DNA from: a bacterium
Lineage (GTDB): Bacteria; Elusimicrobiota; Elusimicrobia; Elusimicrobiales; UBA9959
Reading direction: 5' to 3'
DNA length: 64,000 bases
Assembly: GCA_021789695.1 (NCBI GenBank)
Contig: JAJYJH010000004.1
Span: 1 to 64,000, forward strand
Shown one piece after another: positions 1 to 64,000 of this stretch; within the stretch, counting starts at the first letter, position 1, and the number at the start of each line of letters is the position of its first letter. The position numbers and the translations under genes were made by a program. The notes under the pieces were generated by a model that saw only the letters and a program-made list of their open reading frames with translations, ran no database searches and had not been told where the DNA came from.

Positions 1-417
1 GCCAACGCTTTGTGGACCTTGACCTTCGGCCTGCGCTGCTGCGCGATGGAGATGATGGCCGCGGGCGCGGCCCGCTACGATTGGGCGCGCTTCGGCTTCG
101 AGGTGCCGGCGGCCTCCCCGCGCCGCGCCGATTTGATGATAGTGGCCGGCACGGTCACGACAAAGATGGTCCCGCTGGTCAGGCGCCTCCACGCGCAGAT
201 GGCGGAACCGAAGTACGTGATAGCCATGGGCTCCTGCGCCATCTCCGGCGGCCCGTTCGCCTACGACACCTATTCGGTGGTCAAGGGCGCAGATACAATC
301 ATTCCCGTGGACGTCTACGTCCCAGGCTGCCCGCCGAGGCCCGAGGCCCTGCTGGACGGCATGATAAAGTTGCAGAAAAAAATAAAACTATCAAAATTCG
401 CCGCGGAGGCAGCGTGA
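1..417 (+). CDS. nuoB: NADH-quinone oxidoreductase subunit B (5' end outside window)
   Basis: Complex I peripheral-arm subunit carrying the terminal 4Fe-4S cluster N2, which passes electrons to quinone. The frame is open back to base 1 ([11 protein letters not shown]), so the N-terminus lies upstream and no start is seen. Cluster ligands are visible: the Cys pair in [10 protein letters not shown] (fragment residues 13-14), the Cys of GSCAISGG (79) and the Cys of [11 protein letters not shown] (110). The TGA stop overlaps the GTG start of nuoC, suggesting translational coupling. It is the first visible gene of a ten-gene nuo run; nuoA would be expected just upstream. Identification is secure. 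Confidence 0.97.
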
Positions 418-869
418 ACACTTCAGATATACTCGACGACATAAACAAGGTGCCCGGCGCCTCCGGGGCCGTGGGGCCAGACTCCGTGCTGGACGTCCTC
501 GCGCCCGCCAAAGAGGTCCCCGGCATCCTGACCGCCCTCAAGAAGTCCGGCTTCGGCCACCTCAGCTTCGTCACGGCGAAGGACCTTCCGTCGGAGAACC
601 TGATAGAGCTGGTTTACCGCCTTTTCTCCTACGTATCCAGGATCGACGCGTCCGTGAGGACCCGGCTGGACCGCGGCAACCCCTCGGCGCCCTCCGTCAG
701 CGGCATCTTCAGGACGGCAGAATGGCACGAGCGCGAAACGGCGGAGATGTTCGGCGTGGAGTTCTCCGGCCACCCCTGCCCGGGGAAGCTGCTGCTGCCC
801 GACGGGGTGGAAGCGCCGCTGCGCAAGGATTTCAAGCACGAGAAGATGACGCCGCTGCCCGTGGTCTGA
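414..869 (+). CDS. nuoC: NADH-quinone oxidoreductase subunit C
   Basis: 30-kDa-type peripheral subunit that docks with NuoD and NuoB in complex I. About 151 residues from a GTG start at 414 that overlaps the nuoB stop (GTGA). Longer readings of this frame run back through nuoB and are not credible. The family signature is near the C-terminus: [20 protein letters not shown], followed by [14 protein letters not shown]. It is a stand-alone NuoC, not the NuoCD fusion of enterobacteria. nuoD starts 8 bases after its stop. Confidence 0.96.
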
Positions 870-877
870 GCCGACCG

Positions 878-2005
878 ATGCCCGTACAAGCCCCTTTCGA
901 GCTGGAAAAGCTCTCCAACAAGGAATACATCCTTAACATGGGCCCCCAGCACCCGTCAACGCACGGCGTGCTGCGGGTCGTGCTCAAACTGGAGGGCGAA
1001 CTGGTCAAGGACGTGTTTCCCGACGTCGGCTACATCCACTCCGGCGTGGAAAAGCTCTGCGAGAACAGGACTTACCCGGCGATAGTGCCCTACCTGGACC
1101 GGCTGGACTACCTGGGCGCCGTGAACCTGGAATGGGCCTACGTGCTGGCCGTGGAAAAGCTCTGCGGCATACAGGTTCCGGAGAGGGCCGAATACATCCG
1201 CGTGATCCTGGCTGAGCTCAACCGCATCATGAGCCACCTGCTGTGGTACTCGGCCTTCGGCATGGATGTCGGCGCGCTGACTCCGATTTTCTACGCTTTC
1301 CGCGAGCGCGAGGAGATTATCGCGCTGATGGAGGCGGCCACCGGCGGCCGCCTGACGCACAACGCGCTGCGCATCGGCGGCTTCAGGAGCGATCTGCCCA
1401 AGGATTTTTTGCCGGGACTCGGCCGTTTCCTCTCCTCTTTCGAGAGGAAGGTGGACGAGTACGAGGCGCTGCTTATAGACAACGTCATACTGAAGGCCAG
1501 GACGAAGGGCGTCGGCGCGCTGGACCCGGAACTCGCAGTGAGTTACGGCGTGACCGGCCCCTCGCTGCGCGGTTCCGGCCCCGCCTGGGACCTGCGCAGG
1601 ACCGCGCCCTACTCGGTCTACGGCAAGCTGGATTTCCGCGTCCCGACCTCGGAAGGGCGCGACACCTGGTCCCGCCTGAAGGTGCGCATGGACGAGATGC
1701 GAGAGTCGGCGAAGATACTGCGTCAGGCCGCCGGGGCGCTGCCGTCCGGCGAAGTCTCGGCCAAAACGCCGCGCGTACTGAAGCCCGCCCCCGGAGAGGC
1801 CTACTCCCGCGTGGAGTCGCCGCGCGGCGAGTTCGGCGCCTGGGTAGTCAGCGACGGGAGCGAGAGGCCGTACCGCGTAAAGTTCAGGAGCCCCTCGTTC
1901 TCCAACCTCAGCGTACTCAGGGAAATAGCCGTCGGCTGCAACATCGCCGATATCATAGCGATTATGGGCAGCCTGGACCTCGTCATACCGGAGATAGACA
2001 GGTAA
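878..2005 (+). CDS. nuoD: NADH-quinone oxidoreductase subunit D
   Basis: 49-kDa-type subunit forming the quinone pocket with NuoB. The ATG at 878 (MPVQAPFELEKLSNKEY) gives 375 residues; the frame continues upstream through nuoC but that part is not coding. Recognisable blocks are MGPQHPSTHGVLR near the N-terminus, GVEKLCENRTYP, LDRLDYLGAVNLEWAYV, LNRIMSHLLWYSAFGMDVGA and the C-terminal MGSLDLVIPEIDR. The paired CxxC motifs that hold Ni-Fe in the related hydrogenase large subunits are absent, so this is a true complex I subunit rather than a group 4 hydrogenase. nuoH begins one base after its stop, with no nuoE, F or G between. Confidence 0.96.
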   Translation: MPVQAPFELEKLSNKEYILNMGPQHPSTHGVLRVVLKLEGELVKDVFPDVGYIHSGVEKLCENRTYPAIVPYLDRLDYLGAVNLEWAYVLAVEKLCGIQVPERAEYIRVILAELNRIMSHLLWYSAFGMDVGALTPIFYAFREREEIIALMEAATGGRLTHNALRIGGFRSDLPKDFLPGLGRFLSSFERKVDEYEALLIDNVILKARTKGVGALDPELAVSYGVTGPSLRGSGPAWDLRRTAPYSVYGKLDFRVPTSEGRDTWSRLKVRMDEMRESAKILRQAAGALPSGEVSAKTPRVLKPAPGEAYSRVESPRGEFGAWVVSDGSERPYRVKFRSPSFSNLSVLREIAVGCNIADIIAIMGSLDLVIPEIDR

Positions 2006-2006
2006 T

Positions 2007-3065
2007 ATGCTCCATCTGCTCGAAGCGCTCCTTTATAACCCGGGGGTCCCGCTGGCCGGGCTCGCCGCGAAGGCGCGCGCACTATGGGCCGCGCGAGGCC
2101 TGCCGTCCCCGGTGCTCGACCTCGTCTTCCAGCTGGCCATAGCGGCCACGGTCTCGGGCTTCATCACGGTCAACGCGCTCTTCATCATCTGGTTCGACCG
2201 CAAGATCTCCGCGCTGATGCAGCTCAGGAAGGGCCCCAACCGCGTGGGTCCGTTCGGCCTGCTGCAGACGCTGGCCGACACGCTGAAACTGCTCTCCAAG
2301 GAGGACATCAACCCGCTGCGCATAGACCCGCTGGCCTTCTGGCTGGCCCCGCTGCTCGTGTTCATCCCGTCTTTCGCCGTGTTCCTGGTTATCCCGTTCG
2401 GCAATGGGCTGATAGCCGGCGACCTGAACATCGGCATCCTTTATATCCTGGCCATAAGCGGCCTGTCCGTGATAGGCATCCTGTCGGCGGGCTGGGGTTC
2501 CAACAACAAGTACTCGCTGATAGGCGGCCTGCGCTCGGCCGCGCAGATGGTCAGTTACGAGGTCCCGATGATGCTGGCAATCCTGCCGGTCGTCATGCTG
2601 ACCGGCTCGATGCGCATGGGGGCAATCGTGGACGCGCAGGCCGGCTACGGCTGGTTCGCGTTCATGCAGCCGGTCGCGTTCGTCATTTTCCTTATCGCCG
2701 GCAACGCCGAGGTCAACCGCGCCCCGTTCGACCTGCCGGAGGCCGAGTCCGAACTGGTGGCCGGCTTCAACACCGAATATTCCGCGATGAAGTTCTCTAT
2801 TTTCTTCCTGGCCGAGTACACCAACCTGTTCCTGACCTCGGCCATAGCGGCAAGCCTGTTCCTGGGCGGCTGGGAAGGCCCGCTCCTGCCGCCCGTGGTC
2901 TGGTTCTTTTTAAAGACCTATTTTGTTATAACGCTGCTCTGCTGGGCGCGCTGGACGTTCCCGCGCATCCGCGTGGACCAGCTGATGCAGTTCTCGTGGA
3001 AATACCTGCTGCCCATAGCGCTGCTAAACCTGCTGGTCTCGGCGGCGGCGATGAAGCTGCTTTAA
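2007..3065 (+). CDS. nuoH: NADH-quinone oxidoreductase subunit H
   Basis: Membrane subunit at the junction of the two arms of complex I; it lines the quinone channel and begins the proton path. 352 residues with about eight hydrophobic segments. Conserved cytoplasmic loops are present: FDRKISALMQLRKGPNRVGP near residue 65, and RAPFDLPEAESELVAGFNTE near residue 240, rich in the acidic residues expected in the quinone channel. It starts one base after nuoD, so its translation probably depends on the same transcript. Confidence 0.97.
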   Translation: MLHLLEALLYNPGVPLAGLAAKARALWAARGLPSPVLDLVFQLAIAATVSGFITVNALFIIWFDRKISALMQLRKGPNRVGPFGLLQTLADTLKLLSKEDINPLRIDPLAFWLAPLLVFIPSFAVFLVIPFGNGLIAGDLNIGILYILAISGLSVIGILSAGWGSNNKYSLIGGLRSAAQMVSYEVPMMLAILPVVMLTGSMRMGAIVDAQAGYGWFAFMQPVAFVIFLIAGNAEVNRAPFDLPEAESELVAGFNTEYSAMKFSIFFLAEYTNLFLTSAIAASLFLGGWEGPLLPPVVWFFLKTYFVITLLCWARWTFPRIRVDQLMQFSWKYLLPIALLNLLVSAAAMKLL

Positions 3066-3068
3066 TAG

Positions 3069-3563
3069 ATGATGGGATACATTTCTGAGATTTACTACGG
3101 CATAAAAAGCCTCTCCGCCGGGCTCGGCGTGACCCTGAAGCACTGCTTCAGGAAGCCGATAACCCTCCAGTACCCTGAGGAGAAGCCGGCGCTCCCACTG
3201 CGCGCGCGCGGCAGGCTGGTCATGCCCGTCGACCCGGCCACCGGAGCCAACCGCTGCACGGCCTGCCTGCTTTGTGCGAAGGCCTGCCCCAACGGCTCGA
3301 TAAAGATAACGAAAGCCCTCGGGGACGACGGCAAACCGAAGCCGCGCGCGGCTAAATACCTTTACAGGTCTGGGAACTGCATGTACTGCAACCTCTGCGT
3401 GGAGGCCTGCCCGTTCGCCGCCATCCTGATGTCGGAGGAGTATGAAACCGCGACGCGGGACAGGGAAAGTCTAAATATTGACCTGGCCGCGGAAAACCAC
3501 CAACTGAAAGGCAGTAAGCTCTCCTGGTGGCTCGCCAAGTTCAAGGGGGAGGAACCCGCCTGA
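3069..3563 (+). CDS. nuoI: NADH-quinone oxidoreductase subunit I, two 4Fe-4S clusters
   Basis: Ferredoxin-like peripheral subunit that relays electrons through clusters N6a and N6b to NuoB. 164 residues with two complete binding motifs, CTACLLCAKACP (about residues 58-69) and CMYCNLCVEACP (about residues 103-114). The N-terminal amphipathic stretch SEIYYGIKSLSAGLGVTLKH matches the membrane-surface helix of the family. Its stop overlaps the nuoJ start by one base (TGATG). Confidence 0.97.
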   Translation: MMGYISEIYYGIKSLSAGLGVTLKHCFRKPITLQYPEEKPALPLRARGRLVMPVDPATGANRCTACLLCAKACPNGSIKITKALGDDGKPKPRAAKYLYRSGNCMYCNLCVEACPFAAILMSEEYETATRDRESLNIDLAAENHQLKGSKLSWWLAKFKGEEPA

Positions 3564-4060
3564 TGGAACAGTTCCTTTTCTACACTTTCGCCGCCTCCAT
3601 ACTTATAGCCGCCGTACTGACCGTGACGGTCAGGAACGTCTTCCACAGCGCGTTGTATCTGGCGCTGTCGTTGTTCGGAGTAGCCGCGGTGTTCGCGCTG
3701 CTGGGCTCCTACTTCCTGGCCGGCCTGCAAATCCTGCTCTACGTCGGCGCGGTGGTGGTCCTGTCCATCTTCGTCATCAGCATGACAAAGCACATCACCG
3801 GCGCCGGAGCGGCCGGGACCGGCCGCAGGGCGGTGCCGGCCCTGCTGACGGTACTGGCCTCCGGCGCGCTGCTGACCAACGCCATACTGAGGACCGACTG
3901 GGGAGCGTCGTTCGCGTATTCCTACGGCGCCGGCACCGACGCCGCGGCCATAGGCAGCCATATCCTCTCGGATTTTGTGATACCTTTCGAGGCCGTCTCG
4001 GTGTTGCTGCTGGCCGCGCTGATAGGCGCGATAACCATAATAGCGAAGGACGGCAGATGA
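3563..4060 (+). CDS. nuoJ: NADH-quinone oxidoreductase subunit J
   Basis: Small membrane subunit with about five transmembrane helices, involved in coupling quinone reduction to proton movement. The ATG at 3563 (MEQFLFYTFAASILIAAVLT) gives 165 residues. It overlaps the nuoI stop and removes an uncharged-to-basic upstream extension that belongs to the nuoI frame. The third helix has the family block LQILLYVGAVVVLSIFVISM. The stop overlaps the nuoK start (ATGA). Confidence 0.95.
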   Translation: MEQFLFYTFAASILIAAVLTVTVRNVFHSALYLALSLFGVAAVFALLGSYFLAGLQILLYVGAVVVLSIFVISMTKHITGAGAAGTGRRAVPALLTVLASGALLTNAILRTDWGASFAYSYGAGTDAAAIGSHILSDFVIPFEAVSVLLLAALIGAITIIAKDGR

Positions 4061-4365
4061 TAACGCTCACCCACTACCTGGTACTTGGCGCAGCGCTGTT
4101 CTGCGTAGGGCTCTACGGCGTGATGACTCGCCGCAACGCGATAGCGCTGCTGATGTCCACCGAACTGATCTTCAACGCCGTCAATATCAATATGGTGGCC
4201 TTCTCCCGCTTCCAGGAGCCGGGCTTCGCGCACGGAGAGATGTTCGCCATCTTCGTCATAGCCGTGGCCGCCGCAGAGAGCGTGCTGGGCCTGGCGATAA
4301 TCCTGGCGATCTACCGCAGCCGCCAGACGGTAAACTCGGAAGAGATGAAGCTGATGAAATGGTAA
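4057..4365 (+). CDS. nuoK: NADH-quinone oxidoreductase subunit K
   Basis: MrpC-like membrane subunit of 102 residues with three transmembrane helices. The conserved glutamate is seen in LLMSTELIFNAVNINMVAF, and a second one in AAAESVLGLAIILAIYR; both belong to the charged axis along the membrane arm. Length and motif order match the family. It is coupled to nuoJ by a four-base overlap, and nuoL starts five bases downstream. Confidence 0.97.
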   Translation: MITLTHYLVLGAALFCVGLYGVMTRRNAIALLMSTELIFNAVNINMVAFSRFQEPGFAHGEMFAIFVIAVAAAESVLGLAIILAIYRSRQTVNSEEMKLMKW

Positions 4366-4369
4366 GAAC

Positions 4370-6256
4370 ATGGACAAGATAAGCCTGCTGGCCGCGCTGA
4401 TCCCCGCCCTTCCGTTCGCGGCCTTTCTGGCTGCGGCGGCCTTCGCCCGCCGCCGTCCCGCCGGGGCCGCGGCCGTTTCCATAGCCGGCACCGCGGCGGC
4501 CTTCGTTCTCTCGTGCGCCGTGCTCTGTTCGGAGCTGGCCTCCCCGGCCGTCCACGCGGCCGGCGCCGAGTGGCTACAGCTGGCTTTCGTGAACCTGCAC
4601 ATGGGCGTGCTGGTGAACCAGCTGACCGCGCTGATGCTGTTCATCGTCACTTTAGTCTCGCTGTTGGTCCAGATCTACTCCCTGGGCTATATGCGCGGGG
4701 ACGCTGGATTCTCCAGGTTCTTCTCGTTCCTGTCGCTGTTCACGTTCTCGATGCTGGGCATCGTGGTGGCGGACAACCTGATACAGCTTTACATTTTCTG
4801 GGAGCTGGTCGGACTCTCCTCCTACCTGCTGATCGGCTTCTGGTACGACAGGCCGGCTGCCGCCGCCGCGGCCAAGAAGGCCTTCGTCGTCAACCGCGTA
4901 GGGGACTTCGGCTTCCTGCTGGGAATCCTGCTGCTGGCCAGGGCCGCCGGCACTTTCGATTTCTCCGGAGTTGCCTCCTTCGCCGCCTCCGGCGCCCTGC
5001 CGGCCGCCAGGGTGACGCTGATAGCGTTGCTGCTCTTCTGCGGCGTGCTGGGCAAGTCAGCGCAGTTCCCCCTGCACGTCTGGCTGCCAGACGCGATGGA
5101 GGGCCCCACGCCGGTTTCGGCGCTGATCCACGCGGCCACTATGGTGGCGGCCGGAGTCTTCATGCTAGCCAGGCTCTTTCCGGTCTTCTCCGCCTCGCCG
5201 GAGGCCATGAGCGTCATAGCGGGCGTCGGCGGGTTCACGGCCGTGTTCGCGGCTTCTATAGCCCTGGTGCAGGACGACATTAAGCGGATACTTGCCTACT
5301 CCACGCTGTCGCAGCTGGGCTACATGGTTATGGCCATGGGCGCGGGGGCCTACACGGCCGGCATCTTCCACTTGGCCATGCATGCGTTCTTCAAAGCGCT
5401 GCTCTTCTTGGGCGCCGGCTCGGTGATTCACGCCGTCCACACCAACGACATCTGGAAGACGGGCGGCCTTCACAGAAAGATGCCTGTGACCTCCCTGACG
5501 ATGCTGGCCGCCTCGCTGGCCATCTCCGGAATCTTCCCGTTCTCCGGCTTCTGGTCCAAAGACGAGATCTTCTCCGCGCTGAAAGCGGGCGGGCATACGT
5601 ACCTCTACTTTGCCGCCGTCTCCGCGGCTTTCATGACAGCCTTCTATATGTTCAGGCTTTACTTCGTCGTTTTCTCCGGTGAGCCGGGAGAGAGCTCCAG
5701 GCACGCGCACGAGCCGCCGGTCGTGATGACCGCGCCGCTGGTCGTGCTGGCCTTTTTCTCGGTCTTCGCGGGCCTTGCCGCGCTGCCCCACACGCACGGT
5801 ATCGCCTCCTTCATCTTCTACGGGCAGCCAGAGCGGGCGGGGCTGAGCCTCCCGATAGCCCTCACCTCCTCGACGGTGGCGCTCTCCGGCATAGCGCTGG
5901 CCTGGCTGGTCTACGTCCGCAAAGCCGTGCCGGCGGCGGCGCTGCGCGCGGCCTCGGGACCTCTCTACTACCTGCTCAAAAACAAGTATTACGTGGACGA
6001 GCTTTACCTGTTCTTCGTTCGCAACGTTTTCTTCGCGCTCACCGCCGCCATACGGTGGTTCGATCGGAACGTGGTGGACGGGGCCGTCAGGCTCTCCGGC
6101 CTGGCCGTGCGCCGCTCCGGAGACGGACTGCGCCGCACCGTGTCAGGCACCGTGCAATCCTACGCGCTGACCGTCTTTGGCGGGATGGCTGTTATCCTGC
6201 TGGCCTCCGCCTGGATGCATCCCGCCTTGTTCGGGTTCGGAGGCCCGCTGAAATGA
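4370..6256 (+). CDS. nuoL: NADH-quinone oxidoreductase subunit L (distal antiporter-like)
   Basis: Largest membrane subunit, one of three Mrp-antiporter-like proton pumps, with the long lateral helix at its C-terminus. 628 residues, a normal length. Visible blocks are FWELVGLSSYLLIGFWYDRP (about 142-161), GKSAQFPLHVWLPDAMEGPT (about 230), VSALIHAATMVAAGVFML and DIKRILAYSTLSQLGYM. About 14 core helices are followed by the C-terminal region from residue 530 that crosses back to the membrane. The stop overlaps the nuoM start (ATGA). Confidence 0.97.
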   Translation: MDKISLLAALIPALPFAAFLAAAAFARRRPAGAAAVSIAGTAAAFVLSCAVLCSELASPAVHAAGAEWLQLAFVNLHMGVLVNQLTALMLFIVTLVSLLVQIYSLGYMRGDAGFSRFFSFLSLFTFSMLGIVVADNLIQLYIFWELVGLSSYLLIGFWYDRPAAAAAAKKAFVVNRVGDFGFLLGILLLARAAGTFDFSGVASFAASGALPAARVTLIALLLFCGVLGKSAQFPLHVWLPDAMEGPTPVSALIHAATMVAAGVFMLARLFPVFSASPEAMSVIAGVGGFTAVFAASIALVQDDIKRILAYSTLSQLGYMVMAMGAGAYTAGIFHLAMHAFFKALLFLGAGSVIHAVHTNDIWKTGGLHRKMPVTSLTMLAASLAISGIFPFSGFWSKDEIFSALKAGGHTYLYFAAVSAAFMTAFYMFRLYFVVFSGEPGESSRHAHEPPVVMTAPLVVLAFFSVFAGLAALPHTHGIASFIFYGQPERAGLSLPIALTSSTVALSGIALAWLVYVRKAVPAAALRAASGPLYYLLKNKYYVDELYLFFVRNVFFALTAAIRWFDRNVVDGAVRLSGLAVRRSGDGLRRTVSGTVQSYALTVFGGMAVILLASAWMHPALFGFGGPLK

Positions 6257-7743
6257 CCGCTGTCCGAACTCTCTTTGCCTCAATACCTATACTTACTGTC
6301 ATCTACTTGCTGCCGCTGACGGCGGTGCTGGGCATAGCTTTCATCCCCGAGGAGAACAAAAAGGCCATAAAAACGGTCTCGTTGGTCTTCTCGGCCGCGG
6401 CCTTCGTCCTGTCGGTGCTGCTGTTCTTCGCCTATGACTACCACGCCGGAGGCTTCCAGTTCGTCGAACGCGCCCCGTGGATACCGGCGCTGGGAGTCAA
6501 CTACTTCCTGGCCGTCACCGGCATCAACGTGACGCTTGTGCTGCTGACCGGCGTGATTATCCTGGCCGGCGTGCTGGCCTCGTGGGGAGTGGAGCACCGC
6601 ACGAAGGAGTTCTTTATCCTGCTGCTGACGCTGACCACCGGCGTGTTCGGCGTGTTCATGGCCTACAACCTGTTCCTGTTCTTCCTGTTTTACGAGATAG
6701 CCGTGCTGCCGATGTACCTGCTGATAGGCATCTGGGGCACCGGGCCCAAGGAAGAGTCGGCTATGAAGTTGACCCTCTACTTGATGGCCGGCAGCGCGCT
6801 GATAGTGGCGGGGTTGCTGGGCCTTTTCTTCGCCTCCGGCCTGCACACGTTCGACATGGACTTATTGCTGAACGTCGCCTTCCCGCGCTCCTTCCAAATC
6901 GCGTTCTTCCCCGTCTTCTTCGTCGGCTTCGGCATCCTGGCGGCCATGTGGCCGTTCCATACGTGGTCGCCGGACGGCCACGCCTCAGCCCCGACGGCCG
7001 TCTCGATGCTGCACGCGGGCGTGCTGATGAAACTGGGCGCCTACGGCTGCCTGGTCGTCGCGGTCTGGCTGCTGCCGGCCGGGGCCAGGTTCTGGCTCCC
7101 GGTGGTAGCCCTGCTGACCCTCGTGAACATCGTCTATGGTTCGCTCGGCGCGGTGGCCCAGCGCGACCTCAAGTTCATCGTGGCCTACTCTTCGGTTTCG
7201 CACATGGGCATAGTCCTGCTGGGCATAGCGGCCGCCAACTCGGTGGCCTTTTCCGGGGCCGTGCTGCAGATGTTCTCGCACGGCGTAATGACCGGCCTTT
7301 TCTTCGGTCTGGTCGGCATGGTCTACGGCCGCGCGCACACGCGCGTCGTCACCGAGATGGGGGGGCTCGCCAAGGTGATGCCGGCGCTGACGGCCTTCTT
7401 CGTTTTGACCGGCCTCTGCTCGCTGGGGCTGCCGGGCACTTCGGGCTTCGTGGCCGAACTGACGGTCTTCCTCGGCGCTTTCAGGACATATCCGAAGCTC
7501 ACGGTGCTGGCGATAACCAGCATCGTGATAACGGCCTTCTACGTGTTGAAGCTGGTGCAGACGGCCTTCTTCGGCCCGCTGAACCCGCGCCTGGCAGGGC
7601 TCAAAGACGCGACCCTCCCGGAACTGGCCGCGTTGACCTTGCTGATGGTCTTCATCCTGGCCGTGGGCTTCTATCCGTTCTATATCATGAAAGTAATACA
7701 TTCCTCCGTGCTGCCGATAGCTATAAAGCTGGGGGGCGCCTGA
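6253..7743 (+). CDS. nuoM: NADH-quinone oxidoreductase subunit M (antiporter-like)
   Basis: Middle proton-pumping membrane subunit, 496 residues from the ATG at 6253 that overlaps the nuoL stop. The reading frame is open further upstream inside nuoL, but that extension is arginine-rich shadow sequence. Diagnostic segments include LFYEIAVLPMYLLIGIWGTG (conserved Glu), MWPFHTWSPDGHASAPTAVS, MLHAGVLMKLGAYG and QRDLKFIVAYSSVSHMGIVL. The C-terminus is a normal hydrophobic end. nuoN starts one base after its stop. Confidence 0.96.
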   Translation: MTAVRTLFASIPILTVIYLLPLTAVLGIAFIPEENKKAIKTVSLVFSAAAFVLSVLLFFAYDYHAGGFQFVERAPWIPALGVNYFLAVTGINVTLVLLTGVIILAGVLASWGVEHRTKEFFILLLTLTTGVFGVFMAYNLFLFFLFYEIAVLPMYLLIGIWGTGPKEESAMKLTLYLMAGSALIVAGLLGLFFASGLHTFDMDLLLNVAFPRSFQIAFFPVFFVGFGILAAMWPFHTWSPDGHASAPTAVSMLHAGVLMKLGAYGCLVVAVWLLPAGARFWLPVVALLTLVNIVYGSLGAVAQRDLKFIVAYSSVSHMGIVLLGIAAANSVAFSGAVLQMFSHGVMTGLFFGLVGMVYGRAHTRVVTEMGGLAKVMPALTAFFVLTGLCSLGLPGTSGFVAELTVFLGAFRTYPKLTVLAITSIVITAFYVLKLVQTAFFGPLNPRLAGLKDATLPELAALTLLMVFILAVGFYPFYIMKVIHSSVLPIAIKLGGA

Positions 7744-7744
7744 T

Positions 7745-9163
7745 ATGTTCGCCTCCTTCTCGCTGATGTCTACGGAGCTGGCCCTGGCAGGCGGCATAAC
7801 GCTGCTGCTGATGATGGACATACTGGGCGCCGGGAAAAAAGCGGTGGGGATGGCCTTCACGCTGCTGATGGCCGGCCTGCTGGCGTGGACGCTGCTGGAC
7901 CGCTCTTACGGGGCGCTCATGATAGGCACCTACGTCGCGGACGGACTCTCCAGGTTCTCCAAGGTGGTGATCTTCCTCTCGGCCGCCCTCACCGGACTGC
8001 TATCGCTTGGCTCGCTGAAATCGGAGGGCCGGTTCGCCGGGGCCTACTACACGCTGCTGGCCTCTTCGGTGCTGGGGCTCTGCCTGCTGGTTTCCTCCAA
8101 GGAACTGATCACGCTTTACGTCGGGCTGGAGCTTGCCACCACCAGCCTCTTTGCGCTGGCCGCCTTCTACAAGGACGACAACCTCTCCACCGAGGCGGGA
8201 CTCAAATACCTGATACTGGGCGCCTCCTCCTCCGGCATCCTCCTCTACGGCCTCAGCCTGATCTACGGTTTGGCCGGCACGACATACGTTGACGTCATAA
8301 AGATAGCGGCCGCGGGCAACCACGCCCCGGCTCTCGTGACCGGCATGATACTGGCTCTGCTGGGCGTGGCCTTCAAACTCTCGGTGGTGCCGATGCACGT
8401 GTGGACGCCGGACGTCTATCAGGGCGCGCCGACGCCGGTGGCGGCCTTCATCTCGGTGGCTTCCAAGGCGGCCGGCTTCGTGTTCGCGATAAGGCTGTTC
8501 CCGGTCATGCTGGCCAGCCTCGCCGGCATCTGGGTGCCGCTCTTGTCCGTGCTGGCCTTCGTGACGATGACCGCGGGCAACCTGATGGCAATTCCGCAGA
8601 AGAACGTCAAGCGCTTCCTGGCCTACTCCACAATCTCGCAGGCTGGTTACATCCTGGTCGGCTTCGTCGGCGCTTCGGCCGCGGGCATCAGCTCGGTAAT
8701 GTTCTACCTGCTGGCCTACGCAGTATCCAACATGGCGGCCTTCGGCGTGGCGGCGGCCTTAGCGCACTCCACCGGCTCGGACGACCTGGCGGACTACGAC
8801 GGGCTGGCCCGCAGGGAGCCGGTGCTGGCGCTGGTGTTCCTGACAGCGCTGCTGTCGCTGGCCGGCATCCCGCCTCTGGCGGGCTTCATCGGGAAGTTCT
8901 ACCTGTTCTACGCGGCGATGCAGCAGGGCTACGTGTGGCTGGTAATCGCGGCCGCGCTCAACAGCACGGTGTCGCTGTACTACTATCTGACGATACTCCG
9001 GCGAATGTACATCTCCGATAGTAAGAAGGACTCCCCTGCGGTAAACGTCCCTGTAACGATAAAGGCCGCGCTGGCCTTTTCGGTGGCCGCGATGCTCATC
9101 CTGGGCCTCTTCCCCGGCCCCGTCATCGACGCCACCTCAGCCATCGGTCGCGCCTTATTCTAG
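7745..9163 (+). CDS. nuoN: NADH-quinone oxidoreductase subunit N (antiporter-like)
   Basis: Third antiporter-like subunit, 472 residues and about 14 transmembrane helices. Typical blocks are YVGLELATTSLFALAAFYKD, LKYLILGASSSGILLYGLSL, VVPMHVWTPDVYQGAPTPVA and NVKRFLAYSTISQAGYILVG. It is the last gene of the nuo run. Its TAG stop (9161-9163) is the first three bases of an inverted repeat that fills the gap to argS. Confidence 0.96.
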   Translation: MFASFSLMSTELALAGGITLLLMMDILGAGKKAVGMAFTLLMAGLLAWTLLDRSYGALMIGTYVADGLSRFSKVVIFLSAALTGLLSLGSLKSEGRFAGAYYTLLASSVLGLCLLVSSKELITLYVGLELATTSLFALAAFYKDDNLSTEAGLKYLILGASSSGILLYGLSLIYGLAGTTYVDVIKIAAAGNHAPALVTGMILALLGVAFKLSVVPMHVWTPDVYQGAPTPVAAFISVASKAAGFVFAIRLFPVMLASLAGIWVPLLSVLAFVTMTAGNLMAIPQKNVKRFLAYSTISQAGYILVGFVGASAAGISSVMFYLLAYAVSNMAAFGVAAALAHSTGSDDLADYDGLARREPVLALVFLTALLSLAGIPPLAGFIGKFYLFYAAMQQGYVWLVIAAALNSTVSLYYYLTILRRMYISDSKKDSPAVNVPVTIKAALAFSVAAMLILGLFPGPVIDATSAIGRALF

Positions 9164-9280
9164 GGACGCCGCTTCCTAACTTGCAAAAAGGAACAAGGGG
9201 AGCTAATGCTCCCCTTGTTCCTTTCCCGGTTTTCCTATCAGGCGGTTAGAAATTTAGGAAGTTAGGAAACAGCGTCCCTA
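9161..9280. repeat. Palindromic intergenic element between nuoN and argS
   Basis: Outer arms 9161-9182 and 9259-9280 are inverted copies of each other with only two mismatches over 22 bases (tagggacgcYgYttcctaac form). They enclose a long hairpin. The outer TAG of the left arm is the stop codon of nuoN, and the outer TAG of the right arm, on the minus strand, is the stop codon of argS. A third single arm occurs at 42542. The layout resembles REP/BIME-type dispersed repeats; no transposase for it lies in this window. Confidence 0.7.
9187..9224. terminator. Convergent hairpin terminator between nuoN and argS
   Basis: A perfect 17-base-pair stem (9187-9203 with 9208-9224) and a TAAT loop, with A-rich and T-rich flanks on the two strands. 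It can stop transcription from both the nuo operon and the argS operon. Confidence 0.8.
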
Positions 9281-10885
9281 CATCCGCTCAGGCGCGGAGA
9301 CGCCCAGGAAGCCCAGCCCCCGCGCTATCACGCCTTTTACCGCCTTCAGCAGGAACAGGCGGTAGGCGCTGGTTTCCTTGTCGGCCGGGTCCAGCACCTT
9401 GTGCTTGTCGTAGAAGGAATGAAACAGCGCCGCCAACTCCGTCAGGTATGTGGTCAGATGGTGGGGGGAGTTGTCGCGGGCGCAGTCGGCCAGCGTCTTC
9501 TCCAGCCACAGCAGCTTGAGCATCAGGGCGCGCTCCTCGGGGTTGATGGCGGCCTTCGCCTCGTCGAAGGAGGCGGCCGGGTCCACGCCCTTGGCCGGGG
9601 CGTTGTCGAAGATGGAGCAGATGCGGGCGTGCACGTACTGCACGTAGTAGACCGGGTTCTCGTTGGACTTCTTCTTGGCGAGTTCCACGTCGAAGTTCAG
9701 ATGCGTGTTCGGGCCGCGCGAGGCGAAGAAGAAGCGGCAGGCGTCGGTGCCTACGTCGTCTATCAGCTCCTTCAGCGAGATGAAGTCGCCGGCGCGCTTG
9801 GACATCTTCACCACTTCCTTGCCGCGCAAGAGCGACACCTGCTGGTGTATAATCACCTTGAAGGTGCCTTTCTCCGAGCCAAGCGCCTTGACGGCGGCTT
9901 CCATGCGCGGCACGTAGCCGTGGTGGTCTGCGCCCAAGATGTCTATCAGCCTGGTGAAGCCGCGAGAGAATTTGTTCAGGTGATAGGCGATATCGTTCAG
10001 GAAATAGGTGTTGCGGCCGTCGGCCTTCACCAGCACGCGGTCCTTGTCGTCGCTCTCGAGCTCGCTGGCCGCACCGAACCATACGGCGCCTTCTTTCTCG
10101 TAGGTCATGCCGCGGCTCTTCAGCGTCTCGAGCGCGGCCCTCGGCCCGCCGGCCTCGTGCAGTTCGCTCTCCAGGAACCAGCGGTCGAACTTCACGCCGA
10201 AGGCCTGCATGTCGGCCTTGTGCAGTTTCAGCATCTCTGAGACCGCGTACTCGGAGAACTGCGCGTCGGTCCAGCCGGCGGCCTCTTTGGGCAGCGCGGC
10301 GGCCGTGTCCTTGAGGTAATCGCCCTGGTAGCCGTCCGCCGGGGGCTCCTTGCCCTCGAGGCGCGCCTTCAGCGAGAGGCCGAGCTTCTCCACCTGGCGC
10401 CCGACGTTGTTGACGTAGAACTCGGTGGCCACTTCGGCGCCGAGCTCCTTCCAGACGCGGGCGAGGCTGTCGCCCAGCGTGGCGCCGCGGCCGCTGGCCA
10501 GGTGCATCGGGCCGGTGGGGTTGGCGGAGACGAACTCCAGGTTTATCTTCTCGCCGGCGAACTCGGGCCTCTTGTAGCAGTCCGGCCTCTCCAGCTCCTT
10601 CAGCGCGGAGAAGAGCTGCGCGCTGGGAAGCCTTATGTTCACGAAGCCGGGCGCCACGGCCTCCGGTTCCAGCTCCGCCCCGAAAGCGGCTTTCAGTTCC
10701 GCGGCTATCTTCAGCGGCGGCCTCTTCAGCAGCTTCGCGGCCGAGATCGGCCAGGCTACGGATGCGTCCGCCTTGATGTGCGGCGGTGGCGCAGCCAGCG
10801 CGAAAGACGACAGCGCCTCGTCGTCCAGGGAAAAGGCCGCCTTAGCGCGGCTTTTGAGGTCGGCTTCGAGGGTGGAGATCTTCAT
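9278..10885 (-). CDS. argS: Arginyl-tRNA synthetase
   Basis: Charges tRNA-Arg with arginine in the cytoplasm. 535 residues. The N-terminal tRNA-recognition domain (about 1-105) precedes the class I core, which contains LEFVSANPTGPMHLASGRGA: the HIGH signature appears as HLAS. The KMSKS equivalent is complete (VVKMSKRAGDFISLKEL, about residue 360). The C-terminal anticodon-binding helical domain ends in the usual LGVSAPERM. The ATG overlaps the rsfS stop by one base (TAATG), so it is the last gene of the nadD-to-argS unit. The stop codon lies in the palindromic element shared with nuoN. Confidence 0.96.
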   Translation of the reverse strand: MKISTLEADLKSRAKAAFSLDDEALSSFALAAPPPHIKADASVAWPISAAKLLKRPPLKIAAELKAAFGAELEPEAVAPGFVNIRLPSAQLFSALKELERPDCYKRPEFAGEKINLEFVSANPTGPMHLASGRGATLGDSLARVWKELGAEVATEFYVNNVGRQVEKLGLSLKARLEGKEPPADGYQGDYLKDTAAALPKEAAGWTDAQFSEYAVSEMLKLHKADMQAFGVKFDRWFLESELHEAGGPRAALETLKSRGMTYEKEGAVWFGAASELESDDKDRVLVKADGRNTYFLNDIAYHLNKFSRGFTRLIDILGADHHGYVPRMEAAVKALGSEKGTFKVIIHQQVSLLRGKEVVKMSKRAGDFISLKELIDDVGTDACRFFFASRGPNTHLNFDVELAKKKSNENPVYYVQYVHARICSIFDNAPAKGVDPAASFDEAKAAINPEERALMLKLLWLEKTLADCARDNSPHHLTTYLTELAALFHSFYDKHKVLDPADKETSAYRLFLLKAVKGVIARGLGFLGVSAPERM

Positions 10886-11409
10886 TATTTTTTCTTGGCG
10901 GTCTTTTTGGCCGCGGGTTTTTTAGCGGCTGGGTTGCGCGCGGGTTTCCTGGCGGCGTTCTTAACTGCGGATTTCTTCGCCGCGGGTTTTTTAGCGGCTG
11001 GGTTGCGCGCGGCTTTCCTGGCGGCCGGTTTCTTCGGCGCGGGGGCCGGCTTCTCTTCCCACGGCACCTGCTTGCAGCCGGCGTAGACCTTGTCTATCGC
11101 GTAGAATTCCGCGGCCTTCGTGTCGTAGATGTGCACCAGCGTGCCGCCATAGTCCAGCACCTTCCAGCTGCGCGAGCGCATGCCGTCCTTGTGCAGGCAG
11201 AAGACGCCCTCCTGCTTAAGCTTGTGCAGAATGTCCTCCTCCACAGCGTCCAGCTGCGGGCCGGACTCCACCATCAGCAGCACGGCGTAGTCCGCCAGCG
11301 GCGAGGTCCCGGCCAGGTCATAGACCGCCACCGGGGACGCCTTCTTGGCGTCGCCTATGCGCGCGGCCGCCACGGCTATCTTCCTGAAACTGTTTCTGTT
11401 ATCGGTCAT
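10885..11409 (-). CDS. rsfS: Ribosomal silencing factor RsfS with Lys/Ala/Pro-rich tail
   Basis: RsfS (YbeB/Iojap family) binds ribosomal protein uL14 on the large subunit and blocks subunit joining when nutrients are scarce. The domain occupies about residues 8-118, with the expected SRSWKVLDYGGTLVHIYD near residue 85. Family members are usually 105-130 residues. This one has 174 because of a C-terminal tail of about 50 residues made of KKPAARKAARNPAAKK-like units, similar in composition to histone H1-like DNA-binding tails. The tail DNA has a direct repeat (around 10912-10945 and 10980-11013). The ATG overlaps the preceding gene's stop. It sits near nadD-yqeK and a LytR_C gene, the usual partners. 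Confidence 0.93.
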   Translation of the reverse strand: MTDNRNSFRKIAVAAARIGDAKKASPVAVYDLAGTSPLADYAVLLMVESGPQLDAVEEDILHKLKQEGVFCLHKDGMRSRSWKVLDYGGTLVHIYDTKAAEFYAIDKVYAGCKQVPWEEKPAPAPKKPAARKAARNPAAKKPAAKKSAVKNAARKPARNPAAKKPAAKKTAKKK

Positions 11410-12290
11410 ATCGTGTTCTTGCTCTTCCTGAGCTTTTCGAGCATGGCTGCCTCCGCCTGGTGCCCGATGTTGATTATCGCCGAGCCGGCGATGGAGGATA
11501 TTGTAGTAAATATGGTGGACAGGTTATTCCTCTCCACAGGAGAGAGTTTCTCCTTCCTGTCCAGCACGGCGCAGGCGAGGCTTTTGCCTTCGGCCGCGCA
11601 GAGCATCACGTAGGAATTATCGTCCCGCCAGCCGCCTTCCGGTCTGGCCGGCACCGCGGCCTCGGCCGCCCGTGGAAAGGAATCGCGCGAGTAGACCTCT
11701 TCGTACTCCTCGTTGAACATATTGTAGACGTAGCCCTTCACGTTCCAGTCGCCTTCCAGGTAGATGCGGGCCTCGTCCATGACTTTCGCGAAGAACTCGC
11801 CCGGCGACTTGTGCTGCAGCATCAGCAGGCGGCTGAGGTCGTAGAGCATCGTCAGTTCGCTCGAGGTATGCTGCAGTCGGCGCATCAGCGTGCGCATGAT
11901 GCCGCTGAAGATGCTGATACCGGTCCCGGGGTGCTCCTTTATGAAATCGAAGAACTGGGTCCGCCCGACCTCGTAGAGCACCGCAGCAAAGGAGGCGCGG
12001 GCCTGCGCGAAGCGCGGCTGCCCCTCTATCACGGCCATCTCGCCGAAGAAATCGCCGGGAGAGAGTATGGCCAGGGTCTTAAAGCTGGCCCCTCCGGCGT
12101 CCAGCGCTTTCTCTATCACGACCTCTCCGGACACGATGATGAAAAGCGAGCCGCCCTGCTCCTTCTCCCGGAAAATCACGTCCCCGGCGGCATAGGAGGT
12201 TTGCCGGAAGTAGCCGGAAAACTCGCTCAGCATCGAGTCGGAGAGGCCGCGGAATAGCGGTATTTTTCTCAGTTCGTCTATTTCGGACAT
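11406..12290 (-). CDS. Cyclic-nucleotide-binding-domain protein with GAF-like C-terminal half
   Basis: Residues about 10-125 form a CAP/Crp-type cyclic-nucleotide-binding fold: IPLFRGLSDSMLSEFSGYF, then GEVVIEKA, then the phosphate-binding-cassette region FFGEMAVIEGQPRFAQARA, which keeps the Arg. No helix-turn-helix follows. Instead residues about 155-280 look like a GAF-type sensor domain (MLYDLSRLLML near its start, LSTIFTTISSIAGSAIINIG at its end). It is therefore probably a signal-binding regulator that acts on a protein partner rather than on DNA. Its place between pilT and rsfS suggests, but does not prove, a role in pilus motility or translation control. Its stop overlaps the rsfS start. 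Confidence 0.8.
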   Translation of the reverse strand: MSEIDELRKIPLFRGLSDSMLSEFSGYFRQTSYAAGDVIFREKEQGGSLFIIVSGEVVIEKALDAGGASFKTLAILSPGDFFGEMAVIEGQPRFAQARASFAAVLYEVGRTQFFDFIKEHPGTGISIFSGIMRTLMRRLQHTSSELTMLYDLSRLLMLQHKSPGEFFAKVMDEARIYLEGDWNVKGYVYNMFNEEYEEVYSRDSFPRAAEAAVPARPEGGWRDDNSYVMLCAAEGKSLACAVLDRKEKLSPVERNNLSTIFTTISSIAGSAIINIGHQAEAAMLEKLRKSKNTI

Positions 12291-12299
12291 ACCCCCCCC

Positions 12300-13370
12300 T
12301 TAAACGCCCGCTGGACTGCAGAGCTTCTGGAAGCCATCCGAGTCGTGCGCCTTGGCGGCGGCCACGCCGTAGTCCACCAGGTTCTGCTTTACCAGCATCG
12401 CCAGCGCGCGGTCCATCGGGATCATGCCGAACTTGGCGCCGGTCTCTATAGCGCTGTAGATCATGTGCGTTTTGCCCTCGCGGATCAGGTTGGCGATGGC
12501 CGGCGTCATGAGCATAACCTCGCGCGCAGCCACTCGGCCGCGGCCGTCCTTGCGCGGCAGCAGGATCTGCGACACGACGCCCTGCAGCGAGGCGGCCAAC
12601 TGCACGCGCACCTGCTCCTGCTGGTGCGGCGGGAACACGTCTATGATACGGTCCACGGTGGAGGCGGCGTCCTGCGTGTGCAGTGTCGCGAACGTCAGAT
12701 GGCCCGTCTCCGCCGCGGTGATCGTCAGCTGGATCGTCTCCAGGTCGCGCATCTCTCCGACCAGGATCACGTTCGGGTCCTCGCGCAGCGCGGCGCGCAG
12801 TGCGTTGTTGAAACTGCGCGTGTGCTGGCCCACCTCGCGCTGTCGCACGACGCAGGAACTGGCCTCGTACGTGAACTCTATCGGGTCCTCTATCGTCAGG
12901 ATGTGCTTCTTCTTCTTCTGGTTGACCAGGTTAATCAGCGCCGCCAGCGTGGTGGACTTGCCAGAGCCGGTGGGCCCGGTCACCAGCACCATGCCCTTGG
13001 GCAGCTCGGAGAAATTGACAATCGAGGGCATCAGGCCGAGCTGCTCCGGGGTGGGGATGACCGAGGGGATAACGCGCATCACGGCCTCCACGCCGTTGCG
13101 CGCAGCCAGCACGTTAAGGCGGAAGCGGGACACGCCGGTGACGGCGAAGGAGCTGTCCAGTTCCCAATCCTTCTCGAACCTGGCCCTCTGCTCGTCGTAG
13201 AGGGCGGAATAGATCAGCGCTTTGGACTGTTCCGCCGTCAGAGGCGGAATACCCTCGGCGACCGGGACTATCTCGCCGCTGCGGCGCATCAGCGGGGGCT
13301 TGCCAACGCTGATATGTATATCGCTGGCGCCCTGCTGAACGGCCGTCTTCAGAATCGTGACCATGTCCAT
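12300..13370 (-). CDS. pilT: PilT-type twitching motility ATPase
   Basis: Hexameric ATPase that powers type IV pilus retraction. 356 residues. The N-terminal PAS-like domain has GASDIHISVGKPPLMRRSGE. The ATPase core shows Walker A (GPTGSGKSTTLAALI, near residue 131), the Asp box (HILTIEDPIEFTYE), the Walker B region (REDPNVILVGEMRDLETIQL) and the His box (ATLHTQDAASTVDRIIDVFP). The C-terminal AIRNLIRE-type PilT signature is represented by AIANLIREGKTHMIYSAIE, which favours PilT over the extension ATPase PilB. No other core pilus genes are adjacent; a GspF/PilC-like gene lies at 41273. Confidence 0.93.
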   Translation of the reverse strand: MDMVTILKTAVQQGASDIHISVGKPPLMRRSGEIVPVAEGIPPLTAEQSKALIYSALYDEQRARFEKDWELDSSFAVTGVSRFRLNVLAARNGVEAVMRVIPSVIPTPEQLGLMPSIVNFSELPKGMVLVTGPTGSGKSTTLAALINLVNQKKKKHILTIEDPIEFTYEASSCVVRQREVGQHTRSFNNALRAALREDPNVILVGEMRDLETIQLTITAAETGHLTFATLHTQDAASTVDRIIDVFPPHQQEQVRVQLAASLQGVVSQILLPRKDGRGRVAAREVMLMTPAIANLIREGKTHMIYSAIETGAKFGMIPMDRALAMLVKQNLVDYGVAAAKAHDSDGFQKLCSPAGV

Positions 13371-13384
13371 AGGAAACCCTCCCC

Positions 13385-14221
13385 TTATTTTTTAAGTCTG
13401 TCCGCGTCGAAATCCTCGCCCAGCATTACCTCCGCCGCCGCCACGCTGTTGTGCGTCGGCCTAAGGCGTATCTCCAGCTCGTCAAGGCCGAGCGCGGCGC
13501 GCAATGCGAGCGCCGCGGCGGCGTCCTCGGAAAAGCCGAAGATTTCCGTCCGCTTCTGCTTGGCCCTGTTGCCGACCGAGATAACGTCGAAACCCTTCTC
13601 CCTCAGGTCTTTGGCGGCCAGGCCCGCGAGGCCGTCCTTTCCCGAGGCGTTCAGAACCTCCACCATCGGCAGGCGCGAATCGTCCACCGCCTCCCCGTCC
13701 TGCTCCGTTCCGCGCCGCAGGTCGGTCAGTATGAAATCGGAGGAATCCAGCCCGGAAAATCCGGAAAAAACGGAAAAAAGGTCGAACGAGGAGAGATTCG
13801 TCCTCCCGGAGGCCTTTATCCGGCGCGTCCACGCGGCAGCCGAGAACAGCAGCCTGGGGTCCCGCCTCCAGCCGTTAAGCGCGTTCCAGAGGACGTTCAG
13901 GTCCGGAGCCGTGGAAAGCTCCACGTAAAAGACCCCGCCGCCGCCGGCTCCGGCCGTACCGGCCAGTTCCGCGGCCCTGTCCGCGGGCTTGGCCTTGCGG
14001 CGCTGGCGGCGCCTGTCGGTGAAGGCGCTTACGGCGCCGGAAAAGGGATGATAAACCAAAAGAGCCGAGGAGTCCGGCCCCAGCAGGGCCAGCCGCACGT
14101 CACGGCCGGACATGATCGCCCTGGAGGCCGGCGAAAGATACTGCCAGGCCGCCGCCGCCAGGGCGAACGCCAGACCGGCCGCCAGCATCAGCCTTTCTTT
14201 TCTTCCCGCAGACTGTTCCAT
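13385..14221 (-). CDS. Membrane-anchored LytR_C-domain protein
   Basis: 278 residues. After a basic start (MEQSAGRKER) comes one transmembrane segment (LMLAAGLAFALAAAAWQYL) and then a mainly extracytoplasmic protein. Residues about 185-278 match the LytR_C domain (MVEVLNASGKDGLAGLAAKD, then GFDVISVGN and TEIFGFSEDAAAAL), a cell-envelope domain whose function is not well defined. An internal ATG at 14188 overlaps the upstream nadD stop as TGATG and has a weak purine-rich ribosome-binding site, so the true start could be there, which would remove the basic N-terminus. Its position between yqeK and rsfS is a common bacterial arrangement. Confidence 0.82.
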   Translation of the reverse strand: MEQSAGRKERLMLAAGLAFALAAAAWQYLSPASRAIMSGRDVRLALLGPDSSALLVYHPFSGAVSAFTDRRRQRRKAKPADRAAELAGTAGAGGGGVFYVELSTAPDLNVLWNALNGWRRDPRLLFSAAAWTRRIKASGRTNLSSFDLFSVFSGFSGLDSSDFILTDLRRGTEQDGEAVDDSRLPMVEVLNASGKDGLAGLAAKDLREKGFDVISVGNRAKQKRTEIFGFSEDAAAALALRAALGLDELEIRLRPTHNSVAAAEVMLGEDFDADRLKK

Positions 14222-15336
14222 AGCGCCACGCTCAGCGGGTGGACCCAGCCGCCCGCAGAGAACGCATAGACAAGTTTAACATAATTGGCCGCCCGGAAGG
14301 CCGCCGCCGGATCCAACACGGCCAGCCTGCGGACCAGGGAGGCCTCCCGGAAGGAACGGCCGCGGTTGGCCAGGTCGCTTATGTAGACCAGCCGCGCCAG
14401 CGGGCCCATCCCGGGAGCGCCCGTGGCGTGCAGCCTTATGGCCCCCAGCACCTCCGGGTCCCTCACCGAGAACCTCTTCCTGGCCAGCTCCGCGCCGGCC
14501 CACACGTGCGCCAGCAGCGGCGCTTCCCTGAACATCTCTCCGCGCAGCGGAACATTCTTCGGGCAAAGGCGCCGCTGCGCCGGGAGCGGCAGGTCCCTGG
14601 CGCAGTCGTGCAGCAGCGCGGCCAACGCCGCTTTGCGCTGCGGCACCCCGACGCGCCCGGCCAGCTGAAGGGCCAGCTCGGCGGTCAGCAGAGTGTGCTC
14701 GTAGCGCCGGGGGGAAAGCAATTCCCTCAGCAGCGCCCTTTCCCGAAAGAGATAAAAGGATTTTTTTTCCAGCAGCTCCTGTACGGAGCGCTGCAACTGC
14801 GCAGGGCGGCCGCCAAGGAAAAGCCGCGCCCGGATCCCGGTGGAATCGGCCTCGGGAAAACTCCCCGCCAGGCGCGAGAAGGGGACCCCGCTCGACGCGG
14901 CCGCATACCCCGGCCTCGGGCCCACCAGCAGGCGCGCGTTCCTAAGTATCAGGTCCGGCCTGCGCCAGCGGGAAAAGCCCTCCAGGCAGTCGGAGCCCAT
15001 CAAAAAAAACATCTCCGAGCGCGGGTGCAGCCGCCTGAAATGGGAGAGCGTCTCCCAGGTGTAGACCACGCGCCGCCGCGCCGCCTCGAAGGGGCTGATC
15101 CTTATCCTCACGTCGCCGCCGAAGCCCTCCTCTTCCATCGCGGCCCTGAGCATGGCGGCCCTGGCGCCGTAGGGCACGGGCATGAAATCCTTGAAAGGGG
15201 TGCGGAACCCAGGGACAAAATAAAAGAAGGCGGGATCGAGCTGGCGGAGAGCGGCGGCAGCCAGCGCGGCGTGCCCCCTGTGCGGCGGGTCGAAACTCCC
15301 GCCGTAGACGATGACCGGCTTTTTCTCTTCGGACAT
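14188..15336 (-). CDS. nadD: NadD-YqeK fusion: nicotinate-nucleotide adenylyltransferase plus HD-domain hydrolase
   Basis: Two enzymes in one 382-residue chain. Residues about 1-190 are NadD, which makes nicotinate adenine dinucleotide in NAD synthesis: YGGSFDPPHRGHAALA holds the nucleotidyltransferase GxFDPxHxGH motif, and MGSDCLEGFSRWRRPDLIL is also typical. Residues about 205-382 are a YqeK-type HD phosphohydrolase: RYEHTLLTAELAL, LLHDCARDL with the HD pair, and IRLHATGAPGMGPLARLVYISD. YqeK proteins hydrolyse Ap4A symmetrically. In most bacteria the two are separate neighbouring genes. It heads the minus-strand unit that runs to argS. Confidence 0.92.
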   Translation of the reverse strand: MSEEKKPVIVYGGSFDPPHRGHAALAAAALRQLDPAFFYFVPGFRTPFKDFMPVPYGARAAMLRAAMEEEGFGGDVRIRISPFEAARRRVVYTWETLSHFRRLHPRSEMFFLMGSDCLEGFSRWRRPDLILRNARLLVGPRPGYAAASSGVPFSRLAGSFPEADSTGIRARLFLGGRPAQLQRSVQELLEKKSFYLFRERALLRELLSPRRYEHTLLTAELALQLAGRVGVPQRKAALAALLHDCARDLPLPAQRRLCPKNVPLRGEMFREAPLLAHVWAGAELARKRFSVRDPEVLGAIRLHATGAPGMGPLARLVYISDLANRGRSFREASLVRRLAVLDPAAAFRAANYVKLVYAFSAGGWVHPLSVALWNSLREEKKG

Positions 15337-15371
15337 AGACGCCCGCCGGGTTATTTGGCGGACCCATTTAG

Positions 15372-15377
15372 TATAAT
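15372..15377 (+). promoter_or_regulatory. -10 element (TATAAT) upstream of the 15411 gene
   Basis: A consensus TATAAT inside the AT-rich stretch gtataatatactt in the divergent gap between nadD and the next gene, 34 bases before the ATG. No convincing -35 is seen. Confidence 0.45.
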
Positions 15378-15410
15378 ATACTTCAGTATCCGACTCAAAG
15401 CACGGCGACT

Positions 15411-16169
15411 ATGGCAAAGAACAGAGACAACAGCATCATCCTGCTTGTGGACCCGCCCGAGGCCGACAGGATAAGCAGCGAGTTTAAGACCGCTTTCGGC
15501 CCCGAACGCGCGGCCCACGTCAACAGCGACCTGCTGGCGGCCGCCTATAAACTGGCCAAGAACTTCAACGACGCCATGCTGATTATCTCCTACGCCAAGT
15601 CGCCGCGCCACCCTGACCTCACCTGGCTGGACCCCGAGGATCCCGGTTTCCTCGAGGTGAAGAGACACAGTTTCGAGGAACGCCTGCAGGACGCCATGAA
15701 GCTGGCCTTCTTCACCGGGGCAAAAAAGGCCGTGCTGATAAACCATCTCTCGCCAGAACTCAAAGGCGAGTGGCTCTACCAGGCCTTCGATTCGGTCAAT
15801 GACAGGACCGTGGCCATAGGCGCGAACACCGACGGGACCTACTACCTGGTGGGACTGACGCACCCAAACCTGAAGATCTTCGAGGCCCCGGGCTTCTCGC
15901 GCGGCAAGAGCGCTGAGACGCTGGCCGAGAGGGCGCGCCGCAACAAGCTTAACGTGGTGAACACCCCGGAGACCTATTCCGTGACCGGGGAGGATTCGCT
16001 GCTAAAATTTATGGAGTCGAAGGAAACAATGCCTCCGATCTTCCAGGCCCAGCACGCCCAGCCGCAGGCCCCGGCGCAGGAGCAGGCCCAGGAAACCAAG
16101 AAGCATCACCGCCGCCAGAAGCACGCCGAAACAGGCGAGCAGCCGCAGGCGGATAAACCGCAGAGTTGA
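15411..16169 (+). CDS. DUF2064-like (TagX-type glycosyltransferase fold) protein, motif degenerate
   Basis: 252 residues. The central part resembles DUF2064, a family related to nucleotidyltransferase/GT-A glycosyltransferase folds. TDGTYYLVGLTHPNLKIFEA (about 140-160) matches the DGGYYLIGL block, followed by SAETLAERARRNKLNVVNTP. The metal-binding GSDCP motif expected about 35 residues earlier is replaced: the site reads VLINHLSPELKGEWLYQAF. The last 45 residues are a Gln/Ala/His/Lys-rich low-complexity tail. An active enzyme is therefore doubtful; a binding or scaffold role is possible. It is followed after 48 bases by the TldE/TldD pair, in the same direction. Confidence 0.6.
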   Translation: MAKNRDNSIILLVDPPEADRISSEFKTAFGPERAAHVNSDLLAAAYKLAKNFNDAMLIISYAKSPRHPDLTWLDPEDPGFLEVKRHSFEERLQDAMKLAFFTGAKKAVLINHLSPELKGEWLYQAFDSVNDRTVAIGANTDGTYYLVGLTHPNLKIFEAPGFSRGKSAETLAERARRNKLNVVNTPETYSVTGEDSLLKFMESKETMPPIFQAQHAQPQAPAQEQAQETKKHHRRQKHAETGEQPQADKPQS

Positions 16170-16217
16170 GGAGCGCTCCGCTTCTTTTACGGCGCCCCGG
16201 GAGGGTTCTTTCCGCTT

Positions 16218-17543
16218 ATGAACAACACAGACTCCGCCATAGAGAAGATCTTCCGCCTTGCCGGACGGGTCCAGTGCGAGGTGACCGTGGGGAGCCGGGA
16301 TTTGGCCCTGACCCGCTTCGCCGACAACGTCATCTCCCAGAACGTCTCCTCGTCGTCCAGGGATTTCTCCGTGCGGCTGCTGGACGGAGGGCGCGCCGCC
16401 AAGGTCAATTTCAACCAGACCGACGACGCCTCTCTGAAAAGGGCGATAAGTTCCGGATTGGAGATACTTAAGAAACAGAAAAAGGACCCGGAACTGCTGC
16501 CGCTGGCGAAGCCTAAGCCGCTGCAGGCCGGCAAGAACCTCTACGACAGGGCCACGGCGGAACTGACGCCTGTCTTCCGCGCCGAAAAGGCCGCCGAGCT
16601 GGCCCGCGCGTGCGCGAAAGCCGGCCAGACGGCCTGCGGAACCGTGGACAACGGCCGCTCCGAGCTGGTGATTGCAAACAACCTCGGCCTCTTCGCCCGC
16701 TGGCGGGACAGTTTCGTCACTCACAGCGTCACGGTCACAGACCACGACGGCTCCGGCTGGGCCGAGCAGACCTCCCACGCCGTGGGGGACATAGACTTCA
16801 GGCGCCTCAACGAGACCGCGCGCGCCAAGGCCGCGGCCAGCCGCAGGCCGCGCGACCCGAAACCCGGCAAATACACGGTGGTGCTGGAGCCGCAGGCCGC
16901 CGCGGACCTTCTCTCTTACATGAACGCCTACAGCTTCGGCGGACAGTTCTACAACGAGGGCCGTTCCTTCGTCTGCGGCAAACTGGGCAAGCGTGTCCTG
17001 AGCCCGCTGCTGACCCTGGAGGACAACTTCCTGGGAGCGGCGCCCGGTATGCCGTTCGACTTTGAAGGCCAGCCGCGCTCTAAGCTCACGCTGGTAGAGA
17101 ACGGCGTGCTCAAGGCCGTGGTGCACGACCGCAAGACCGCCAAAAAAGCGAAGACATCCCCCACCGGCCACGCGCTGCCACAGCCGAGCTATTTCGGCCC
17201 GCTGGCGATAAACCTCGCCGTGAAGCCCGGGAAGGATTCTCTCCAGGACCTGATAAGGGGCACCGAGCGAGGCATACTGGTGACGCAGTTCCATTACACC
17301 AACCTGCTCAAGCCGGAAACCATGGAGATAACCGGCATGACGCGCAACGGCACGTTCATGATAGAAAACGGCGGGGTGGCCTTCCCGATAAAGAACCTGC
17401 GCTTCACGCAGAGCATGGTGGAAGCCTTCGCTAACATAGAGGCCATTGGCTCCGCCGCCGAACTGCTGGCCGTCTGGGGGAATATCTCCTGCCCACCCAT
17501 GCGCCTGTCCGGCTTTAACTTCTCTTCGGCCACGAAGTTCTAA
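16218..17543 (+). CDS. pmbA: TldE/PmbA-family metalloprotease subunit
   Basis: Non-catalytic-side partner of the TldD/TldE protease, which degrades unfolded peptides and trims some RiPP precursors such as microcin B17. 441 residues. Features are the N-terminal ALTRFADNVISQNVSSSSRD block, YTVVLEPQAAADLLSYMNAY, the central SFVCGKLGKRVLSPLLTLED and the C-terminal TMEITGMTRNGTFMIENGGV and FPIKNLRFTQSMVEAFANIE. It has no HExxxH, which is found in the next gene. The ATG at 16218 has a GGGAGG sequence but about 13 bases away. tldD follows after 10 bases, so the heterodimer is made from one transcript. Confidence 0.9.
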   Translation: MNNTDSAIEKIFRLAGRVQCEVTVGSRDLALTRFADNVISQNVSSSSRDFSVRLLDGGRAAKVNFNQTDDASLKRAISSGLEILKKQKKDPELLPLAKPKPLQAGKNLYDRATAELTPVFRAEKAAELARACAKAGQTACGTVDNGRSELVIANNLGLFARWRDSFVTHSVTVTDHDGSGWAEQTSHAVGDIDFRRLNETARAKAAASRRPRDPKPGKYTVVLEPQAAADLLSYMNAYSFGGQFYNEGRSFVCGKLGKRVLSPLLTLEDNFLGAAPGMPFDFEGQPRSKLTLVENGVLKAVVHDRKTAKKAKTSPTGHALPQPSYFGPLAINLAVKPGKDSLQDLIRGTERGILVTQFHYTNLLKPETMEITGMTRNGTFMIENGGVAFPIKNLRFTQSMVEAFANIEAIGSAAELLAVWGNISCPPMRLSGFNFSSATKF

Positions 17544-17553
17544 GGTAAAAAAC

Positions 17554-18999
17554 ATGTTCAAACTAGCCTCTAAAGCGATAGAAGTGGCGGAAAAGCACAA
17601 AGTTGACTTTGGCGACATCCGCGTAGTGGAGCAGCGCGCCCAGGTCCTGGCGGTGAGGACGGGGGAGATTAGCGCCCTCACCGACGAGACTACCCTCGGC
17701 TATGGCGTACGCGTGCTCTATATGGGCGCCTGGGGCTTCGCTTCAGGCCGCGAGATGACCGAGCGCGCCGTCAAGGAAACGGCGCTGAAGGCCATAACCA
17801 TAGCCAAGGCCAGCCGCCTGCTGATGCGCGGCAAGGTGCGGCTGGCCGGAGAACCGGCCTATTCCGATTTCTGGCAAACGCCTTTCCAGAAGGACCCTTT
17901 CGCCGTGCCGGTGCAGCGCAAGCTGGACCTGCTGTTCGCGCTGGACAAGACGCTGCGCGCTCACCGGAATATAAAAGTCTCTGAGGCGGAAATGGAGTTC
18001 ATCCGCGAGCACCAGTGGCACCTGACCACCGAAGGCTCGCGCATAGAGCAGGTGCTGTTGAACTCCGGCGCCTCCATCTCGGCCACCGCGGTGGAAAACG
18101 GGGAATCGCAGATGCGCGGTTACCCCTCCTCGCACAGCGGCCAGATGCTGGGCGGCGGCTGGGAAATAATAGAAGCCCTGCACCTGGCCGACCACGCCGA
18201 ACGCGTGCGCGACGAGGCCGCCGCGCTGCTGAAGGCTCCCGTCTGCCCCGCGGGAGTAAAGGACCTGATCATTTCCGGCAACCAGTTGGCGCTGCAGATA
18301 CACGAGAGCGTGGGGCACGCCTCCGAACTGGACCGCGTGCTGGGCTACGAGGAATCCTACGCCGGGTCCAGCTTCGCCACTACGGATAAGCTGGGGAAGT
18401 TCCGCTACGGCTCGCCCATCGTCAACCTGGTGGCGGACGCCACGCTGCCCGGCGGCCTGGCCACCGCCGGCTACGACGACGACGGCGTGAAAGCCCAGCG
18501 CTGGCACATCGTAAAGGATGGCATCCTCTCCGGTTACATGACCAACCGCGAGTTCTGCGGCCGCATAGGACAGGAACGCTCCCGGGGCTGCAACCGCGCC
18601 GACGGCTATTCCAACATTCCCATAATCCGCATCTCCAACCTGAGCCTGATGCCGGGAGATTCCTCAACTGAAGAGCTCGTTTCCGGGATAAAAGACGGGT
18701 TAATAATGGAGAACAACACGTCCTGGAGCATAGACCAGAAACGCCTTAATTTCCAGTTCGGCTGCGAGATAGGCTGGGAGATCAGGAACGGCAAAAAAGG
18801 CCGCATGATAAAAAACCCCAGGTACCAGGGTATTACACCTGAGTTCTGGGGCTCCTGCGACGGCATCGCGGGCCCGCAGGAATGGCGCCTGTGGGGCGTT
18901 TCCAACTGCGGCAAAGGGCAGCCTGGCCAGAGGGCCATGATGTGTCACGCCTCAAGCCCAGCGCGCTTCCGCAAGGTAAAAGTGGGAATAAAGGGTTAA
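17554..18999 (+). CDS. tldD: TldD-family zinc metalloprotease
   Basis: Catalytic subunit of the TldD/TldE heterodimer. 481 residues from the ATG at 17554; the reading frame extends upstream inside pmbA but the ATG just after the pmbA stop is the sensible start. The zinc motif HExxxH is seen in LALQIHESVGHASELDRVLG (about residue 250), and the third ligand region is probably NREFCGRIGQERSRGCNRAD. The C-terminal part has the family block EFWGSCDGIAGPQEWRLWGV and a Gly/Cys-containing end. A RiPP-like locus occurs in the same window (50305-53334), and TldD/E proteins are known leader proteases in some RiPP systems, but no physical linkage supports this here. Confidence 0.93.
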   Translation: MFKLASKAIEVAEKHKVDFGDIRVVEQRAQVLAVRTGEISALTDETTLGYGVRVLYMGAWGFASGREMTERAVKETALKAITIAKASRLLMRGKVRLAGEPAYSDFWQTPFQKDPFAVPVQRKLDLLFALDKTLRAHRNIKVSEAEMEFIREHQWHLTTEGSRIEQVLLNSGASISATAVENGESQMRGYPSSHSGQMLGGGWEIIEALHLADHAERVRDEAAALLKAPVCPAGVKDLIISGNQLALQIHESVGHASELDRVLGYEESYAGSSFATTDKLGKFRYGSPIVNLVADATLPGGLATAGYDDDGVKAQRWHIVKDGILSGYMTNREFCGRIGQERSRGCNRADGYSNIPIIRISNLSLMPGDSSTEELVSGIKDGLIMENNTSWSIDQKRLNFQFGCEIGWEIRNGKKGRMIKNPRYQGITPEFWGSCDGIAGPQEWRLWGVSNCGKGQPGQRAMMCHASSPARFRKVKVGIKG

Positions 19000-19020
19000 A
19001 ACCCTTCCCGCCTCTTCCGC

Positions 19021-19050
19021 ATAAAAAAGCGTCTTCGGGCGCTTTTTTAT
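19021..19050 (+). terminator. Rho-independent terminator after tldD
   Basis: An 11-base-pair stem (ataaaaaagcg with cgcttttttat) around an eight-base loop, ending in a T-run, 21 bases after the tldD stop. Confidence 0.85.
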
Positions 19051-19061
19051 CTTTTCTGTCG

Positions 19062-19090
19062 TTGACTTGAAGTAATCGGAAATATATAAT
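19062..19090 (+). promoter_or_regulatory. Sigma-70-type promoter of dnaA
   Basis: TTGACT at 19062-19067, a 17-base spacer and TATAAT at 19085-19090. Initiation would fall near 19097, leaving an untranslated leader of about 185 bases before the dnaA start. Confidence 0.8.
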
Positions 19091-19204
19091 ATTATAGATA
19101 TCCGCAAAGGGAGGCTTTTTTCAACCGGACTAAAAGGTCTCTTTGTTCGTCTTTTAGTAACTTATTTTGGAGCAGAACCGTTGGAAATTACGATTCCAAA
19201 AAAG

Positions 19205-19289
19205 TTATCAACATAAAAAAAGCATAAAAAATAAGAGTTTTTATAGTGGCGACAGAATCTATTAACAGTTGTGGATAACTTGTGGATAA
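19205..19289. other. DnaA-box cluster, candidate replication origin and dnaA autoregulatory site
   Basis: Two consensus DnaA boxes in minus orientation (TGTGGATAA at 19270-19278 and 19281-19289) are spaced 11 bases apart, and one near-consensus plus box (TTATCAACA) lies at 19205-19213. Between them is an A/T-rich stretch (19213-19245) suitable for unwinding. The arrangement directly upstream of dnaA fits oriC and/or dnaA self-repression. Only three boxes are visible, so part of the origin could lie elsewhere. Confidence 0.65.
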
Positions 19290-20634
19290 CTTAACCGATA
19301 TCAAGGACACCTGGCAGAAAATGCTTCAAAAACTGGACGCCGAGATAGGTTCCGGGACTGTGGACCTCTGGGTGCGCCCGATAAAGCTTCTTTTCATAGA
19401 GGGAGACACTCTCAAGCTCGAAGTTCCGGACTCCATTATCTACAATACGGTTAAACAGCGCTACGAGGAAAAGATCGTTTCGCTCCTGGAGGAATTCACC
19501 GGCAGGAACCTTAAGATAACCTATTCAATGTCGCTTGCGCCCACGGAACCTCCGCCTCAGTCCAAGGCCGCGCCGGCCGCCATAGCCCTGCCGGCCAACT
19601 ATTATTCCTTTAATCCGAACTACACCTTCGAGACCTTCATAATGGGCACTTCCAACCGCTTCGCTTTCGCCGCCGCGGAAGGAGTGGCAAAGACTCCGGG
19701 ACAGACAAACCCTTTTTTCATCTACAGCCCCCCGGGCCTAGGCAAGACCCATCTACTGCACGCCATAGCGCACGGCATCATGAAAAAGAACTCCTCGGCC
19801 CGCATCCTTTACACGGCCAGCGAGAATTTCGTCAACGAGTACATCGACGCGGTGCGCGGCGGAGCCACAGAGCAGTTCCGCAGCAAGTACCGAAGGCTGG
19901 ACTGCCTGCTGCTCGACGACATTCAGTTCCTCGTAGACAAGGAGCGCAGCGAAGAGGAGTTCTTTTACACGTTCAACTCGCTGTTCGAATCGAAAAAGCA
20001 GATCGTGGTCACTTCAGACCGCCCGCCTCGAGAACTCGCCTTGGGCCAGCGCCTGATTTCCCGCTTCCTGTCCGGAGTGGTGGCCGATATAAAGATTCCA
20101 GATTTTGAGACACGTGTGGCGATACTGCGCCAGAAGAGGGAAAATCATAAGTACGATATTCCCGACGACGTCATAACCTTCATCGCGGAGAACGTCAAAA
20201 AGAACATCAGGGAACTGGAGGGTTGCCTGATAACGGTGGGAAACTTCTGTTCCAATATGCGCATACAACCTTCCATAGACGCGGTCAAGGAAATAATAAA
20301 GGATCACATCAGCGACCACGATCTGGAAGACAGGAAAGTGACGATAGAACAGATAAAGAACGTGGTAGCGGATAAGTACAACGTCGAACTCAGGGAAATG
20401 AACTCAAAGAAGCGCAGCGAGAATATAGCTTTCCCGCGGCAGGTGGCGATGTACCTTGCCGGCACTATGACTGATCTTTCCCTGACGGATATAGGGGAAG
20501 CTTTCGGCAAGGACCACGCCACCGTGATGTACGCCAAGAACAAGATAGGACAGATGGTGCAGACTGACCCCTATTTCAACGAAACGCTGAACCAGATAAT
20601 AACTAAGATAAAGGCTGTTAATAACAAGAGCTGA
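19282..20634 (+). CDS. dnaA: Chromosomal replication initiator DnaA
   Basis: Binds DnaA boxes and melts the origin. 450 residues. Domain I (about 1-85) includes TWQKMLQKLDAEIGSGTVDL. The AAA+ domain has Walker A (PPGLGKTHLLHAIAHG) and Walker B (LDCLLLDDIQFLVDKE). The C-terminal DNA-binding domain has FGKDHATVMYAKNKI. The start is unusual: an in-frame TAA at 19276-19278 leaves GTG at 19282 as the only early start, and this GTG lies inside the second DnaA box with no Shine-Dalgarno sequence. The next ATG (19321) would remove part of domain I. Initiation at GTG 19282 is the better choice. Confidence 0.96.
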   Translation: MDNLTDIKDTWQKMLQKLDAEIGSGTVDLWVRPIKLLFIEGDTLKLEVPDSIIYNTVKQRYEEKIVSLLEEFTGRNLKITYSMSLAPTEPPPQSKAAPAAIALPANYYSFNPNYTFETFIMGTSNRFAFAAAEGVAKTPGQTNPFFIYSPPGLGKTHLLHAIAHGIMKKNSSARILYTASENFVNEYIDAVRGGATEQFRSKYRRLDCLLLDDIQFLVDKERSEEEFFYTFNSLFESKKQIVVTSDRPPRELALGQRLISRFLSGVVADIKIPDFETRVAILRQKRENHKYDIPDDVITFIAENVKKNIRELEGCLITVGNFCSNMRIQPSIDAVKEIIKDHISDHDLEDRKVTIEQIKNVVADKYNVELREMNSKKRSENIAFPRQVAMYLAGTMTDLSLTDIGEAFGKDHATVMYAKNKIGQMVQTDPYFNETLNQIITKIKAVNNKS

Positions 20635-20757
20635 AGGGAGAAAAACACCGGCCTTTGTCAGGATTGTCAGTGAAATCGGATAAGTTGTTAATAAATTTCC
20701 CCTATGCTTTTCACAGCTCTGACACTACAAACAACTATCTTATAGAGGACTATAAAG

Positions 20758-21876
20758 ATGAAAATCAACAGTAATCGTGAAACCCTGATAAAAGGGATAC
20801 AGACCATCCAGGCGGGGGTCTCTTCCAAGACCGGAACCATCCCTATACTCCAGAACTTTCTCATGGAGACGGAGGAAAAGGGAGTGAAAGTGGTCTTCAC
20901 GGACCTGGAGATGGCCATAAAACACCATATTCCTGTCGAGATAAAGGGAGAAGGCAGCATAACGGTTCCCATTAAAAAGTTCATGGAGATAGTGCAGAAC
21001 CTGGGAGAGGATTCCTCCGTCAACATCGCCGTTGACGAGAATAACAGGATTTCTATTCTTAGCGGGAAGTCACGTTTTAAACTGGGCGGCGCGCCCAAGA
21101 ACGATTACCCGGTCATCCCGGACCTTGACGAGAGCAACTCTTTCAAGGTGCCGGCGAAACTGCTGGCCGACATGATAAACGGCACCATCTTCTCCGCCTC
21201 TACCGAGGACGATAGGCACTTTCTTAACGGCCTTCTGTGGAAGTTCGAGAAAGACACTTTCTTCCTGGTGGCCACGGACGGCCGCCGCCTGGCCGTCTCC
21301 TCCACCAGGAAGGTCAAGGCTAAAAAGGAGTTCAAGGCTATAGTTCCGTCCAAGATACTTGGTGAGTTGTCCCGCTTCATAAAAGCCTCTGGCGCGAAGG
21401 ACGACGACGAGGTGACGGTTGGCCTTTCCTCCAACCAGATAGGTTTCAGACTGGGCAAGACTGTTTTTATCTCGCGGCTGGTGGAGGGGAACTTCCCTGC
21501 CTACGAGCAGATCATTCCGAAAAGCCACGAGATGGAGGTGACGCTGAAAGCGGAAAAACTGACCGCGGTCACTAAGCGCGCCGCCATCTGCTCCAGCGAG
21601 CGCTCCGGAGCCGTGAAGTATACCTTCAGGAAGGGCGCGCTGGTTGTGAATTCCGCCTCGCAGAGCATGGATTTTGAGGACGAGATAGAGGCTGATTACG
21701 ACGGAAAGGAATTCCAGATAAGTTTTAATCCGAAGTTCATCCTGGACATCCTGAAAGCAGCGGGAGAGGGGGAGGTTACGGCCGAATTTACTTCCCCGTC
21801 CACGCCGGCTCTGCTGAGGATGAAGGGGCATGAGGGGTTGCTGTACATCGTGATGCCCCTTCGCACCCAGGCCTAG
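20758..21876 (+). CDS. dnaN: DNA polymerase III beta subunit (sliding clamp)
   Basis: Ring-shaped processivity clamp for replication. 372 residues, the normal length, with three repeated domains. It starts MKINSNRETLIKGIQTIQAG after an AGAGGA ribosome-binding site 8 bases away. The middle block DDRHFLNGLLWKF and ATDGRRLAVSSTRKV are typical. It ends in LLYIVMPLRTQA, the MPxR motif of the peptide-binding pocket. It lies 123 bases downstream of dnaA. The DUF721 gene follows, and recF, often found here, is absent. Confidence 0.97.
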   Translation: MKINSNRETLIKGIQTIQAGVSSKTGTIPILQNFLMETEEKGVKVVFTDLEMAIKHHIPVEIKGEGSITVPIKKFMEIVQNLGEDSSVNIAVDENNRISILSGKSRFKLGGAPKNDYPVIPDLDESNSFKVPAKLLADMINGTIFSASTEDDRHFLNGLLWKFEKDTFFLVATDGRRLAVSSTRKVKAKKEFKAIVPSKILGELSRFIKASGAKDDDEVTVGLSSNQIGFRLGKTVFISRLVEGNFPAYEQIIPKSHEMEVTLKAEKLTAVTKRAAICSSERSGAVKYTFRKGALVVNSASQSMDFEDEIEADYDGKEFQISFNPKFILDILKAAGEGEVTAEFTSPSTPALLRMKGHEGLLYIVMPLRTQA

Positions 21877-21895
21877 GGCCTGGCTAGGAGGCCGT

Positions 21896-22201
21896 ATATT
21901 CCTCTCCAGGAAAAGCCAGAACTGGCGCAAGGCCGACGCCATCTGCTCCTCCCGAAGGCTGCTGGGTGGAGCCGACCTGGACAGACTTGGAGTGCTGGAA
22001 GCGGTCTGGATGAAGGAACTGGGCCGGCTCGGAGAGCACTGCGTGCTGCTCGGGGTGGACAAGGGTGCGCTGGTCGTCAAACCTTCCTCTGCGGCCGCGG
22101 CCAGCGAACTGGCCCTGCGCAGTTCTGTGCTGGTGAAAGGTTTTAACAAGTACTTCAAGCGGCCGTGGATAAGGGCTATAAGGCCAGCCACTAAGATTTG
22201 A
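21896..22201 (+). CDS. DUF721/DciA-like protein, non-canonical start suspected
   Basis: DciA loads or supports the replicative helicase in bacteria that lack DnaC. The frame from about 21881 to 22201 reads like a DUF721 domain: WRKADAICSSRRLLGG, then LEAVWMKELGRLGEHC, GVDKGALVVKPSSAAAASEL, VLVKGFNKYF and WIRAIRPATKI. No ATG, GTG or TTG occurs in it before GTG 21992, which would cut the domain in half. A strong AGGAGG at 21886-21891 is followed four bases later by an in-frame ATA (21896). An ATA start, a sequencing error or an upstream frameshift could each explain this. The place between dnaN and gyrB suits DciA. Confidence 0.6.
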   Translation: MFLSRKSQNWRKADAICSSRRLLGGADLDRLGVLEAVWMKELGRLGEHCVLLGVDKGALVVKPSSAAAASELALRSSVLVKGFNKYFKRPWIRAIRPATKI

Positions 22202-22209
22202 AAAAGGAG

Positions 22210-22230
22210 CCGCGCCCCATAGGGGTGCGG
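22210..22230 (+). promoter_or_regulatory. Hairpin directly upstream of the gyrB ribosome-binding site
   Basis: A nine-pair stem (one G-T pair) with an ATA loop, followed by an A-run rather than a T-run, so it is not a plus-strand terminator. It lies 17 bases before the gyrB ATG and may affect translation or RNA stability. Confidence 0.35.
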
Positions 22231-22235
22231 GTTAA

Positions 22236-24716
<2,481 letters not shown>

Positions 24717-24731
24717 AACCGGAGCAACGAA

Positions 24732-27239
24732 ATGGCAGAATCCAAAGATCACACACCGAAGCAGACCGCCGAGAACATGTTCGTCAACATCATTGACCGC
24801 GACATCAGCGAGGAAATGAAGTCCTCGTACATAGACTACTCCATGAGCGTCATCGTGGGCCGCGCGCTGCCCGACGTGCGCGACGGTCTCAAGCCCGTGC
24901 ACCGCCGCGTGCTGTACACGATGGACGACATGGGCCTGCAGCACAACAAGCCCTTCAAGAAATCCGCCCGCATAGTCGGCGACGTGATGGGCAAGTACCA
25001 TCCGCACGGCGACGCCTCCATCTACGACACCCTGGTGCGCATGGCCCAGCCTTTCAGCCTGCGCTATATGCTCGTCGACGGGCAGGGCAACTTCGGCTCC
25101 GTGGACGGCGACCCCGCCGCCGCGATGCGCTACACCGAGGCCCGCCTGTCCGGCATAGCCGGCGAGCTGCTGGCCGACATAGAGAAAGAGACGGTGAAGT
25201 TCATCCCCAACTACGACGGTTCCATGACCGAGCCGTCGGTGCTGCCGGGCAAGCTGCCCAATCTCCTCGTCAACGGCGCCTCCGGCATCGCCGTCGGCAT
25301 GGCCACCAACATCCCGACCCACAACCTCGCCGAGGTCTGCGACGCCACGATCGCCGTGATCGAGAACCCCGACGTGGAGACCAAGGACCTGCTGAAGTTG
25401 CTGAAGGGCCCCGACTTTCCGACCGGCGGCATCATCCGCGGCCGCAAAGGGATAAAGGATTACTTCGAGACCGGCCGCGGCTCCATCACGATCCAGGCCC
25501 GCGCCGAGATCGAGGAGATGAAGGGCAACCGCGAGTGCATCGTGGTCACCGAGATCCCCTACCAGGTCAACAAGAGCGCGCTGATCGAGACGATAGCCGA
25601 GCTGGTCAAGGAAAAGAAGATCCCCGACATCTCCGACATCCGCGACGAGTCGGACCGCCGCGGCATGCGCATCGTCATAGAGATCAAGCGCGACGGCAAC
25701 GCCCAGGTGGTGCTGAACCAGCTTTACAAGCACACTCAGATGGAGACCGGCTTCGGCGTCATCATGCTGGCCATCGTGGACGGCCGCCCGCGCGTGCTGC
25801 CCGTCAAGGAAGTGATGCAGCAGTACGTGCGCCACCGCCGCCTGATGGTGGTGAACCGCACCAAGTACGACCTGAAGAAGGCCCTCGCCCGCGCCCACAT
25901 CCTGGAAGGCTACCTGATAGCCCTGCAGAACATCGACGCGGTCGTCGAGATCATCAAGAAGGCCAAGGACGCGCTGGAGGCCAAGCTAAAACTGATGGCG
26001 AAGTTCGCGCTCAGCGACATCCAGGCCCAGGCCATTCTCGACATGCGCCTGCACCAGCTGACCCGCCTGGAGGTCGGCGCGATAGAGGAAGAGCACAAGG
26101 CGCTGATGAAGCTGATAGCCGAGCTGAAGAGCATCCTCGCCGACCCGAAGAAGGTGCTGAAGATCATCGTCGACGAGTTGAAAGAGATGAAGGCCAAGTA
26201 CGGCGACAAGCGCCTGACCGAGATTACCGGCGAAGCGGCCGAACTCGACATCGAGGACCTCATACCCGAGGAGAAGGTCGTCATCACGATGAGCCACGGC
26301 GGCTACATCAAGCGGATACCTGCCGACACCTACAAGGTGCAGGGCAGGGGCGGCAAGGGCATCATCGGCTCCGAGGTGCGCGAGGAGGACTTCATCGAGA
26401 AGCTCTTCGTGACCTCCAGCCACGCCACGATACTGATGTTTACCACGCGCGGCACGGTGTACGCGCTGAAGGGCTACGAGATCCCCGAGGGCAACCGTAC
26501 GTCCCGCGGCAAGGCGATAGTGAACCTGCTGCAGATCAAGGACGAAAAGGTCACCTCGGTGCTCGCGGTCGAATCCTTTGACGAAGCCAAGGGCAAGGAG
26601 AGCTTCATCGTGATGTGCACCCGCAAGGGCAATATCAAGAAGACCCCGATCTCCGACTTCGCCAACATCCGCCGCAGCGGTATCATAGCGATCGGTCTGG
26701 AGGACGGCGACATCCTGACCTCCGTCGGCAACACCGACGGCAAGTACGAGATCATCATCGGCACCAAGGCCGGCATGAGCATCCGTTTCAGCGAGAGCGA
26801 CGTGCGCAGCATGGGCCGCGGGGCCATGGGTGTGCGCGGCATCCGCCTGGACGACGGCGACCAGGTAATCGGCATGGAAGTGGCCGAGCCGAAAACCAGA
26901 AAAACGCTGCTGACGGTCTGCGTGAACGGCTACGGCAAGCGCACGGACCTTGACGAATACCGGCACCAGGGCCGCGGCGGCTCCGGCGTCATCACGATCA
27001 AGGCGACGGACCGCAACGGCGCCGTGGTCGGCATCCACCTCGTGGAGAACAAGGACCACCTGATGGTGATGACCGAGAAGGGCAAGATCATCCGCATGCC
27101 CTGCAAGGACCTGCGCGTGATCAGCCGCAACACGCAGGGCGTGCGCCTCGTGAGGCTCGAGGAGGGCGACAAGATCGCCAGCGTCGAGCCCGTGGTGGAC
27201 GACGGAGACGAAACCAAGCCCGCCGAAGAGAAAAAGTAA
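24732..27239 (+). CDS. gyrA: DNA gyrase subunit A
   Basis: DNA-cleaving subunit of gyrase. 835 residues. The active-site Tyr is in [18 protein letters not shown] (about residue 133). The N-terminal [20 protein letters not shown] and [20 protein letters not shown] are the quinolone-resistance-determining region. The C-terminal beta-pinwheel carries the GyrA box as QGRGGKG (about residue 537), which separates it from ParC. It follows gyrB after 15 bases and shares its transcript. The C-terminus is acidic ([13 protein letters not shown]). Confidence 0.97.
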
Positions 27240-27255
27240 CGGCGGCGCGCAGGTA

Positions 27256-27293
27256 AAGGCGGCCGGGGAAAACTTCCCCGGCCGCCTTCTTTT
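27256..27293 (+). terminator. Terminator after gyrA
   Basis: A perfect stem (aaggcggccgggga with its complement) around a short loop, followed by TTCTTTT. It lies directly before the next gene's -10 element. Confidence 0.88.
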
Positions 27294-27295
27294 GC

Positions 27296-27301
27296 TAGAA
27301 T
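27296..27301 (+). promoter_or_regulatory. -10 element placed for a leaderless transcript
   Basis: TAGAAT ends six bases before the ATG at 27308, so initiation would fall on or next to the start codon. No ribosome-binding site is present. A good -35 is not seen. Confidence 0.45.
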
Positions 27302-27307
27302 TTAGAC

Positions 27308-27907
27308 ATGGACCCGACTCTTTTCGTGACGGCCGTTTTCACCCTGACGCTGGTGATGGACCCGCTCGGCAATATGCCGCTGTTCATGAGCGCGCTGAAG
27401 AACGTCTCCGAGGAACGTCGCCGGGCCGTGATACTGCGCGAGTTGTTTATAGCGCTGGGCATCATGGTGTTCTTCCTGCTGTTCGGCAAATACCTTGTGT
27501 CGGCGCTGGCTCTGGACCTCACGGCGATGGCGGTGGCCGGGGGCATCGTGCTTTTTCTGATAGCTATGCAGATGATCTTTCCGAATCCAGCCCACAACCT
27601 GGCCGAGGGCCCTGAGGGAGAGCCGTTCATGGTGCCGCTCGCCATCCCGCTGGTGGCCGGACCCTCCACTCTGACCATGGTGCTGCTCTTCTCGATGCGC
27701 GACCCCGGCCGCCTCTGGTTCTGGGCGGGAGTGGTCGGCGCGGCCTGGCTAATCAACGCCGTCATCCTGGCCGGCTTCTCCGGCTGGTTATCGCGCCTGC
27801 TGGGCCAGCGCGGCCTGCTGGCGATGGAAAAACTGATGGGCATGATTCTGGTGACCATCTCCGTGCAGATGGTCATGACCGGCATAAAGAAATTCCTGGT
27901 TTACTGA
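27308..27907 (+). CDS. MarC-family integral membrane protein
   Basis: 199 residues with six hydrophobic segments, matching MarC/UPF0056. VMDPLGNMPLFMSALKNVSE near the N-terminus is the family signature, followed by LTAMAVAGGIVLFLIAMQMI and VPLAIPLVAGPSTLTMVLLF. Members were once linked to multiple antibiotic resistance but the function is unknown; do not infer drug efflux. The ATG follows the gyrA terminator closely and seems to be leaderless. The gene stands alone. Confidence 0.9.
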   Translation: MDPTLFVTAVFTLTLVMDPLGNMPLFMSALKNVSEERRRAVILRELFIALGIMVFFLLFGKYLVSALALDLTAMAVAGGIVLFLIAMQMIFPNPAHNLAEGPEGEPFMVPLAIPLVAGPSTLTMVLLFSMRDPGRLWFWAGVVGAAWLINAVILAGFSGWLSRLLGQRGLLAMEKLMGMILVTISVQMVMTGIKKFLVY

Positions 27908-28006
27908 CATTCTCGTCCCCGGTTTTCCTTCTGGGCCGGCGGTCTGGGCCTTTAGTCCTATTGCCCTGAGGGACTCGCCGCCCTTGCGCATTCCGGGTTC
28001 ATACGC

Positions 28007-28012
28007 AATAAT
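28007..28012 (+). promoter_or_regulatory. -10-like element close to the 28019 start
   Basis: AATAAT ends six bases before the ATG within the AT-rich caataatatagg stretch. The ATG has no ribosome-binding site. Overlapping hexamers make the exact -10 uncertain. Confidence 0.35.
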
Positions 28013-28018
28013 ATAGGC

Positions 28019-28936
28019 ATGAAGAGACTGGAAGCCGCCCTGCTCGCCCTGCTGCTGGCCGCCCCGACGTTGGTCTCGGCCCAGGCTTTCGGCGACCTGC
28101 TGAGCCAGGCCGGCTCCGGGAGCGACGTCTCCGCCCCGCCTCCTCCCGCGGCCATGCCGCCGGCTGCCGTCGGCTTCACGGAGGCCCGCCAGTACCTTCC
28201 GCCCGACAACGACAACCCGGGCTTCAAATGGCCGGACGGGAACATCAGCAGGGGCGCGGCTCCCGCCGAAGATTTTTTCAAGACCGGGAAGGACCAGACT
28301 TATCTTGCGGCGGCTGCCGGCGCCGCCGGCGGTTGCGCCCTGGCCGCAAATACGGTTTACAGGACCGCCGGCAAGCCTGGTTTCGAGGGGGACTACATGG
28401 TCGTCCGCTTGGCCGGCCAAGTCCCTGGCTGCGGACTTCAGAAAGGCTATGTGAATATGTCCAACGTCTCGGCCAGTTCCGCGGGAGGCGCCTGGGAGCT
28501 GCCCAGGAACGTTCGGGCCTTCCTGGACACGCTGGCCTACGCGGAAGGGGTCAACAAGCATTACAACTACATCTTCACCTTCGTGACCTTCAGCAGTTAC
28601 GCCGATCATCCGCGCAGGAGGATTTGCTCCGGGCATCTGTGTTCGGACGCGGCCGGTCGCTATCAGTTCCTTTCTTCTACCTGGGACTCGCTGGCCAGCA
28701 GCCTCGGCCTGGCTGACTTCACGCCGCCCAGCCAGGAGAAAGCCGTGATGGAGATAATCCGCCGCGCCGGCGCCTACAAGTCCGTTGAAAAATCTAACGT
28801 GTACGCCAATTTCACGGCGGCGCTCAGGAGGCTGAACGGGACCTGGGCTTCCCTTCCCGGCAGTCCGTACGGCCAGCCCACCCATTCCTCCGCTGCGCTC
28901 TGGAAATACTACAAGACGGCACTGGCCAGATATTGA
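28019..28936 (+). CDS. Secreted lysozyme-like protein with phage lambda R-type (GH104-like) domain
   Basis: 305 residues. A signal peptide (MKRLEAALLALLLAAPTLVSAQA) is followed by a Pro/Ala-rich linker and a lysin domain from about residue 160. NVRAFLDTLAYAEGVNKHY carries the conserved Glu. FSSYADHPRRR, DAAGRYQFLSSTWDSLASSL, DFTPPSQEKAVMEI and GTWASLPGSPYGQ follow in the order seen in the lambda endolysin, a muramidase-type lytic transglycosylase. A region around residues 95-150 (TYLAAAAGAAGGCALAANTV) is not recognised. With a signal peptide and no holin or other phage genes nearby, it probably works on peptidoglycan for the cell itself. Confidence 0.83.
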   Translation: MKRLEAALLALLLAAPTLVSAQAFGDLLSQAGSGSDVSAPPPPAAMPPAAVGFTEARQYLPPDNDNPGFKWPDGNISRGAAPAEDFFKTGKDQTYLAAAAGAAGGCALAANTVYRTAGKPGFEGDYMVVRLAGQVPGCGLQKGYVNMSNVSASSAGGAWELPRNVRAFLDTLAYAEGVNKHYNYIFTFVTFSSYADHPRRRICSGHLCSDAAGRYQFLSSTWDSLASSLGLADFTPPSQEKAVMEIIRRAGAYKSVEKSNVYANFTAALRRLNGTWASLPGSPYGQPTHSSAALWKYYKTALARY

Positions 28937-28954
28937 GCCGCCGTTCTCCGTCGT

Positions 28955-28980
28955 AAAAGGCCCGCGCGCGGGCCTTTTTT
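28955..28980 (+). terminator. Terminator after the secreted lysozyme gene
   Basis: aaaaggcccgcg pairs with cgcgggcctttt, ending in six T residues, 18 bases after the stop. Confidence 0.9.
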
Positions 28981-29036
28981 CTTCCAGGCTTGCAGCGGGC
29001 GGTCCCAAAAAACTGGGCCTGGGTCTTTTATGGGCC

Positions 29037-29065
29037 TTGACAAGTCAAAGGGCGTCTGTTATATT
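29037..29065 (+). promoter_or_regulatory. Near-consensus sigma-70 promoter of a putative non-coding RNA
   Basis: TTGACA (29037-29042), exactly 17 bases, then TATATT (29060-29065). It is one of the best promoter matches in the window, yet no plausible plus-strand gene follows for over 700 bases. Initiation is expected near 29072. Confidence 0.8.
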
Positions 29066-29071
29066 AGAGTT

Positions 29072-29396
29072 GCAGCCTGATCTTTTATAGCGCCGGTTCG
29101 TCGAGGGTCCCGCGGTCTGGTCTGGCAGCGGTGCGGGGCCTGGTGTGGTGTGCTTGTTCGGTCGGTTCGGGGGTTGCCCCGGCCCCGGCGCTTTTCCCGG
29201 CCCGCTGGCAGTGCGTAGGCATGCGGTCTCCCGGGGTTCCCGGTCCGCGGCGAGGTCGCCACGGCCCGGGCGGGCGTCCCGGCCCTTCGGCGGCGTTTTG
29301 AGCCCCGTCGGTTCCCCGGCCGCCCCAAAAGCGGTGTCCGGCCTGCGCCGGAGTGAAGAGCCCCCGTGCTTCGGGGGCTCTCGCTTTTGGGCACGT
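29072..29396 (+). ncRNA. Candidate structured non-coding RNA of unknown class
   Basis: About 325 bases of very GC-rich sequence between a strong promoter and a hairpin end, with no credible ORF. Long-range pairing is visible: 29089-29096 with 29185-29192; inside it 29107-29113 with 29133-29139, and 29168-29172 with 29177-29181. The 3' part forms a three-way junction: 29324-29333 pairs perfectly with 29382-29391 and encloses hairpins at 29338-29351 and 29357-29381. I do not see the conserved cores of RNase P RNA, tmRNA or SRP RNA. The 3' junction could also serve as a convergent terminator for the minus-strand gene at 29409. The identity is open. Confidence 0.55.
29357..29391. terminator. Hairpin end shared by the RNA candidate and the 29409 gene
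   Basis: A nine-pair stem (agagccccc with gggggctct) followed by cgcttttggg, which itself pairs back to 29324-29333. Read from the other strand the outer stem again ends in cgctttt, so it can act in both directions. The T-run is short. Confidence 0.5.
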
Positions 29397-29408
29397 CTTA
29401 TCCTGGCG

Positions 29409-29909
29409 TCAGTCGGCCTGGAACACCGTCACAGTTATCCTGCCGGAAGGACCGTCCGTCAGCAAGACCTGCTTGCCGGGCGTGACGGCCACCGTGCCGT
29501 GGAAGCTCAGTTCTTCTTCCAGGGTCCCGGGGCCAGAAGCCGAAACCGGCCCCTTTAGCGACAGTTTGCAATCCAGAACCAGATCTCCTTCCCGTCCCGA
29601 GTTGCCGTAGACTCGGAAGCTGGCGGAACTGGCGAAATCCTTCAGTTCGAAGAAAGGCTTTCCGTTCACCTCGCCGTTGCGCAGCGCCTTGCTGCCTCCG
29701 GCCGCGAATTCTCCTTCCCCGTTCCGGGCCGTCAGGACCGTCCCCGAACTCTCCAGCACCCCGGTGGTCATCGTGAAGACCACCTTGTAGTTCGCCACCG
29801 TTTTGCACTCGCTGAACTGTTCCCTTCCGTGGTCTTTAGCCGCGGCCGGCAGAGCAAGCGCCAGCCCCGCGGCGGTCGCCAGTAAACACGCGGTCAGTCT
29901 TTTCGTCAT
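29409..29909 (-). CDS. Secreted hypothetical protein
   Basis: 166 residues with a clear signal peptide (MTKRLTACLLATAAGLALALPAAAKD) and a mature part of about 140 residues. This is predicted beta-rich: short alternating segments such as YKVVFTMTTGVLESSGTVLT, LVLDCKLSLKG and GRITVTVFQ. Two Cys residues (in SECKTV and LDCKLSL) could form a disulfide. The start is well supported by AAGGAGG five bases before the ATG. I do not recognise a family, and no function is offered. It is transcribed towards the RNA candidate and stands alone. Confidence 0.75.
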   Translation of the reverse strand: MTKRLTACLLATAAGLALALPAAAKDHGREQFSECKTVANYKVVFTMTTGVLESSGTVLTARNGEGEFAAGGSKALRNGEVNGKPFFELKDFASSASFRVYGNSGREGDLVLDCKLSLKGPVSASGPGTLEEELSFHGTVAVTPGKQVLLTDGPSGRITVTVFQAD

Positions 29910-30107
29910 AATATCCTCCTTGTTCTACTGTTTCTTGAATGAAAAGCCGGAACATCTTTCGTGCCGGGTTTAAGCCATTCTAAAATATAATCCGGCGCAT
30001 ATCCAACCCGCCAGCGGCAAGGGCGCGACACGTCTCTACGCCGGGGGATTTTGCCGGCGCGGCCAAAAAGTGTAGTATAAGGGAAATCGCGGGGCCCGGA
30101 GTTAAAA

Positions 30108-30728
30108 ATGTCCCATACCAAAAAGCGTCCATACAAAATCTCCCTCATCTCCACGCACGGCACCGGCAAGACCACCCTCTGCTACGAGGTGGCGGCTGAG
30201 CTGAAGAAGCGGGGGCTCAAGGTCAAGGTCTTTTCCGAGATAGCGGCCGCCGCCTTCGAGCAGGGCATCCCGATAAACGAGGCCACTACGCTGCCGGCGC
30301 AGATGTACATCATGATGCAGCATATCACCGAGGAGCTGCGCGGCACGCTGCGTCACTACCAGGTGGTGGTCTGTGACCGCAGCGTCTTCGACAACCTGGT
30401 CTATCTGGAGCGCCGCTGCGGAGAGAACAAGATGCTGCGCGAGTTCCTGAAGGGCTACGCCGAGGCCTTTCCGTACGACGTGATCTATAAGTTGCCGATG
30501 GTCGGGGAGCTGATGGATGACGGCATCCGCGACGCGCAGAGCCGCGAGTTCCAGCAGGACATCTACGACAGGTTGAACGCCCTGCTCGAGGAGTTCCATA
30601 TAGAGCACCGTACTCTGCCCGCCCCTACCACCGAGTTGCGGCGGGAGTGGGCCGACCTGATAGTGCGCGAGACCATAGAGGCGCTGCACAGGCCCGCGCA
30701 GGAGAACCGGGAAAAGGCGGCGGTCTGA
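30108..30728 (+). CDS. P-loop nucleotide kinase-like ATPase
   Basis: 206 residues. The Walker A motif is ISTHGTGKTTLCYEVAAEL near residue 15. A second region, YQVVVCDRSVFDNLVYLERR, has the D-R pair typical of deoxynucleoside/thymidylate kinase-like and AAA_28/NadR-type kinases. PYDVIYKLPMVGELMDDGIR and the C-terminal FQQDIYDRLNALLEEF support that group. The substrate cannot be told. It has a GGAG ribosome-binding site and a TATAAG box upstream (30073). The SDR gene begins two bases after its stop, so they are co-transcribed. Confidence 0.75.
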   Translation: MSHTKKRPYKISLISTHGTGKTTLCYEVAAELKKRGLKVKVFSEIAAAAFEQGIPINEATTLPAQMYIMMQHITEELRGTLRHYQVVVCDRSVFDNLVYLERRCGENKMLREFLKGYAEAFPYDVIYKLPMVGELMDDGIRDAQSREFQQDIYDRLNALLEEFHIEHRTLPAPTTELRREWADLIVRETIEALHRPAQENREKAAV

Positions 30729-30730
30729 AC

Positions 30731-31435
30731 GTGCCCTACGATTTCAAGGGGAAGACGGCGTTGGTGACAGGGGCTTCGGAGGGCATAGGCCTGGCCGTCG
30801 CCCGCAGGCTGGGGGCCGCGGGGGTTCTGGTTACGCTGGCCGCCCGTTCAGAAGAGAAGCTGAGAAAGGCTGCCTCAGGGATCCCGGGCTCCACCGCCCG
30901 GCGCGCGGATCTGCGCAGCCCGGGCGAGATAAAGGCCCTCGTGGACGCGGTCATGGCCCAGTACGGCCGGCTGGACATCCTGGTCAACAATGCCGGGCAA
31001 GGGATCTACGGCCCGCTGGAGAGAGTGCCGCTGAAGGCCTACCGCGAGGTTATGGAGCTCAACCTCTTCGCCGTGGTGGACCTGATGCAGCGGGTCATCC
31101 CGGCTATGCGCGCCGCCGGCGGGGGGCGCATAATAAACGTCAGCTCCATGGTCTCCAAGAACTATTTCCCTGGGCTCTCGGCCTATGCCTCCACCAAGTA
31201 CGCCCTGAACGCCGTTTCGCTCACCTCGCGCAGGGAGCTCGAAAAGGACGGCATAACCGTCAGCGTGATGCATCCCAGGATGACGGCCACGCGCTTCGGA
31301 ATGAACGCTGTCGGCGGCGACTTAACTGATAGCCGCGCCGACGGCAAGGCCGCTCCCGGAGTGGACACGGCGGATCAGGTAGCCGCCAGGGTGCTGGAGC
31401 TCATAGAGAGCGGGGAAGCGGAAGCCTCCATGTAG
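30731..31435 (+). CDS. Short-chain dehydrogenase/reductase
   Basis: Classical SDR of 234 residues, starting at GTG 30731 just after the upstream stop. The cofactor motif is TGASEGIGLAVARRLGAAG. The NNAG block is LVNNAGQGIYGPLE. The catalytic Ser is in IINVSSMVSKNYF, and Tyr-Lys in SAYASTKYALNAVS. ARSEEKL after the second strand suggests NADP(H) preference. The substrate is unknown. The reading frame is also open upstream within the kinase gene, but that is shadow sequence. Confidence 0.88.
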   Translation: MPYDFKGKTALVTGASEGIGLAVARRLGAAGVLVTLAARSEEKLRKAASGIPGSTARRADLRSPGEIKALVDAVMAQYGRLDILVNNAGQGIYGPLERVPLKAYREVMELNLFAVVDLMQRVIPAMRAAGGGRIINVSSMVSKNYFPGLSAYASTKYALNAVSLTSRRELEKDGITVSVMHPRMTATRFGMNAVGGDLTDSRADGKAAPGVDTADQVAARVLELIESGEAEASM

Positions 31436-31538
31436 GGTTCCGGTCTTCCTCCCCGCCCAGCGCTGCTGTAATTTTTTGTATCATAGCCTTAAAGTTCCCG
31501 GCGGGGCTTTAATTTCTTTAAAAACAATACCTCTTATT

Positions 31539-32450
31539 ATGAAGAACACCATTCTGGTAGTGGGTTCGGTGGCTCTGGATTCGGTCAGCACGATACACGG
31601 CAGCACCAAGCGGGCCTTGGGCGGCTCAGCCGTCCATTTCTCCATTTCCGCCTCCCGGTTCTCCCCGGTAAAGGTCGTGGGCGTGGTAGGGGAGGACTTC
31701 CCCGTTCCCTTCAAGCGCTTCCTCAAGCGGCGAAACATCTGCCTTGACGGCCTGGAGGTAATGCCTGGCAGGACTTTCCATTGGAAGGGGCGTTATGACC
31801 GCAACTTCAAGAACGCCGAGACCATAGCCACCGAACTGAACGTTTTTCGGCACTTCAAGCCAAAACTCAACAAGGACCATGCCCGCTGCGGCGTCCTGTT
31901 CCTGGCCAACATAGACCCGGACCTGCAGCGCGGAGTGCTTTCCCAGATGGCCGGCCCCAGGCTGGTGGCCTGCGACACGATGAACTACTGGATCAGCCTC
32001 AAGAGGGCCTCGCTGATGAAGCTGCTCAAAGACGTAGACCTGCTTTTTGTCAACGAGGAGGAGGCCCGCCAGCTTACGCGCGAGTACAATCTGATGACGG
32101 CCGCCAGGAAGATACTGAAAATGGGCCCCGGAGCAATAGTGGTCAAGCGCGGAGACAGCGGCGCCATGCTCTTCTACGGCACGCAGGTCCTTTCCATCCC
32201 GGCCCATCCCATAGAGAGGGTGGTGGATCCTACCGGCGCCGGCGACACTTTCGCCGGCGGCTTCATGGGCTACCTGGCCAGCGCCGGCGACTGGCGCGAT
32301 TTCGACGCGCTGCGCAGGGCGATGTCCTACGGGACCGTCATGTCCTCCTTTAGCGTGGAGGATTTCAGCGTCAAGCGCGTGGGCTCCCTTTCCTTCTCCG
32401 AAATACGTATGCGCTACGACAGGTATGTGGACGCGCTTTCCATAAGATAA
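31539..32450 (+). CDS. PfkB-family carbohydrate/nucleoside kinase
   Basis: 303 residues from ATG 31539 (MKNTILVVGSVALDSV). An upstream GTG-type extension of 21 residues is possible but does not look like the family N-terminus. ALGGSAVHFSISASRF is the substrate-side glycine motif, and VVDPTGAGDTFAGGFMGYLA is the PfkB signature 2 with the catalytic Asp. VDLLFVNEEEARQLT is typical of ribokinase-like members. The sugar or nucleoside cannot be told. No ribosome-binding site is visible at either start. Confidence 0.85.
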   Translation: MKNTILVVGSVALDSVSTIHGSTKRALGGSAVHFSISASRFSPVKVVGVVGEDFPVPFKRFLKRRNICLDGLEVMPGRTFHWKGRYDRNFKNAETIATELNVFRHFKPKLNKDHARCGVLFLANIDPDLQRGVLSQMAGPRLVACDTMNYWISLKRASLMKLLKDVDLLFVNEEEARQLTREYNLMTAARKILKMGPGAIVVKRGDSGAMLFYGTQVLSIPAHPIERVVDPTGAGDTFAGGFMGYLASAGDWRDFDALRRAMSYGTVMSSFSVEDFSVKRVGSLSFSEIRMRYDRYVDALSIR

Positions 32451-32518
32451 GGCGGGTTGACTTTTGTCATAGGCCCTATGGCCCAGAGCGAAATAGGCCT
32501 TTCAGCCTTGTGCGGAAG

Positions 32519-32548
32519 TTGAATTGCCTGCCATAATTAAGGTATATT
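32519..32548 (+). promoter_or_regulatory. Promoter of the secreted papain-like protease
   Basis: TTGAAT (32519-32524), an 18-base spacer and TATATT (32543-32548). It gives a leader of about 85 bases, ending in an AGGAGG ribosome-binding site four bases before the ATG. Confidence 0.6.
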
Positions 32549-32638
32549 GACGATAATCAATACGAGCCCGTCCCGGACTTTGCAACGCTGTTTCTCTCAA
32601 CAAAGATCCCTCAGGCGGCTAAGTCACCAGGAGGTTAG

Positions 32639-33631
32639 ATGGTAAAAATGAAGAGCTTGATAGCAATCGCGGCCCTGTTGGCCGCCGGGCCTTCCTTTGG
32701 TCAGCAGGCCCTCAGAGGGAACGTAAAGGACCAGATCAGCCAGGTGCAGGAAGCCATACAGCGCACCGGCGCCAAGTGGGTCGCCGGTGAAACCAGCGTT
32801 TCCGCCAACCCGGCCAACTGGAAGTACTACGTTGGCCTTAACTTCCAGCCTATAAAGGCTCCCCCGATATCCCTGTCGAGGTCGGGCAAGCTCCCTTCGT
32901 CCCTAGACTGGCGCAATCACGGCGGCGACTTCGTCACCCCAGCCAGGGACCAGGGCCAGTGCGGCTCCTGCTGGGCCTTTGCGATGACCGGCGGCCTTGA
33001 GGCCTACGTGCTTCGCACGCAGAATATGCCTGGCCAGGACCTGGACCTCTCCGAGCAGGTCATGCTTTCCTGCAGCGGCGCGGGCTCCTGCCAGGGCGGC
33101 CAGCTGGACGGCAGCTTCATAAAGAGCACCGGTCTGCCTCCGGAATCGGACTATCCCTACACCGCCACGGACGGCAACTGCTCCGACGCTACCCCCGGGT
33201 GGCAGAATGAAGCTTACAAGGTGGGCGACTGGGGTTCCATAAACCAGAGCGTCAACGACCTTAAGGCCGCCCTGAACCAGTACGGCCCCCTGCCCACCGC
33301 GATGATGGTATACGAGGACTTCATGCACTATAAGTCCGGCGTGTACTCCTACACCTCCGGAAAGAAACTGGGCGGTCACGGCATACTGCTGGTCGGCTAC
33401 AACGACAAAGGCCAGTACTTCATCGTGAAGAACAGCTGGAGTCCCAACTGGGGCGAGAACGGCTTCTTCCGCATCTCGTATTCCGAGGTCGGAAGCAGTC
33501 ATACGGACTTCGGCCTAAGCACCGTCGCCTACAGCGACGGCGGCAGCAAGGCTCCCTCCGCTCTGGTTCAGAGCGAAAAGACCTGGCAGCGCGTCGCCCC
33601 GATGTTCGACGGCGCGAAGGCTTGGAAGTAA
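32639..33631 (+). CDS. Secreted papain-family (C1A) cysteine protease
   Basis: 330 residues. A signal peptide (MVKMKSLIAIAALLAAGPSFG) is followed by a short propeptide-like region (about 22-85) and the mature protease starting near LPSSLDWRNHGG. The active-site set is complete: the Gln and Cys in DQGQCGSCWAFAM, the His in GGHGILLVGYND and the Asn in FIVKNSWSPNWGENGFFRIS. Further Cys residues (MLSCSGAGSCQGGQ, DGNCSDA) fit papain disulfides. The tail of about 35 residues after the core is not recognised. It probably digests protein outside the cytoplasm. It has its own promoter and terminator. Confidence 0.93.
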   Translation: MVKMKSLIAIAALLAAGPSFGQQALRGNVKDQISQVQEAIQRTGAKWVAGETSVSANPANWKYYVGLNFQPIKAPPISLSRSGKLPSSLDWRNHGGDFVTPARDQGQCGSCWAFAMTGGLEAYVLRTQNMPGQDLDLSEQVMLSCSGAGSCQGGQLDGSFIKSTGLPPESDYPYTATDGNCSDATPGWQNEAYKVGDWGSINQSVNDLKAALNQYGPLPTAMMVYEDFMHYKSGVYSYTSGKKLGGHGILLVGYNDKGQYFIVKNSWSPNWGENGFFRISYSEVGSSHTDFGLSTVAYSDGGSKAPSALVQSEKTWQRVAPMFDGAKAWK

Positions 33632-33650
33632 GTTCAAGCCTTAAACGGTA

Positions 33651-33688
33651 AAAAATAACGGCGCGGTCCCCCGCGCCGTTATTTTTTT
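33651..33688 (+). terminator. Terminator after the papain-like protease
   Basis: aaaaataacggcgcgg pairs with ccgcgccgttattttt across a four-base loop, ending in seven T residues. Confidence 0.92.
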
Positions 33689-33712
33689 GTCAAAAAAGGG
33701 GGAAAAGAGGGG

Positions 33713-33843
33713 AAAAGGGGGACAGGCTACTTTTTTTACCTAAAAAAATACTTTAATTACAACAACAATTTCGCATCCAAAGAAACAAAAAAAGTAGCCT
33801 GTCCCCCTTTTCTTAGGTAAAAAAAGTAGCCTGTCCCCCTTTT
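33713..33843. repeat. Inverted repeat element with cores like gggggacaggctac
   Basis: A 30-base arm at 33713-33742 is repeated exactly in inverted orientation at 33814-33843. A third, 25-base copy in that same inverted orientation lies at 33787-33811. The core reads gggggacaggctac followed by a T-run. The spacer is A/T-rich and non-coding, unlike the genome around it. It resembles the dispersed palindromic repeats moved by REP-associated (RAYT-type) transposases in other bacteria, but no such gene is in this window. Confidence 0.7.
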
Positions 33844-33870
33844 CCCTTTACTCTTATAAGTGGAACGGTC

Positions 33871-34485
33871 CTAGAGCTTGGGAAGAATTTTAGAAGAGAA
33901 GAAAGAGAAGAAGCCGTCCCTGTACCTTTTTATATTGCGAACGATGTCCGCGCCGGAAGTATGCCCGGGGGAGTCCGTCACCAGCTTGAAGGCGTAGCAG
34001 CGCCGGTCGAACTTACGGCAGGCCTGGATGAAGGCGGCGCATTCCATCTCTACCAACGACGCCATTCTGGCCAGGGCCTTTCTGTCCCGTCCGGAAAGCA
34101 CGGCGCGGTCCATGGTGGCCGTCACGGCGCAGCGGAAGCCCTTCAGGGTGGCTGGCCTGTGTTCGTAAGGGGCGCCGTTCCGGAAATGCGTCCGTTCCGG
34201 CTCCACGGCGAGCGCTACCTGCAGGCAGTCCCCGGGCTGGAACTTTCCGTCCGTGCTGCCGGCTGCGCCCAAGTTAAGCAGTAAGCGGGGGGATAGTGCG
34301 GTGCAGGCCCAGGCTGTGGCCATGGCGGCGTTGGACTTGCCGATCCCGGAAATAACGAGCGCCAGGCCTTTGCCCTTATATACGGTGAACGGGCCGAAAG
34401 CGGCTTTCTTCAGCTTGAGGCCTTTTATGAAGGGCGCGGCCTCCAGCAGGTCGGCTATGACCAGGGCTACAGGACCGCGGCGCAT
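33871..34485 (-). CDS. mqnB: Futalosine hydrolase
   Basis: Removes the purine base from futalosine or aminofutalosine in the alternative menaquinone pathway. 204 residues from the ATG at 34485 (MRRGPVALVIADLLEAAPFI). The frame is open further upstream inside mqnD, but that part is Arg-rich shadow. It has the nucleosidase/phosphorylase fold: LVISGIGKSNAAMATAWACT, LLNLGAAGSTDGKFQPGD, SLVEMECAAFIQAC with the substrate Glu residues, and KLVTDSPGHTSG. The operon context distinguishes it from MTA/SAH nucleosidase. It is the last gene of the mqn operon and overlaps mqnD by 19 bases. Confidence 0.9.
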   Translation of the reverse strand: MRRGPVALVIADLLEAAPFIKGLKLKKAAFGPFTVYKGKGLALVISGIGKSNAAMATAWACTALSPRLLLNLGAAGSTDGKFQPGDCLQVALAVEPERTHFRNGAPYEHRPATLKGFRCAVTATMDRAVLSGRDRKALARMASLVEMECAAFIQACRKFDRRCYAFKLVTDSPGHTSGADIVRNIKRYRDGFFSFFSSKILPKL

Positions 34486-35261
34486 TTTTTCTCCAGCAGC
34501 CTGAATGCCTCGCGGCCTTCTTCGCCCATAGATACCGAGAAAGCGTTCACGTAGAGTTTTATGTGCGCGTCCATGACCGCGTCGCTCATGCCCGGAGCGT
34601 TGGCGCGGATGAAATCGCGCGACTTCCCGGGATGGGCGAAGGCGTATTCCACTGACTCTCGGATCAGTTTGTCTATGGCCGGCGCGTGCTTTATGGTGCC
34701 GGCGTCCCTGCGCACCGCTATGCAGCCCAGCGGCACCGGACAGCCGGTTTCGTCCTCCCACCATTCGCCCAGGTCCGCCAGCTTCTCGCAGCCGTAGTCC
34801 TTGTAGACGAAACGGCCCTCATGGATAATCAGCCCGCCGTCGTACTTGCCGTCGCGGATGCCGGGCATGATGCGGTCGAAGCGTTCCTCGCTCAGGTTCT
34901 TCAGCGCCGGATTCCAGCCTTTGAAGAGCATCAGCGCCGTGGTGTTGAGGCCGGGCACGGCTATGCGCGATTCCGGGGTCAGTTTCTTGCCGGCCGCGGC
35001 CACCACCAGCGGCCCGCAGCCGAAGCCGAGCGCGCCGCCGGAATCCAGCAGTTCGTAATCGTTCTTCAGCCGCAGCCACGCGCCGGCCGAGAGCTTGGTC
35101 ACCTGGAAGCGCTTCTCGAAAGCGGCGGTGTTGAGCGTCTCCACGTCGTCTATAAAAGGCCTGAAAGAATGGGCGCCGTCGCCTACCAGGCCGCGCAGCA
35201 GGGCGTGGAAAATGAAGGTGTCGTTGGGACAGGGCGAGAAGGCGAGGGAAAGCTCTGTCAT
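34467..35261 (-). CDS. mqnD: 1,4-dihydroxy-6-naphthoate synthase
   Basis: Converts cyclic dehypoxanthinyl futalosine to 1,4-dihydroxy-6-naphthoate. 264 residues with a periplasmic-binding-protein-like fold. The N-terminus LAFSPCPNDTFIFHALLRG is the family hallmark. GGALGFGCGPLVVA, IAVPGLNTTALMLF and GCPVPLGCIAVRRD with the conserved polar residues follow. The start overlaps the end of mqnC by one base. It fits between mqnC and mqnB in pathway order. Confidence 0.94.
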   Translation of the reverse strand: MTELSLAFSPCPNDTFIFHALLRGLVGDGAHSFRPFIDDVETLNTAAFEKRFQVTKLSAGAWLRLKNDYELLDSGGALGFGCGPLVVAAAGKKLTPESRIAVPGLNTTALMLFKGWNPALKNLSEERFDRIMPGIRDGKYDGGLIIHEGRFVYKDYGCEKLADLGEWWEDETGCPVPLGCIAVRRDAGTIKHAPAIDKLIRESVEYAFAHPGKSRDFIRANAPGMSDAVMDAHIKLYVNAFSVSMGEEGREAFRLLEKKCAAVL

Positions 35262-36334
35262 TATTTCCTCCCGGGTCGGCGGTTTATGATGCGGTAGGCG
35301 GAATCGCGCAGCACGGGCGCGCGGCCGGCGTTCCTTATCAGGTCGATAAACTCTTCGGCGCAGGCCTTCGCGCCGGCGCCGGTGGCTTTCAGCACGCGTT
35401 CCTCGGTCAGCACTCCGCCCATGTCGTTGGCGCCCATGGCAAGGGCCACCTGCGCGAGCTTCAGGCCCTCAGTCAGCCAGCCGGCCTGTATGTAACGAAC
35501 GTTGTCCAAAAAGATGCGCGAGACGGCCACTATCTTCAGGTAGTCCACGCCGGTGGCAGGGACTATATGGGAGAGGCGGGTGTTTCCCGGAGAGAAGGAC
35601 CACGGGATGAAGGCGCGGATGACGCCGGTGGCGTCCTGCGTGCGCCGTACCACCTCCAGGTGCCTCACCCGCTCGCGAAGGGTTTCGCCCATACCGTAGG
35701 TCATAGTGGCGGAGGAAGGCAGGCCGTGGCGGGCCAAAGCGCGCATGACCTCCTCCCACTGCGCCGTGGTTATCTTGCGGGGGCTTACCTCGCGGCGGAC
35801 CCGGTCCACCAGCAGGTCCGAGGCGCCGGGCATGGAGGAGAGGCCGGCGGCTTTCAGCTCCGTCAAAGCCTCGTCCAGCGTCAGGCGGCTCTTCTTGGCC
35901 GCGTGCGCCAGCTCGCTAGGGGAGAAGGAATGGAGTGTTATCTCCGGGTACTTCTTCTTTACGGCCTTCAACAGGCGGGCGTAAGCGCTTATGTCGTAGT
36001 CGGGATGCAGGCCACCCTGCAGCATGACCTGCGTGCCGCCAATCGCGGCCAGCTCTCCGGTCTTGCGCAGTATCTCGGCCACGGCCAGCTCATAAGGGGG
36101 CAGGGCCGCGCGCGAGTGGAAAGCGCAGAAAGAGCAACTGGCCTCGCAGACGTTGGTGAAATTGATGATGCGGTCCAGGATGAATCCTACGGTATTTTGC
36201 GGGTGCACCAGGCGCCGGCGAAAATCGGCCGACTCGCCCAGTTCCAGCAGGTCCCAGGAGAAAAGCGACAGCGCCTCCGCCGGGGTTATACGCGCGCCGG
36301 AATAGATCTTTTTCTTTATGGCGGCGCTGCTCAT
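35261..36334 (-). CDS. mqnC: Cyclic dehypoxanthinyl futalosine synthase (radical SAM)
   Basis: Radical SAM enzyme that cyclises dehypoxanthinyl futalosine. 357 residues. The iron-sulfur motif CxxxCxxC is seen in NVCEASCSFCAFHSR (about residue 62). Other blocks are GGTQVMLQGGLHPDYDISAY, SFSPSELAHAAKKS, GLSSMPGASDLLVDRVR and IPWSFSPGNTRLSH. It starts within the last codons of mqnA (four-base overlap). It is separated from MqnE by the sequence around the cysteines and by length. Confidence 0.94.
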   Translation of the reverse strand: MSSAAIKKKIYSGARITPAEALSLFSWDLLELGESADFRRRLVHPQNTVGFILDRIINFTNVCEASCSFCAFHSRAALPPYELAVAEILRKTGELAAIGGTQVMLQGGLHPDYDISAYARLLKAVKKKYPEITLHSFSPSELAHAAKKSRLTLDEALTELKAAGLSSMPGASDLLVDRVRREVSPRKITTAQWEEVMRALARHGLPSSATMTYGMGETLRERVRHLEVVRRTQDATGVIRAFIPWSFSPGNTRLSHIVPATGVDYLKIVAVSRIFLDNVRYIQAGWLTEGLKLAQVALAMGANDMGGVLTEERVLKATGAGAKACAEEFIDLIRNAGRAPVLRDSAYRIINRRPGRK

Positions 36335-37140
36335 GGCTTCAGGAACTCCAGTTCCTTCACTTCCCTCAGCAGGCCCAGTTCCGCGCCGGCGGCCAGATAG
36401 AACCTCAGCGCGTCCTTCATCTCTTCTGTAAATTCGTAGCGCAGGCCGGAGAAATAGGCGTCCACGTCGCGGGTCACGGAAGGGTAGGCGCGCTCGGCGG
36501 CGCCCACCAGCGCGCGGCGCTCCTCCGCCAGGCAGCGTAGCGAGGCCTTGTAGGAGCCGGCGGCCGCTTTAATGCCTTCCGGGTCTGCGGCCACGGCCGC
36601 CTTGCCCGCCGCAAAAACGGCGAACACCACCGGCCTGCCGGTCTTCTGCCGCCACAGCTCGCCCAGGTCGTAGCGATACGGCGCCGCCTCGGTTTCGGGC
36701 GTCATGGCGTGGTCGCCTATCACCGCCGCGGCGTCGAAATCCTTCAGGCTCGGGGCAGGGCCGGACTGAACGTATTCTGGCTCCACGCCGTAGGACTTCT
36801 TCAGCAGTATCTTCAGCAGCGTTACCGAGGTGCGCGAGGCCGACGTCAGTCCCAGGGTCCTGCCGCCCAGGTCCTCTATCGGGACCCTGCTGATCAGTGC
36901 CACGGAGCCGACCGGGCCTTTGGAGCCTATGCAGAACTCCGGCAGCAGCGCGGCCGAGCCGGTCAGGTCCGCGTAAGCCGCGGCCGAAACGGGGCTCAGG
37001 TCCAGCTTGCCTTCTATCATCAAACGGTTAAGTTCCGACGGCAGGCGCGGGTACAAGTCCACGTCTGGCAAAGGCTTTCGCTCCAGCATATGGTAGTAGA
37101 AAGGATAGCAGTTGAGGTAATCTATGCGGCCCAGTTTCAC
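36331..37140 (-). CDS. mqnA: Chorismate dehydratase
   Basis: First committed enzyme of the futalosine pathway: dehydrates chorismate to 3-[(1-carboxyvinyl)oxy]benzoate. 269 residues. It begins MKLGRIDYLNCYPFYYHMLE, the family signature, followed by LPSELNRLMIEGKLDLSPVS and TLGLTSASRTSVTLLKILL. It overlaps mqnE by four bases upstream and mqnC by four bases downstream, so the three enzymes are made in close coupling. Confidence 0.93.
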   Translation of the reverse strand: MKLGRIDYLNCYPFYYHMLERKPLPDVDLYPRLPSELNRLMIEGKLDLSPVSAAAYADLTGSAALLPEFCIGSKGPVGSVALISRVPIEDLGGRTLGLTSASRTSVTLLKILLKKSYGVEPEYVQSGPAPSLKDFDAAAVIGDHAMTPETEAAPYRYDLGELWRQKTGRPVVFAVFAAGKAAVAADPEGIKAAAGSYKASLRCLAEERRALVGAAERAYPSVTRDVDAYFSGLRYEFTEEMKDALRFYLAAGAELGLLREVKELEFLKP

Positions 37141-38246
37141 GCTCTCCTCCCGGTGCGCTCGTAGGAGGCGTTCACTCGCACCGGCCTGAAGCCCGCATTC
37201 TCAATCAGGGCTCGCAGATAGGTTTCAGAGCCTCGGTCCGCCGTGGCGGCGCCGGCCGCGTGCACGACGCGTTCGCCGGAATAAGTGCCGGAAAAATCGT
37301 CCACGCCGAAATTTAGCAGCAGTTGCGCCATCTTTTCTCCCACGTACATCCACAGGGCCTTTATGTGCGGGATGTTGTGCAGGAAGACGCGTGCCGTGGC
37401 GTAGAGGCGCAGCTCGTCGAAGCCGGTGGGAACGCGGCGGCGGGCTTTAACGGCCGTGTTACCGTCGTGGTAGGCCAGCGGTACGAAGGCCTTGAATCCG
37501 CCGGTCTCCGCCTGCAGAGAGCGCAGGCGCGACAGGTGGTCCACGATGTCTGCCGGCTTCTCGATATGGTTGTAGAGCATCGTGGCGTTGGTCTTGAGGC
37601 CCGCCTCGTGCGCCATGCGCATGATCTCCAGCCATCGGGTCCCGGATATCTTCTTCGGGGCTATGACCTTGCGCACGCGCGGGGCGAAGATCTCGGCGCC
37701 GCCGCCCGGCATGGCGCCGAGTCCCGCCTTTATCAGCCTGGCCAGCGCCTCTTCCGTGGAGACGCCTTCCTTGCGGGCGAAGTAATCTATCTCTACGGCG
37801 GTGAAAGCGGTGATGAACATGCGCGGGGCGAGGCGTTTCACCGAGCTCAGCAATTCCTCGAAATAGGAAAGGGACAGGTCCGGGTGCAGCCCGCCCACTA
37901 TGTGGACCTCGTCAACGCCCGCGGCGGCCGCCTTCTTTATGCGGCGCTCCATGTCGGTCTGCGTCAGCAGGTAGGCGCCGGGCTGGCCCTCGTCGCGCGC
38001 GAAAGCGCAGAGCGGGCAGCGCAGCTCGCAGATATTGGTGAAGTTCAGGTTCATGCTGACGCCGTAATAGGCGGCGTCGCCGTGCAGCCCGCGGCGTACA
38101 TGCGAGGCAAGGCGCCCCAGGTCCGCGATGCTGCAGGTGGCGAGAAGCCGCAGCGCGTCGGGCCCGTTTATCGGCCTTCCCTCGTAAACCTTGCTGGCTA
38201 TCGGGCGCAGTTCCGCGTCCGTCATGGCATCCGGCAGCTTCGTCAT
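37137..38246 (-). CDS. mqnE: Aminofutalosine synthase (radical SAM)
   Basis: Joins the MqnA product to the SAM-derived adenosyl radical, giving 6-amino-6-deoxyfutalosine. 369 residues from the ATG at 38246, which overlaps the ubiX stop (ATGA); a longer upstream reading is shadow. The CxxxCxxC motif is NICELRCPLCAFARDEG (about residue 77). EVHIVGGLHPDLSLSYFEEL, FTAVEIDYFARKEG, MPGGGAEIFAPRVRKVIAPK and ATMLYNHIEKPADIVDHL match the family. Its presence indicates the route through aminofutalosine. Confidence 0.94.
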   Translation of the reverse strand: MTKLPDAMTDAELRPIASKVYEGRPINGPDALRLLATCSIADLGRLASHVRRGLHGDAAYYGVSMNLNFTNICELRCPLCAFARDEGQPGAYLLTQTDMERRIKKAAAAGVDEVHIVGGLHPDLSLSYFEELLSSVKRLAPRMFITAFTAVEIDYFARKEGVSTEEALARLIKAGLGAMPGGGAEIFAPRVRKVIAPKKISGTRWLEIMRMAHEAGLKTNATMLYNHIEKPADIVDHLSRLRSLQAETGGFKAFVPLAYHDGNTAVKARRRVPTGFDELRLYATARVFLHNIPHIKALWMYVGEKMAQLLLNFGVDDFSGTYSGERVVHAAGAATADRGSETYLRALIENAGFRPVRVNASYERTGRRA

Positions 38247-38863
38247 TTCTTGCGCTTCTTCAGTTTTGCTGACTGTTCGCCCCAGCTCTTGAAAAGGGAA
38301 TGTTCCACCCCGACGGTGTTGAGTATCTTGCCGACTACGAAGTCGGTCATGTCGGAGAGGGTCTTTGGCCGCGTGTAGAAGGCCATGGCTGGAGGCAGCA
38401 CAAAGGCGCCGGCGCGCGCGAGCTTCAGCATATTCTCCAGGTGTATCGCGGAGAGCGGCGTTTCTCGGACCACCAGCACCAGCCGCCTTCTCTCCTTTAG
38501 CGCCACGTCGCAGGCGCGTGTGATGAGCGAATCTGAATAACCGTTGGCCGCGGCGGAAAGCGTCTTCATGGAGCACGGTGCCACCACCAGGGCCTCCAGC
38601 GGCGTGGTGCCGCTCGCGAGGGGAGAGAGGAAGTCCTCGTCGTCAGACTCGGCCAGCAATTTCACCGGGGCGACAGCGCGCTTCTTAACGAGCGCGGTCA
38701 GGGGAGCCGATCCGCTCTTCGTATACCCCAATTCATGGCCTATCACGCGCCAGGCGCCTTCCGAGGCCACGGCGTGCACCTGGCCGCCCGCCTTCAGCAG
38801 CTCCTCTATAAGCCTTATGCCCAGTATAGGGCCGCTGGCCCCCGTTACGGCTACCGCTATCAT
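38243..38863 (-). CDS. ubiX: Flavin prenyltransferase (UbiX type)
   Basis: Makes the prenylated FMN cofactor used by UbiD-type decarboxylases. 206 residues from the ATG at 38863. MIAVAVTGASGPILGIRLIE is the N-terminal flavin-binding motif. LVVAPCSMKTLSAAANGYSD and LVLVVRETPLSAIHLENMLK are the other hallmarks. In this operon it most likely serves the UbiD-like decarboxylase two genes upstream. The lysine-rich C-terminus (KSWGEQSAKLKKRKK) is an extension. It follows mqnP after two bases. Confidence 0.94.
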   Translation of the reverse strand: MIAVAVTGASGPILGIRLIEELLKAGGQVHAVASEGAWRVIGHELGYTKSGSAPLTALVKKRAVAPVKLLAESDDEDFLSPLASGTTPLEALVVAPCSMKTLSAAANGYSDSLITRACDVALKERRRLVLVVRETPLSAIHLENMLKLARAGAFVLPPAMAFYTRPKTLSDMTDFVVGKILNTVGVEHSLFKSWGEQSAKLKKRKK

Positions 38864-38865
38864 CC

Positions 38866-39708
38866 CTACCTCATGACCTTGTCCAGCAGCGCCCCGGCCA
38901 GCAGCGCCGGGGAGATGTATATATTGACCTTCAGGATGCGCCGCACCGCCGCGTTGATGTCCGGGCCGCGCGCCTGTTTCTGCTGGTAGGCGAAGACGCC
39001 AGCCACGAAGACCAGGGCCGCCCAGTAGGTCCGGTCCATGCCGCGCAGCGCCCCGGCCGCGGCCAGGGCCGCCAGCGCCAGCGCGTAGCAGGCAGCCGAA
39101 AGCGCCAGCGCCGCCCGGCTTCCGAACCTGACCGGCACCGAATGCAGGCCCTCGCGCCTGTCGAAGTCGGCATCCTGCATGGCGTAGACCATGTCCATGC
39201 CGCCTATCCAGAAAAGTATGGCCGAGCCCAGCGCCAGCGAGAGCAGGTCGAAGCGGCCGGCGATGGCCAGGTAGCCGCCTATGGGCGCTGCGGCTTCGGT
39301 GACGCCGAGGCAGAGGTGCGAAGCGGCGGAGAAGCGCTTGAAATAGGAGTATCCTGCCAGCAGCGCCACGGCGAAAAACGACAGGTGGAAGCAGAGCGGG
39401 TTCAGCAGGTAAGACGAACCGATCAATACCAGGCTGGAAATTACGCCGAGCGCTGCGGCCTCCCAGACCTTTACCTCGCCGCGCGGTATCGCGCGGTCTT
39501 TCGTGCGGGGGTTGAGCGCGTCTATGCGGGCGTCGATGGCTCGGTTGAAGGCCATGCCCGCCGCGCGCGCCGCGGCCAGCGCCAGCGTGACCAGCAGCCA
39601 CGTCCGTGCGCTGCCGCCGCCGGCGAAGACCACGCCCAGCCACGCGAACGGCAGGGCGAACAGCGTCTGCTCCGGCAACAACAGGTCGGAGAGTTTTTTA
39701 AAGGCCAT
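38866..39708 (-). CDS. mqnP: UbiA-family prenyltransferase for menaquinone (MqnP type)
   Basis: Integral membrane enzyme that attaches the polyprenyl chain to the naphthoate ring. 280 residues and about eight or nine transmembrane helices. Both Asp-rich diphosphate-binding motifs are present: NRAIDARIDALNPRTKDR (about 55) and DADFDRREGLHSVPVRFG (about 180). Context in a futalosine operon points to 1,4-dihydroxy-6-naphthoate as the acceptor; this is inference. Its start overlaps the end of the ubiD-like gene by 11 bases. Confidence 0.9.
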   Translation of the reverse strand: MAFKKLSDLLLPEQTLFALPFAWLGVVFAGGGSARTWLLVTLALAAARAAGMAFNRAIDARIDALNPRTKDRAIPRGEVKVWEAAALGVISSLVLIGSSYLLNPLCFHLSFFAVALLAGYSYFKRFSAASHLCLGVTEAAAPIGGYLAIAGRFDLLSLALGSAILFWIGGMDMVYAMQDADFDRREGLHSVPVRFGSRAALALSAACYALALAALAAAGALRGMDRTYWAALVFVAGVFAYQQKQARGPDINAAVRRILKVNIYISPALLAGALLDKVMR

Positions 39709-41140
39709 ACTCTTTCCAGCGGCGCGCGACCTGCTCCTTCATCTCGGACGACATCTTTATCTCTTCCGGCCAGTCGCGGCCCATGCCTTCCTCGCGGGTC
39801 TTGCGCGTGGCGTCTATCCCCAGCTTCCCGCCGAAGTTCGCGTGCGGGGCGCTGTGGTCCAGCGCGTCCAGCGGGCCCTCGGACAGCAGCAGGTCCCGCT
39901 TAGGGTCGGTGTTGTTCAGCAGCTTCCACAGCACGGCGCTCCGGTCGCGCAGGTCCACGTCCTTGTCGAAGACGGCTATGAACTTGGTGGACGCCATCTG
40001 GCCGAGTCCCCACAGGGCGTTCATCACCTTCTTGGCCTGGCCGGGATACTTCTTATCTATGGAGACCATCGCGCAGTTGTGGAAAACGCCCTCTATCGGC
40101 AGTTCTATATCGGTTATTTCCGGCACAAGCAGTTTTATCAGCGGCAGGAAGAGGCGCTCCGTGGCCTTGGCCATGTAGCAGTCCTCCATCGGCGGCTTGC
40201 CCACTACGGTGGCGGGGTAGACGGCGCCGTTCCTGTGCGTTATGGCGGTGACGTGAAAAACGGGGTACTTGTCAGCGGCGGAATAGAAACCGGTATGGTC
40301 GCCGAACGGCCCTTCCACGCGCTCCTCCGCAGTGTCCACGTAGCCTTCTATGACGAAGTCGGCCTCGGCCGGGACGTGGAGATCCACGGTCTTAGCCTTC
40401 ACTATCTCCACCGCGCGCGAGTCCAGGAAACCGGCGAAGCTCAGTTCGTCCATGTCGGGCGGCAGCGGCGCGGTGGCGGCGTACGTGACGGACGGCGGTC
40501 CGCCCAGCGCCACGGCCACCTCCATGCGCCTGCCCATGGTCCTGTTTTTATCAAAATGGCGCGTGCCGTCCTTGTTGTACTGCCAGTGCATGCCGGTAGT
40601 CCTGCCGTCGTACTTGTGCATGCGGTACATGCCCGCGTTCTGCACGCCGGTTTCCGGGTCCTTCGTAATGACTACGGGCAGCGTTATGAAAGGCCCTCCG
40701 TCGGAAGGCCAGCACTTGAGTATCGGCAGCCCGTCCAGCAGGGGCCCTTCGGTCAGGACGTTCTGTTGGCAGGGGGCGGAGTTCACCTTCTTTGGCAGGA
40801 AGCCGGCCAGTTCCTTGAGCGTGAAAAGCATTTTTATCTTTCCGGCCAGCCCATCGGGCGGGCGCATCTTCACCGAAGCCTCTATGCGCGCGGCCGCTTC
40901 GTCGAACGAGCCGCAGGAGAGGACCAGCTGCATGCGCCTGTAGCTGCCGTAGGCGTTCATCAGCACCGGGAATCTGGAGCCCTTCACGTTCTCGAAGAGC
41001 AGCGCCGGCCCGCCGGCCTTGGAGACGCGGTCGGTTATCTCAGTTATCTCCAGCTCTGGGTCCACTTCAGCTTTCACGCGGCGCAGCTCGCCCCCGGACT
41101 CAAGGGCGTTTATGAATTCGTTCAGATTCTTGTAGGCCAT
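39698..41140 (-). CDS. mqnL: UbiD-family decarboxylase for menaquinone (MqnL type)
   Basis: Prenyl-FMN-dependent decarboxylase that removes the ring carboxylate. 480 residues. Family blocks are LRRVKAEVDPELEITEITDR, GPALLFENVKGSRFPVLMNA, GMHWQYNKDGTRHFDKNR, EGPFGDHTGFYSAADKYPVF with the catalytic Glu, and TVVGKPPMEDCYMAKATERL. It is the first gene of the mqn operon, so the late-pathway enzymes are transcribed before the early ones. The pairing with ubiX supports the cofactor assignment. Confidence 0.9.
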   Translation of the reverse strand: MAYKNLNEFINALESGGELRRVKAEVDPELEITEITDRVSKAGGPALLFENVKGSRFPVLMNAYGSYRRMQLVLSCGSFDEAAARIEASVKMRPPDGLAGKIKMLFTLKELAGFLPKKVNSAPCQQNVLTEGPLLDGLPILKCWPSDGGPFITLPVVITKDPETGVQNAGMYRMHKYDGRTTGMHWQYNKDGTRHFDKNRTMGRRMEVAVALGGPPSVTYAATAPLPPDMDELSFAGFLDSRAVEIVKAKTVDLHVPAEADFVIEGYVDTAEERVEGPFGDHTGFYSAADKYPVFHVTAITHRNGAVYPATVVGKPPMEDCYMAKATERLFLPLIKLLVPEITDIELPIEGVFHNCAMVSIDKKYPGQAKKVMNALWGLGQMASTKFIAVFDKDVDLRDRSAVLWKLLNNTDPKRDLLLSEGPLDALDHSAPHANFGGKLGIDATRKTREEGMGRDWPEEIKMSSEMKEQVARRWKEYGL

Positions 41141-41272
41141 ACTTTATCAGTAGGGGGACCGGGCGCCGTAGAATGACAGGCGGATATACGGTATTGTATC
41201 AATTTAAGGCGGACAAAAGCCCTCCGCGAAACGCGCCTCGGCCCAGCTTTTTGTTATCATACGTTTACTGGG

Positions 41273-42544
41273 ATGATATCCGAAGAAAGACTGCTTGGTT
41301 TCTGCCGCGGGCTCACGGCTTCCGTGAAGAGCGGCCTGCCGCTCAGCGACGCCTTCGCCACGCTGGCGAAAACAGGCGGGTACGGCCGGCACATAGCGCG
41401 TGCGGCCAGCATGACCGCGCAAGGCTCCTTCATGCACGAGGCTTTCTCCGCGCAGGGGATCTTCCCTAAAGTCTTTATCGCCCTCCTGCGCGCGGGCGAA
41501 GAGAGCGGCAAGACGGAAGAGTTCCTGGACGTCTACGCCGACTGCCTGCAGGTCCGCATAGAGTTTCGCCGCCGCATAGAGCGCCTGCTCCTTTACCCGG
41601 CCTTCGCCCTGGCCTTCGCGTTGGCGCTGCTGCTCTTTTTTTCGTTCAAGGTAATACCGCTGTTGCTGGAACCGCTGATAAAGGCGGGCGCCGCGGTGCC
41701 CAGGCAGATATTGCTGGTGAATTACGCGGCGGAGAAGCTCCGGGCCGACTGGCCGCCCGTGATGCTGGCCATCGTCGCGCTGATCCTGCTCGGGCGGTGG
41801 TTCGTTCGCTCCGGCCCGGGACGAAAGCTTTTCGGGCTGGCGGGCCACGCGCTGCCGGTGTTCCGCTTCGCCTCTTCGGAGGCCCGGCTCTACTACCAGT
41901 ACACCATCATGGGGCTGTTGTTCAAGGCCGGAGTTAGCCTGGGCGCTATGATGGATATCCTGCGCCAGTTCTCCATGGACGACCTTGTCAGCCGCGGCCG
42001 TTTCGCGAGGGCCGCGGAAAAGGTAGCCGGCGGCGCCGGTTTCGCCGAGAGCGTGGCGCCGCTGGTGCCGGAGGAAGACCGGCATAGCCTGGAGGTGGCC
42101 GAGAAGGCCGGCCGCCTGGACGACACGCTGATGGCGCGCGGCAGATTGCATTACGACATGCACCTGCACCGCATGGAGATGCTGGTGACGGCATTCAACA
42201 TAGCCACGCTGGGGGGGCTGGCGCTGGCCACGTTCGCTCTGATGGCGGCGCTGGTCTGGCCGGTGCTCTCGGCGCTGGGCGGCTCGGGCCGCGCGCTCAA
42301 GAACGTGCTGCCCTCGTTGGAACTGGGCGCGTCCCCTTCCGGGACCAAAGCGGTTCCCGAAACCCCGTCCGGTCGTTTCAACCGCCTGCAGGGCGGCAAG
42401 GTCTCCGGCTTCATTCTTCAGCAGAAAACGGGTGGAGCCTCCTCCGCCAGGAAAAAACTCGTCCCGGTAGGCTCCGGTTTCGGCGGGTTAAACTCCAACG
42501 ACATCCACCCCACCGACATCCGTCCCACAGACGTCAGCGATTAG
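41273..42544 (+). CDS. GspF/PilC-like inner-membrane platform protein with atypical tail
   Basis: 423 residues, with two T2SSF domains (about 10-130 and 215-340). The first has LTASVKSGLPLSDAFATLAK and FIALLRAGEESGKTEEFLDV; the second has GLLFKAGVSLGAMMDIL and EVAEKAGRLDDTLMARGRLH. Three or four transmembrane segments include LLYPAFALAFALALLLFF. Such proteins form the platform of type II secretion or type IV pili. After residue 345 comes a low-complexity Ser/Gly/Pro tail that ends with short repeats (HPTDIRPTDVSD), not usual for the family. The stop codon is the first triplet of a dispersed repeat. A TATCAT box lies 13 bases before the ATG, with no ribosome-binding site. No pilus genes adjoin it. 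Confidence 0.82.
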   Translation: MISEERLLGFCRGLTASVKSGLPLSDAFATLAKTGGYGRHIARAASMTAQGSFMHEAFSAQGIFPKVFIALLRAGEESGKTEEFLDVYADCLQVRIEFRRRIERLLLYPAFALAFALALLLFFSFKVIPLLLEPLIKAGAAVPRQILLVNYAAEKLRADWPPVMLAIVALILLGRWFVRSGPGRKLFGLAGHALPVFRFASSEARLYYQYTIMGLLFKAGVSLGAMMDILRQFSMDDLVSRGRFARAAEKVAGGAGFAESVAPLVPEEDRHSLEVAEKAGRLDDTLMARGRLHYDMHLHRMEMLVTAFNIATLGGLALATFALMAALVWPVLSALGGSGRALKNVLPSLELGASPSGTKAVPETPSGRFNRLQGGKVSGFILQQKTGGASSARKKLVPVGSGFGGLNSNDIHPTDIRPTDVSD

Positions 42545-42562
42545 GGACGCTGCTTCCTAAAC
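42542..42562 (+). repeat. Single arm of the nuoN-argS palindromic element
   Basis: tagggacgctgcttcctaa matches the arms at 9161 and 9259. Its TAG is the stop codon of the GspF-like gene, as in the other copies. No inverted partner is seen nearby. Confidence 0.65.
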
Positions 42563-42583
42563 TGGCGGGTGGTGGCACACCGT

Positions 42584-43849
42584 ATGCTTAAATTCTTTAA
42601 GGACCTCAAGGACAGGCATCACAAGCGCATCCAGGGAGGGCTGGAACTCCTTAAATACATTGGCCCAGGCCTCATAGTCACGGTAGGCTTCATAGACCCC
42701 GGCAACTGGGCTTCCAATCTGGCGGCCGGAGCTTCTTTCGGCTATTCCCTGCTGTGGATGGTGACGCTGTCCACGCTGATGCTGATAATTTTACAGCACA
42801 ACGTGGCGCATCTCGGCATAGCGAGCGGCCTGTGTCTTAGCGAGGCGGCTGAGAAGTACGTGAAGCCCTCGCTCTCCAGGCCCCTGCTGTGGTCGGCCAT
42901 GGCGGCTTCGGCGGCCACGTCGCTTGCCGAGGTGCTGGGCGGCGCCATCGCCCTGCAGATGCTCTTCGGAATACCGGCCAAAATAGGCGCGGTGCTGGTG
43001 ACGGCACTAGTCATCTACCTGTTGTTCTCCAATAATTACCGCAGGCTCGAGAAATGGATAATCGGCTTCGTATCGCTGATCGGCCTATCGTTCATCTACG
43101 AGTTGAGCCTGGCCCGTGTGAGCTGGGGCCACGCCGCCGCCGGCTGGGTGGTGCCGGCCACTCCGGCCGGCTCCATGGTGGTGGTCATGAGCGTGCTGGG
43201 CGCGGTGGTGATGCCGCACAACCTGTTCCTGCACTCCGAGATAATCCAGAGCCGTCAGTGGAACCTGGAGGACGAGAAGATCATCAGGCGCCAACTTAAG
43301 TTCGAGTTCACGGACACGCTGCTGTCTATGCTGGTCGGATGGGCCATAAACAGCGCGATGATGATCATGGCCGCGGCCACGTTCTTCAAGTTCGGCAAGC
43401 CGGTTTCCGAGCTGCAGCAGGCGGAGCAAATGCTGACGCCGCTTCTGGGCGGGCGCTCGGCTCTGGCCTTCGCGCTGGCGCTGCTGTTCGCGGGGATTTC
43501 TTCCAGCGTTACGTCAGGCATGGCCGGCGCCTCCATCTGCGCCGGGCTTTACGGCGAGCCGCTGAACCTCAAAGACAACCACAGCCGCATGGGTGTATAT
43601 ATCTCCTTTTTCGGCGCGCTCGCGATGATACTCTTCATCAGCGACCCGTTCCGGGGCCTCATCTACTCGCAGATGGCGCTCAGCATCCAGCTGCCGTTCA
43701 CCATCTTCCTGCAGGTCTATCTCACCTCGTCCCGGAAAGTGATGGGACGCCACTCCAATCCCCCCTGGATGGCGGTCCTCCTGTCCGCCATCGGCCTTGT
43801 GGTCGCCTGGCTCAACGTCAAGCTGCTCATGAGCCTCTTCGCCGGATAG
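42584..43849 (+). CDS. NRAMP-family divalent metal transporter
   Basis: Proton-coupled importer of Mn2+ or Fe2+, in the inner membrane. 421 residues from ATG 42584, with about 11 helices. The metal-binding DPGN of helix 1 is in TVGFIDPGNWASNLAAGA, and the MPHN of helix 6 in GAVVMPHNLFLHSEIIQS; both are intact. A GTG at 42569 could add five residues. It has a basic cytoplasmic N-terminus (MLKFFKDLKDRHHKR). It resembles MntH, but substrate specificity cannot be read from the sequence alone. The upstream repeat element fills much of the gap to the previous gene. Confidence 0.9.
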   Translation: MLKFFKDLKDRHHKRIQGGLELLKYIGPGLIVTVGFIDPGNWASNLAAGASFGYSLLWMVTLSTLMLIILQHNVAHLGIASGLCLSEAAEKYVKPSLSRPLLWSAMAASAATSLAEVLGGAIALQMLFGIPAKIGAVLVTALVIYLLFSNNYRRLEKWIIGFVSLIGLSFIYELSLARVSWGHAAAGWVVPATPAGSMVVVMSVLGAVVMPHNLFLHSEIIQSRQWNLEDEKIIRRQLKFEFTDTLLSMLVGWAINSAMMIMAAATFFKFGKPVSELQQAEQMLTPLLGGRSALAFALALLFAGISSSVTSGMAGASICAGLYGEPLNLKDNHSRMGVYISFFGALAMILFISDPFRGLIYSQMALSIQLPFTIFLQVYLTSSRKVMGRHSNPPWMAVLLSAIGLVVAWLNVKLLMSLFAG

Positions 43850-43881
43850 GCGCCCGCTATACGGAGAAATTTAAGAATTGA

Positions 43882-43887
43882 TAAAAT
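43882..43887 (+). promoter_or_regulatory. -10 element placed for a leaderless transcript
   Basis: TAAAAT ends nine bases before the ATG at 43897, and no ribosome-binding site intervenes. Confidence 0.4.
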
Positions 43888-43896
43888 CTATCCGCC

Positions 43897-45102
43897 ATGA
43901 ACACTCTGCTTGACCGCTGGCGGAAGGCGGACCCCGCCTTCAAGGCTTTTCTTCTGGGCGTCTTTTTCCTCGGCATCAACGCCGGAGTGCTGGGAGCCGC
44001 TTTCAACAACTATCTCAACGACACTTTTCATCTTACGTCGCAGCAGCGCGGTTTTCTGGAGTTCCCGCGCGAACTGCCGGGTTTCCTGGTGGTCTTCATG
44101 ACCGGCCTTCTGGCGACGCTGCCCGTGCGCAGGTGGGCGGTCATCACCGGCCTGCTTACGGCCGTGGGGGTGGCCGGGCTGGGCTTCCTGTCTCCGGGGT
44201 ATTACACGATGATACTCTGGATGCTGCTCTGGAGCGCGGGCAGCCACCTGTACATGACGGTGGAGGCCGTAATGGGCCTGCGTTTCTCCAAGGGCGGCGG
44301 GCACGGCAAGCGGCTGGGCCAGCTCAGCGCGATGACCAACTTCGCCGGCATCGCCGGCGCGGGGCTGGTGTGGGCGCTGGCCAGAATGGCGGGCCCGCAG
44401 CTCTATCACTGGGCATTCGCTCTCGGCGCGGCGGCCTCGCTGGTCTCGGCGTACCTTTTTTCTCGGGTTAATGGCGACGAATCAGGGCTGCCTGGCAGCA
44501 AACGTTTCGTATTCAGGTGGAAGTACAAGTGGTACTACCTGCTGAACATCCTCTTCGGCGCGCGCAAGCAGATCTTTTTGACTTTCGCGCCCTGGGTGCT
44601 GGTCACGGTGTACGGGGCGAGCCCGGCGACGATGGCGGCGCTGCTGGTGGCGGCCTCCGCGCTGGGCGTGGTCTTCAGGCAGGCGTTGGGCGGCATAGTG
44701 GACCGCTTCGGAGAGCGCAGGGTGCTGCTGGTCGACGCGCTGCTGCTGTTGGTAATCTGCCTGGGCTTCGGCTTCAGCTCGCTGAAGCCGGCGCTGTACG
44801 CGCTGTTCATCCTGGATAACCTGATGTTCGCCGTGCGCATAGCGCGTACCACCTACCTCAACCGCATCGCCGTGCGCCGCGAGGACGTGGCTCCCACGCT
44901 GTCGCTGGGAGTGACAATGGACCACGCGGTTTCAATGCTGGTGCCGGCGGCGGGCGGCCTGCTGTGGGCGGCCTACGGCTACCGGTCTGTCTTCTTAGCC
45001 GCTTCGTCGCTGGGGGTCGGTATTTTCATCGCGGCGCTGGCCGTGGACGAGACCCACAAGCGGCGCTCCCCCGGCCCTGCCTTGCCCGTGCCGGAGGATT
45101 GA
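43897..45102 (+). CDS. Major facilitator superfamily transporter
   Basis: 401 residues with 12 predicted helices in two halves, separated by a cytoplasmic loop around residues 190-215 (basic, RWKYKWYY at its end). The loop between helices 2 and 3 is LPVRRWAV, and the equivalent in the second half is GGIVDRFGERRVLLVDALLL, the MFS motif A. The substrate is unknown. Two transporter genes in a row (NRAMP, MFS) face the same way, but they are separated by 47 bases with a possible new promoter. Confidence 0.85.
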   Translation: MNTLLDRWRKADPAFKAFLLGVFFLGINAGVLGAAFNNYLNDTFHLTSQQRGFLEFPRELPGFLVVFMTGLLATLPVRRWAVITGLLTAVGVAGLGFLSPGYYTMILWMLLWSAGSHLYMTVEAVMGLRFSKGGGHGKRLGQLSAMTNFAGIAGAGLVWALARMAGPQLYHWAFALGAAASLVSAYLFSRVNGDESGLPGSKRFVFRWKYKWYYLLNILFGARKQIFLTFAPWVLVTVYGASPATMAALLVAASALGVVFRQALGGIVDRFGERRVLLVDALLLLVICLGFGFSSLKPALYALFILDNLMFAVRIARTTYLNRIAVRREDVAPTLSLGVTMDHAVSMLVPAAGGLLWAAYGYRSVFLAASSLGVGIFIAALAVDETHKRRSPGPALPVPED

Positions 45103-45158
45103 ACTCGTGCGCGGTCCGGCAGATAATCCTGGCGGTTCCAGCCGGAAATGGATTTAGG

Positions 45159-45164
45159 TATACT
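45159..45164 (+). promoter_or_regulatory. -10 element placed for a leaderless transcript
   Basis: TATACT ends exactly six bases before the second in-frame ATG (45171); the first ATG (45165) lies inside the expected melted region. This favours 45171 as the true start. Confidence 0.45.
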
Positions 45165-45605
45165 ATGGCCATGCGCGTTCTGCCGCCCCTGTTGCTCTGC
45201 TTCTCCTCCCCGGCCTTCTGCGGCGCTCCGAAGTGCTTCCTTCTCGACGGGGAGCTGGCGGTCCCGTTTTCTGCGGATAATTCCTGTTTCCGCGCCGCCG
45301 GCCACCCGGCCTACGATTACTGTGCTCTTTCCTCTTTTTACGTTCCGCAGCGAACCTGTTATTCCTGCTCCTCTGCGGCCTCGGCGGCGGCGCCGAACGC
45401 GCAGCTCAACACCCGCAGGGAAAGAGGCGACTCCAACGGGAACGTAACCGAGGAGATCCTGGTCTCGAAAGTATCCGCCCCGGACTGGAAGGCGCTGACC
45501 AGCGAAAAGGGCCTCGGCGGCCGCCACGGCCTGACCCTGGACCAGTTGGCCTCCGCCCTGCGCAGGGCTCCCGGGCAACCTGCGGAGCGAAGAAGGCCTC
45601 GGTAG
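45165..45605 (+). CDS. Small secreted hypothetical protein, C-terminal frameshift suspected
   Basis: 146 residues, or 144 if ATG 45171 is used. A signal peptide (MRVLPPLLLCFSSPAFCGAP) is followed by a Cys-rich part: CFLLDGELAV, NSCFRAAGHPAYDYCALSSF, TCYSCSSAASAAA. The end of the frame (QPAERRRPR) uses codons unlike the rest. Another frame directly after it reads KKASVAALEASSAEAYAPIA and stops at 45661 with normal codon use. A single frameshift around 45550-45590 would join the two and fill the gap to ettA. No family is recognised. Confidence 0.6.
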   Translation: MAMRVLPPLLLCFSSPAFCGAPKCFLLDGELAVPFSADNSCFRAAGHPAYDYCALSSFYVPQRTCYSCSSAASAAAPNAQLNTRRERGDSNGNVTEEILVSKVSAPDWKALTSEKGLGGRHGLTLDQLASALRRAPGQPAERRRPR

Positions 45606-45684
45606 CAGCGCTGGAGGCCTCCTCCGCCGAAGCCTACGCGCCGATAGCCAGGAAAAAATAGATCTTAGGGCAAAGGACCTCAAT

Positions 45685-47376
<1,692 letters not shown>

Positions 47377-47377
47377 C

Positions 47378-47643
47378 CCGCTAAAAATCCGCTCAACCGC
47401 CTGGTGCTGGACAACTTGCGAGGAATTTAAGGCATGCCTGAGAGAGCCGCCTTCCGGCAAGCCCCGCCCGCAGCCTTCCGTAATAATCGCTTTAAAAAAA
47501 TTCGCGGAATGCGGCCACGATGTGTTCGTGGCCTTTTCATACAAGCGCCGGGGCCTGTGCTCAAACTGCGACGCCAAGCGCTCGGCAATAGAGGCGGCGG
47601 CCGCGCTGAACCGGCTGCCGCCTCCGGGCCGGCGGCTCAGTAG
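47378..47643 (+). pseudogene. Decayed IS91-type transposase N-terminus (zinc-binding domain)
   Basis: In one frame the DNA reads NPLNRLVLDNL (about 47386-47425). After a one-base shift it continues EEFKACLREPPSGKPRPQPS, then ALKKFAECGHDVFVAFSYKR, then RRGLCSNCDAKRSAIEAAAA. This follows the order of the N-terminal region of IS91/ISCR-like transposases, where a helical stretch leads to a zinc-binding motif resembling CGHxxxVAFSCKxRGxCPSCxxRR. Here one Cys of the motif has become Tyr, a frameshift breaks the start, and the catalytic domain is gone; the remnant stops where the convergent proS gene ends. A relic of an old insertion. Confidence 0.5.
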
Positions 47644-49193
47644 GACTTGGACATCAGCACGCGCTGCTTGGAGGGCTTGCCGGTGAGGAGGCACCTGCCC
47701 TCGCCCCTGGCCTCCGGCGGGATCTGGTCCTCGAACGGGATGTTGCGGATGCCGGTCTCGAAACGCTTGGCCATCTCGTCCTCGTCGGAGGAAGTGCCGG
47801 CCCAGTGCACCCAGGCGAAGCCGCCGCCCTCGTCCTTGAAGAACTTCTCGTAGTCCTCCAGCGTGTCTATCACGCGCGTGCGCGCGGCGCGCAGCTTCTT
47901 GGCGCGCTCAAAAAGCTCCTTCTGCATCGCGTCCAGCGTCGGGAGTACGGAATCTATGGCCTCGGCCCTTGGCAGGAAGGTCTTGCGGCGCTTGCGCTGC
48001 GCCTCCGGCGCCTCGCCCGCTATCTCGGATACAAATCGGCGCGCTATGCACAGCGAGCCCTTCTCGAGGTCCTTCGGGCCTATCTCCACGCGCAGCGGCA
48101 CGCCCTTGCCCTCCCACTCGTAGTACTTGGCGCCGGGCATGATGCCCTCGCGCTCGTCCACCTTGACGGCGACGCCCTTGGCCTTCAGCTCGGCGGCCAC
48201 CTTGCGGGCCTCCTCGGTGGTGCGGCCGCGTTCGTCGTCGCTCTTGTAGATGGGGATTATGACCACCTGTACCGGCGCGAGCTTAGGCGGCAGGATCAGG
48301 CCGGCGTCGTCGGAGTGCGTCATGATCAGCGCGCCTATCAGGCGGGTGCTTACGCCCCAACTGGTGGCGTATACGTACTCCAACTGGCCATCCTTGTTCT
48401 GGAACTTCACGTCGGCGCCCTTTGAAAAGTTCTGGCCGAGGTAGTGGCTGGTGCCCATCTGCAGGGCCTTGCCGTCCTGCATCATGCCCTCTATCGAAAG
48501 CGTCTCGATGGCGCCGGCGAAGCGCTCGCCCTCGGTTTTGCGGCCTTTGACTACGGGTACGGCCATCACGGTTTCGGCGAAGTCGGCGTACACTCCGAGC
48601 ATGCGCCAAACCTCCTCCAGAGCCTCCTTTTCCGTCGCGTGCGCCGTGTGGCCTTCCTGCCATAGGAACTCGGCCGTGCGCAGGAACAGGCGCGTGCGCA
48701 TCTCCCAACGCACGACGTTGGCCCACTGGTTTATCAGCAGCGGCAGGTCGCGGTAGCTCTGGATCCAGTTCTTGTACTGCGCCCAGATGATGGTTTCGCT
48801 GGTCGGGCGGACGATCAGCGGCTCGTCGAGCTTGGACTCCGGGTCCGGCACCACCTCTCCGTTCACCGATTTCAGGCGGTGGTGCGTGATGACCGCGCAC
48901 TCCTTGGCGAAACCGCTGGCGTGCTTCTCCTCCTTGGTCAGGAAAGAGAGCGGGATGAACAGCGGGAAATAGGCGTTCTCGTGGCCGGTGGCCTTGAACC
49001 TGTCATCGAGCTCGCGCTGCATCTTCTCCCAGATAGCGTAGCCGTGCGGCCGGATGACCATGCAGCCGCGCACCGGGGAATGCTCCGCCAGCAAGCCCTG
49101 CTTTATTACGTCCAGGTACCACTGCGCGTAATCCTTGGCGCGCGGGGTTACCGCCGCCGTTTCACCCGTCTTCTGCCCGTCCTGTTTGCCCAT
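47637..49193 (-). CDS. proS: Prolyl-tRNA synthetase, archaeal/eukaryote-like type
   Basis: Charges tRNA-Pro. 518 residues without the editing insertion of the E. coli-type enzyme. Class II motifs are visible: motif 1 around GCMVIRPHGYAIWEKMQREL, motif 2 in VVRWEMRTRLFLRTAEFLWQ, and HTAHATEKEALEE. The anticodon-binding domain begins near PVQVVIIPIYKSDDERGR. The C-terminal extension ends in LTGKPSKQRVLMSKSY as in this type, but most of the zinc-binding Cys residues found in relatives are missing (only one Cys remains, in GRCLLTG). It follows the ACT-domain gene and probably shares its promoter. Confidence 0.95.
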   Translation of the reverse strand: MGKQDGQKTGETAAVTPRAKDYAQWYLDVIKQGLLAEHSPVRGCMVIRPHGYAIWEKMQRELDDRFKATGHENAYFPLFIPLSFLTKEEKHASGFAKECAVITHHRLKSVNGEVVPDPESKLDEPLIVRPTSETIIWAQYKNWIQSYRDLPLLINQWANVVRWEMRTRLFLRTAEFLWQEGHTAHATEKEALEEVWRMLGVYADFAETVMAVPVVKGRKTEGERFAGAIETLSIEGMMQDGKALQMGTSHYLGQNFSKGADVKFQNKDGQLEYVYATSWGVSTRLIGALIMTHSDDAGLILPPKLAPVQVVIIPIYKSDDERGRTTEEARKVAAELKAKGVAVKVDEREGIMPGAKYYEWEGKGVPLRVEIGPKDLEKGSLCIARRFVSEIAGEAPEAQRKRRKTFLPRAEAIDSVLPTLDAMQKELFERAKKLRAARTRVIDTLEDYEKFFKDEGGGFAWVHWAGTSSDEDEMAKRFETGIRNIPFEDQIPPEARGEGRCLLTGKPSKQRVLMSKSY

Positions 49194-49236
49194 ATAAGCT
49201 CCTCTCGGTGTAAAGTCCTGTGCGGCATTGCGGCGC

Positions 49237-49647
49237 CTATTTCGCGCCCAGCTCTTTTTTAAGTACCTCTACGGCCTTCTCCGGGTCGGAGGCGTTCATC
49301 AGCAGGCGGCCAGTCTGCCCGGCGTCGGCGGTTCCGTAGACCGTGGTGATGTTTATGCCGTGCTCGCCCAGCAGCCTGGTTATGCGCAGCAACTGGCCTG
49401 GCTTGTCCAGTAGTTCGATAGAGATCATCTGCGTCTCGATGGTGGTAAAGCCGGCCCCGGTGAGGATGTGGCTCACCCTGCTGTCCGCCTCCACCGCCAC
49501 CCGTACCACCCCGGAATCGTCCCTTATCTCCGAGGCTATGCCGACAATGTTTATTCCCTCGCTGGCGAACAGCTCCACGAACTTGGAGAGCGCCCCCGGC
49601 ACGTTGGGAAGGAAGACGGTATATTGCCTGGCTATTTTTACCGACAT
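49237..49647 (-). CDS. Tandem ACT-domain protein
   Basis: 136 residues from the ATG at 49647, chosen because GGAG lies about seven bases upstream; a seven-residue longer start exists. Two ACT domains follow one another: QYTVFLPNVPGALSKFVELF to about residue 65, and SIELLDKPGQLLRITRLLGE to about residue 130. ACT domains usually bind amino acids. With no enzyme domain attached, it may be a stand-alone amino-acid sensor. Its link to proS suggests, without proving, an amino-acid-responsive role. Confidence 0.85.
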   Translation of the reverse strand: MSVKIARQYTVFLPNVPGALSKFVELFASEGINIVGIASEIRDDSGVVRVAVEADSRVSHILTGAGFTTIETQMISIELLDKPGQLLRITRLLGEHGINITTVYGTADAGQTGRLLMNASDPEKAVEVLKKELGAK

Positions 49648-49731
49648 AGAAGCTCCGGTTGTCATCAATCAGGGCGAAAGCCCGTCACAATTAAATAACT
49701 TTTGGGCGGCGCGGGCAATAGTATAAATTTA

Positions 49732-49737
49732 TATAAT
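49732..49737 (+). promoter_or_regulatory. Consensus -10 (TATAAT) just upstream of the four-gene unit
   Basis: TATAAT ends nine bases before the ATG at 49747, with no ribosome-binding site. It would drive the unit with the Cys-His tail protein and the radical SAM enzyme. No clear -35. Confidence 0.5.
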
Positions 49738-49746
49738 CAAAGTTGC

Positions 49747-50283
49747 ATGAGGTTTTTTCCGGAGGGGAAATCCAGGACTCTTTCCGCTCTTTCGCTGGTT
49801 TCTGCGGCTTTCTGTTCCATCATGACCCTTTTGGCCGCGCGCGACCTGCTGACGATGCTGGTGATATACCATACTCCGGCTTTCTACCTAGGCATGGCCA
49901 AGGCCACGGTGCCGGCGCAGATGCCGCCGTTGGCCGGTTTCATGGTGCGGCATATGCGCCTCTTCTTCGCGTTTTTTTTCTTCCTGTGGCTGTCCGGCTT
50001 AGTGCTCTCTCTGGGTGTCTGGGCGCGCCGGGAATGGGCCCGGAGCGGGGCCTGCCTGACGCTTTACCTGCTGGCGGGGGCCGCGCTGCTGATGTTGGCC
50101 TACCCGTGGCTGGCAGTGCCGCGGCCGCTGGTTTACGGCGGCGTATCGCTGGCCCCGCAGTTCAACGACGCCGTGGCCTCGGCGGCTTTCTTCACCAGGC
50201 TGACCTCATTTTTTGGCGGCGGCCTGTGCCTGTGGTGGGCGCTCGCGCTGGACAGGGGCGGCCTGCGTGGGGAGTTCAGGTAA
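49747..50283 (+). CDS. Hypothetical four-helix membrane protein
   Basis: 178 residues. Hydrophobic segments lie at about residues 14-40 (LSLVSAAFCSIMTLLAARDL), 70-95 (MRLFFAFFFFLWLSGLVLSL), 102-122 (LTLYLLAGAALLMLAYPWLA) and 142-165. The start at ATG 49747 follows a TATAAT box closely; longer readings begin inside the promoter. No family is recognised. It ends 21 bases before the Cys-His tail protein and is probably the first gene of that operon. Confidence 0.65.
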   Translation: MRFFPEGKSRTLSALSLVSAAFCSIMTLLAARDLLTMLVIYHTPAFYLGMAKATVPAQMPPLAGFMVRHMRLFFAFFFFLWLSGLVLSLGVWARREWARSGACLTLYLLAGAALLMLAYPWLAVPRPLVYGGVSLAPQFNDAVASAAFFTRLTSFFGGGLCLWWALALDRGGLRGEFR

Positions 50284-50304
50284 CGGTTTCATGAAGGGAC
50301 AATC

Positions 50305-51975
50305 ATGAGAATAAAAAAACTTCTGCTGGCCGCGGCGCTGCTGGCCGCCCTGCGCGGCGCCGCCGCGGCCGCCGGCTTCAGCATGAACTGGGTGGAGACC
50401 GAGGTGGTGCTGGACAGGGACGGCAAGGCGCAGGTATCTTATTCCGTGCGCTGGACCGGAGAGGGCGGCGCGCTGCACGGCTTCTACTTCGAAGGCTTCC
50501 AGGAGAAGCCGGTTTTCGACCTGCAGCACGCTTACGCGCTGGACTCCTCCGGGCGCAGGTACGCGCTCTCCATAACGAAGCTCTCCGACTCTAGGTACGA
50601 CATCGTGCTGGCTGACGGCCAGGCTTTCTCCAGCGGCCAGATAACCTATTTCTTCCGTTACGCCGCCGACCTGGAGGCCTCCGGCAACGTGACGCAGACG
50701 ATGGCCGGCGGCAAGCGGCTCATGGTCTTCAACTGGTCGCCGGTGCAGTGGGAAGACCCGCTGGAACACGAGGCGCTGACCGTGCGCTTTCCTATAGAAC
50801 TGGCCTCGCCCACGGTGGACGACAGGGTGTTGTCCGGCCTGGACTTCATGACGGAAAAGTACGTCAATGGGCGCTATATGATAGATTACCCCACGGTGCG
50901 GAACGCCGAGGGCAAGAATATCTTCAGCGTGCGCTTCTTCCGCCGCGACTTGGGGCGCCGGTACCACTTCCAGGTGCAGCTGTACATGGACGCCGCTCCT
51001 TACGCGCTGAAGACGATGGCCTACGGCAGTCTGGCGAAAGGCCTGCCGAAGAAGATGAAGTATATGCCGTCACGCGAGAAGTACTACCTGAACCGCTATT
51101 TCCCGGGCAGCATACTGGCCTCTGTGCCTATAACGCGCGGCGAGACCATCTTCCTGCTGCTGATCATGTCCGTGGTATTCGTCTTCATGCCGTTCTTCAT
51201 CATGACGGTCAAGCACAACTCCATGCTGAGCGCGCAGGCCGGCATCTCCGGTATCAACTGGGACAGCACCAGCTGGGAACCGCCGAAGGCGCAGGTCAGC
51301 TCCTTCCGCACGCAGGGGAAGGTGAACAAGGGCCTGAGCCCGCTGGAGGCCGGCGTGGTGCTGGGCCTGCCGCTGACCGAGATGCTGGGCCTGATGGTCG
51401 CCAACATGGAGCGCAAGAACCTGCTGCGCATCAAGAGCAATTCCCCGCTGACGGTGGAGCGTGTGCCAAGTTCGGCCTCCGGCAATGACCCCTACGAGAA
51501 CACGCTGCTGGCGGCCGTGAAGCCCGACGGCACCATAGACCAGGCCGCGGCGGATTCCGCCGTAAAGGCGCTGGGCGCCGGCGTGAACCAGAAACTTTGG
51601 GACTGTGACATGGATGCCACCAAGGACTATTACCGCAAGCAGGTGGACCGGAACTCCGGCCTGAAGCCGGAGGACGACATGGGTTATTACTGGGGCGCCT
51701 ACCGCTGGCACTACTACAACTACAACAACCCTTACTACAGCAACGCCGCCCAGGCCGGCAGCGCGCTGAAGACCTCGCTTCCGGCGGACTTCAGCGCCAG
51801 CTTCAACTCTTTCCGCGGCTCGGCCATGTGCTACCAGGGGGCCTACGCCGGCAGCGCCTGCCACGACGCGTGCCATTCGGCCTGCCACGACGCGTGCCAT
51901 TCGGCCTGCCATTCGGCTTGTCATTCGGCCTGCCACGGCGCGTGTCACGGGGCCTGCGTCAGCAGCGGTCATTGA
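50305..51975 (+). CDS. DUF2207-like membrane protein with C-terminal Ala-Cys-His repeat tail
   Basis: 556 residues. A signal peptide (MRIKKLLLAAALLAALRGAAAA) leads into an extracytoplasmic beta-rich domain (about 25-275) like the N-terminal domain of DUF2207 proteins. One transmembrane segment follows (about 283-305, FLLLIMSVVFVFMPFFIM), then a cytoplasmic part with LSPLEAGVVLGLPLTEMLGL. The last 41 residues are eight ACHx tetrapeptides (x = D, S or G) plus a final AC. The repeat starts at 51856 in 12-base units with synonymous codon changes. Topology would place this tail in the cytoplasm, where the radical SAM enzyme encoded six bases downstream could modify it. It may be a RiPP-like substrate or a metal-binding tail. 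Confidence 0.8.
   Translation: MRIKKLLLAAALLAALRGAAAAAGFSMNWVETEVVLDRDGKAQVSYSVRWTGEGGALHGFYFEGFQEKPVFDLQHAYALDSSGRRYALSITKLSDSRYDIVLADGQAFSSGQITYFFRYAADLEASGNVTQTMAGGKRLMVFNWSPVQWEDPLEHEALTVRFPIELASPTVDDRVLSGLDFMTEKYVNGRYMIDYPTVRNAEGKNIFSVRFFRRDLGRRYHFQVQLYMDAAPYALKTMAYGSLAKGLPKKMKYMPSREKYYLNRYFPGSILASVPITRGETIFLLLIMSVVFVFMPFFIMTVKHNSMLSAQAGISGINWDSTSWEPPKAQVSSFRTQGKVNKGLSPLEAGVVLGLPLTEMLGLMVANMERKNLLRIKSNSPLTVERVPSSASGNDPYENTLLAAVKPDGTIDQAAADSAVKALGAGVNQKLWDCDMDATKDYYRKQVDRNSGLKPEDDMGYYWGAYRWHYYNYNNPYYSNAAQAGSALKTSLPADFSASFNSFRGSAMCYQGAYAGSACHDACHSACHDACHSACHSACHSACHGACHGACVSSGH
51856..51963 (+). repeat. 12-base tandem coding repeat (Ala-Cys-His-x units)
   Basis: Nine units of the form GCx-TGy-CAy-NNN. 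Units differ at third positions and at the fourth codon (GAC, TCG, GGC, GGG), and the ninth has GTC in place of His. The variation suggests selection on the peptide rather than a recent slippage product. Confidence 0.9.
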
Positions 51976-51981
51976 GGCGCC

Positions 51982-53334
51982 ATGGGCGATTGGAAAAAAA
52001 GAGTGGACTGGGTGGACGACTACGTCGCGCGCATAAAACCGTACGTGCGCGTGCGCGAGGCCGACAGCCTGCTGATAAAAATCCCCAACCAGACTCACAA
52101 GCTCAATGCGCAGGGCGTGAGGTTGCTGAAGTTCGTCATGGGCGGCGGCAGCGCCGTTTCCGTGGTGGAGGCCTACCCGGAGGAGAGGCGCGACCAGGTG
52201 TCGCTGGACGTCTATTATTTTTTCCGCGACCTGATGGCCCTGCTGAAAGGCTGCGGCGAGGAGGACCCCGGCCGGCTCGCCCTGGAGACCAGGCCGTTCG
52301 CTTTGGGCCACAACGCGCTGCCGGTCCTCAGCGAGATCGCCGTTACCTACCGCTGCAACCTGGCCTGCCGCTTTTGCTATGCGGGCTGCGGCTGCAAGAA
52401 GGACGAGGAACACCCCGATCTGCCGGCCTCGGCGCTTAAGGAGGTGCTGGGAGTCATAAGGGACGAGGCCGAGGTGCCTTCCGTCAGTTTTACCGGAGGA
52501 GAACCGCTGCTGCGCCCCGAGTTGCCGGAGCTGGTGCGGCACGCCAAGGGCCTGGAGATGTGGACCAACCTGATTACCAACGGCACGCTGGCCTCGGCCG
52601 AAACCGTGAAAAAGCTGAAGGACGCCGGGCTGGACTCCGCGCAGGTCAGCGTGGAGGCCGGCACGGCGGAGCTGCACGACGCGATAGCCGCGCAGCCAGG
52701 CGCCTTCGCGCGGAGCGTGAAAGGCGTGGAGAACTTCCTGAAGGCCGGCATACGGGTGCACACCAACACCACCATCTCGGCTCTCAACAAGGACCGCCTA
52801 GAGGGCATACTGGACCTGGTGAGGTCGCTGGGCCTTTCTAAGTTCTCCATGAACCTGCTGATGCCGGTGGGCTCGGCTGGGAAAAACTTCGAAGAGACCT
52901 TCGTCTCTTATACCGAGGCCGGCGGAATAATAGAGCGCGTAAAGGAGCTGGCCGACGCCCGGGGGCTGGAGTTCATGTGGTACTCGCCTACGCCGCTGTG
53001 CATCTTCAACCCGATAGCGCGCGGTCTTGGCAACAAGGGCTGCGCGGCCTGCGACGGCCTGCTGAGCGTCGCCCCTGACGGGGACATCCTGCCATGCTCC
53101 AGCTACCCTAAGCCCATGGGGAACATCCTGAAGGAGAAGGGGCGTTTCAAGGAGCTCTGGAGCGGGCCCGGTTTCAGGTGGTTCCGGGACAAGGCCTTCG
53201 CTCACAAGAAGTGCCGGGACTGCAGGCACTTGGCCGCCTGCAACGGCGGCTGCCCGCTTTACTGGGAAAAGGCCGGCTACGGCGAGTTGCTTCCGGCCGC
53301 CGAGGCCTGCGCCGCCGAAGAGGGGGAACTATGA
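51982..53334 (+). CDS. Radical SAM/SPASM protein with N-terminal PqqD-like (RRE) domain
   Basis: 450 residues. Residues about 27-95 resemble a PqqD-like RiPP recognition element (LIKIPNQTHKLNAQGVRLLK, then a helical LDVYYFFRDLMALLKG). The radical SAM core carries CxxxCxxC in TYRCNLACRFCYAGC (about residue 120), then SVSFTGGEPLLRPELPELVR and LITNGTL. The C-terminal SPASM region has Cys-rich blocks for extra Fe-S clusters: CAACDGLLSVAPDGDILPC, then KKCRDCRHLAACNGGCP. This architecture is typical of peptide-modifying enzymes such as those forming thioether or C-C crosslinks. The adjacent Cys-repeat tail is the obvious candidate substrate; that is inference. The stop overlaps the next start (ATGA). 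Confidence 0.88.
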   Translation: MGDWKKRVDWVDDYVARIKPYVRVREADSLLIKIPNQTHKLNAQGVRLLKFVMGGGSAVSVVEAYPEERRDQVSLDVYYFFRDLMALLKGCGEEDPGRLALETRPFALGHNALPVLSEIAVTYRCNLACRFCYAGCGCKKDEEHPDLPASALKEVLGVIRDEAEVPSVSFTGGEPLLRPELPELVRHAKGLEMWTNLITNGTLASAETVKKLKDAGLDSAQVSVEAGTAELHDAIAAQPGAFARSVKGVENFLKAGIRVHTNTTISALNKDRLEGILDLVRSLGLSKFSMNLLMPVGSAGKNFEETFVSYTEAGGIIERVKELADARGLEFMWYSPTPLCIFNPIARGLGNKGCAACDGLLSVAPDGDILPCSSYPKPMGNILKEKGRFKELWSGPGFRWFRDKAFAHKKCRDCRHLAACNGGCPLYWEKAGYGELLPAAEACAAEEGEL

Positions 53335-54371
53335 GCATACTGCCGCCGCCGCAGAAGGACGGGGAGATAAAGTTCTATTTCGCCAAGAGCCTGCCGTACA
53401 GGAAGCGCATGATGGCGGTGTTCGGCCTGCTGGCCGCCGGCCTGGCGCTGCAGGTGACCATCGGCTTCTGGCCCGGCTTCGCGCTGATGGCGGCGGCCCA
53501 GTTGCTGGGCATGAACTCCGGCTACAACTCCTCGCCTAGGGAGACCGGGCAGGAATCCTGGGAAAGGGTTACCCCTGACGAGTACACCAAGATAAAGCAG
53601 AAGGCCGCGGAACTCAACAGGTGGGACCAGGATTTCTTCGACGGCACCAATACCACCGGGGCAATCGGTTTCTTTGCTGTAGCGCTGTTGAGCGCTATCT
53701 CCTACGCGGTGCTGGCGCATATGTTCGCCTTCCCTGACGGCTACTGGTTCTATTTCGGGATGGACGCGGCGGTGCTGCTGCTGCCGCTGTGGTTCGTGGG
53801 TACGCGCGAGTACCTGAAGAAGGATGGGCTGGTCATCAAGGTGGAGATGCTGCAGAAGGTGATGGCCGAGCTGAGCGACCCCAGCGACGTGCAGGTGTAT
53901 CCCATGCTGGATCTGGACGTCACCGAGAGCGGCGGCAAGGAGCCTGATGACGCGCGCCTGATGGTGCGCATGGTCGGGGCGCCCCAGGAGTTCTACGGGG
54001 TGCAGGTGCAACTTTCCATCAACAGCGTACAGGGCAAGGACTACCCCTACCTCTACTGCGTACTGATAGCCAAAAAGGGTTCCGGCCTGCTGGACGGCTG
54101 GGAAGGGCTGGTCCCGCACCAGGACACACCCCTGCTGGCCAACATAGCCTCCGCTCTGTTCGGTGGGGCATTCGCGGTGCAGGAGCTGGTCTACGAGCCC
54201 AGCGAATCGGGAGAGGTGGACATAATAGTGGTGCGCCAGATGACCTCGGAGAACACCGGTTACTACACCTCCCGTTCCGCGGCCATGAAAGTGGTCGGCA
54301 ACTCGCTGGACTTGGCGCGTGCCCTGCTGAAGAAGAACGGCCCGCCGCCGCTGCCGCCGCAGGCCCGTTAA
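53331..54371 (+). CDS. Hypothetical membrane protein of the Cys-His tail operon
   Basis: 346 residues from ATG 53331, coupled to the radical SAM stop by a four-base overlap; a long upstream reading is shadow. Hydrophobic segments lie at about residues 27-65 (MMAVFGLLAAGLALQVTIGF) and 110-155 (TGAIGFFAVALLSAISYAVL). A soluble region (about 160-330) of alternating strands and helices follows, with no Cys motif. It ends Pro-rich (GPPPLPPQAR). No family is recognised. Possible roles are assembly or export of the tail protein. Confidence 0.65.
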   Translation: MSILPPPQKDGEIKFYFAKSLPYRKRMMAVFGLLAAGLALQVTIGFWPGFALMAAAQLLGMNSGYNSSPRETGQESWERVTPDEYTKIKQKAAELNRWDQDFFDGTNTTGAIGFFAVALLSAISYAVLAHMFAFPDGYWFYFGMDAAVLLLPLWFVGTREYLKKDGLVIKVEMLQKVMAELSDPSDVQVYPMLDLDVTESGGKEPDDARLMVRMVGAPQEFYGVQVQLSINSVQGKDYPYLYCVLIAKKGSGLLDGWEGLVPHQDTPLLANIASALFGGAFAVQELVYEPSESGEVDIIVVRQMTSENTGYYTSRSAAMKVVGNSLDLARALLKKNGPPPLPPQAR

Positions 54372-54372
54372 T

Positions 54373-54401
54373 TTGAGTGAAACCCTCTAATTTAATAAAA
54401 T
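54373..54401 (+). promoter_or_regulatory. Promoter of nifU-nifS
   Basis: TTGAGT (54373-54378), 17 bases, TAAAAT (54396-54401). The leader is about 48 bases and ends in GAGGTGACAT before the ATG. Confidence 0.7.
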
Positions 54402-54455
54402 ATTCTCAGGGCCTCTTTCCCACTCCTGCCGCAGCGCCGCTATCCGAGGTGACAT

Positions 54456-55289
54456 ATGTGGAACTATACCGAAAAAGTCTACGAACACTTTAAAAACCCC
54501 AAGAACGTGGGCGAGGTGGAGAACCCCGACGCGGTGGGCGAGGTGGGCAGCATAGTCTGCGGCGACGCGCTGAAGCTTACGCTCAAGATAGATAAGGCTA
54601 CCGAGATCATCAGCGACGCCAAGTTCAAAACCTTCGGCTGTGCCAGCGCGATAGCCTCCTCCTCCGCCCTGACCGAGATGATAAAGGGCATGAAGCTGGA
54701 GGCCGCCGCCAAGATCACCAACCAGCAGATAGCCGACTTCCTGGGGGGGCTCCCCAGCGAGAAGATGCACTGCTCCGTGATGGGCATGGAGGCGCTGGAG
54801 GCGGCGGTCAAGAACTACCGCGGCGCCAAGGCAGAAAAGGTCATCATAGGCGTGGGAGAGCGCGTGGTCTGCAAGTGCTTCAGCGTCACCGAGAGCCAGC
54901 TCCTGAAGGCCATAAAGCTCAACAGCCTCAAGACCGTGGAAGAGGTTACGAATTTTACCAAGGCCGGAGGCGGTTGCGGCCAGTGCAAGGGCGAAATAGA
55001 GAAGATCCTGAAGGACTACTGGGCCGAGGCCGAGCACAAGCGCTTCGCGCAGATGACCGTGGTGGAAAAGATAAAGATGATAGAGAAGGTCCTGTCCGAA
55101 GAGGTCAACCCCAAGCTCAAGGCCGACGGCGGCTGGATAGAACTGGTGGACATAGAGGGCCAGAAGGTGAAGCTGCGCTTCCTCGGCATGTGCGCGGGCT
55201 GCCCGTCGTCCAGCGCGACCTTGAAGAATGTGGTGGAGAAGGAACTGAAGGAGCGCATCGACCCCGCGCTGGAAGTGCTGGCGGAGTAA
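54456..55289 (+). CDS. nifU: NifU-type Fe-S cluster scaffold, three-domain
   Basis: Scaffold on which NifS-derived sulfur and iron form clusters before transfer. 277 residues. Residues about 1-125 are IscU-like, with scaffold Cys in VCGDALKL, TFGCASAIASSS and KMHCSVMGMEALEAAVKNY. Residues about 138-180 are a Fer2_BFD 2Fe-2S domain (VVCKCFSVTES, GGGCGQCKGEIEKIL). Residues about 200-277 are the NifU C-terminal domain with FLGMCAGCPSSSATLKNVVE. This is the full NifU layout. No nitrogenase genes are here; in non-diazotrophs such a pair can be a general Fe-S system. Confidence 0.95.
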   Translation: MWNYTEKVYEHFKNPKNVGEVENPDAVGEVGSIVCGDALKLTLKIDKATEIISDAKFKTFGCASAIASSSALTEMIKGMKLEAAAKITNQQIADFLGGLPSEKMHCSVMGMEALEAAVKNYRGAKAEKVIIGVGERVVCKCFSVTESQLLKAIKLNSLKTVEEVTNFTKAGGGCGQCKGEIEKILKDYWAEAEHKRFAQMTVVEKIKMIEKVLSEEVNPKLKADGGWIELVDIEGQKVKLRFLGMCAGCPSSSATLKNVVEKELKERIDPALEVLAE

Positions 55290-55319
55290 ACCTTCCGTCG
55301 GGTCGGCTTCGTCAGGTAC

Positions 55320-55345
55320 GGCGTCGCGCACCTCGTGCGCACGCC
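55320..55345 (+). promoter_or_regulatory. Hairpin between nifU and nifS
   Basis: An 11-pair stem with one bulged C (ggcgt-c-gcgcac with gtgcgcacgcc) and a three-base loop in the 81-base gap. No T-run follows, so it is more likely an RNA-stability or processing element than a terminator. Confidence 0.4.
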
Positions 55346-55370
55346 TCGCAGGCAGAAAAAAGGCGACAAT

Positions 55371-56576
55371 ATGGAAAAGGTGTACTATTTCGACAATAAC
55401 GCTACCAGCAGGGTGGCTCCGGAGGTCGCCAGGGAGATGGAGCCGTTTTGGGGCGAGCTCTACGGCAACCCCTCCAGCATGCATTTCTTCGGCGGCGGCA
55501 ACCAGAAGTATCTGGACCTCGGCCGCGAGCGCGTAGCGAAGCTCCTCGGCTGCGAGCCCTCCGAGGTCATCTTTACCAGCTGCGGCACCGAGTCCGATTC
55601 CACTGCCCTCTGGAGCGCCGTCCGCGCCTTCCCGGAGAAAAAACACCTCATCACCACCGCCGTGGAGCACCCCGCCGTGCTCAACGTCTGCAAGTATCTG
55701 GAAACACAGGGCTACCGAGTCACCTACCTGCCGGTGGACAAGACCGGCCAGATAAACCTAGAGGACCTCAAGGTCGCCCTTACCCCGGAGACCGCCATAG
55801 TCTCCATCATGTGGGCCAACAACGAGACCGGCGTCGTCTACCCCGTGGAGGAAGCCGCCCGCATCACGCACGCCAAGGGCGCGCTGTTCCACACCGACGC
55901 CGTCCAAGCCGCCGGCAAGGCGGCCATCGGCCTCAAGGACACCAAGATAGATATGCTCTCCATCTCCGGCCACAAACTGCACGCGCCCAAGGGCATAGGC
56001 GTGCTGTACGTCAAGAAGGGCGCGCGCTTCTCGCCGTTCATGATGGGAGGCCACCAGGAGCACGGCCGCCGCGCCGGCACCGAGAACGTGCCGTACATCG
56101 CCGGCCTCGGCAAGGCCGCGGAGCTCGCGCAGGCCAACATCGAGAAGGAGAACACCTACGTTAAAGGCCTGCGCGACCGCCTGGAGGAAGGCCTGCTCAA
56201 GATCCCCAACACCCGCGTCAACGGCGGCGGCGCCGCCCGCCTGCCCAACACCACCAACATCAGCTTCGAGTACGTGGAGGGTGAGTCCATCCTGCTGATG
56301 CTGAGCGAAAAAGGCATCTGCGCCAGCTCGGGATCGGCCTGCACGTCCGGCTCGCTCGAGCCTTCCCACGTGCTTATGGCCATGGAGGTCCCGCAGACCT
56401 ATGCCCACGGCTCCGTGCGCTTTTCCTTGAGCGTTTACAACACGGCCGAGGAAGTGGACTACATCATCCGCGAGCTCCCCCCCATTATTGAGCGCCTGCG
56501 CGCCATCTCCCCGTTCGCCGACGGCAAGCCTTTGTTCGGCATGGACGCCTGCGAGCCTCACACCCACAAACACTGA
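55371..56576 (+). CDS. nifS: Cysteine desulfurase NifS
   Basis: PLP enzyme that takes sulfur from cysteine for Fe-S assembly. 401 residues from ATG 55371; a 12-residue longer reading starts in the intergenic hairpin region. It begins YYFDNNATSRVAPEV. IWANNETGVVYPVEEAA-like sequence (MWANNETGVVYPVEEAA) and HTDAVQAAGK surround the cofactor site. The PLP Lys is in SISGHKLHAPKGIGVLYVKK, and the sulfur-relay Cys in CASSGSACTSGSLEPSHVL. A His-rich end (CEPHTHKH) is unusual but short. It acts with NifU. Confidence 0.95.
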   Translation: MEKVYYFDNNATSRVAPEVAREMEPFWGELYGNPSSMHFFGGGNQKYLDLGRERVAKLLGCEPSEVIFTSCGTESDSTALWSAVRAFPEKKHLITTAVEHPAVLNVCKYLETQGYRVTYLPVDKTGQINLEDLKVALTPETAIVSIMWANNETGVVYPVEEAARITHAKGALFHTDAVQAAGKAAIGLKDTKIDMLSISGHKLHAPKGIGVLYVKKGARFSPFMMGGHQEHGRRAGTENVPYIAGLGKAAELAQANIEKENTYVKGLRDRLEEGLLKIPNTRVNGGGAARLPNTTNISFEYVEGESILLMLSEKGICASSGSACTSGSLEPSHVLMAMEVPQTYAHGSVRFSLSVYNTAEEVDYIIRELPPIIERLRAISPFADGKPLFGMDACEPHTHKH

Positions 56577-56593
56577 GTTCGCATCGCTCCAGG

Positions 56594-56626
56594 AATGGGC
56601 CCGGCCTTAAGGACCGGGCCCATTTT
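56594..56626 (+). terminator. Terminator after nifS
   Basis: aatgggcccgg pairs with ccgggcccatt around a nine-base loop, followed by TT. Confidence 0.85.
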
Positions 56627-56957
56627 CATTTGAAACAAGAACTGGTCTAGACACCACCCCTCGGCCACTTTAGTCGCAAGCTTCAGGCCAGAAGAAGTGC
56701 CCAAAAAGGTCTGAACCGCAAACGGATACGGCCCGCAAAGTTTCGTTCCGTACAGAGGCTCACGATCCCATGCCGCTGAAGGTGGGGTCGTCTCCCGGCG
56801 ACGTGCGCCTGGAGTGGCCGAACGTCCCGGACAGCTGAGCGGTGCATGCCGAAAGCGCTTCCGGGAACATCAGGCTGGCCTTCACCGCCGGCGTCAGGCT
56901 GCTTGCCAAGATGAGCGCGCCGCCGGGTGGAACGGTTCAGCCCGCCCGGAAAAAAGA
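56627..56957. other. Intergenic stretch without a supported gene
   Basis: About 330 bases between the nifS terminator and the M13 peptidase promoter. A short plus-strand piece (56770-56838) reads PLKVGSSPGDVRLEWPNVPD then stops, somewhat like a secreted beta-sandwich repeat, and the next piece reads AVHAESASGNIRLAFTAG. It may be a relic of a lost secreted protein, but it is too short to call. Confidence 0.4.
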
Positions 56958-56963
56958 TATACT
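56958..56963 (+). promoter_or_regulatory. -10 element placed for a leaderless transcript
   Basis: TATACT ends eight bases before the ATG at 56972, with no ribosome-binding site and no good -35. Confidence 0.45.
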
Positions 56964-56971
56964 CTGAGACC

Positions 56972-58990
56972 ATGAAAACCCTTTACACGCTCCTTTTGCT
57001 TTCACTGGTTCGGCCCTCTTTCGCCGCGGAGCCTGTGGCTCCAGCGGTCTCTTCCGGGACCGCGGCCGCGGAGAGGTCAGCGGACCCGTGCGCGGACTTC
57101 TACCAGTACGCCTGTGGCGCCTGGCTGGCCGCCAATCCTGTGCCGCCGGACCAGTCGCAGTGGGGCCGGTTCAGCGAGCTGGCCGAGCGCAACCGCGCCG
57201 TCCTGAGGGGTATTCTTGAAAAGGCTTCGGACACCTCCGTGGCGCGCTCCCCGGACGATGTGAAGCTGGGGGATTACTACTCCTCCTGCATGGACGAGAA
57301 AGCCGTGGACGCGCTGGGGGCGGAGCCGATAAAGGGGTACCTCGACGGGATAGCCGCCGTGAAGACGCCGGCGGACCTTGCCGGAGAGATAGCGAAGCTT
57401 TATTCCGCCGGCATCCCGGCCTTCTTCTATTTCGGCTCCGAGCAGGACTATAAGGACGCGGGCAGCATGATAGCCGCGATAGGCCAGGGCGGCCTTGGCC
57501 TGCCGGACAAGGACTATTACCTGCGCAAGGATGCGGATTCAACTAAGCTCCGCGGCAAGTACGAGGAGCACGTCCGCAGGATGTTCGCGCTGGCCGGCTA
57601 CGGCGAAGCCGCCTCTTCCGCGGCGGCGGCCGCCGTGCTGCGCGTGGAGACCGCGCTGGCGGAGGCCTCGATGGACAGGGTGACCCGCCGGAACCCGGAA
57701 AAAACCTATCACAAGATGACCCCGGCCGAGCTCAAGGCGCTGGCCCCGGAGATGGACTGGCGCGGCTTCTTCGCCGCGGTGAAGGCTCCCGAAATCAGGT
57801 ACATCAACGTGGAATCTCCGGACTTCCTGAAGAAGGCCGCGGCCATGCTGCGGGGAACGCCGCTGGCCGACTGGAAGACCTACCTGAGCTGGCGGGTGCT
57901 CAACGGCGCCGCCTCCCTGCTCTCCCAGCCTTTTGTGGACGAGGACTTCGCCTTCTACGGCAGGACGCTAAGCGGGGCCAGGGAGCTGCGCCCGCGCTGG
58001 AAGCGCTGCGTGGACTACGCCAACGGCGGCCTCGGCTTCCTGCTGGGCAAGCGCTACGTGGCGGAGAAGTTCAGCCCCGCCGGCAAGGCCGCGGCCAGGG
58101 AGATGATAGCCGGCATAGAGAAGGCCCTGGCCGGAGACATAGACAGCCGGGACTGGATGTCGCCCGCCACGCGCGAGCTGGCCGAAAAGAAGCTGTCGGA
58201 GGTGGAGAACAAAATAGGCTACCCGGACAAATGGCGCGACTATTCCGCGCTCAAGGTTAAGCCGGGCGACTGGTTCGGCGACCACCGGCGCGCCGCGCTG
58301 TTCGAGATGCGCCGCGACCTCAATAAAATCGGCAAACCGGTGGACAGGAGCGAGTGGGACATGACCCCGCCCACCGTGAACGCCTATTACGATCCGTCGA
58401 TGAACACGATCAACTTCCCGGCCGGCATACTGCAGCCGCCGTTCTACCGGGCCGGGGGTGACCCGGCCATGAACTACGGCGCGATAGGGGCCGTGATGGG
58501 CCACGAATTGACGCACGGCTTCGACGACCAGGGGCGCAAGTTCGACGGGAAGGGCAACATGACCGACTGGTGGACCAAGTCCGACGCCGAGGCCTTCGAC
58601 AGGCGCAGCGAGTGCTTCGTGAATGAGTATTCCAGTTTCACTGTGGCCGGTGGTCTGCACGTCAACGGCAAGCTGACGCTGGGGGAAGACACCGCCGATA
58701 ACGGCGGCCTGCGTCTGGCGCTGATGGCGCTGGAGAACGGCTCCTTCCTGAAGGCCGGCGGCCTGCGGGACGGGCTTACTCCGGAGCAGCGCGCGTTCCT
58801 GGGCTGGGCCGGGGTCTGGTGCACCAACTACACCGAAGCCTATATAAAGCTGCTGGTCCTGACGGACCCGCACCCGCCCGCCGAAGACCGCGTCAACGGC
58901 GTGCTGATTAATATGCCGGAGTTCACCAGGGCCTACGGCTGCAAAGCCGGCAGTCCGATGACCACGGCGCACCCCTGCCGCGTCTGGTAG
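56972..58990 (+). CDS. Secreted M13-family zinc endopeptidase (neprilysin/PepO-like)
   Basis: 672 residues from ATG 56972 (MKTLYTLLLLSLVRPSFAAE, a signal peptide); an upstream start adds residues before the signal and is unlikely. The N-terminal M13 domain has DPCADFYQYACGAWLAANPV. The catalytic domain has NAYYDPSMNTINFPAGILQP (substrate-binding NAYY), zinc motif HExxH in GAVMGHELTHGFDDQGRKFD, and GEDTADNGGLRLA with the third ligand Glu. It ends GSPMTTAHPCRVW, the CxxW terminus typical of the family. It probably degrades peptides outside the cytoplasm. Confidence 0.95.
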   Translation: MKTLYTLLLLSLVRPSFAAEPVAPAVSSGTAAAERSADPCADFYQYACGAWLAANPVPPDQSQWGRFSELAERNRAVLRGILEKASDTSVARSPDDVKLGDYYSSCMDEKAVDALGAEPIKGYLDGIAAVKTPADLAGEIAKLYSAGIPAFFYFGSEQDYKDAGSMIAAIGQGGLGLPDKDYYLRKDADSTKLRGKYEEHVRRMFALAGYGEAASSAAAAAVLRVETALAEASMDRVTRRNPEKTYHKMTPAELKALAPEMDWRGFFAAVKAPEIRYINVESPDFLKKAAAMLRGTPLADWKTYLSWRVLNGAASLLSQPFVDEDFAFYGRTLSGARELRPRWKRCVDYANGGLGFLLGKRYVAEKFSPAGKAAAREMIAGIEKALAGDIDSRDWMSPATRELAEKKLSEVENKIGYPDKWRDYSALKVKPGDWFGDHRRAALFEMRRDLNKIGKPVDRSEWDMTPPTVNAYYDPSMNTINFPAGILQPPFYRAGGDPAMNYGAIGAVMGHELTHGFDDQGRKFDGKGNMTDWWTKSDAEAFDRRSECFVNEYSSFTVAGGLHVNGKLTLGEDTADNGGLRLALMALENGSFLKAGGLRDGLTPEQRAFLGWAGVWCTNYTEAYIKLLVLTDPHPPAEDRVNGVLINMPEFTRAYGCKAGSPMTTAHPCRVW

Positions 58991-59005
58991 TTCGGATCGC
59001 GGGCT

Positions 59006-59045
59006 AAAAAAAGAAGGAGCGGGCCCGGGCCCGCTCCTTCTTTTT
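59006..59045. terminator. Convergent terminator between the M13 peptidase and the 59059 gene
   Basis: An almost perfect palindrome centred on gggcccgggccc, with A-run and T-run ends on both strands, so it can stop transcription from both sides. Confidence 0.9.
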
Positions 59046-59058
59046 GTTCCCGGCCTGG

Positions 59059-61116
59059 TTAATCCTTCTTCAGCACTATCCAGTCCTCGGACAGCTGGGC
59101 CAGAGCTTCCTTGAAGGCCTTGTACTGCGGATAATCCGCGGGCGGTATCCAGGTGTTGTCGAAGCGGAGCGTCTCCCTGAAGACCAGCATCCCGCTCTCG
59201 TCCCTGAAAGAGGCCTTGTAGGTCTCTCCGTCCGCACTCAGGTCTAGGTCCTTGGGCGCGTAGTACAGGCGGTAGCCCTTGGGCAGCTTTATCTTTATTT
59301 CGCTGGAATTGAGGCTGCGGGAGTACCAGAACATAGGTAGCTCGCGCGCTGTTTCCGCCACGTTGTAGGCGGAATAATCCAAGCCCGGCACTTTAAGTAT
59401 CATGTACCTGCCGGCTTTCATCGCGTAGCCGGGGATCTCCATCGAGAGCCTGAAGTCTATGTTCCTGGAGAGATCGTTCAGGTTGTCCATCGTATAGCCG
59501 GTGAGCCGGGCGTTGGGGTGGACGGAGTGGGCCAGCTTCTGCATGGCCTTGTCCAGATCTTCCTTCTTGTAGTCCTTGTAGCCGCGCAGGCCGGCCTGGA
59601 AGTCGCCGCTAAGTTTCTCGGTATAGGAGCCGGCCAGCTTCCCGTCATCGGACAGCACGTAGGAGGCGTCCGTGATGTCGGCCTCCTGCTCGGGGGAGTG
59701 GTCGGCGTTGGTGAAGAGCGCGGGGCCGTCCCCCAGAACCCGGAAGGCGGGCACGCCCTGGAGTTCGGGCGACAGTTCCGTGTAGCGGCGCCTGTCGGAA
59801 AGCGGCGCCAGCGTCAATTCCTTGCCATCGGCTTTCAGCAGGCATTCCGCGTAGTCGAACTGGCGGATGTTCACCAGCTTGTCTGAGAAAGGAGAGTCCT
59901 TGCTGTGCACGTAGGCGAACCCGGGGTTCAGTCCGGCGGCCTTCAGCATGGCGTACAGCAGGAACGGCTTGTCCAGCGCGTTGCCCGCCTTGCTGTCAAA
60001 GATCTCGCCTGCCGGCCGCGGCAGGTAGGAGTAGTCGTCCATGCCTACAGGCTGGTACTTTATCGCCGTAGCCGTCCAGTCGTAGAGCGCTTCCGCCTTC
60101 TGCGTATCAGTGGTTTTTCCGGCGATCAGCTCTTCCGCTTTGGCCTTCATGGCCGGGGTGACGGCCGCTTTCGCCTCAAGCAGCGGCGCCAGCCGGGGGC
60201 GCAGGCCGTCCCATGAGCCGTTGTCCAGCGATAGCAGCACCTGCGGCGAGTAGCGCAGGAAAGGTGGGGAGTTGGGCTCCTTGTGATAGGAGGGGAGGTC
60301 GGAAACCTGCCAGACGTAGGTCGTCGTCCCGGCCTTCTCGGTCCGCGACAGCTCGGTGCCCTTCGGCAGGTCAAACTCGTAGTAGTCCAGCTTGAGCGGC
60401 GCAGGCACGGTCACGACCAGCTTGAACGTTTTGACGGGCTCGTAGCTGCGCAGCGCGTAGTCGGCGAAGAACGGGTAGGTGGAGGCGTACACCGTGTCGG
60501 TGCGGGAGCCGTAGCCCAGAACGGTCCCTGTTTGCACGTTGGGGATGGCGTATTTCAGCAGTTTCAGCCTGTCGTAGGAGGGATATTCAGTGTTTGGCGA
60601 GCCCTCCATGACGGAAATGTCGTTGAGATAGGTCACGGTGGAATCCGTTATGGAATAGGCGTAGTCTATCCGCGTCCTCTGCAGGCCTGGCAGGTAGGTG
60701 TGCTGCAGGTACGCCGACGGGCTTTTGCCGCGTTCGCGCAGTACGTAGCGCAGGCCGCTGTGCGCCGTATCCCAACTCCTGTCCGGCGCGAGCGTTATGT
60801 CGTTGGACTCCAGCCAGTTGACGAAGCCGTCGTTGGGGTAGGCGGCGGGCGAGGGCGGGGCGGCCAGCAATCCGGCCACGGCGGGGTCCTTCATCGGGGC
60901 CTCCGCTCCGGCCGAGTATTTCCTGACGAATTGCAGCTTCATTACGTCGGCACGCGGGTGCGTCTGCGTTTTTCCGTCGACCACGATGCTGACCGCGCCG
61001 GCGTTCATCGAGACGATGTCTCCGGTTATCTCGTCGCCGTTGTTCATGAACAGGATGTCGGCGCGGGCCGCGGCGGAGCAAAAGAACAGCAGGGCTATGG
61101 CGCTTAGCGTTTTCAT
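59059..61116 (-). CDS. DUF3857/transglutaminase-like secreted protein, catalytic triad lost
   Basis: 685 residues with a signal peptide (MKTLSAIALLFFCSAAARAD). A small beta domain (LFMNNGDEITGDIVSMNAGA) precedes a DUF3857-type domain (about 95-300) and a transglutaminase-like domain (about 310-480). The catalytic Cys is replaced (SKAGNALDKPFLLYAMLKAA, where its paralogue has GCCIDKS), and the His and Asp positions read FDYAECLL and LTLAPLSD. It therefore looks like an inactive relative of the next gene upstream. A C-terminal domain (about 510-685) follows. The ribosome-binding site AGGGGGA is good. It follows the paralogue after one base. Confidence 0.82.
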   Translation of the reverse strand: MKTLSAIALLFFCSAAARADILFMNNGDEITGDIVSMNAGAVSIVVDGKTQTHPRADVMKLQFVRKYSAGAEAPMKDPAVAGLLAAPPSPAAYPNDGFVNWLESNDITLAPDRSWDTAHSGLRYVLRERGKSPSAYLQHTYLPGLQRTRIDYAYSITDSTVTYLNDISVMEGSPNTEYPSYDRLKLLKYAIPNVQTGTVLGYGSRTDTVYASTYPFFADYALRSYEPVKTFKLVVTVPAPLKLDYYEFDLPKGTELSRTEKAGTTTYVWQVSDLPSYHKEPNSPPFLRYSPQVLLSLDNGSWDGLRPRLAPLLEAKAAVTPAMKAKAEELIAGKTTDTQKAEALYDWTATAIKYQPVGMDDYSYLPRPAGEIFDSKAGNALDKPFLLYAMLKAAGLNPGFAYVHSKDSPFSDKLVNIRQFDYAECLLKADGKELTLAPLSDRRRYTELSPELQGVPAFRVLGDGPALFTNADHSPEQEADITDASYVLSDDGKLAGSYTEKLSGDFQAGLRGYKDYKKEDLDKAMQKLAHSVHPNARLTGYTMDNLNDLSRNIDFRLSMEIPGYAMKAGRYMILKVPGLDYSAYNVAETARELPMFWYSRSLNSSEIKIKLPKGYRLYYAPKDLDLSADGETYKASFRDESGMLVFRETLRFDNTWIPPADYPQYKAFKEALAQLSEDWIVLKKD

Positions 61117-61117
61117 G

Positions 61118-63241
61118 TTATTTCCCCCTGGCCGCGGAAGCGGAAAGATCTTTAAGGAAAAGCTGGCTCTTGCTGTAAGCGGCGGCTTTCTGCAAGAGCG
61201 CCTTGTAGGCGGCGTAAGCGGCTGGCGGAATCAGGCGCACGGGTCTTTCCCAGGACAGAGAGCAGGTCAGCTCTTTTTTAGAGACCCGCTGGCAGCCGGC
61301 GGAGAAAGAAACATATTTATTCTTAAGCGTTATCTTCGGCGGCAGAGAGACCAGTTCGTAATTGTCTGGCAGGGTTATCGTGTAGCGCCTGTACTGGCCC
61401 ATGGAGGCCATATGCTCTATGGGGTAGCGGCGCCTGTCCAGTGAAACCTCCCTTATGTAGTAGGGGTTTATCTCGAAGTCGGGGAGTTTGACTATCAGGA
61501 TGTCGCCGGCCCTTTGCGGCAGGTTTTGGACGGAATAGTTCAGTCCAACCGTGAACGGCTTATCTATCTCTTCCGCGTTGTTCACCTCGTAGGAGGCCAG
61601 CTCCGCGTCCGGATATTCCCCTTTCGCCATGCGCTGGAAGGTCTGTTTCTGCTCCTCTTTCTTGATGGAGCGGAAGTAGCCGCGGTATTCTCCCTCCTCG
61701 GACCCGGTGAAGCTCATCGTCTCCGCTATGTCGGCGGCGCCGTTGGAGGAGAGGTGCATCTTGAAATCGCTGTAGTCGCCGTTGTTTTTGGGCGCCGGTA
61801 CCGGGACGTAGTCTATCTTCTTTCCAAAGATGTTCAGCACGTGCACGCCGTAGTCGAAGCTGGCTATCTCCGGGTACCTGTAGTCGTAGTTTGTAGAATC
61901 CAGAAAGACCTTCTTGCCGCCTATCTCGGCCACGGTTATCGCGTGGTCGAAGTCTATCTGCGGTACATCGAAGTCGGTGGCCGCGAGGTTGTTGGTGTTG
62001 AGGATTATCGTGGATGCCTTTATGCCGGCCGCGTTCAGCATGGCCACCAGCAGCAGGGATTTGTCTATGCAGCAGCCGTAGCGGCGCTTCCAGGTGACGT
62101 TGGCGTCGTAGCCTCCCCAGCCCGAGGCGACGCCTACCTTGACGGCGATATAGCGGATGTCCTTCTGCACGTAATGATAAATCTTCGCCGCCTTTTCCTC
62201 GTCGGTTTTGGAACCCTTGATCAGGTTCAGGGTGAACTGTCTAAGTTCGGGCGAGGCTTTGGAGCGTTCCCTGTGCATGGCGCCCATCCAGTCGAAGATG
62301 CGGCCCCAATCCTTGAATATGGCCCCGCGCACGAAGGGCGCCACGTCCTCGTAGGCGGGCATCTTCGGTTCTCCGACTATCGGCGGAACGTCCGTAAGCG
62401 ACCAGGTGTAGGTCTTGTTCCCGGCGGAGGCGGAAAGGGCCGGCTTGGAGCTGCCGAGACCGGAGAAATTTTTGACCGAATAGTAGAATGTGGCGCCGGC
62501 CGGCAGCGTCACGGACATCCGGGAGAGAGCCTCCGGGCCCTGGTAGTCCTGAAAACCCCACTGCGGGAAGAAGAAGTCCTTGCGGAAGGGATTGTAAGTA
62601 TCTATAGAATACTCATAATCCACTATGGACCCAATCTGGACGTTGGGCAGTTCGTACTGCGTGCAGATATCCCCGCTGGTGAAGAAGTCTCCTCCTTCTT
62701 CCTGAGGCTTGGAGGTCTTTATCTGCGACGGGGCCAGAGTGTAGATGCTGCCGTCGGGGTTGTAGACGTTTGCCTTGGTTATCTTCACCCTGTCGCGGCC
62801 GTCCTCCACACAGGCGACGATCTGTCCCCAGTCCTGCTTCAGCGAATCCTTCAGTATCTGTTTCACCTCGTGCTCGCGCAGGAGCTGGGTGCCGTCCTGG
62901 TTCAGGGTGTAGTCTCCGGAATCCAGCAGGGTGATGCCGTTGACGCCGGGGAATTTTTGGGCCAGCGCCGCGGCTTGGGCAAAATACTTCTTGGCGGCTG
63001 CGCGGTCCTCGGGGGAGGCGGCCGAGGCCTTGGCCGCGGGCGCGGCGGAGGCTTCGGCCCTGAGCTGTATCTCGGATACCTCCGAACGCGGCAGTACCTT
63101 GCCGTCCTCCAGTTTCACTTCGGACGTGTCGAACGAGGCGACCTGGGTGTCGACCTCTGTTCCGGAGCGCAGCGTGAGCTGTGCCGCGGTGACCGGGCCG
63201 CAGGTCAGGGCCAGCGTGAAAAATAACAGAACGGTTCTCAT
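61118..63241 (-). CDS. DUF3857 and transglutaminase-like domain secreted protein
   Basis: 707 residues from ATG 63241, preceded by GGGAGG; a four-residue longer start exists. A signal peptide (MRTVLLFFTLALTCGPVTAA) leads to a small beta domain (LTLRSGTEVDTQVASFDTSE), DUF3857 (about 95-290) and a transglutaminase-like core (about 310-470). The triad is intact: Cys in RYGCCIDKSLLLVAMLNAAG, His in DFDHAITVAEIGG, Asp in KVFLDSTNYDYRYP. A DUF2569-like or beta C-terminal region follows. It is the first of two tandem paralogues, presumably secreted or periplasmic. The substrate is unknown. Confidence 0.86.
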   Translation of the reverse strand: MRTVLLFFTLALTCGPVTAAQLTLRSGTEVDTQVASFDTSEVKLEDGKVLPRSEVSEIQLRAEASAAPAAKASAASPEDRAAAKKYFAQAAALAQKFPGVNGITLLDSGDYTLNQDGTQLLREHEVKQILKDSLKQDWGQIVACVEDGRDRVKITKANVYNPDGSIYTLAPSQIKTSKPQEEGGDFFTSGDICTQYELPNVQIGSIVDYEYSIDTYNPFRKDFFFPQWGFQDYQGPEALSRMSVTLPAGATFYYSVKNFSGLGSSKPALSASAGNKTYTWSLTDVPPIVGEPKMPAYEDVAPFVRGAIFKDWGRIFDWMGAMHRERSKASPELRQFTLNLIKGSKTDEEKAAKIYHYVQKDIRYIAVKVGVASGWGGYDANVTWKRRYGCCIDKSLLLVAMLNAAGIKASTIILNTNNLAATDFDVPQIDFDHAITVAEIGGKKVFLDSTNYDYRYPEIASFDYGVHVLNIFGKKIDYVPVPAPKNNGDYSDFKMHLSSNGAADIAETMSFTGSEEGEYRGYFRSIKKEEQKQTFQRMAKGEYPDAELASYEVNNAEEIDKPFTVGLNYSVQNLPQRAGDILIVKLPDFEINPYYIREVSLDRRRYPIEHMASMGQYRRYTITLPDNYELVSLPPKITLKNKYVSFSAGCQRVSKKELTCSLSWERPVRLIPPAAYAAYKALLQKAAAYSKSQLFLKDLSASAARGK

Positions 63242-63365
63242 CTTGCCTCCCAAGAAACTTGGCGGCCATAGGTCGCCGTGTCGTTAAATGATAGTAAATT
63301 TGTGTTCCGGCCTCTATTTCAATCCAGCGGAAATAATGCTAAAATACATATTCTTTAAAATTTAC

Positions 63366-63439
63366 GGGCCCATAGCTCAGTTGGTTAGAGCAAGCGACTC
63401 ATAATCGCTGGGTCGTAGGTTCAAGTCCTACTGGGCCCA
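63366..63439 (+). tRNA. tRNA with CAU anticodon, probably tRNA-Ile2 (lysidine type)
   Basis: A full cloverleaf: acceptor GGGCCCA with TGGGCCC and discriminator A, D-arm GCTCAGTTGGTTAGAGC, anticodon stem AGCGA/TCGCT with loop CTCATAA, T-arm GTAGGTTCAAGTCCTAC. CCA is not encoded. The CAU anticodon could be elongator Met or Ile2. The C4-G69 and C5-G68 pairs and the GCGACTCATAATCGC anticodon arm resemble E. coli tRNA-Ile2, so Ile2 is favoured. A TAAAAT box lies at 63340. Confidence 0.9.
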
Positions 63440-63450
63440 GACTTTAAAAT

Positions 63451-63485
63451 AAAAAAGCCGTCCGGAGTTGCCGGGCGGCTTTTTT
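63451..63485. terminator. Convergent terminator between the tRNA and the 63500 gene
   Basis: aaaaaagccgtccgg pairs with ccgggcggctttttt around agttg (one G-T pair), with A and T runs on both sides. Confidence 0.88.
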
Positions 63486-63499
63486 GCTCTGCCGGAGCT

Positions 63500-64000
63500 T
63501 TATTTAAGTTTAACGGCCCTGTAGTCGGAGTAGGAGTACTGCGCGGGGGCCGGACCGGTTCCATAGACGCGCAGGAGCGCCAGCTGGTTGCCCTTGAATA
63601 CGAACTCCCGCGAGAGCGTGCCGTCTTTTTCGAACGCCTTAACCGTGCCGTCAGGCACTTTGCCTTCCTTGCGCAGCAGGTTGAACCCCTCATCCAGCGT
63701 CAGCCTGGCGATCAGCTTGTCGTTGAGCCTGAAAGTGAAGAGTTCTCCGCGGGCCAACCGCCTGCTCTGGACCGTCACCAGAGTAGCCGGCTGCGGCGGC
63801 GCGAGGGCTTCCCGCTTCCGGCCTTCCGGCGGAGCGGCAGGGGACGCGGGCTGGACCGCTGCCGGCTGGCCGGCGGAATAATAAGTGCGGGAGGCAACGG
63901 AGCCGTCCGGACCGTATTCTGTTTTCCAGCCGTCCAGTTTGTCGGCTTTGTAGTAGGCCTCCATCAGCAGTCTGCCGTTCTCTGTGTAATATTTGAACGG
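63500..64000 (-). CDS. MORN/YwqK-like repeat protein, N-terminus outside window
   Basis: The frame is open to the window edge, giving at least 166 residues. The first visible part has toxin-antitoxin YwqK/MORN-like repeats (FKYYTENGRLLMEAYYKADK, then GWKTEYGPDGSVASRTYY). A Pro/Ala-rich linker follows (about 45-65), then a beta-rich region with TFRLNDKLIARLTLDEGF and REFVFKGNQLALLRVYG, where similar units recur. No catalytic residues are seen. The role is unknown. It faces the tRNA and ends at a shared terminator. Confidence 0.6.
   Translation of the reverse strand, partial: PFKYYTENGRLLMEAYYKADKLDGWKTEYGPDGSVASRTYYSAGQPAAVQPASPAAPPEGRKREALAPPQPATLVTVQSRRLARGELFTFRLNDKLIARLTLDEGFNLLRKEGKVPDGTVKAFEKDGTLSREFVFKGNQLALLRVYGTGPAPAQYSYSDYRAVKLK

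Follow-up and report, generated by a model that had tools for sequence, protein, structure and literature searches.

Gene layout and protein architecture

The window analysed, 64,000 nucleotides of an Elusimicrobiota contig (GenBank assembly GCA_021789695.1, contig JAJYJH010000004.1), harbours three consecutive genes, here termed A, B and C, encoding a membrane protein with an Ala-Cys-His repeat tail, a radical SAM/SPASM enzyme and a second membrane protein. A preliminary description of this DNA had placed the finding at 50305-53334, where A and B are indeed located, but had missed the third gene, with which the finding extends to 54371. The eight ACHx units and the neighbouring radical SAM/SPASM enzyme were otherwise recovered as described, with the open reading frames in place, the tail legible in the translation and the Pfam domains present. 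The features are:

49702-50283: gene for a 193-aa membrane protein directly upstream of A; no Pfam match, conserved in the genus
50305-51975, forward strand: gene A, 556-aa membrane protein
51148-51219, forward strand: predicted single transmembrane segment of protein A, about residues 282-305 (AlphaFold helix 278-314; hydropathy of the window protein and homologues)
51856-51972, forward strand: Ala-Cys-His tail, residues 518-556 of A, (ACHx)8-ACVSSGH, with invariant Cys, His and Ala alignment columns
51982-53334, forward strand: gene B, 450-aa radical SAM/SPASM enzyme with an N-terminal RRE-like domain
52033-52281, forward strand: putative RRE (PqqD-like) region of B, about residues 18-100 (PqqD in orthologues; weak PDB matches)
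52354-52377, forward strand: radical SAM motif CX3CX2C of B (C125, C129, C132), invariant in 51/51 sequences
52999-53253, forward strand: SPASM region of B with C340, C354, C372, C411, C414, C420 and C424, invariant in 51/51 sequences
53331-54371, forward strand: gene C, 346-aa membrane protein with four transmembrane segments and a C-terminal beta domain; overlaps the B stop codon (ATGA)

Protein A is composed of a signal peptide, an extracytoplasmic beta domain (residues ~25-230), one transmembrane segment, a cytosolic helical region (346-515) and, following a Tyr/Trp/His-rich linker, the repeat tail, which is itself poorly predicted by AlphaFold. Because an N-terminal signal peptide is combined with one transmembrane segment, the tail is predicted to reside in the cytosol, as had been proposed, and this topology is supported at the level of the family. 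The outer beta domain resembles the N-terminal domain of M1 aminopeptidases and ribophorin I. The earlier designation of A as DUF2207-like applies to part of the family, as the Pfam model DUF2207 (PF09972) recognises the N-terminal outer domain, leaving the repeat tail uncovered, in 15 of 45 homologues (best E 1.7e-5), but does not match the window protein. Equally, the cytosolic helical region is remotely TIGR04222-like (9 of 45 homologues, best E 1.6e-7; window protein 13.5 bits, under the curated cutoff of 43), and TIGR04117 matches 13 of 45 homologues (best E 2.9e-4; window protein 10.7 bits, cutoff 50). Protein A stays below every NCBIfam (2026) cutoff, and the 2025 copy of Pfam holds no model spanning protein A or protein C as a whole. 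Protein C is confidently modelled by AlphaFold (pLDDT 90.4, pTM 0.83) as four transmembrane helices and a beta domain, for which the PDB offered no significant fold match (best E 0.04, to YbjN).

The tail comprises nine cysteines with exact four-residue spacing, eight of them followed by histidine, within the last ~38 residues; residues 519-551 read CHDA CHSA CHDA CHSA CHSA CHSA CHGA CHGA C, with the first base at 51859. Codons differ between the repeat units (GCC/GCG/GCT, TGC/TGT, CAC/CAT), and pairwise comparison of 12 tails of the same genus gave 860 synonymous versus 46 non-synonymous codon differences. The repeat is therefore held by selection on the protein, and a recent expansion at the DNA level is ruled out by the varied codons together with the synonymous excess. 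Among the matches listed in the genome scan described below, the variable position is occupied by Ser 441 times, Asp 61, Asn 16, Gly 8, Gln 4, Ala 4 and His once, and the true tails among them mostly end in ACVSGG[AS][HR].

In the window enzyme B, Pfam identifies Radical_SAM (1.3e-27) and SPASM (1.7e-10). The PqqD-like domain announced in the preliminary description is not detectable by Pfam in this enzyme alone, but appears in 32 of 51 orthologues at E<=1 (best 6.6e-11) and in 5 of 32 N-terminal segments of the family at E<=0.001, while the corresponding region has weak PDB matches to PqqD, TfuB1 and TbiB1; a putative RRE in B is thus supported at the family level. Across the 50 full-length orthologues aligned from the matches listed, identity to the window enzyme ranges from 36 to 83%. 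The best PDB matches of the family include the peptide-modifying enzymes SkfB, PqqE and, presumably, as identified from their entry codes, SuiB and CteB, which are radical SAM/SPASM proteins like B but act on small peptides, the match being confined to the shared domains. Enzyme B lies far below every NCBIfam maturase cutoff and reaches no other NCBIfam cutoff, its top models being the heme-biosynthesis radical SAM enzymes AhbD/NirJ with heme b synthase highest, and its chemistry can therefore not be read from its family. No relative of B was recovered from a plasmid collection, and a role in defence was dismissed as the PADLOC matches reflect generic radical SAM similarity to viperins.

Distribution of the tail and its linkage to the enzyme

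About 85,000 prokaryotic species genomes were scanned for DNA encoding CHxACHxACHxACH. The matches listed comprise 80 loci; counts from them are lower bounds, and the sample represents a part of the full distribution. Among these, at least 70 loci (70/80) carry a true tail on a homologous protein. The preliminary description had considered the Ala-Cys-His version a possibly new variant; the family is pan-phylum rather than local, reaching at least 20 phylum-level lineages, archaea included, among the matches listed. These lineages include Spirochaetota, Planctomycetota, Acidobacteriota, Desulfobacterota, Verrucomicrobiota, Clostridia and Gammaproteobacteria and further WOR-3, Myxococcota, Nitrospirota, Gemmatimonadota, one Heimdallarchaeota bin and one Thermoproteota bin, the loci being mostly from metagenome bins in which any single lineage assignment may be wrong. 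Nine chance pattern matches were left out (L053, L076, L077, L078, L080, L084, L109, L111, L126), as was L092, where the pattern sits in a separate, unlinked protein. This Pseudomonas mucoides protein (L092:802-1228), 142 aa long, of unrelated type and at a locus without B, ends in CHSACHGACHGACHGARGWR.

The co-occurrence of tail and enzyme, suggested earlier as a check, is near-exceptionless across phyla. A B orthologue is present in 65/70 tail loci among the matches listed, nearly always as the next gene; two of the remaining loci (L074, L120) are situated where the sequence ends, and the three that look complete without a local B (L054, L102, L116) belong to genomes that each hold one B elsewhere. 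In a sample of 248 genomes of the window's own phylum, B and the tail pattern share exactly 14 genomes (14/14), with a reversed control pattern giving zero in all 248, and among 237 genomes sampled from a myxobacterial phylum the two again coincide, in seven genomes (7/7). Five more genomes of the latter sample have one to three pattern matches each, like the control background; one of them, G535, was rejected as a tail carrier, its three matches being a chance string in an alternative frame. B without a tail was looked for in both of these phylum samples and in eight single genomes. A set of 150 related genomes yielded A in 25 genomes, along with a single fragment, and B in exactly these 25, where both genes adjoin except at contig breaks and the tails are almost identical. 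In the WOR-3 chromosome record CP070802.1 (L102/L207), A is located far from B-C, each near masked or N sequence, suggesting that the separation is an assembly join.

Homologues of C directly follow A/B in 55/70 loci among the matches listed, and most of the loci without C are sequence ends. A recognisable C is absent from L063, L071, L094 and L103 (Myxococcota/delta/Riflebacteria) and from the archaeal L105. L063, L071, L094 and L105 share a coiled-coil gene at the place of C beside the enzyme; in three of these four loci this long gene has a zinc-ribbon-like CPRC...FC..CA motif. In L055 and L116, C is positioned directly 3' of A.

Presence, loss and duplication of the three-gene unit

Twelve genomes of the window's genus show an ACT-domain gene, the 193-aa membrane protein gene and then A, while in 15 others the same two genes are directly followed by nifU, with A-B-C missing as a block from an otherwise collinear region. 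The 193-aa gene, which remains at the sites without A-B-C, was accordingly rejected as a member of the unit. At the genus site of G039, a scar of 49 codons of A remains, which disqualifies this genome as a case of A without B. Two genomes have duplicates: the arrangement is A-B-C-A2-C2 in G310, and G152 has an A-C pair apart from its A-B-C; B occurs once in each of these genomes. That C accompanies each A while B is common to the duplicates fits C as a partner and B as a maturase, and B indeed looks like a maturase. Pairwise divergence is correlated among the three proteins (A-B r 0.81, A-C 0.88, B-C 0.74, with A taken without its tail), values reached in 0/2000 permutations and to which shared descent contributes.

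Genes resembling the Fe-S assembly genes nifU and nifS (54456-56576) directly follow C in the window's genus, were not seen as a conserved neighbour outside it and represent a local neighbourhood. Spirochaete and related loci (L074, L079, L081, L091, L097, L112, L117, L131) encode a small membrane protein family immediately before A, and a conserved protein of ~130 aa is encoded upstream of A in L073, L098, L102 and L130 (Aminicenantes, WOR-3, Armatimonadota). Among the recurrent neighbour families inspected, no MNIO-like one was recognised.

Putative function of the tail and its enzyme

The combined observations point to a probable radical SAM modification system with the tail of a membrane protein as its substrate. 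We favour, with a probability of about 0.6, that A, B and C form one unit in which B, guided by its RRE, oxidatively modifies the cytosolic ACHx tail, which is retained on A, the chemistry being putative. Protein A would be inserted so that the N-terminal domain faces outwards and the repeat tail lies in the cytosol, and the RRE of B would bind A, probably at the cytosolic region preceding the tail or at the fixed ACVSGGxH end, upon which B may modify the (ACHx)n repeats successively. The most likely products would be dehydrogenative Cys-centred thioether cross-links, with a change of approximately -2 Da each and up to 8-9 per tail. Still on A, the modified tail may provide an A-C membrane complex, in which C would serve as the structural partner of A, with a cytosolic appendage that is either rigid or metal/redox-active. 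Speaking against this proposal, the spacing of a cysteine every four residues is without the donor/acceptor layout of classical sactipeptides. More tentatively, and at somewhat less than even odds, the system may represent an ancient, widely shared membrane device by which a dedicated radical SAM enzyme converts the C-terminal, cytosolic end of an intact membrane protein, rather than a released peptide, into a rod of cross-linked Cys-His units that would serve as a metal/redox sensor or relay, along with a new partner with four transmembrane segments.

Alternative roles of tail and enzyme have to be considered. The invariance of His and Ala, equal to that of Cys, and the several chemistries performed by SPASM enzymes with an RRE would agree with a modification by B of non-Cys residues, for example of His/Ala by three-residue cyclophane formation, epimerisation or methylation, with the cysteines as later metal ligands; as the seven invariant auxiliary-cluster cysteines of B also fit thioether chemistry, we consider this unlikely, although a realistic option. 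That the tail is an unmodified ligand array of CxxxCH units for metal, Fe-S or heme, with B having another target or using the tail as a metal source, appears improbable: Cys-His repeats are natural metal ligands and the closest NCBIfam models of B are those of heme biosynthesis, but B possesses a putative RRE, a module that usually binds peptides, and accompanies the tail one-for-one across phyla, and the strict Ala and Ser/Asp/Asn positions exceed the needs of metal binding. We regard as very unlikely a classical RiPP pathway, in which the modified tail would be cut off for release or export, C being the transporter or protease. Such a pathway would be in line with the cleaved precursors that RRE-containing radical SAM enzymes usually have as substrates and with C being a membrane protein; however, C has no convincing match to a transporter or peptidase family, no transporter or protease gene is conserved among the recurrent neighbours of the unit across loci, and the tail forms part of a large, conserved membrane protein with regions on both sides of the membrane.

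Modification of a tail on the membrane protein, the reading preferred here, has its closest published precedent in the proposal that MNIO enzymes act on TIGR04222 membrane proteins with Cys-rich tails (PMC12452194). Both systems consist of a membrane protein with a C-terminal Cys-rich low-complexity tail and an adjoining gene for a RiPP-type enzyme, but the enzyme here is a radical SAM/SPASM protein, the tail is strictly ACHx and predicted to be cytosolic rather than periplasmic, and A-B-C features a DUF2207-like outer domain and the additional partner C with four transmembrane segments. Targets of the CXXX-repeat radical SAM type (TIGR04117) equally display a cysteine every four residues and pairing with a radical SAM enzyme, although that model covers 98 positions whereas A is a membrane protein of 556 aa. 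The ACGX system (TIGR04340), judged by its name, shares Ala-Cys-x-x repeats and a radical SAM/SPASM enzyme, from which B is distant with 91.1 bits against a cutoff of 400. No paper on the system itself, on the tail strings, on DUF2207 with radical SAM, on ACGX, on the CXXX repeat or on related NCBIfam accessions was found in the open-licence literature, an absence that is weak evidence.

A-B-C looks like an unnamed, widespread machine that chemically modifies a protein tail, and neither of the curated libraries, Pfam and NCBIfam, names the system. The near letter-for-letter preservation of the tail from Elusimicrobia, Spirochaetes, Planctomycetes and Clostridia to Asgard and Thermoproteota archaea, with the enzyme in every checkable genome, points to a specific function. 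The interpretation is testable on this defined set of three genes, for which sites naturally lacking the unit and genomes with duplicated A-C pairs are available. If it is true, radical SAM peptide chemistry would extend to a large membrane protein that is modified in place.
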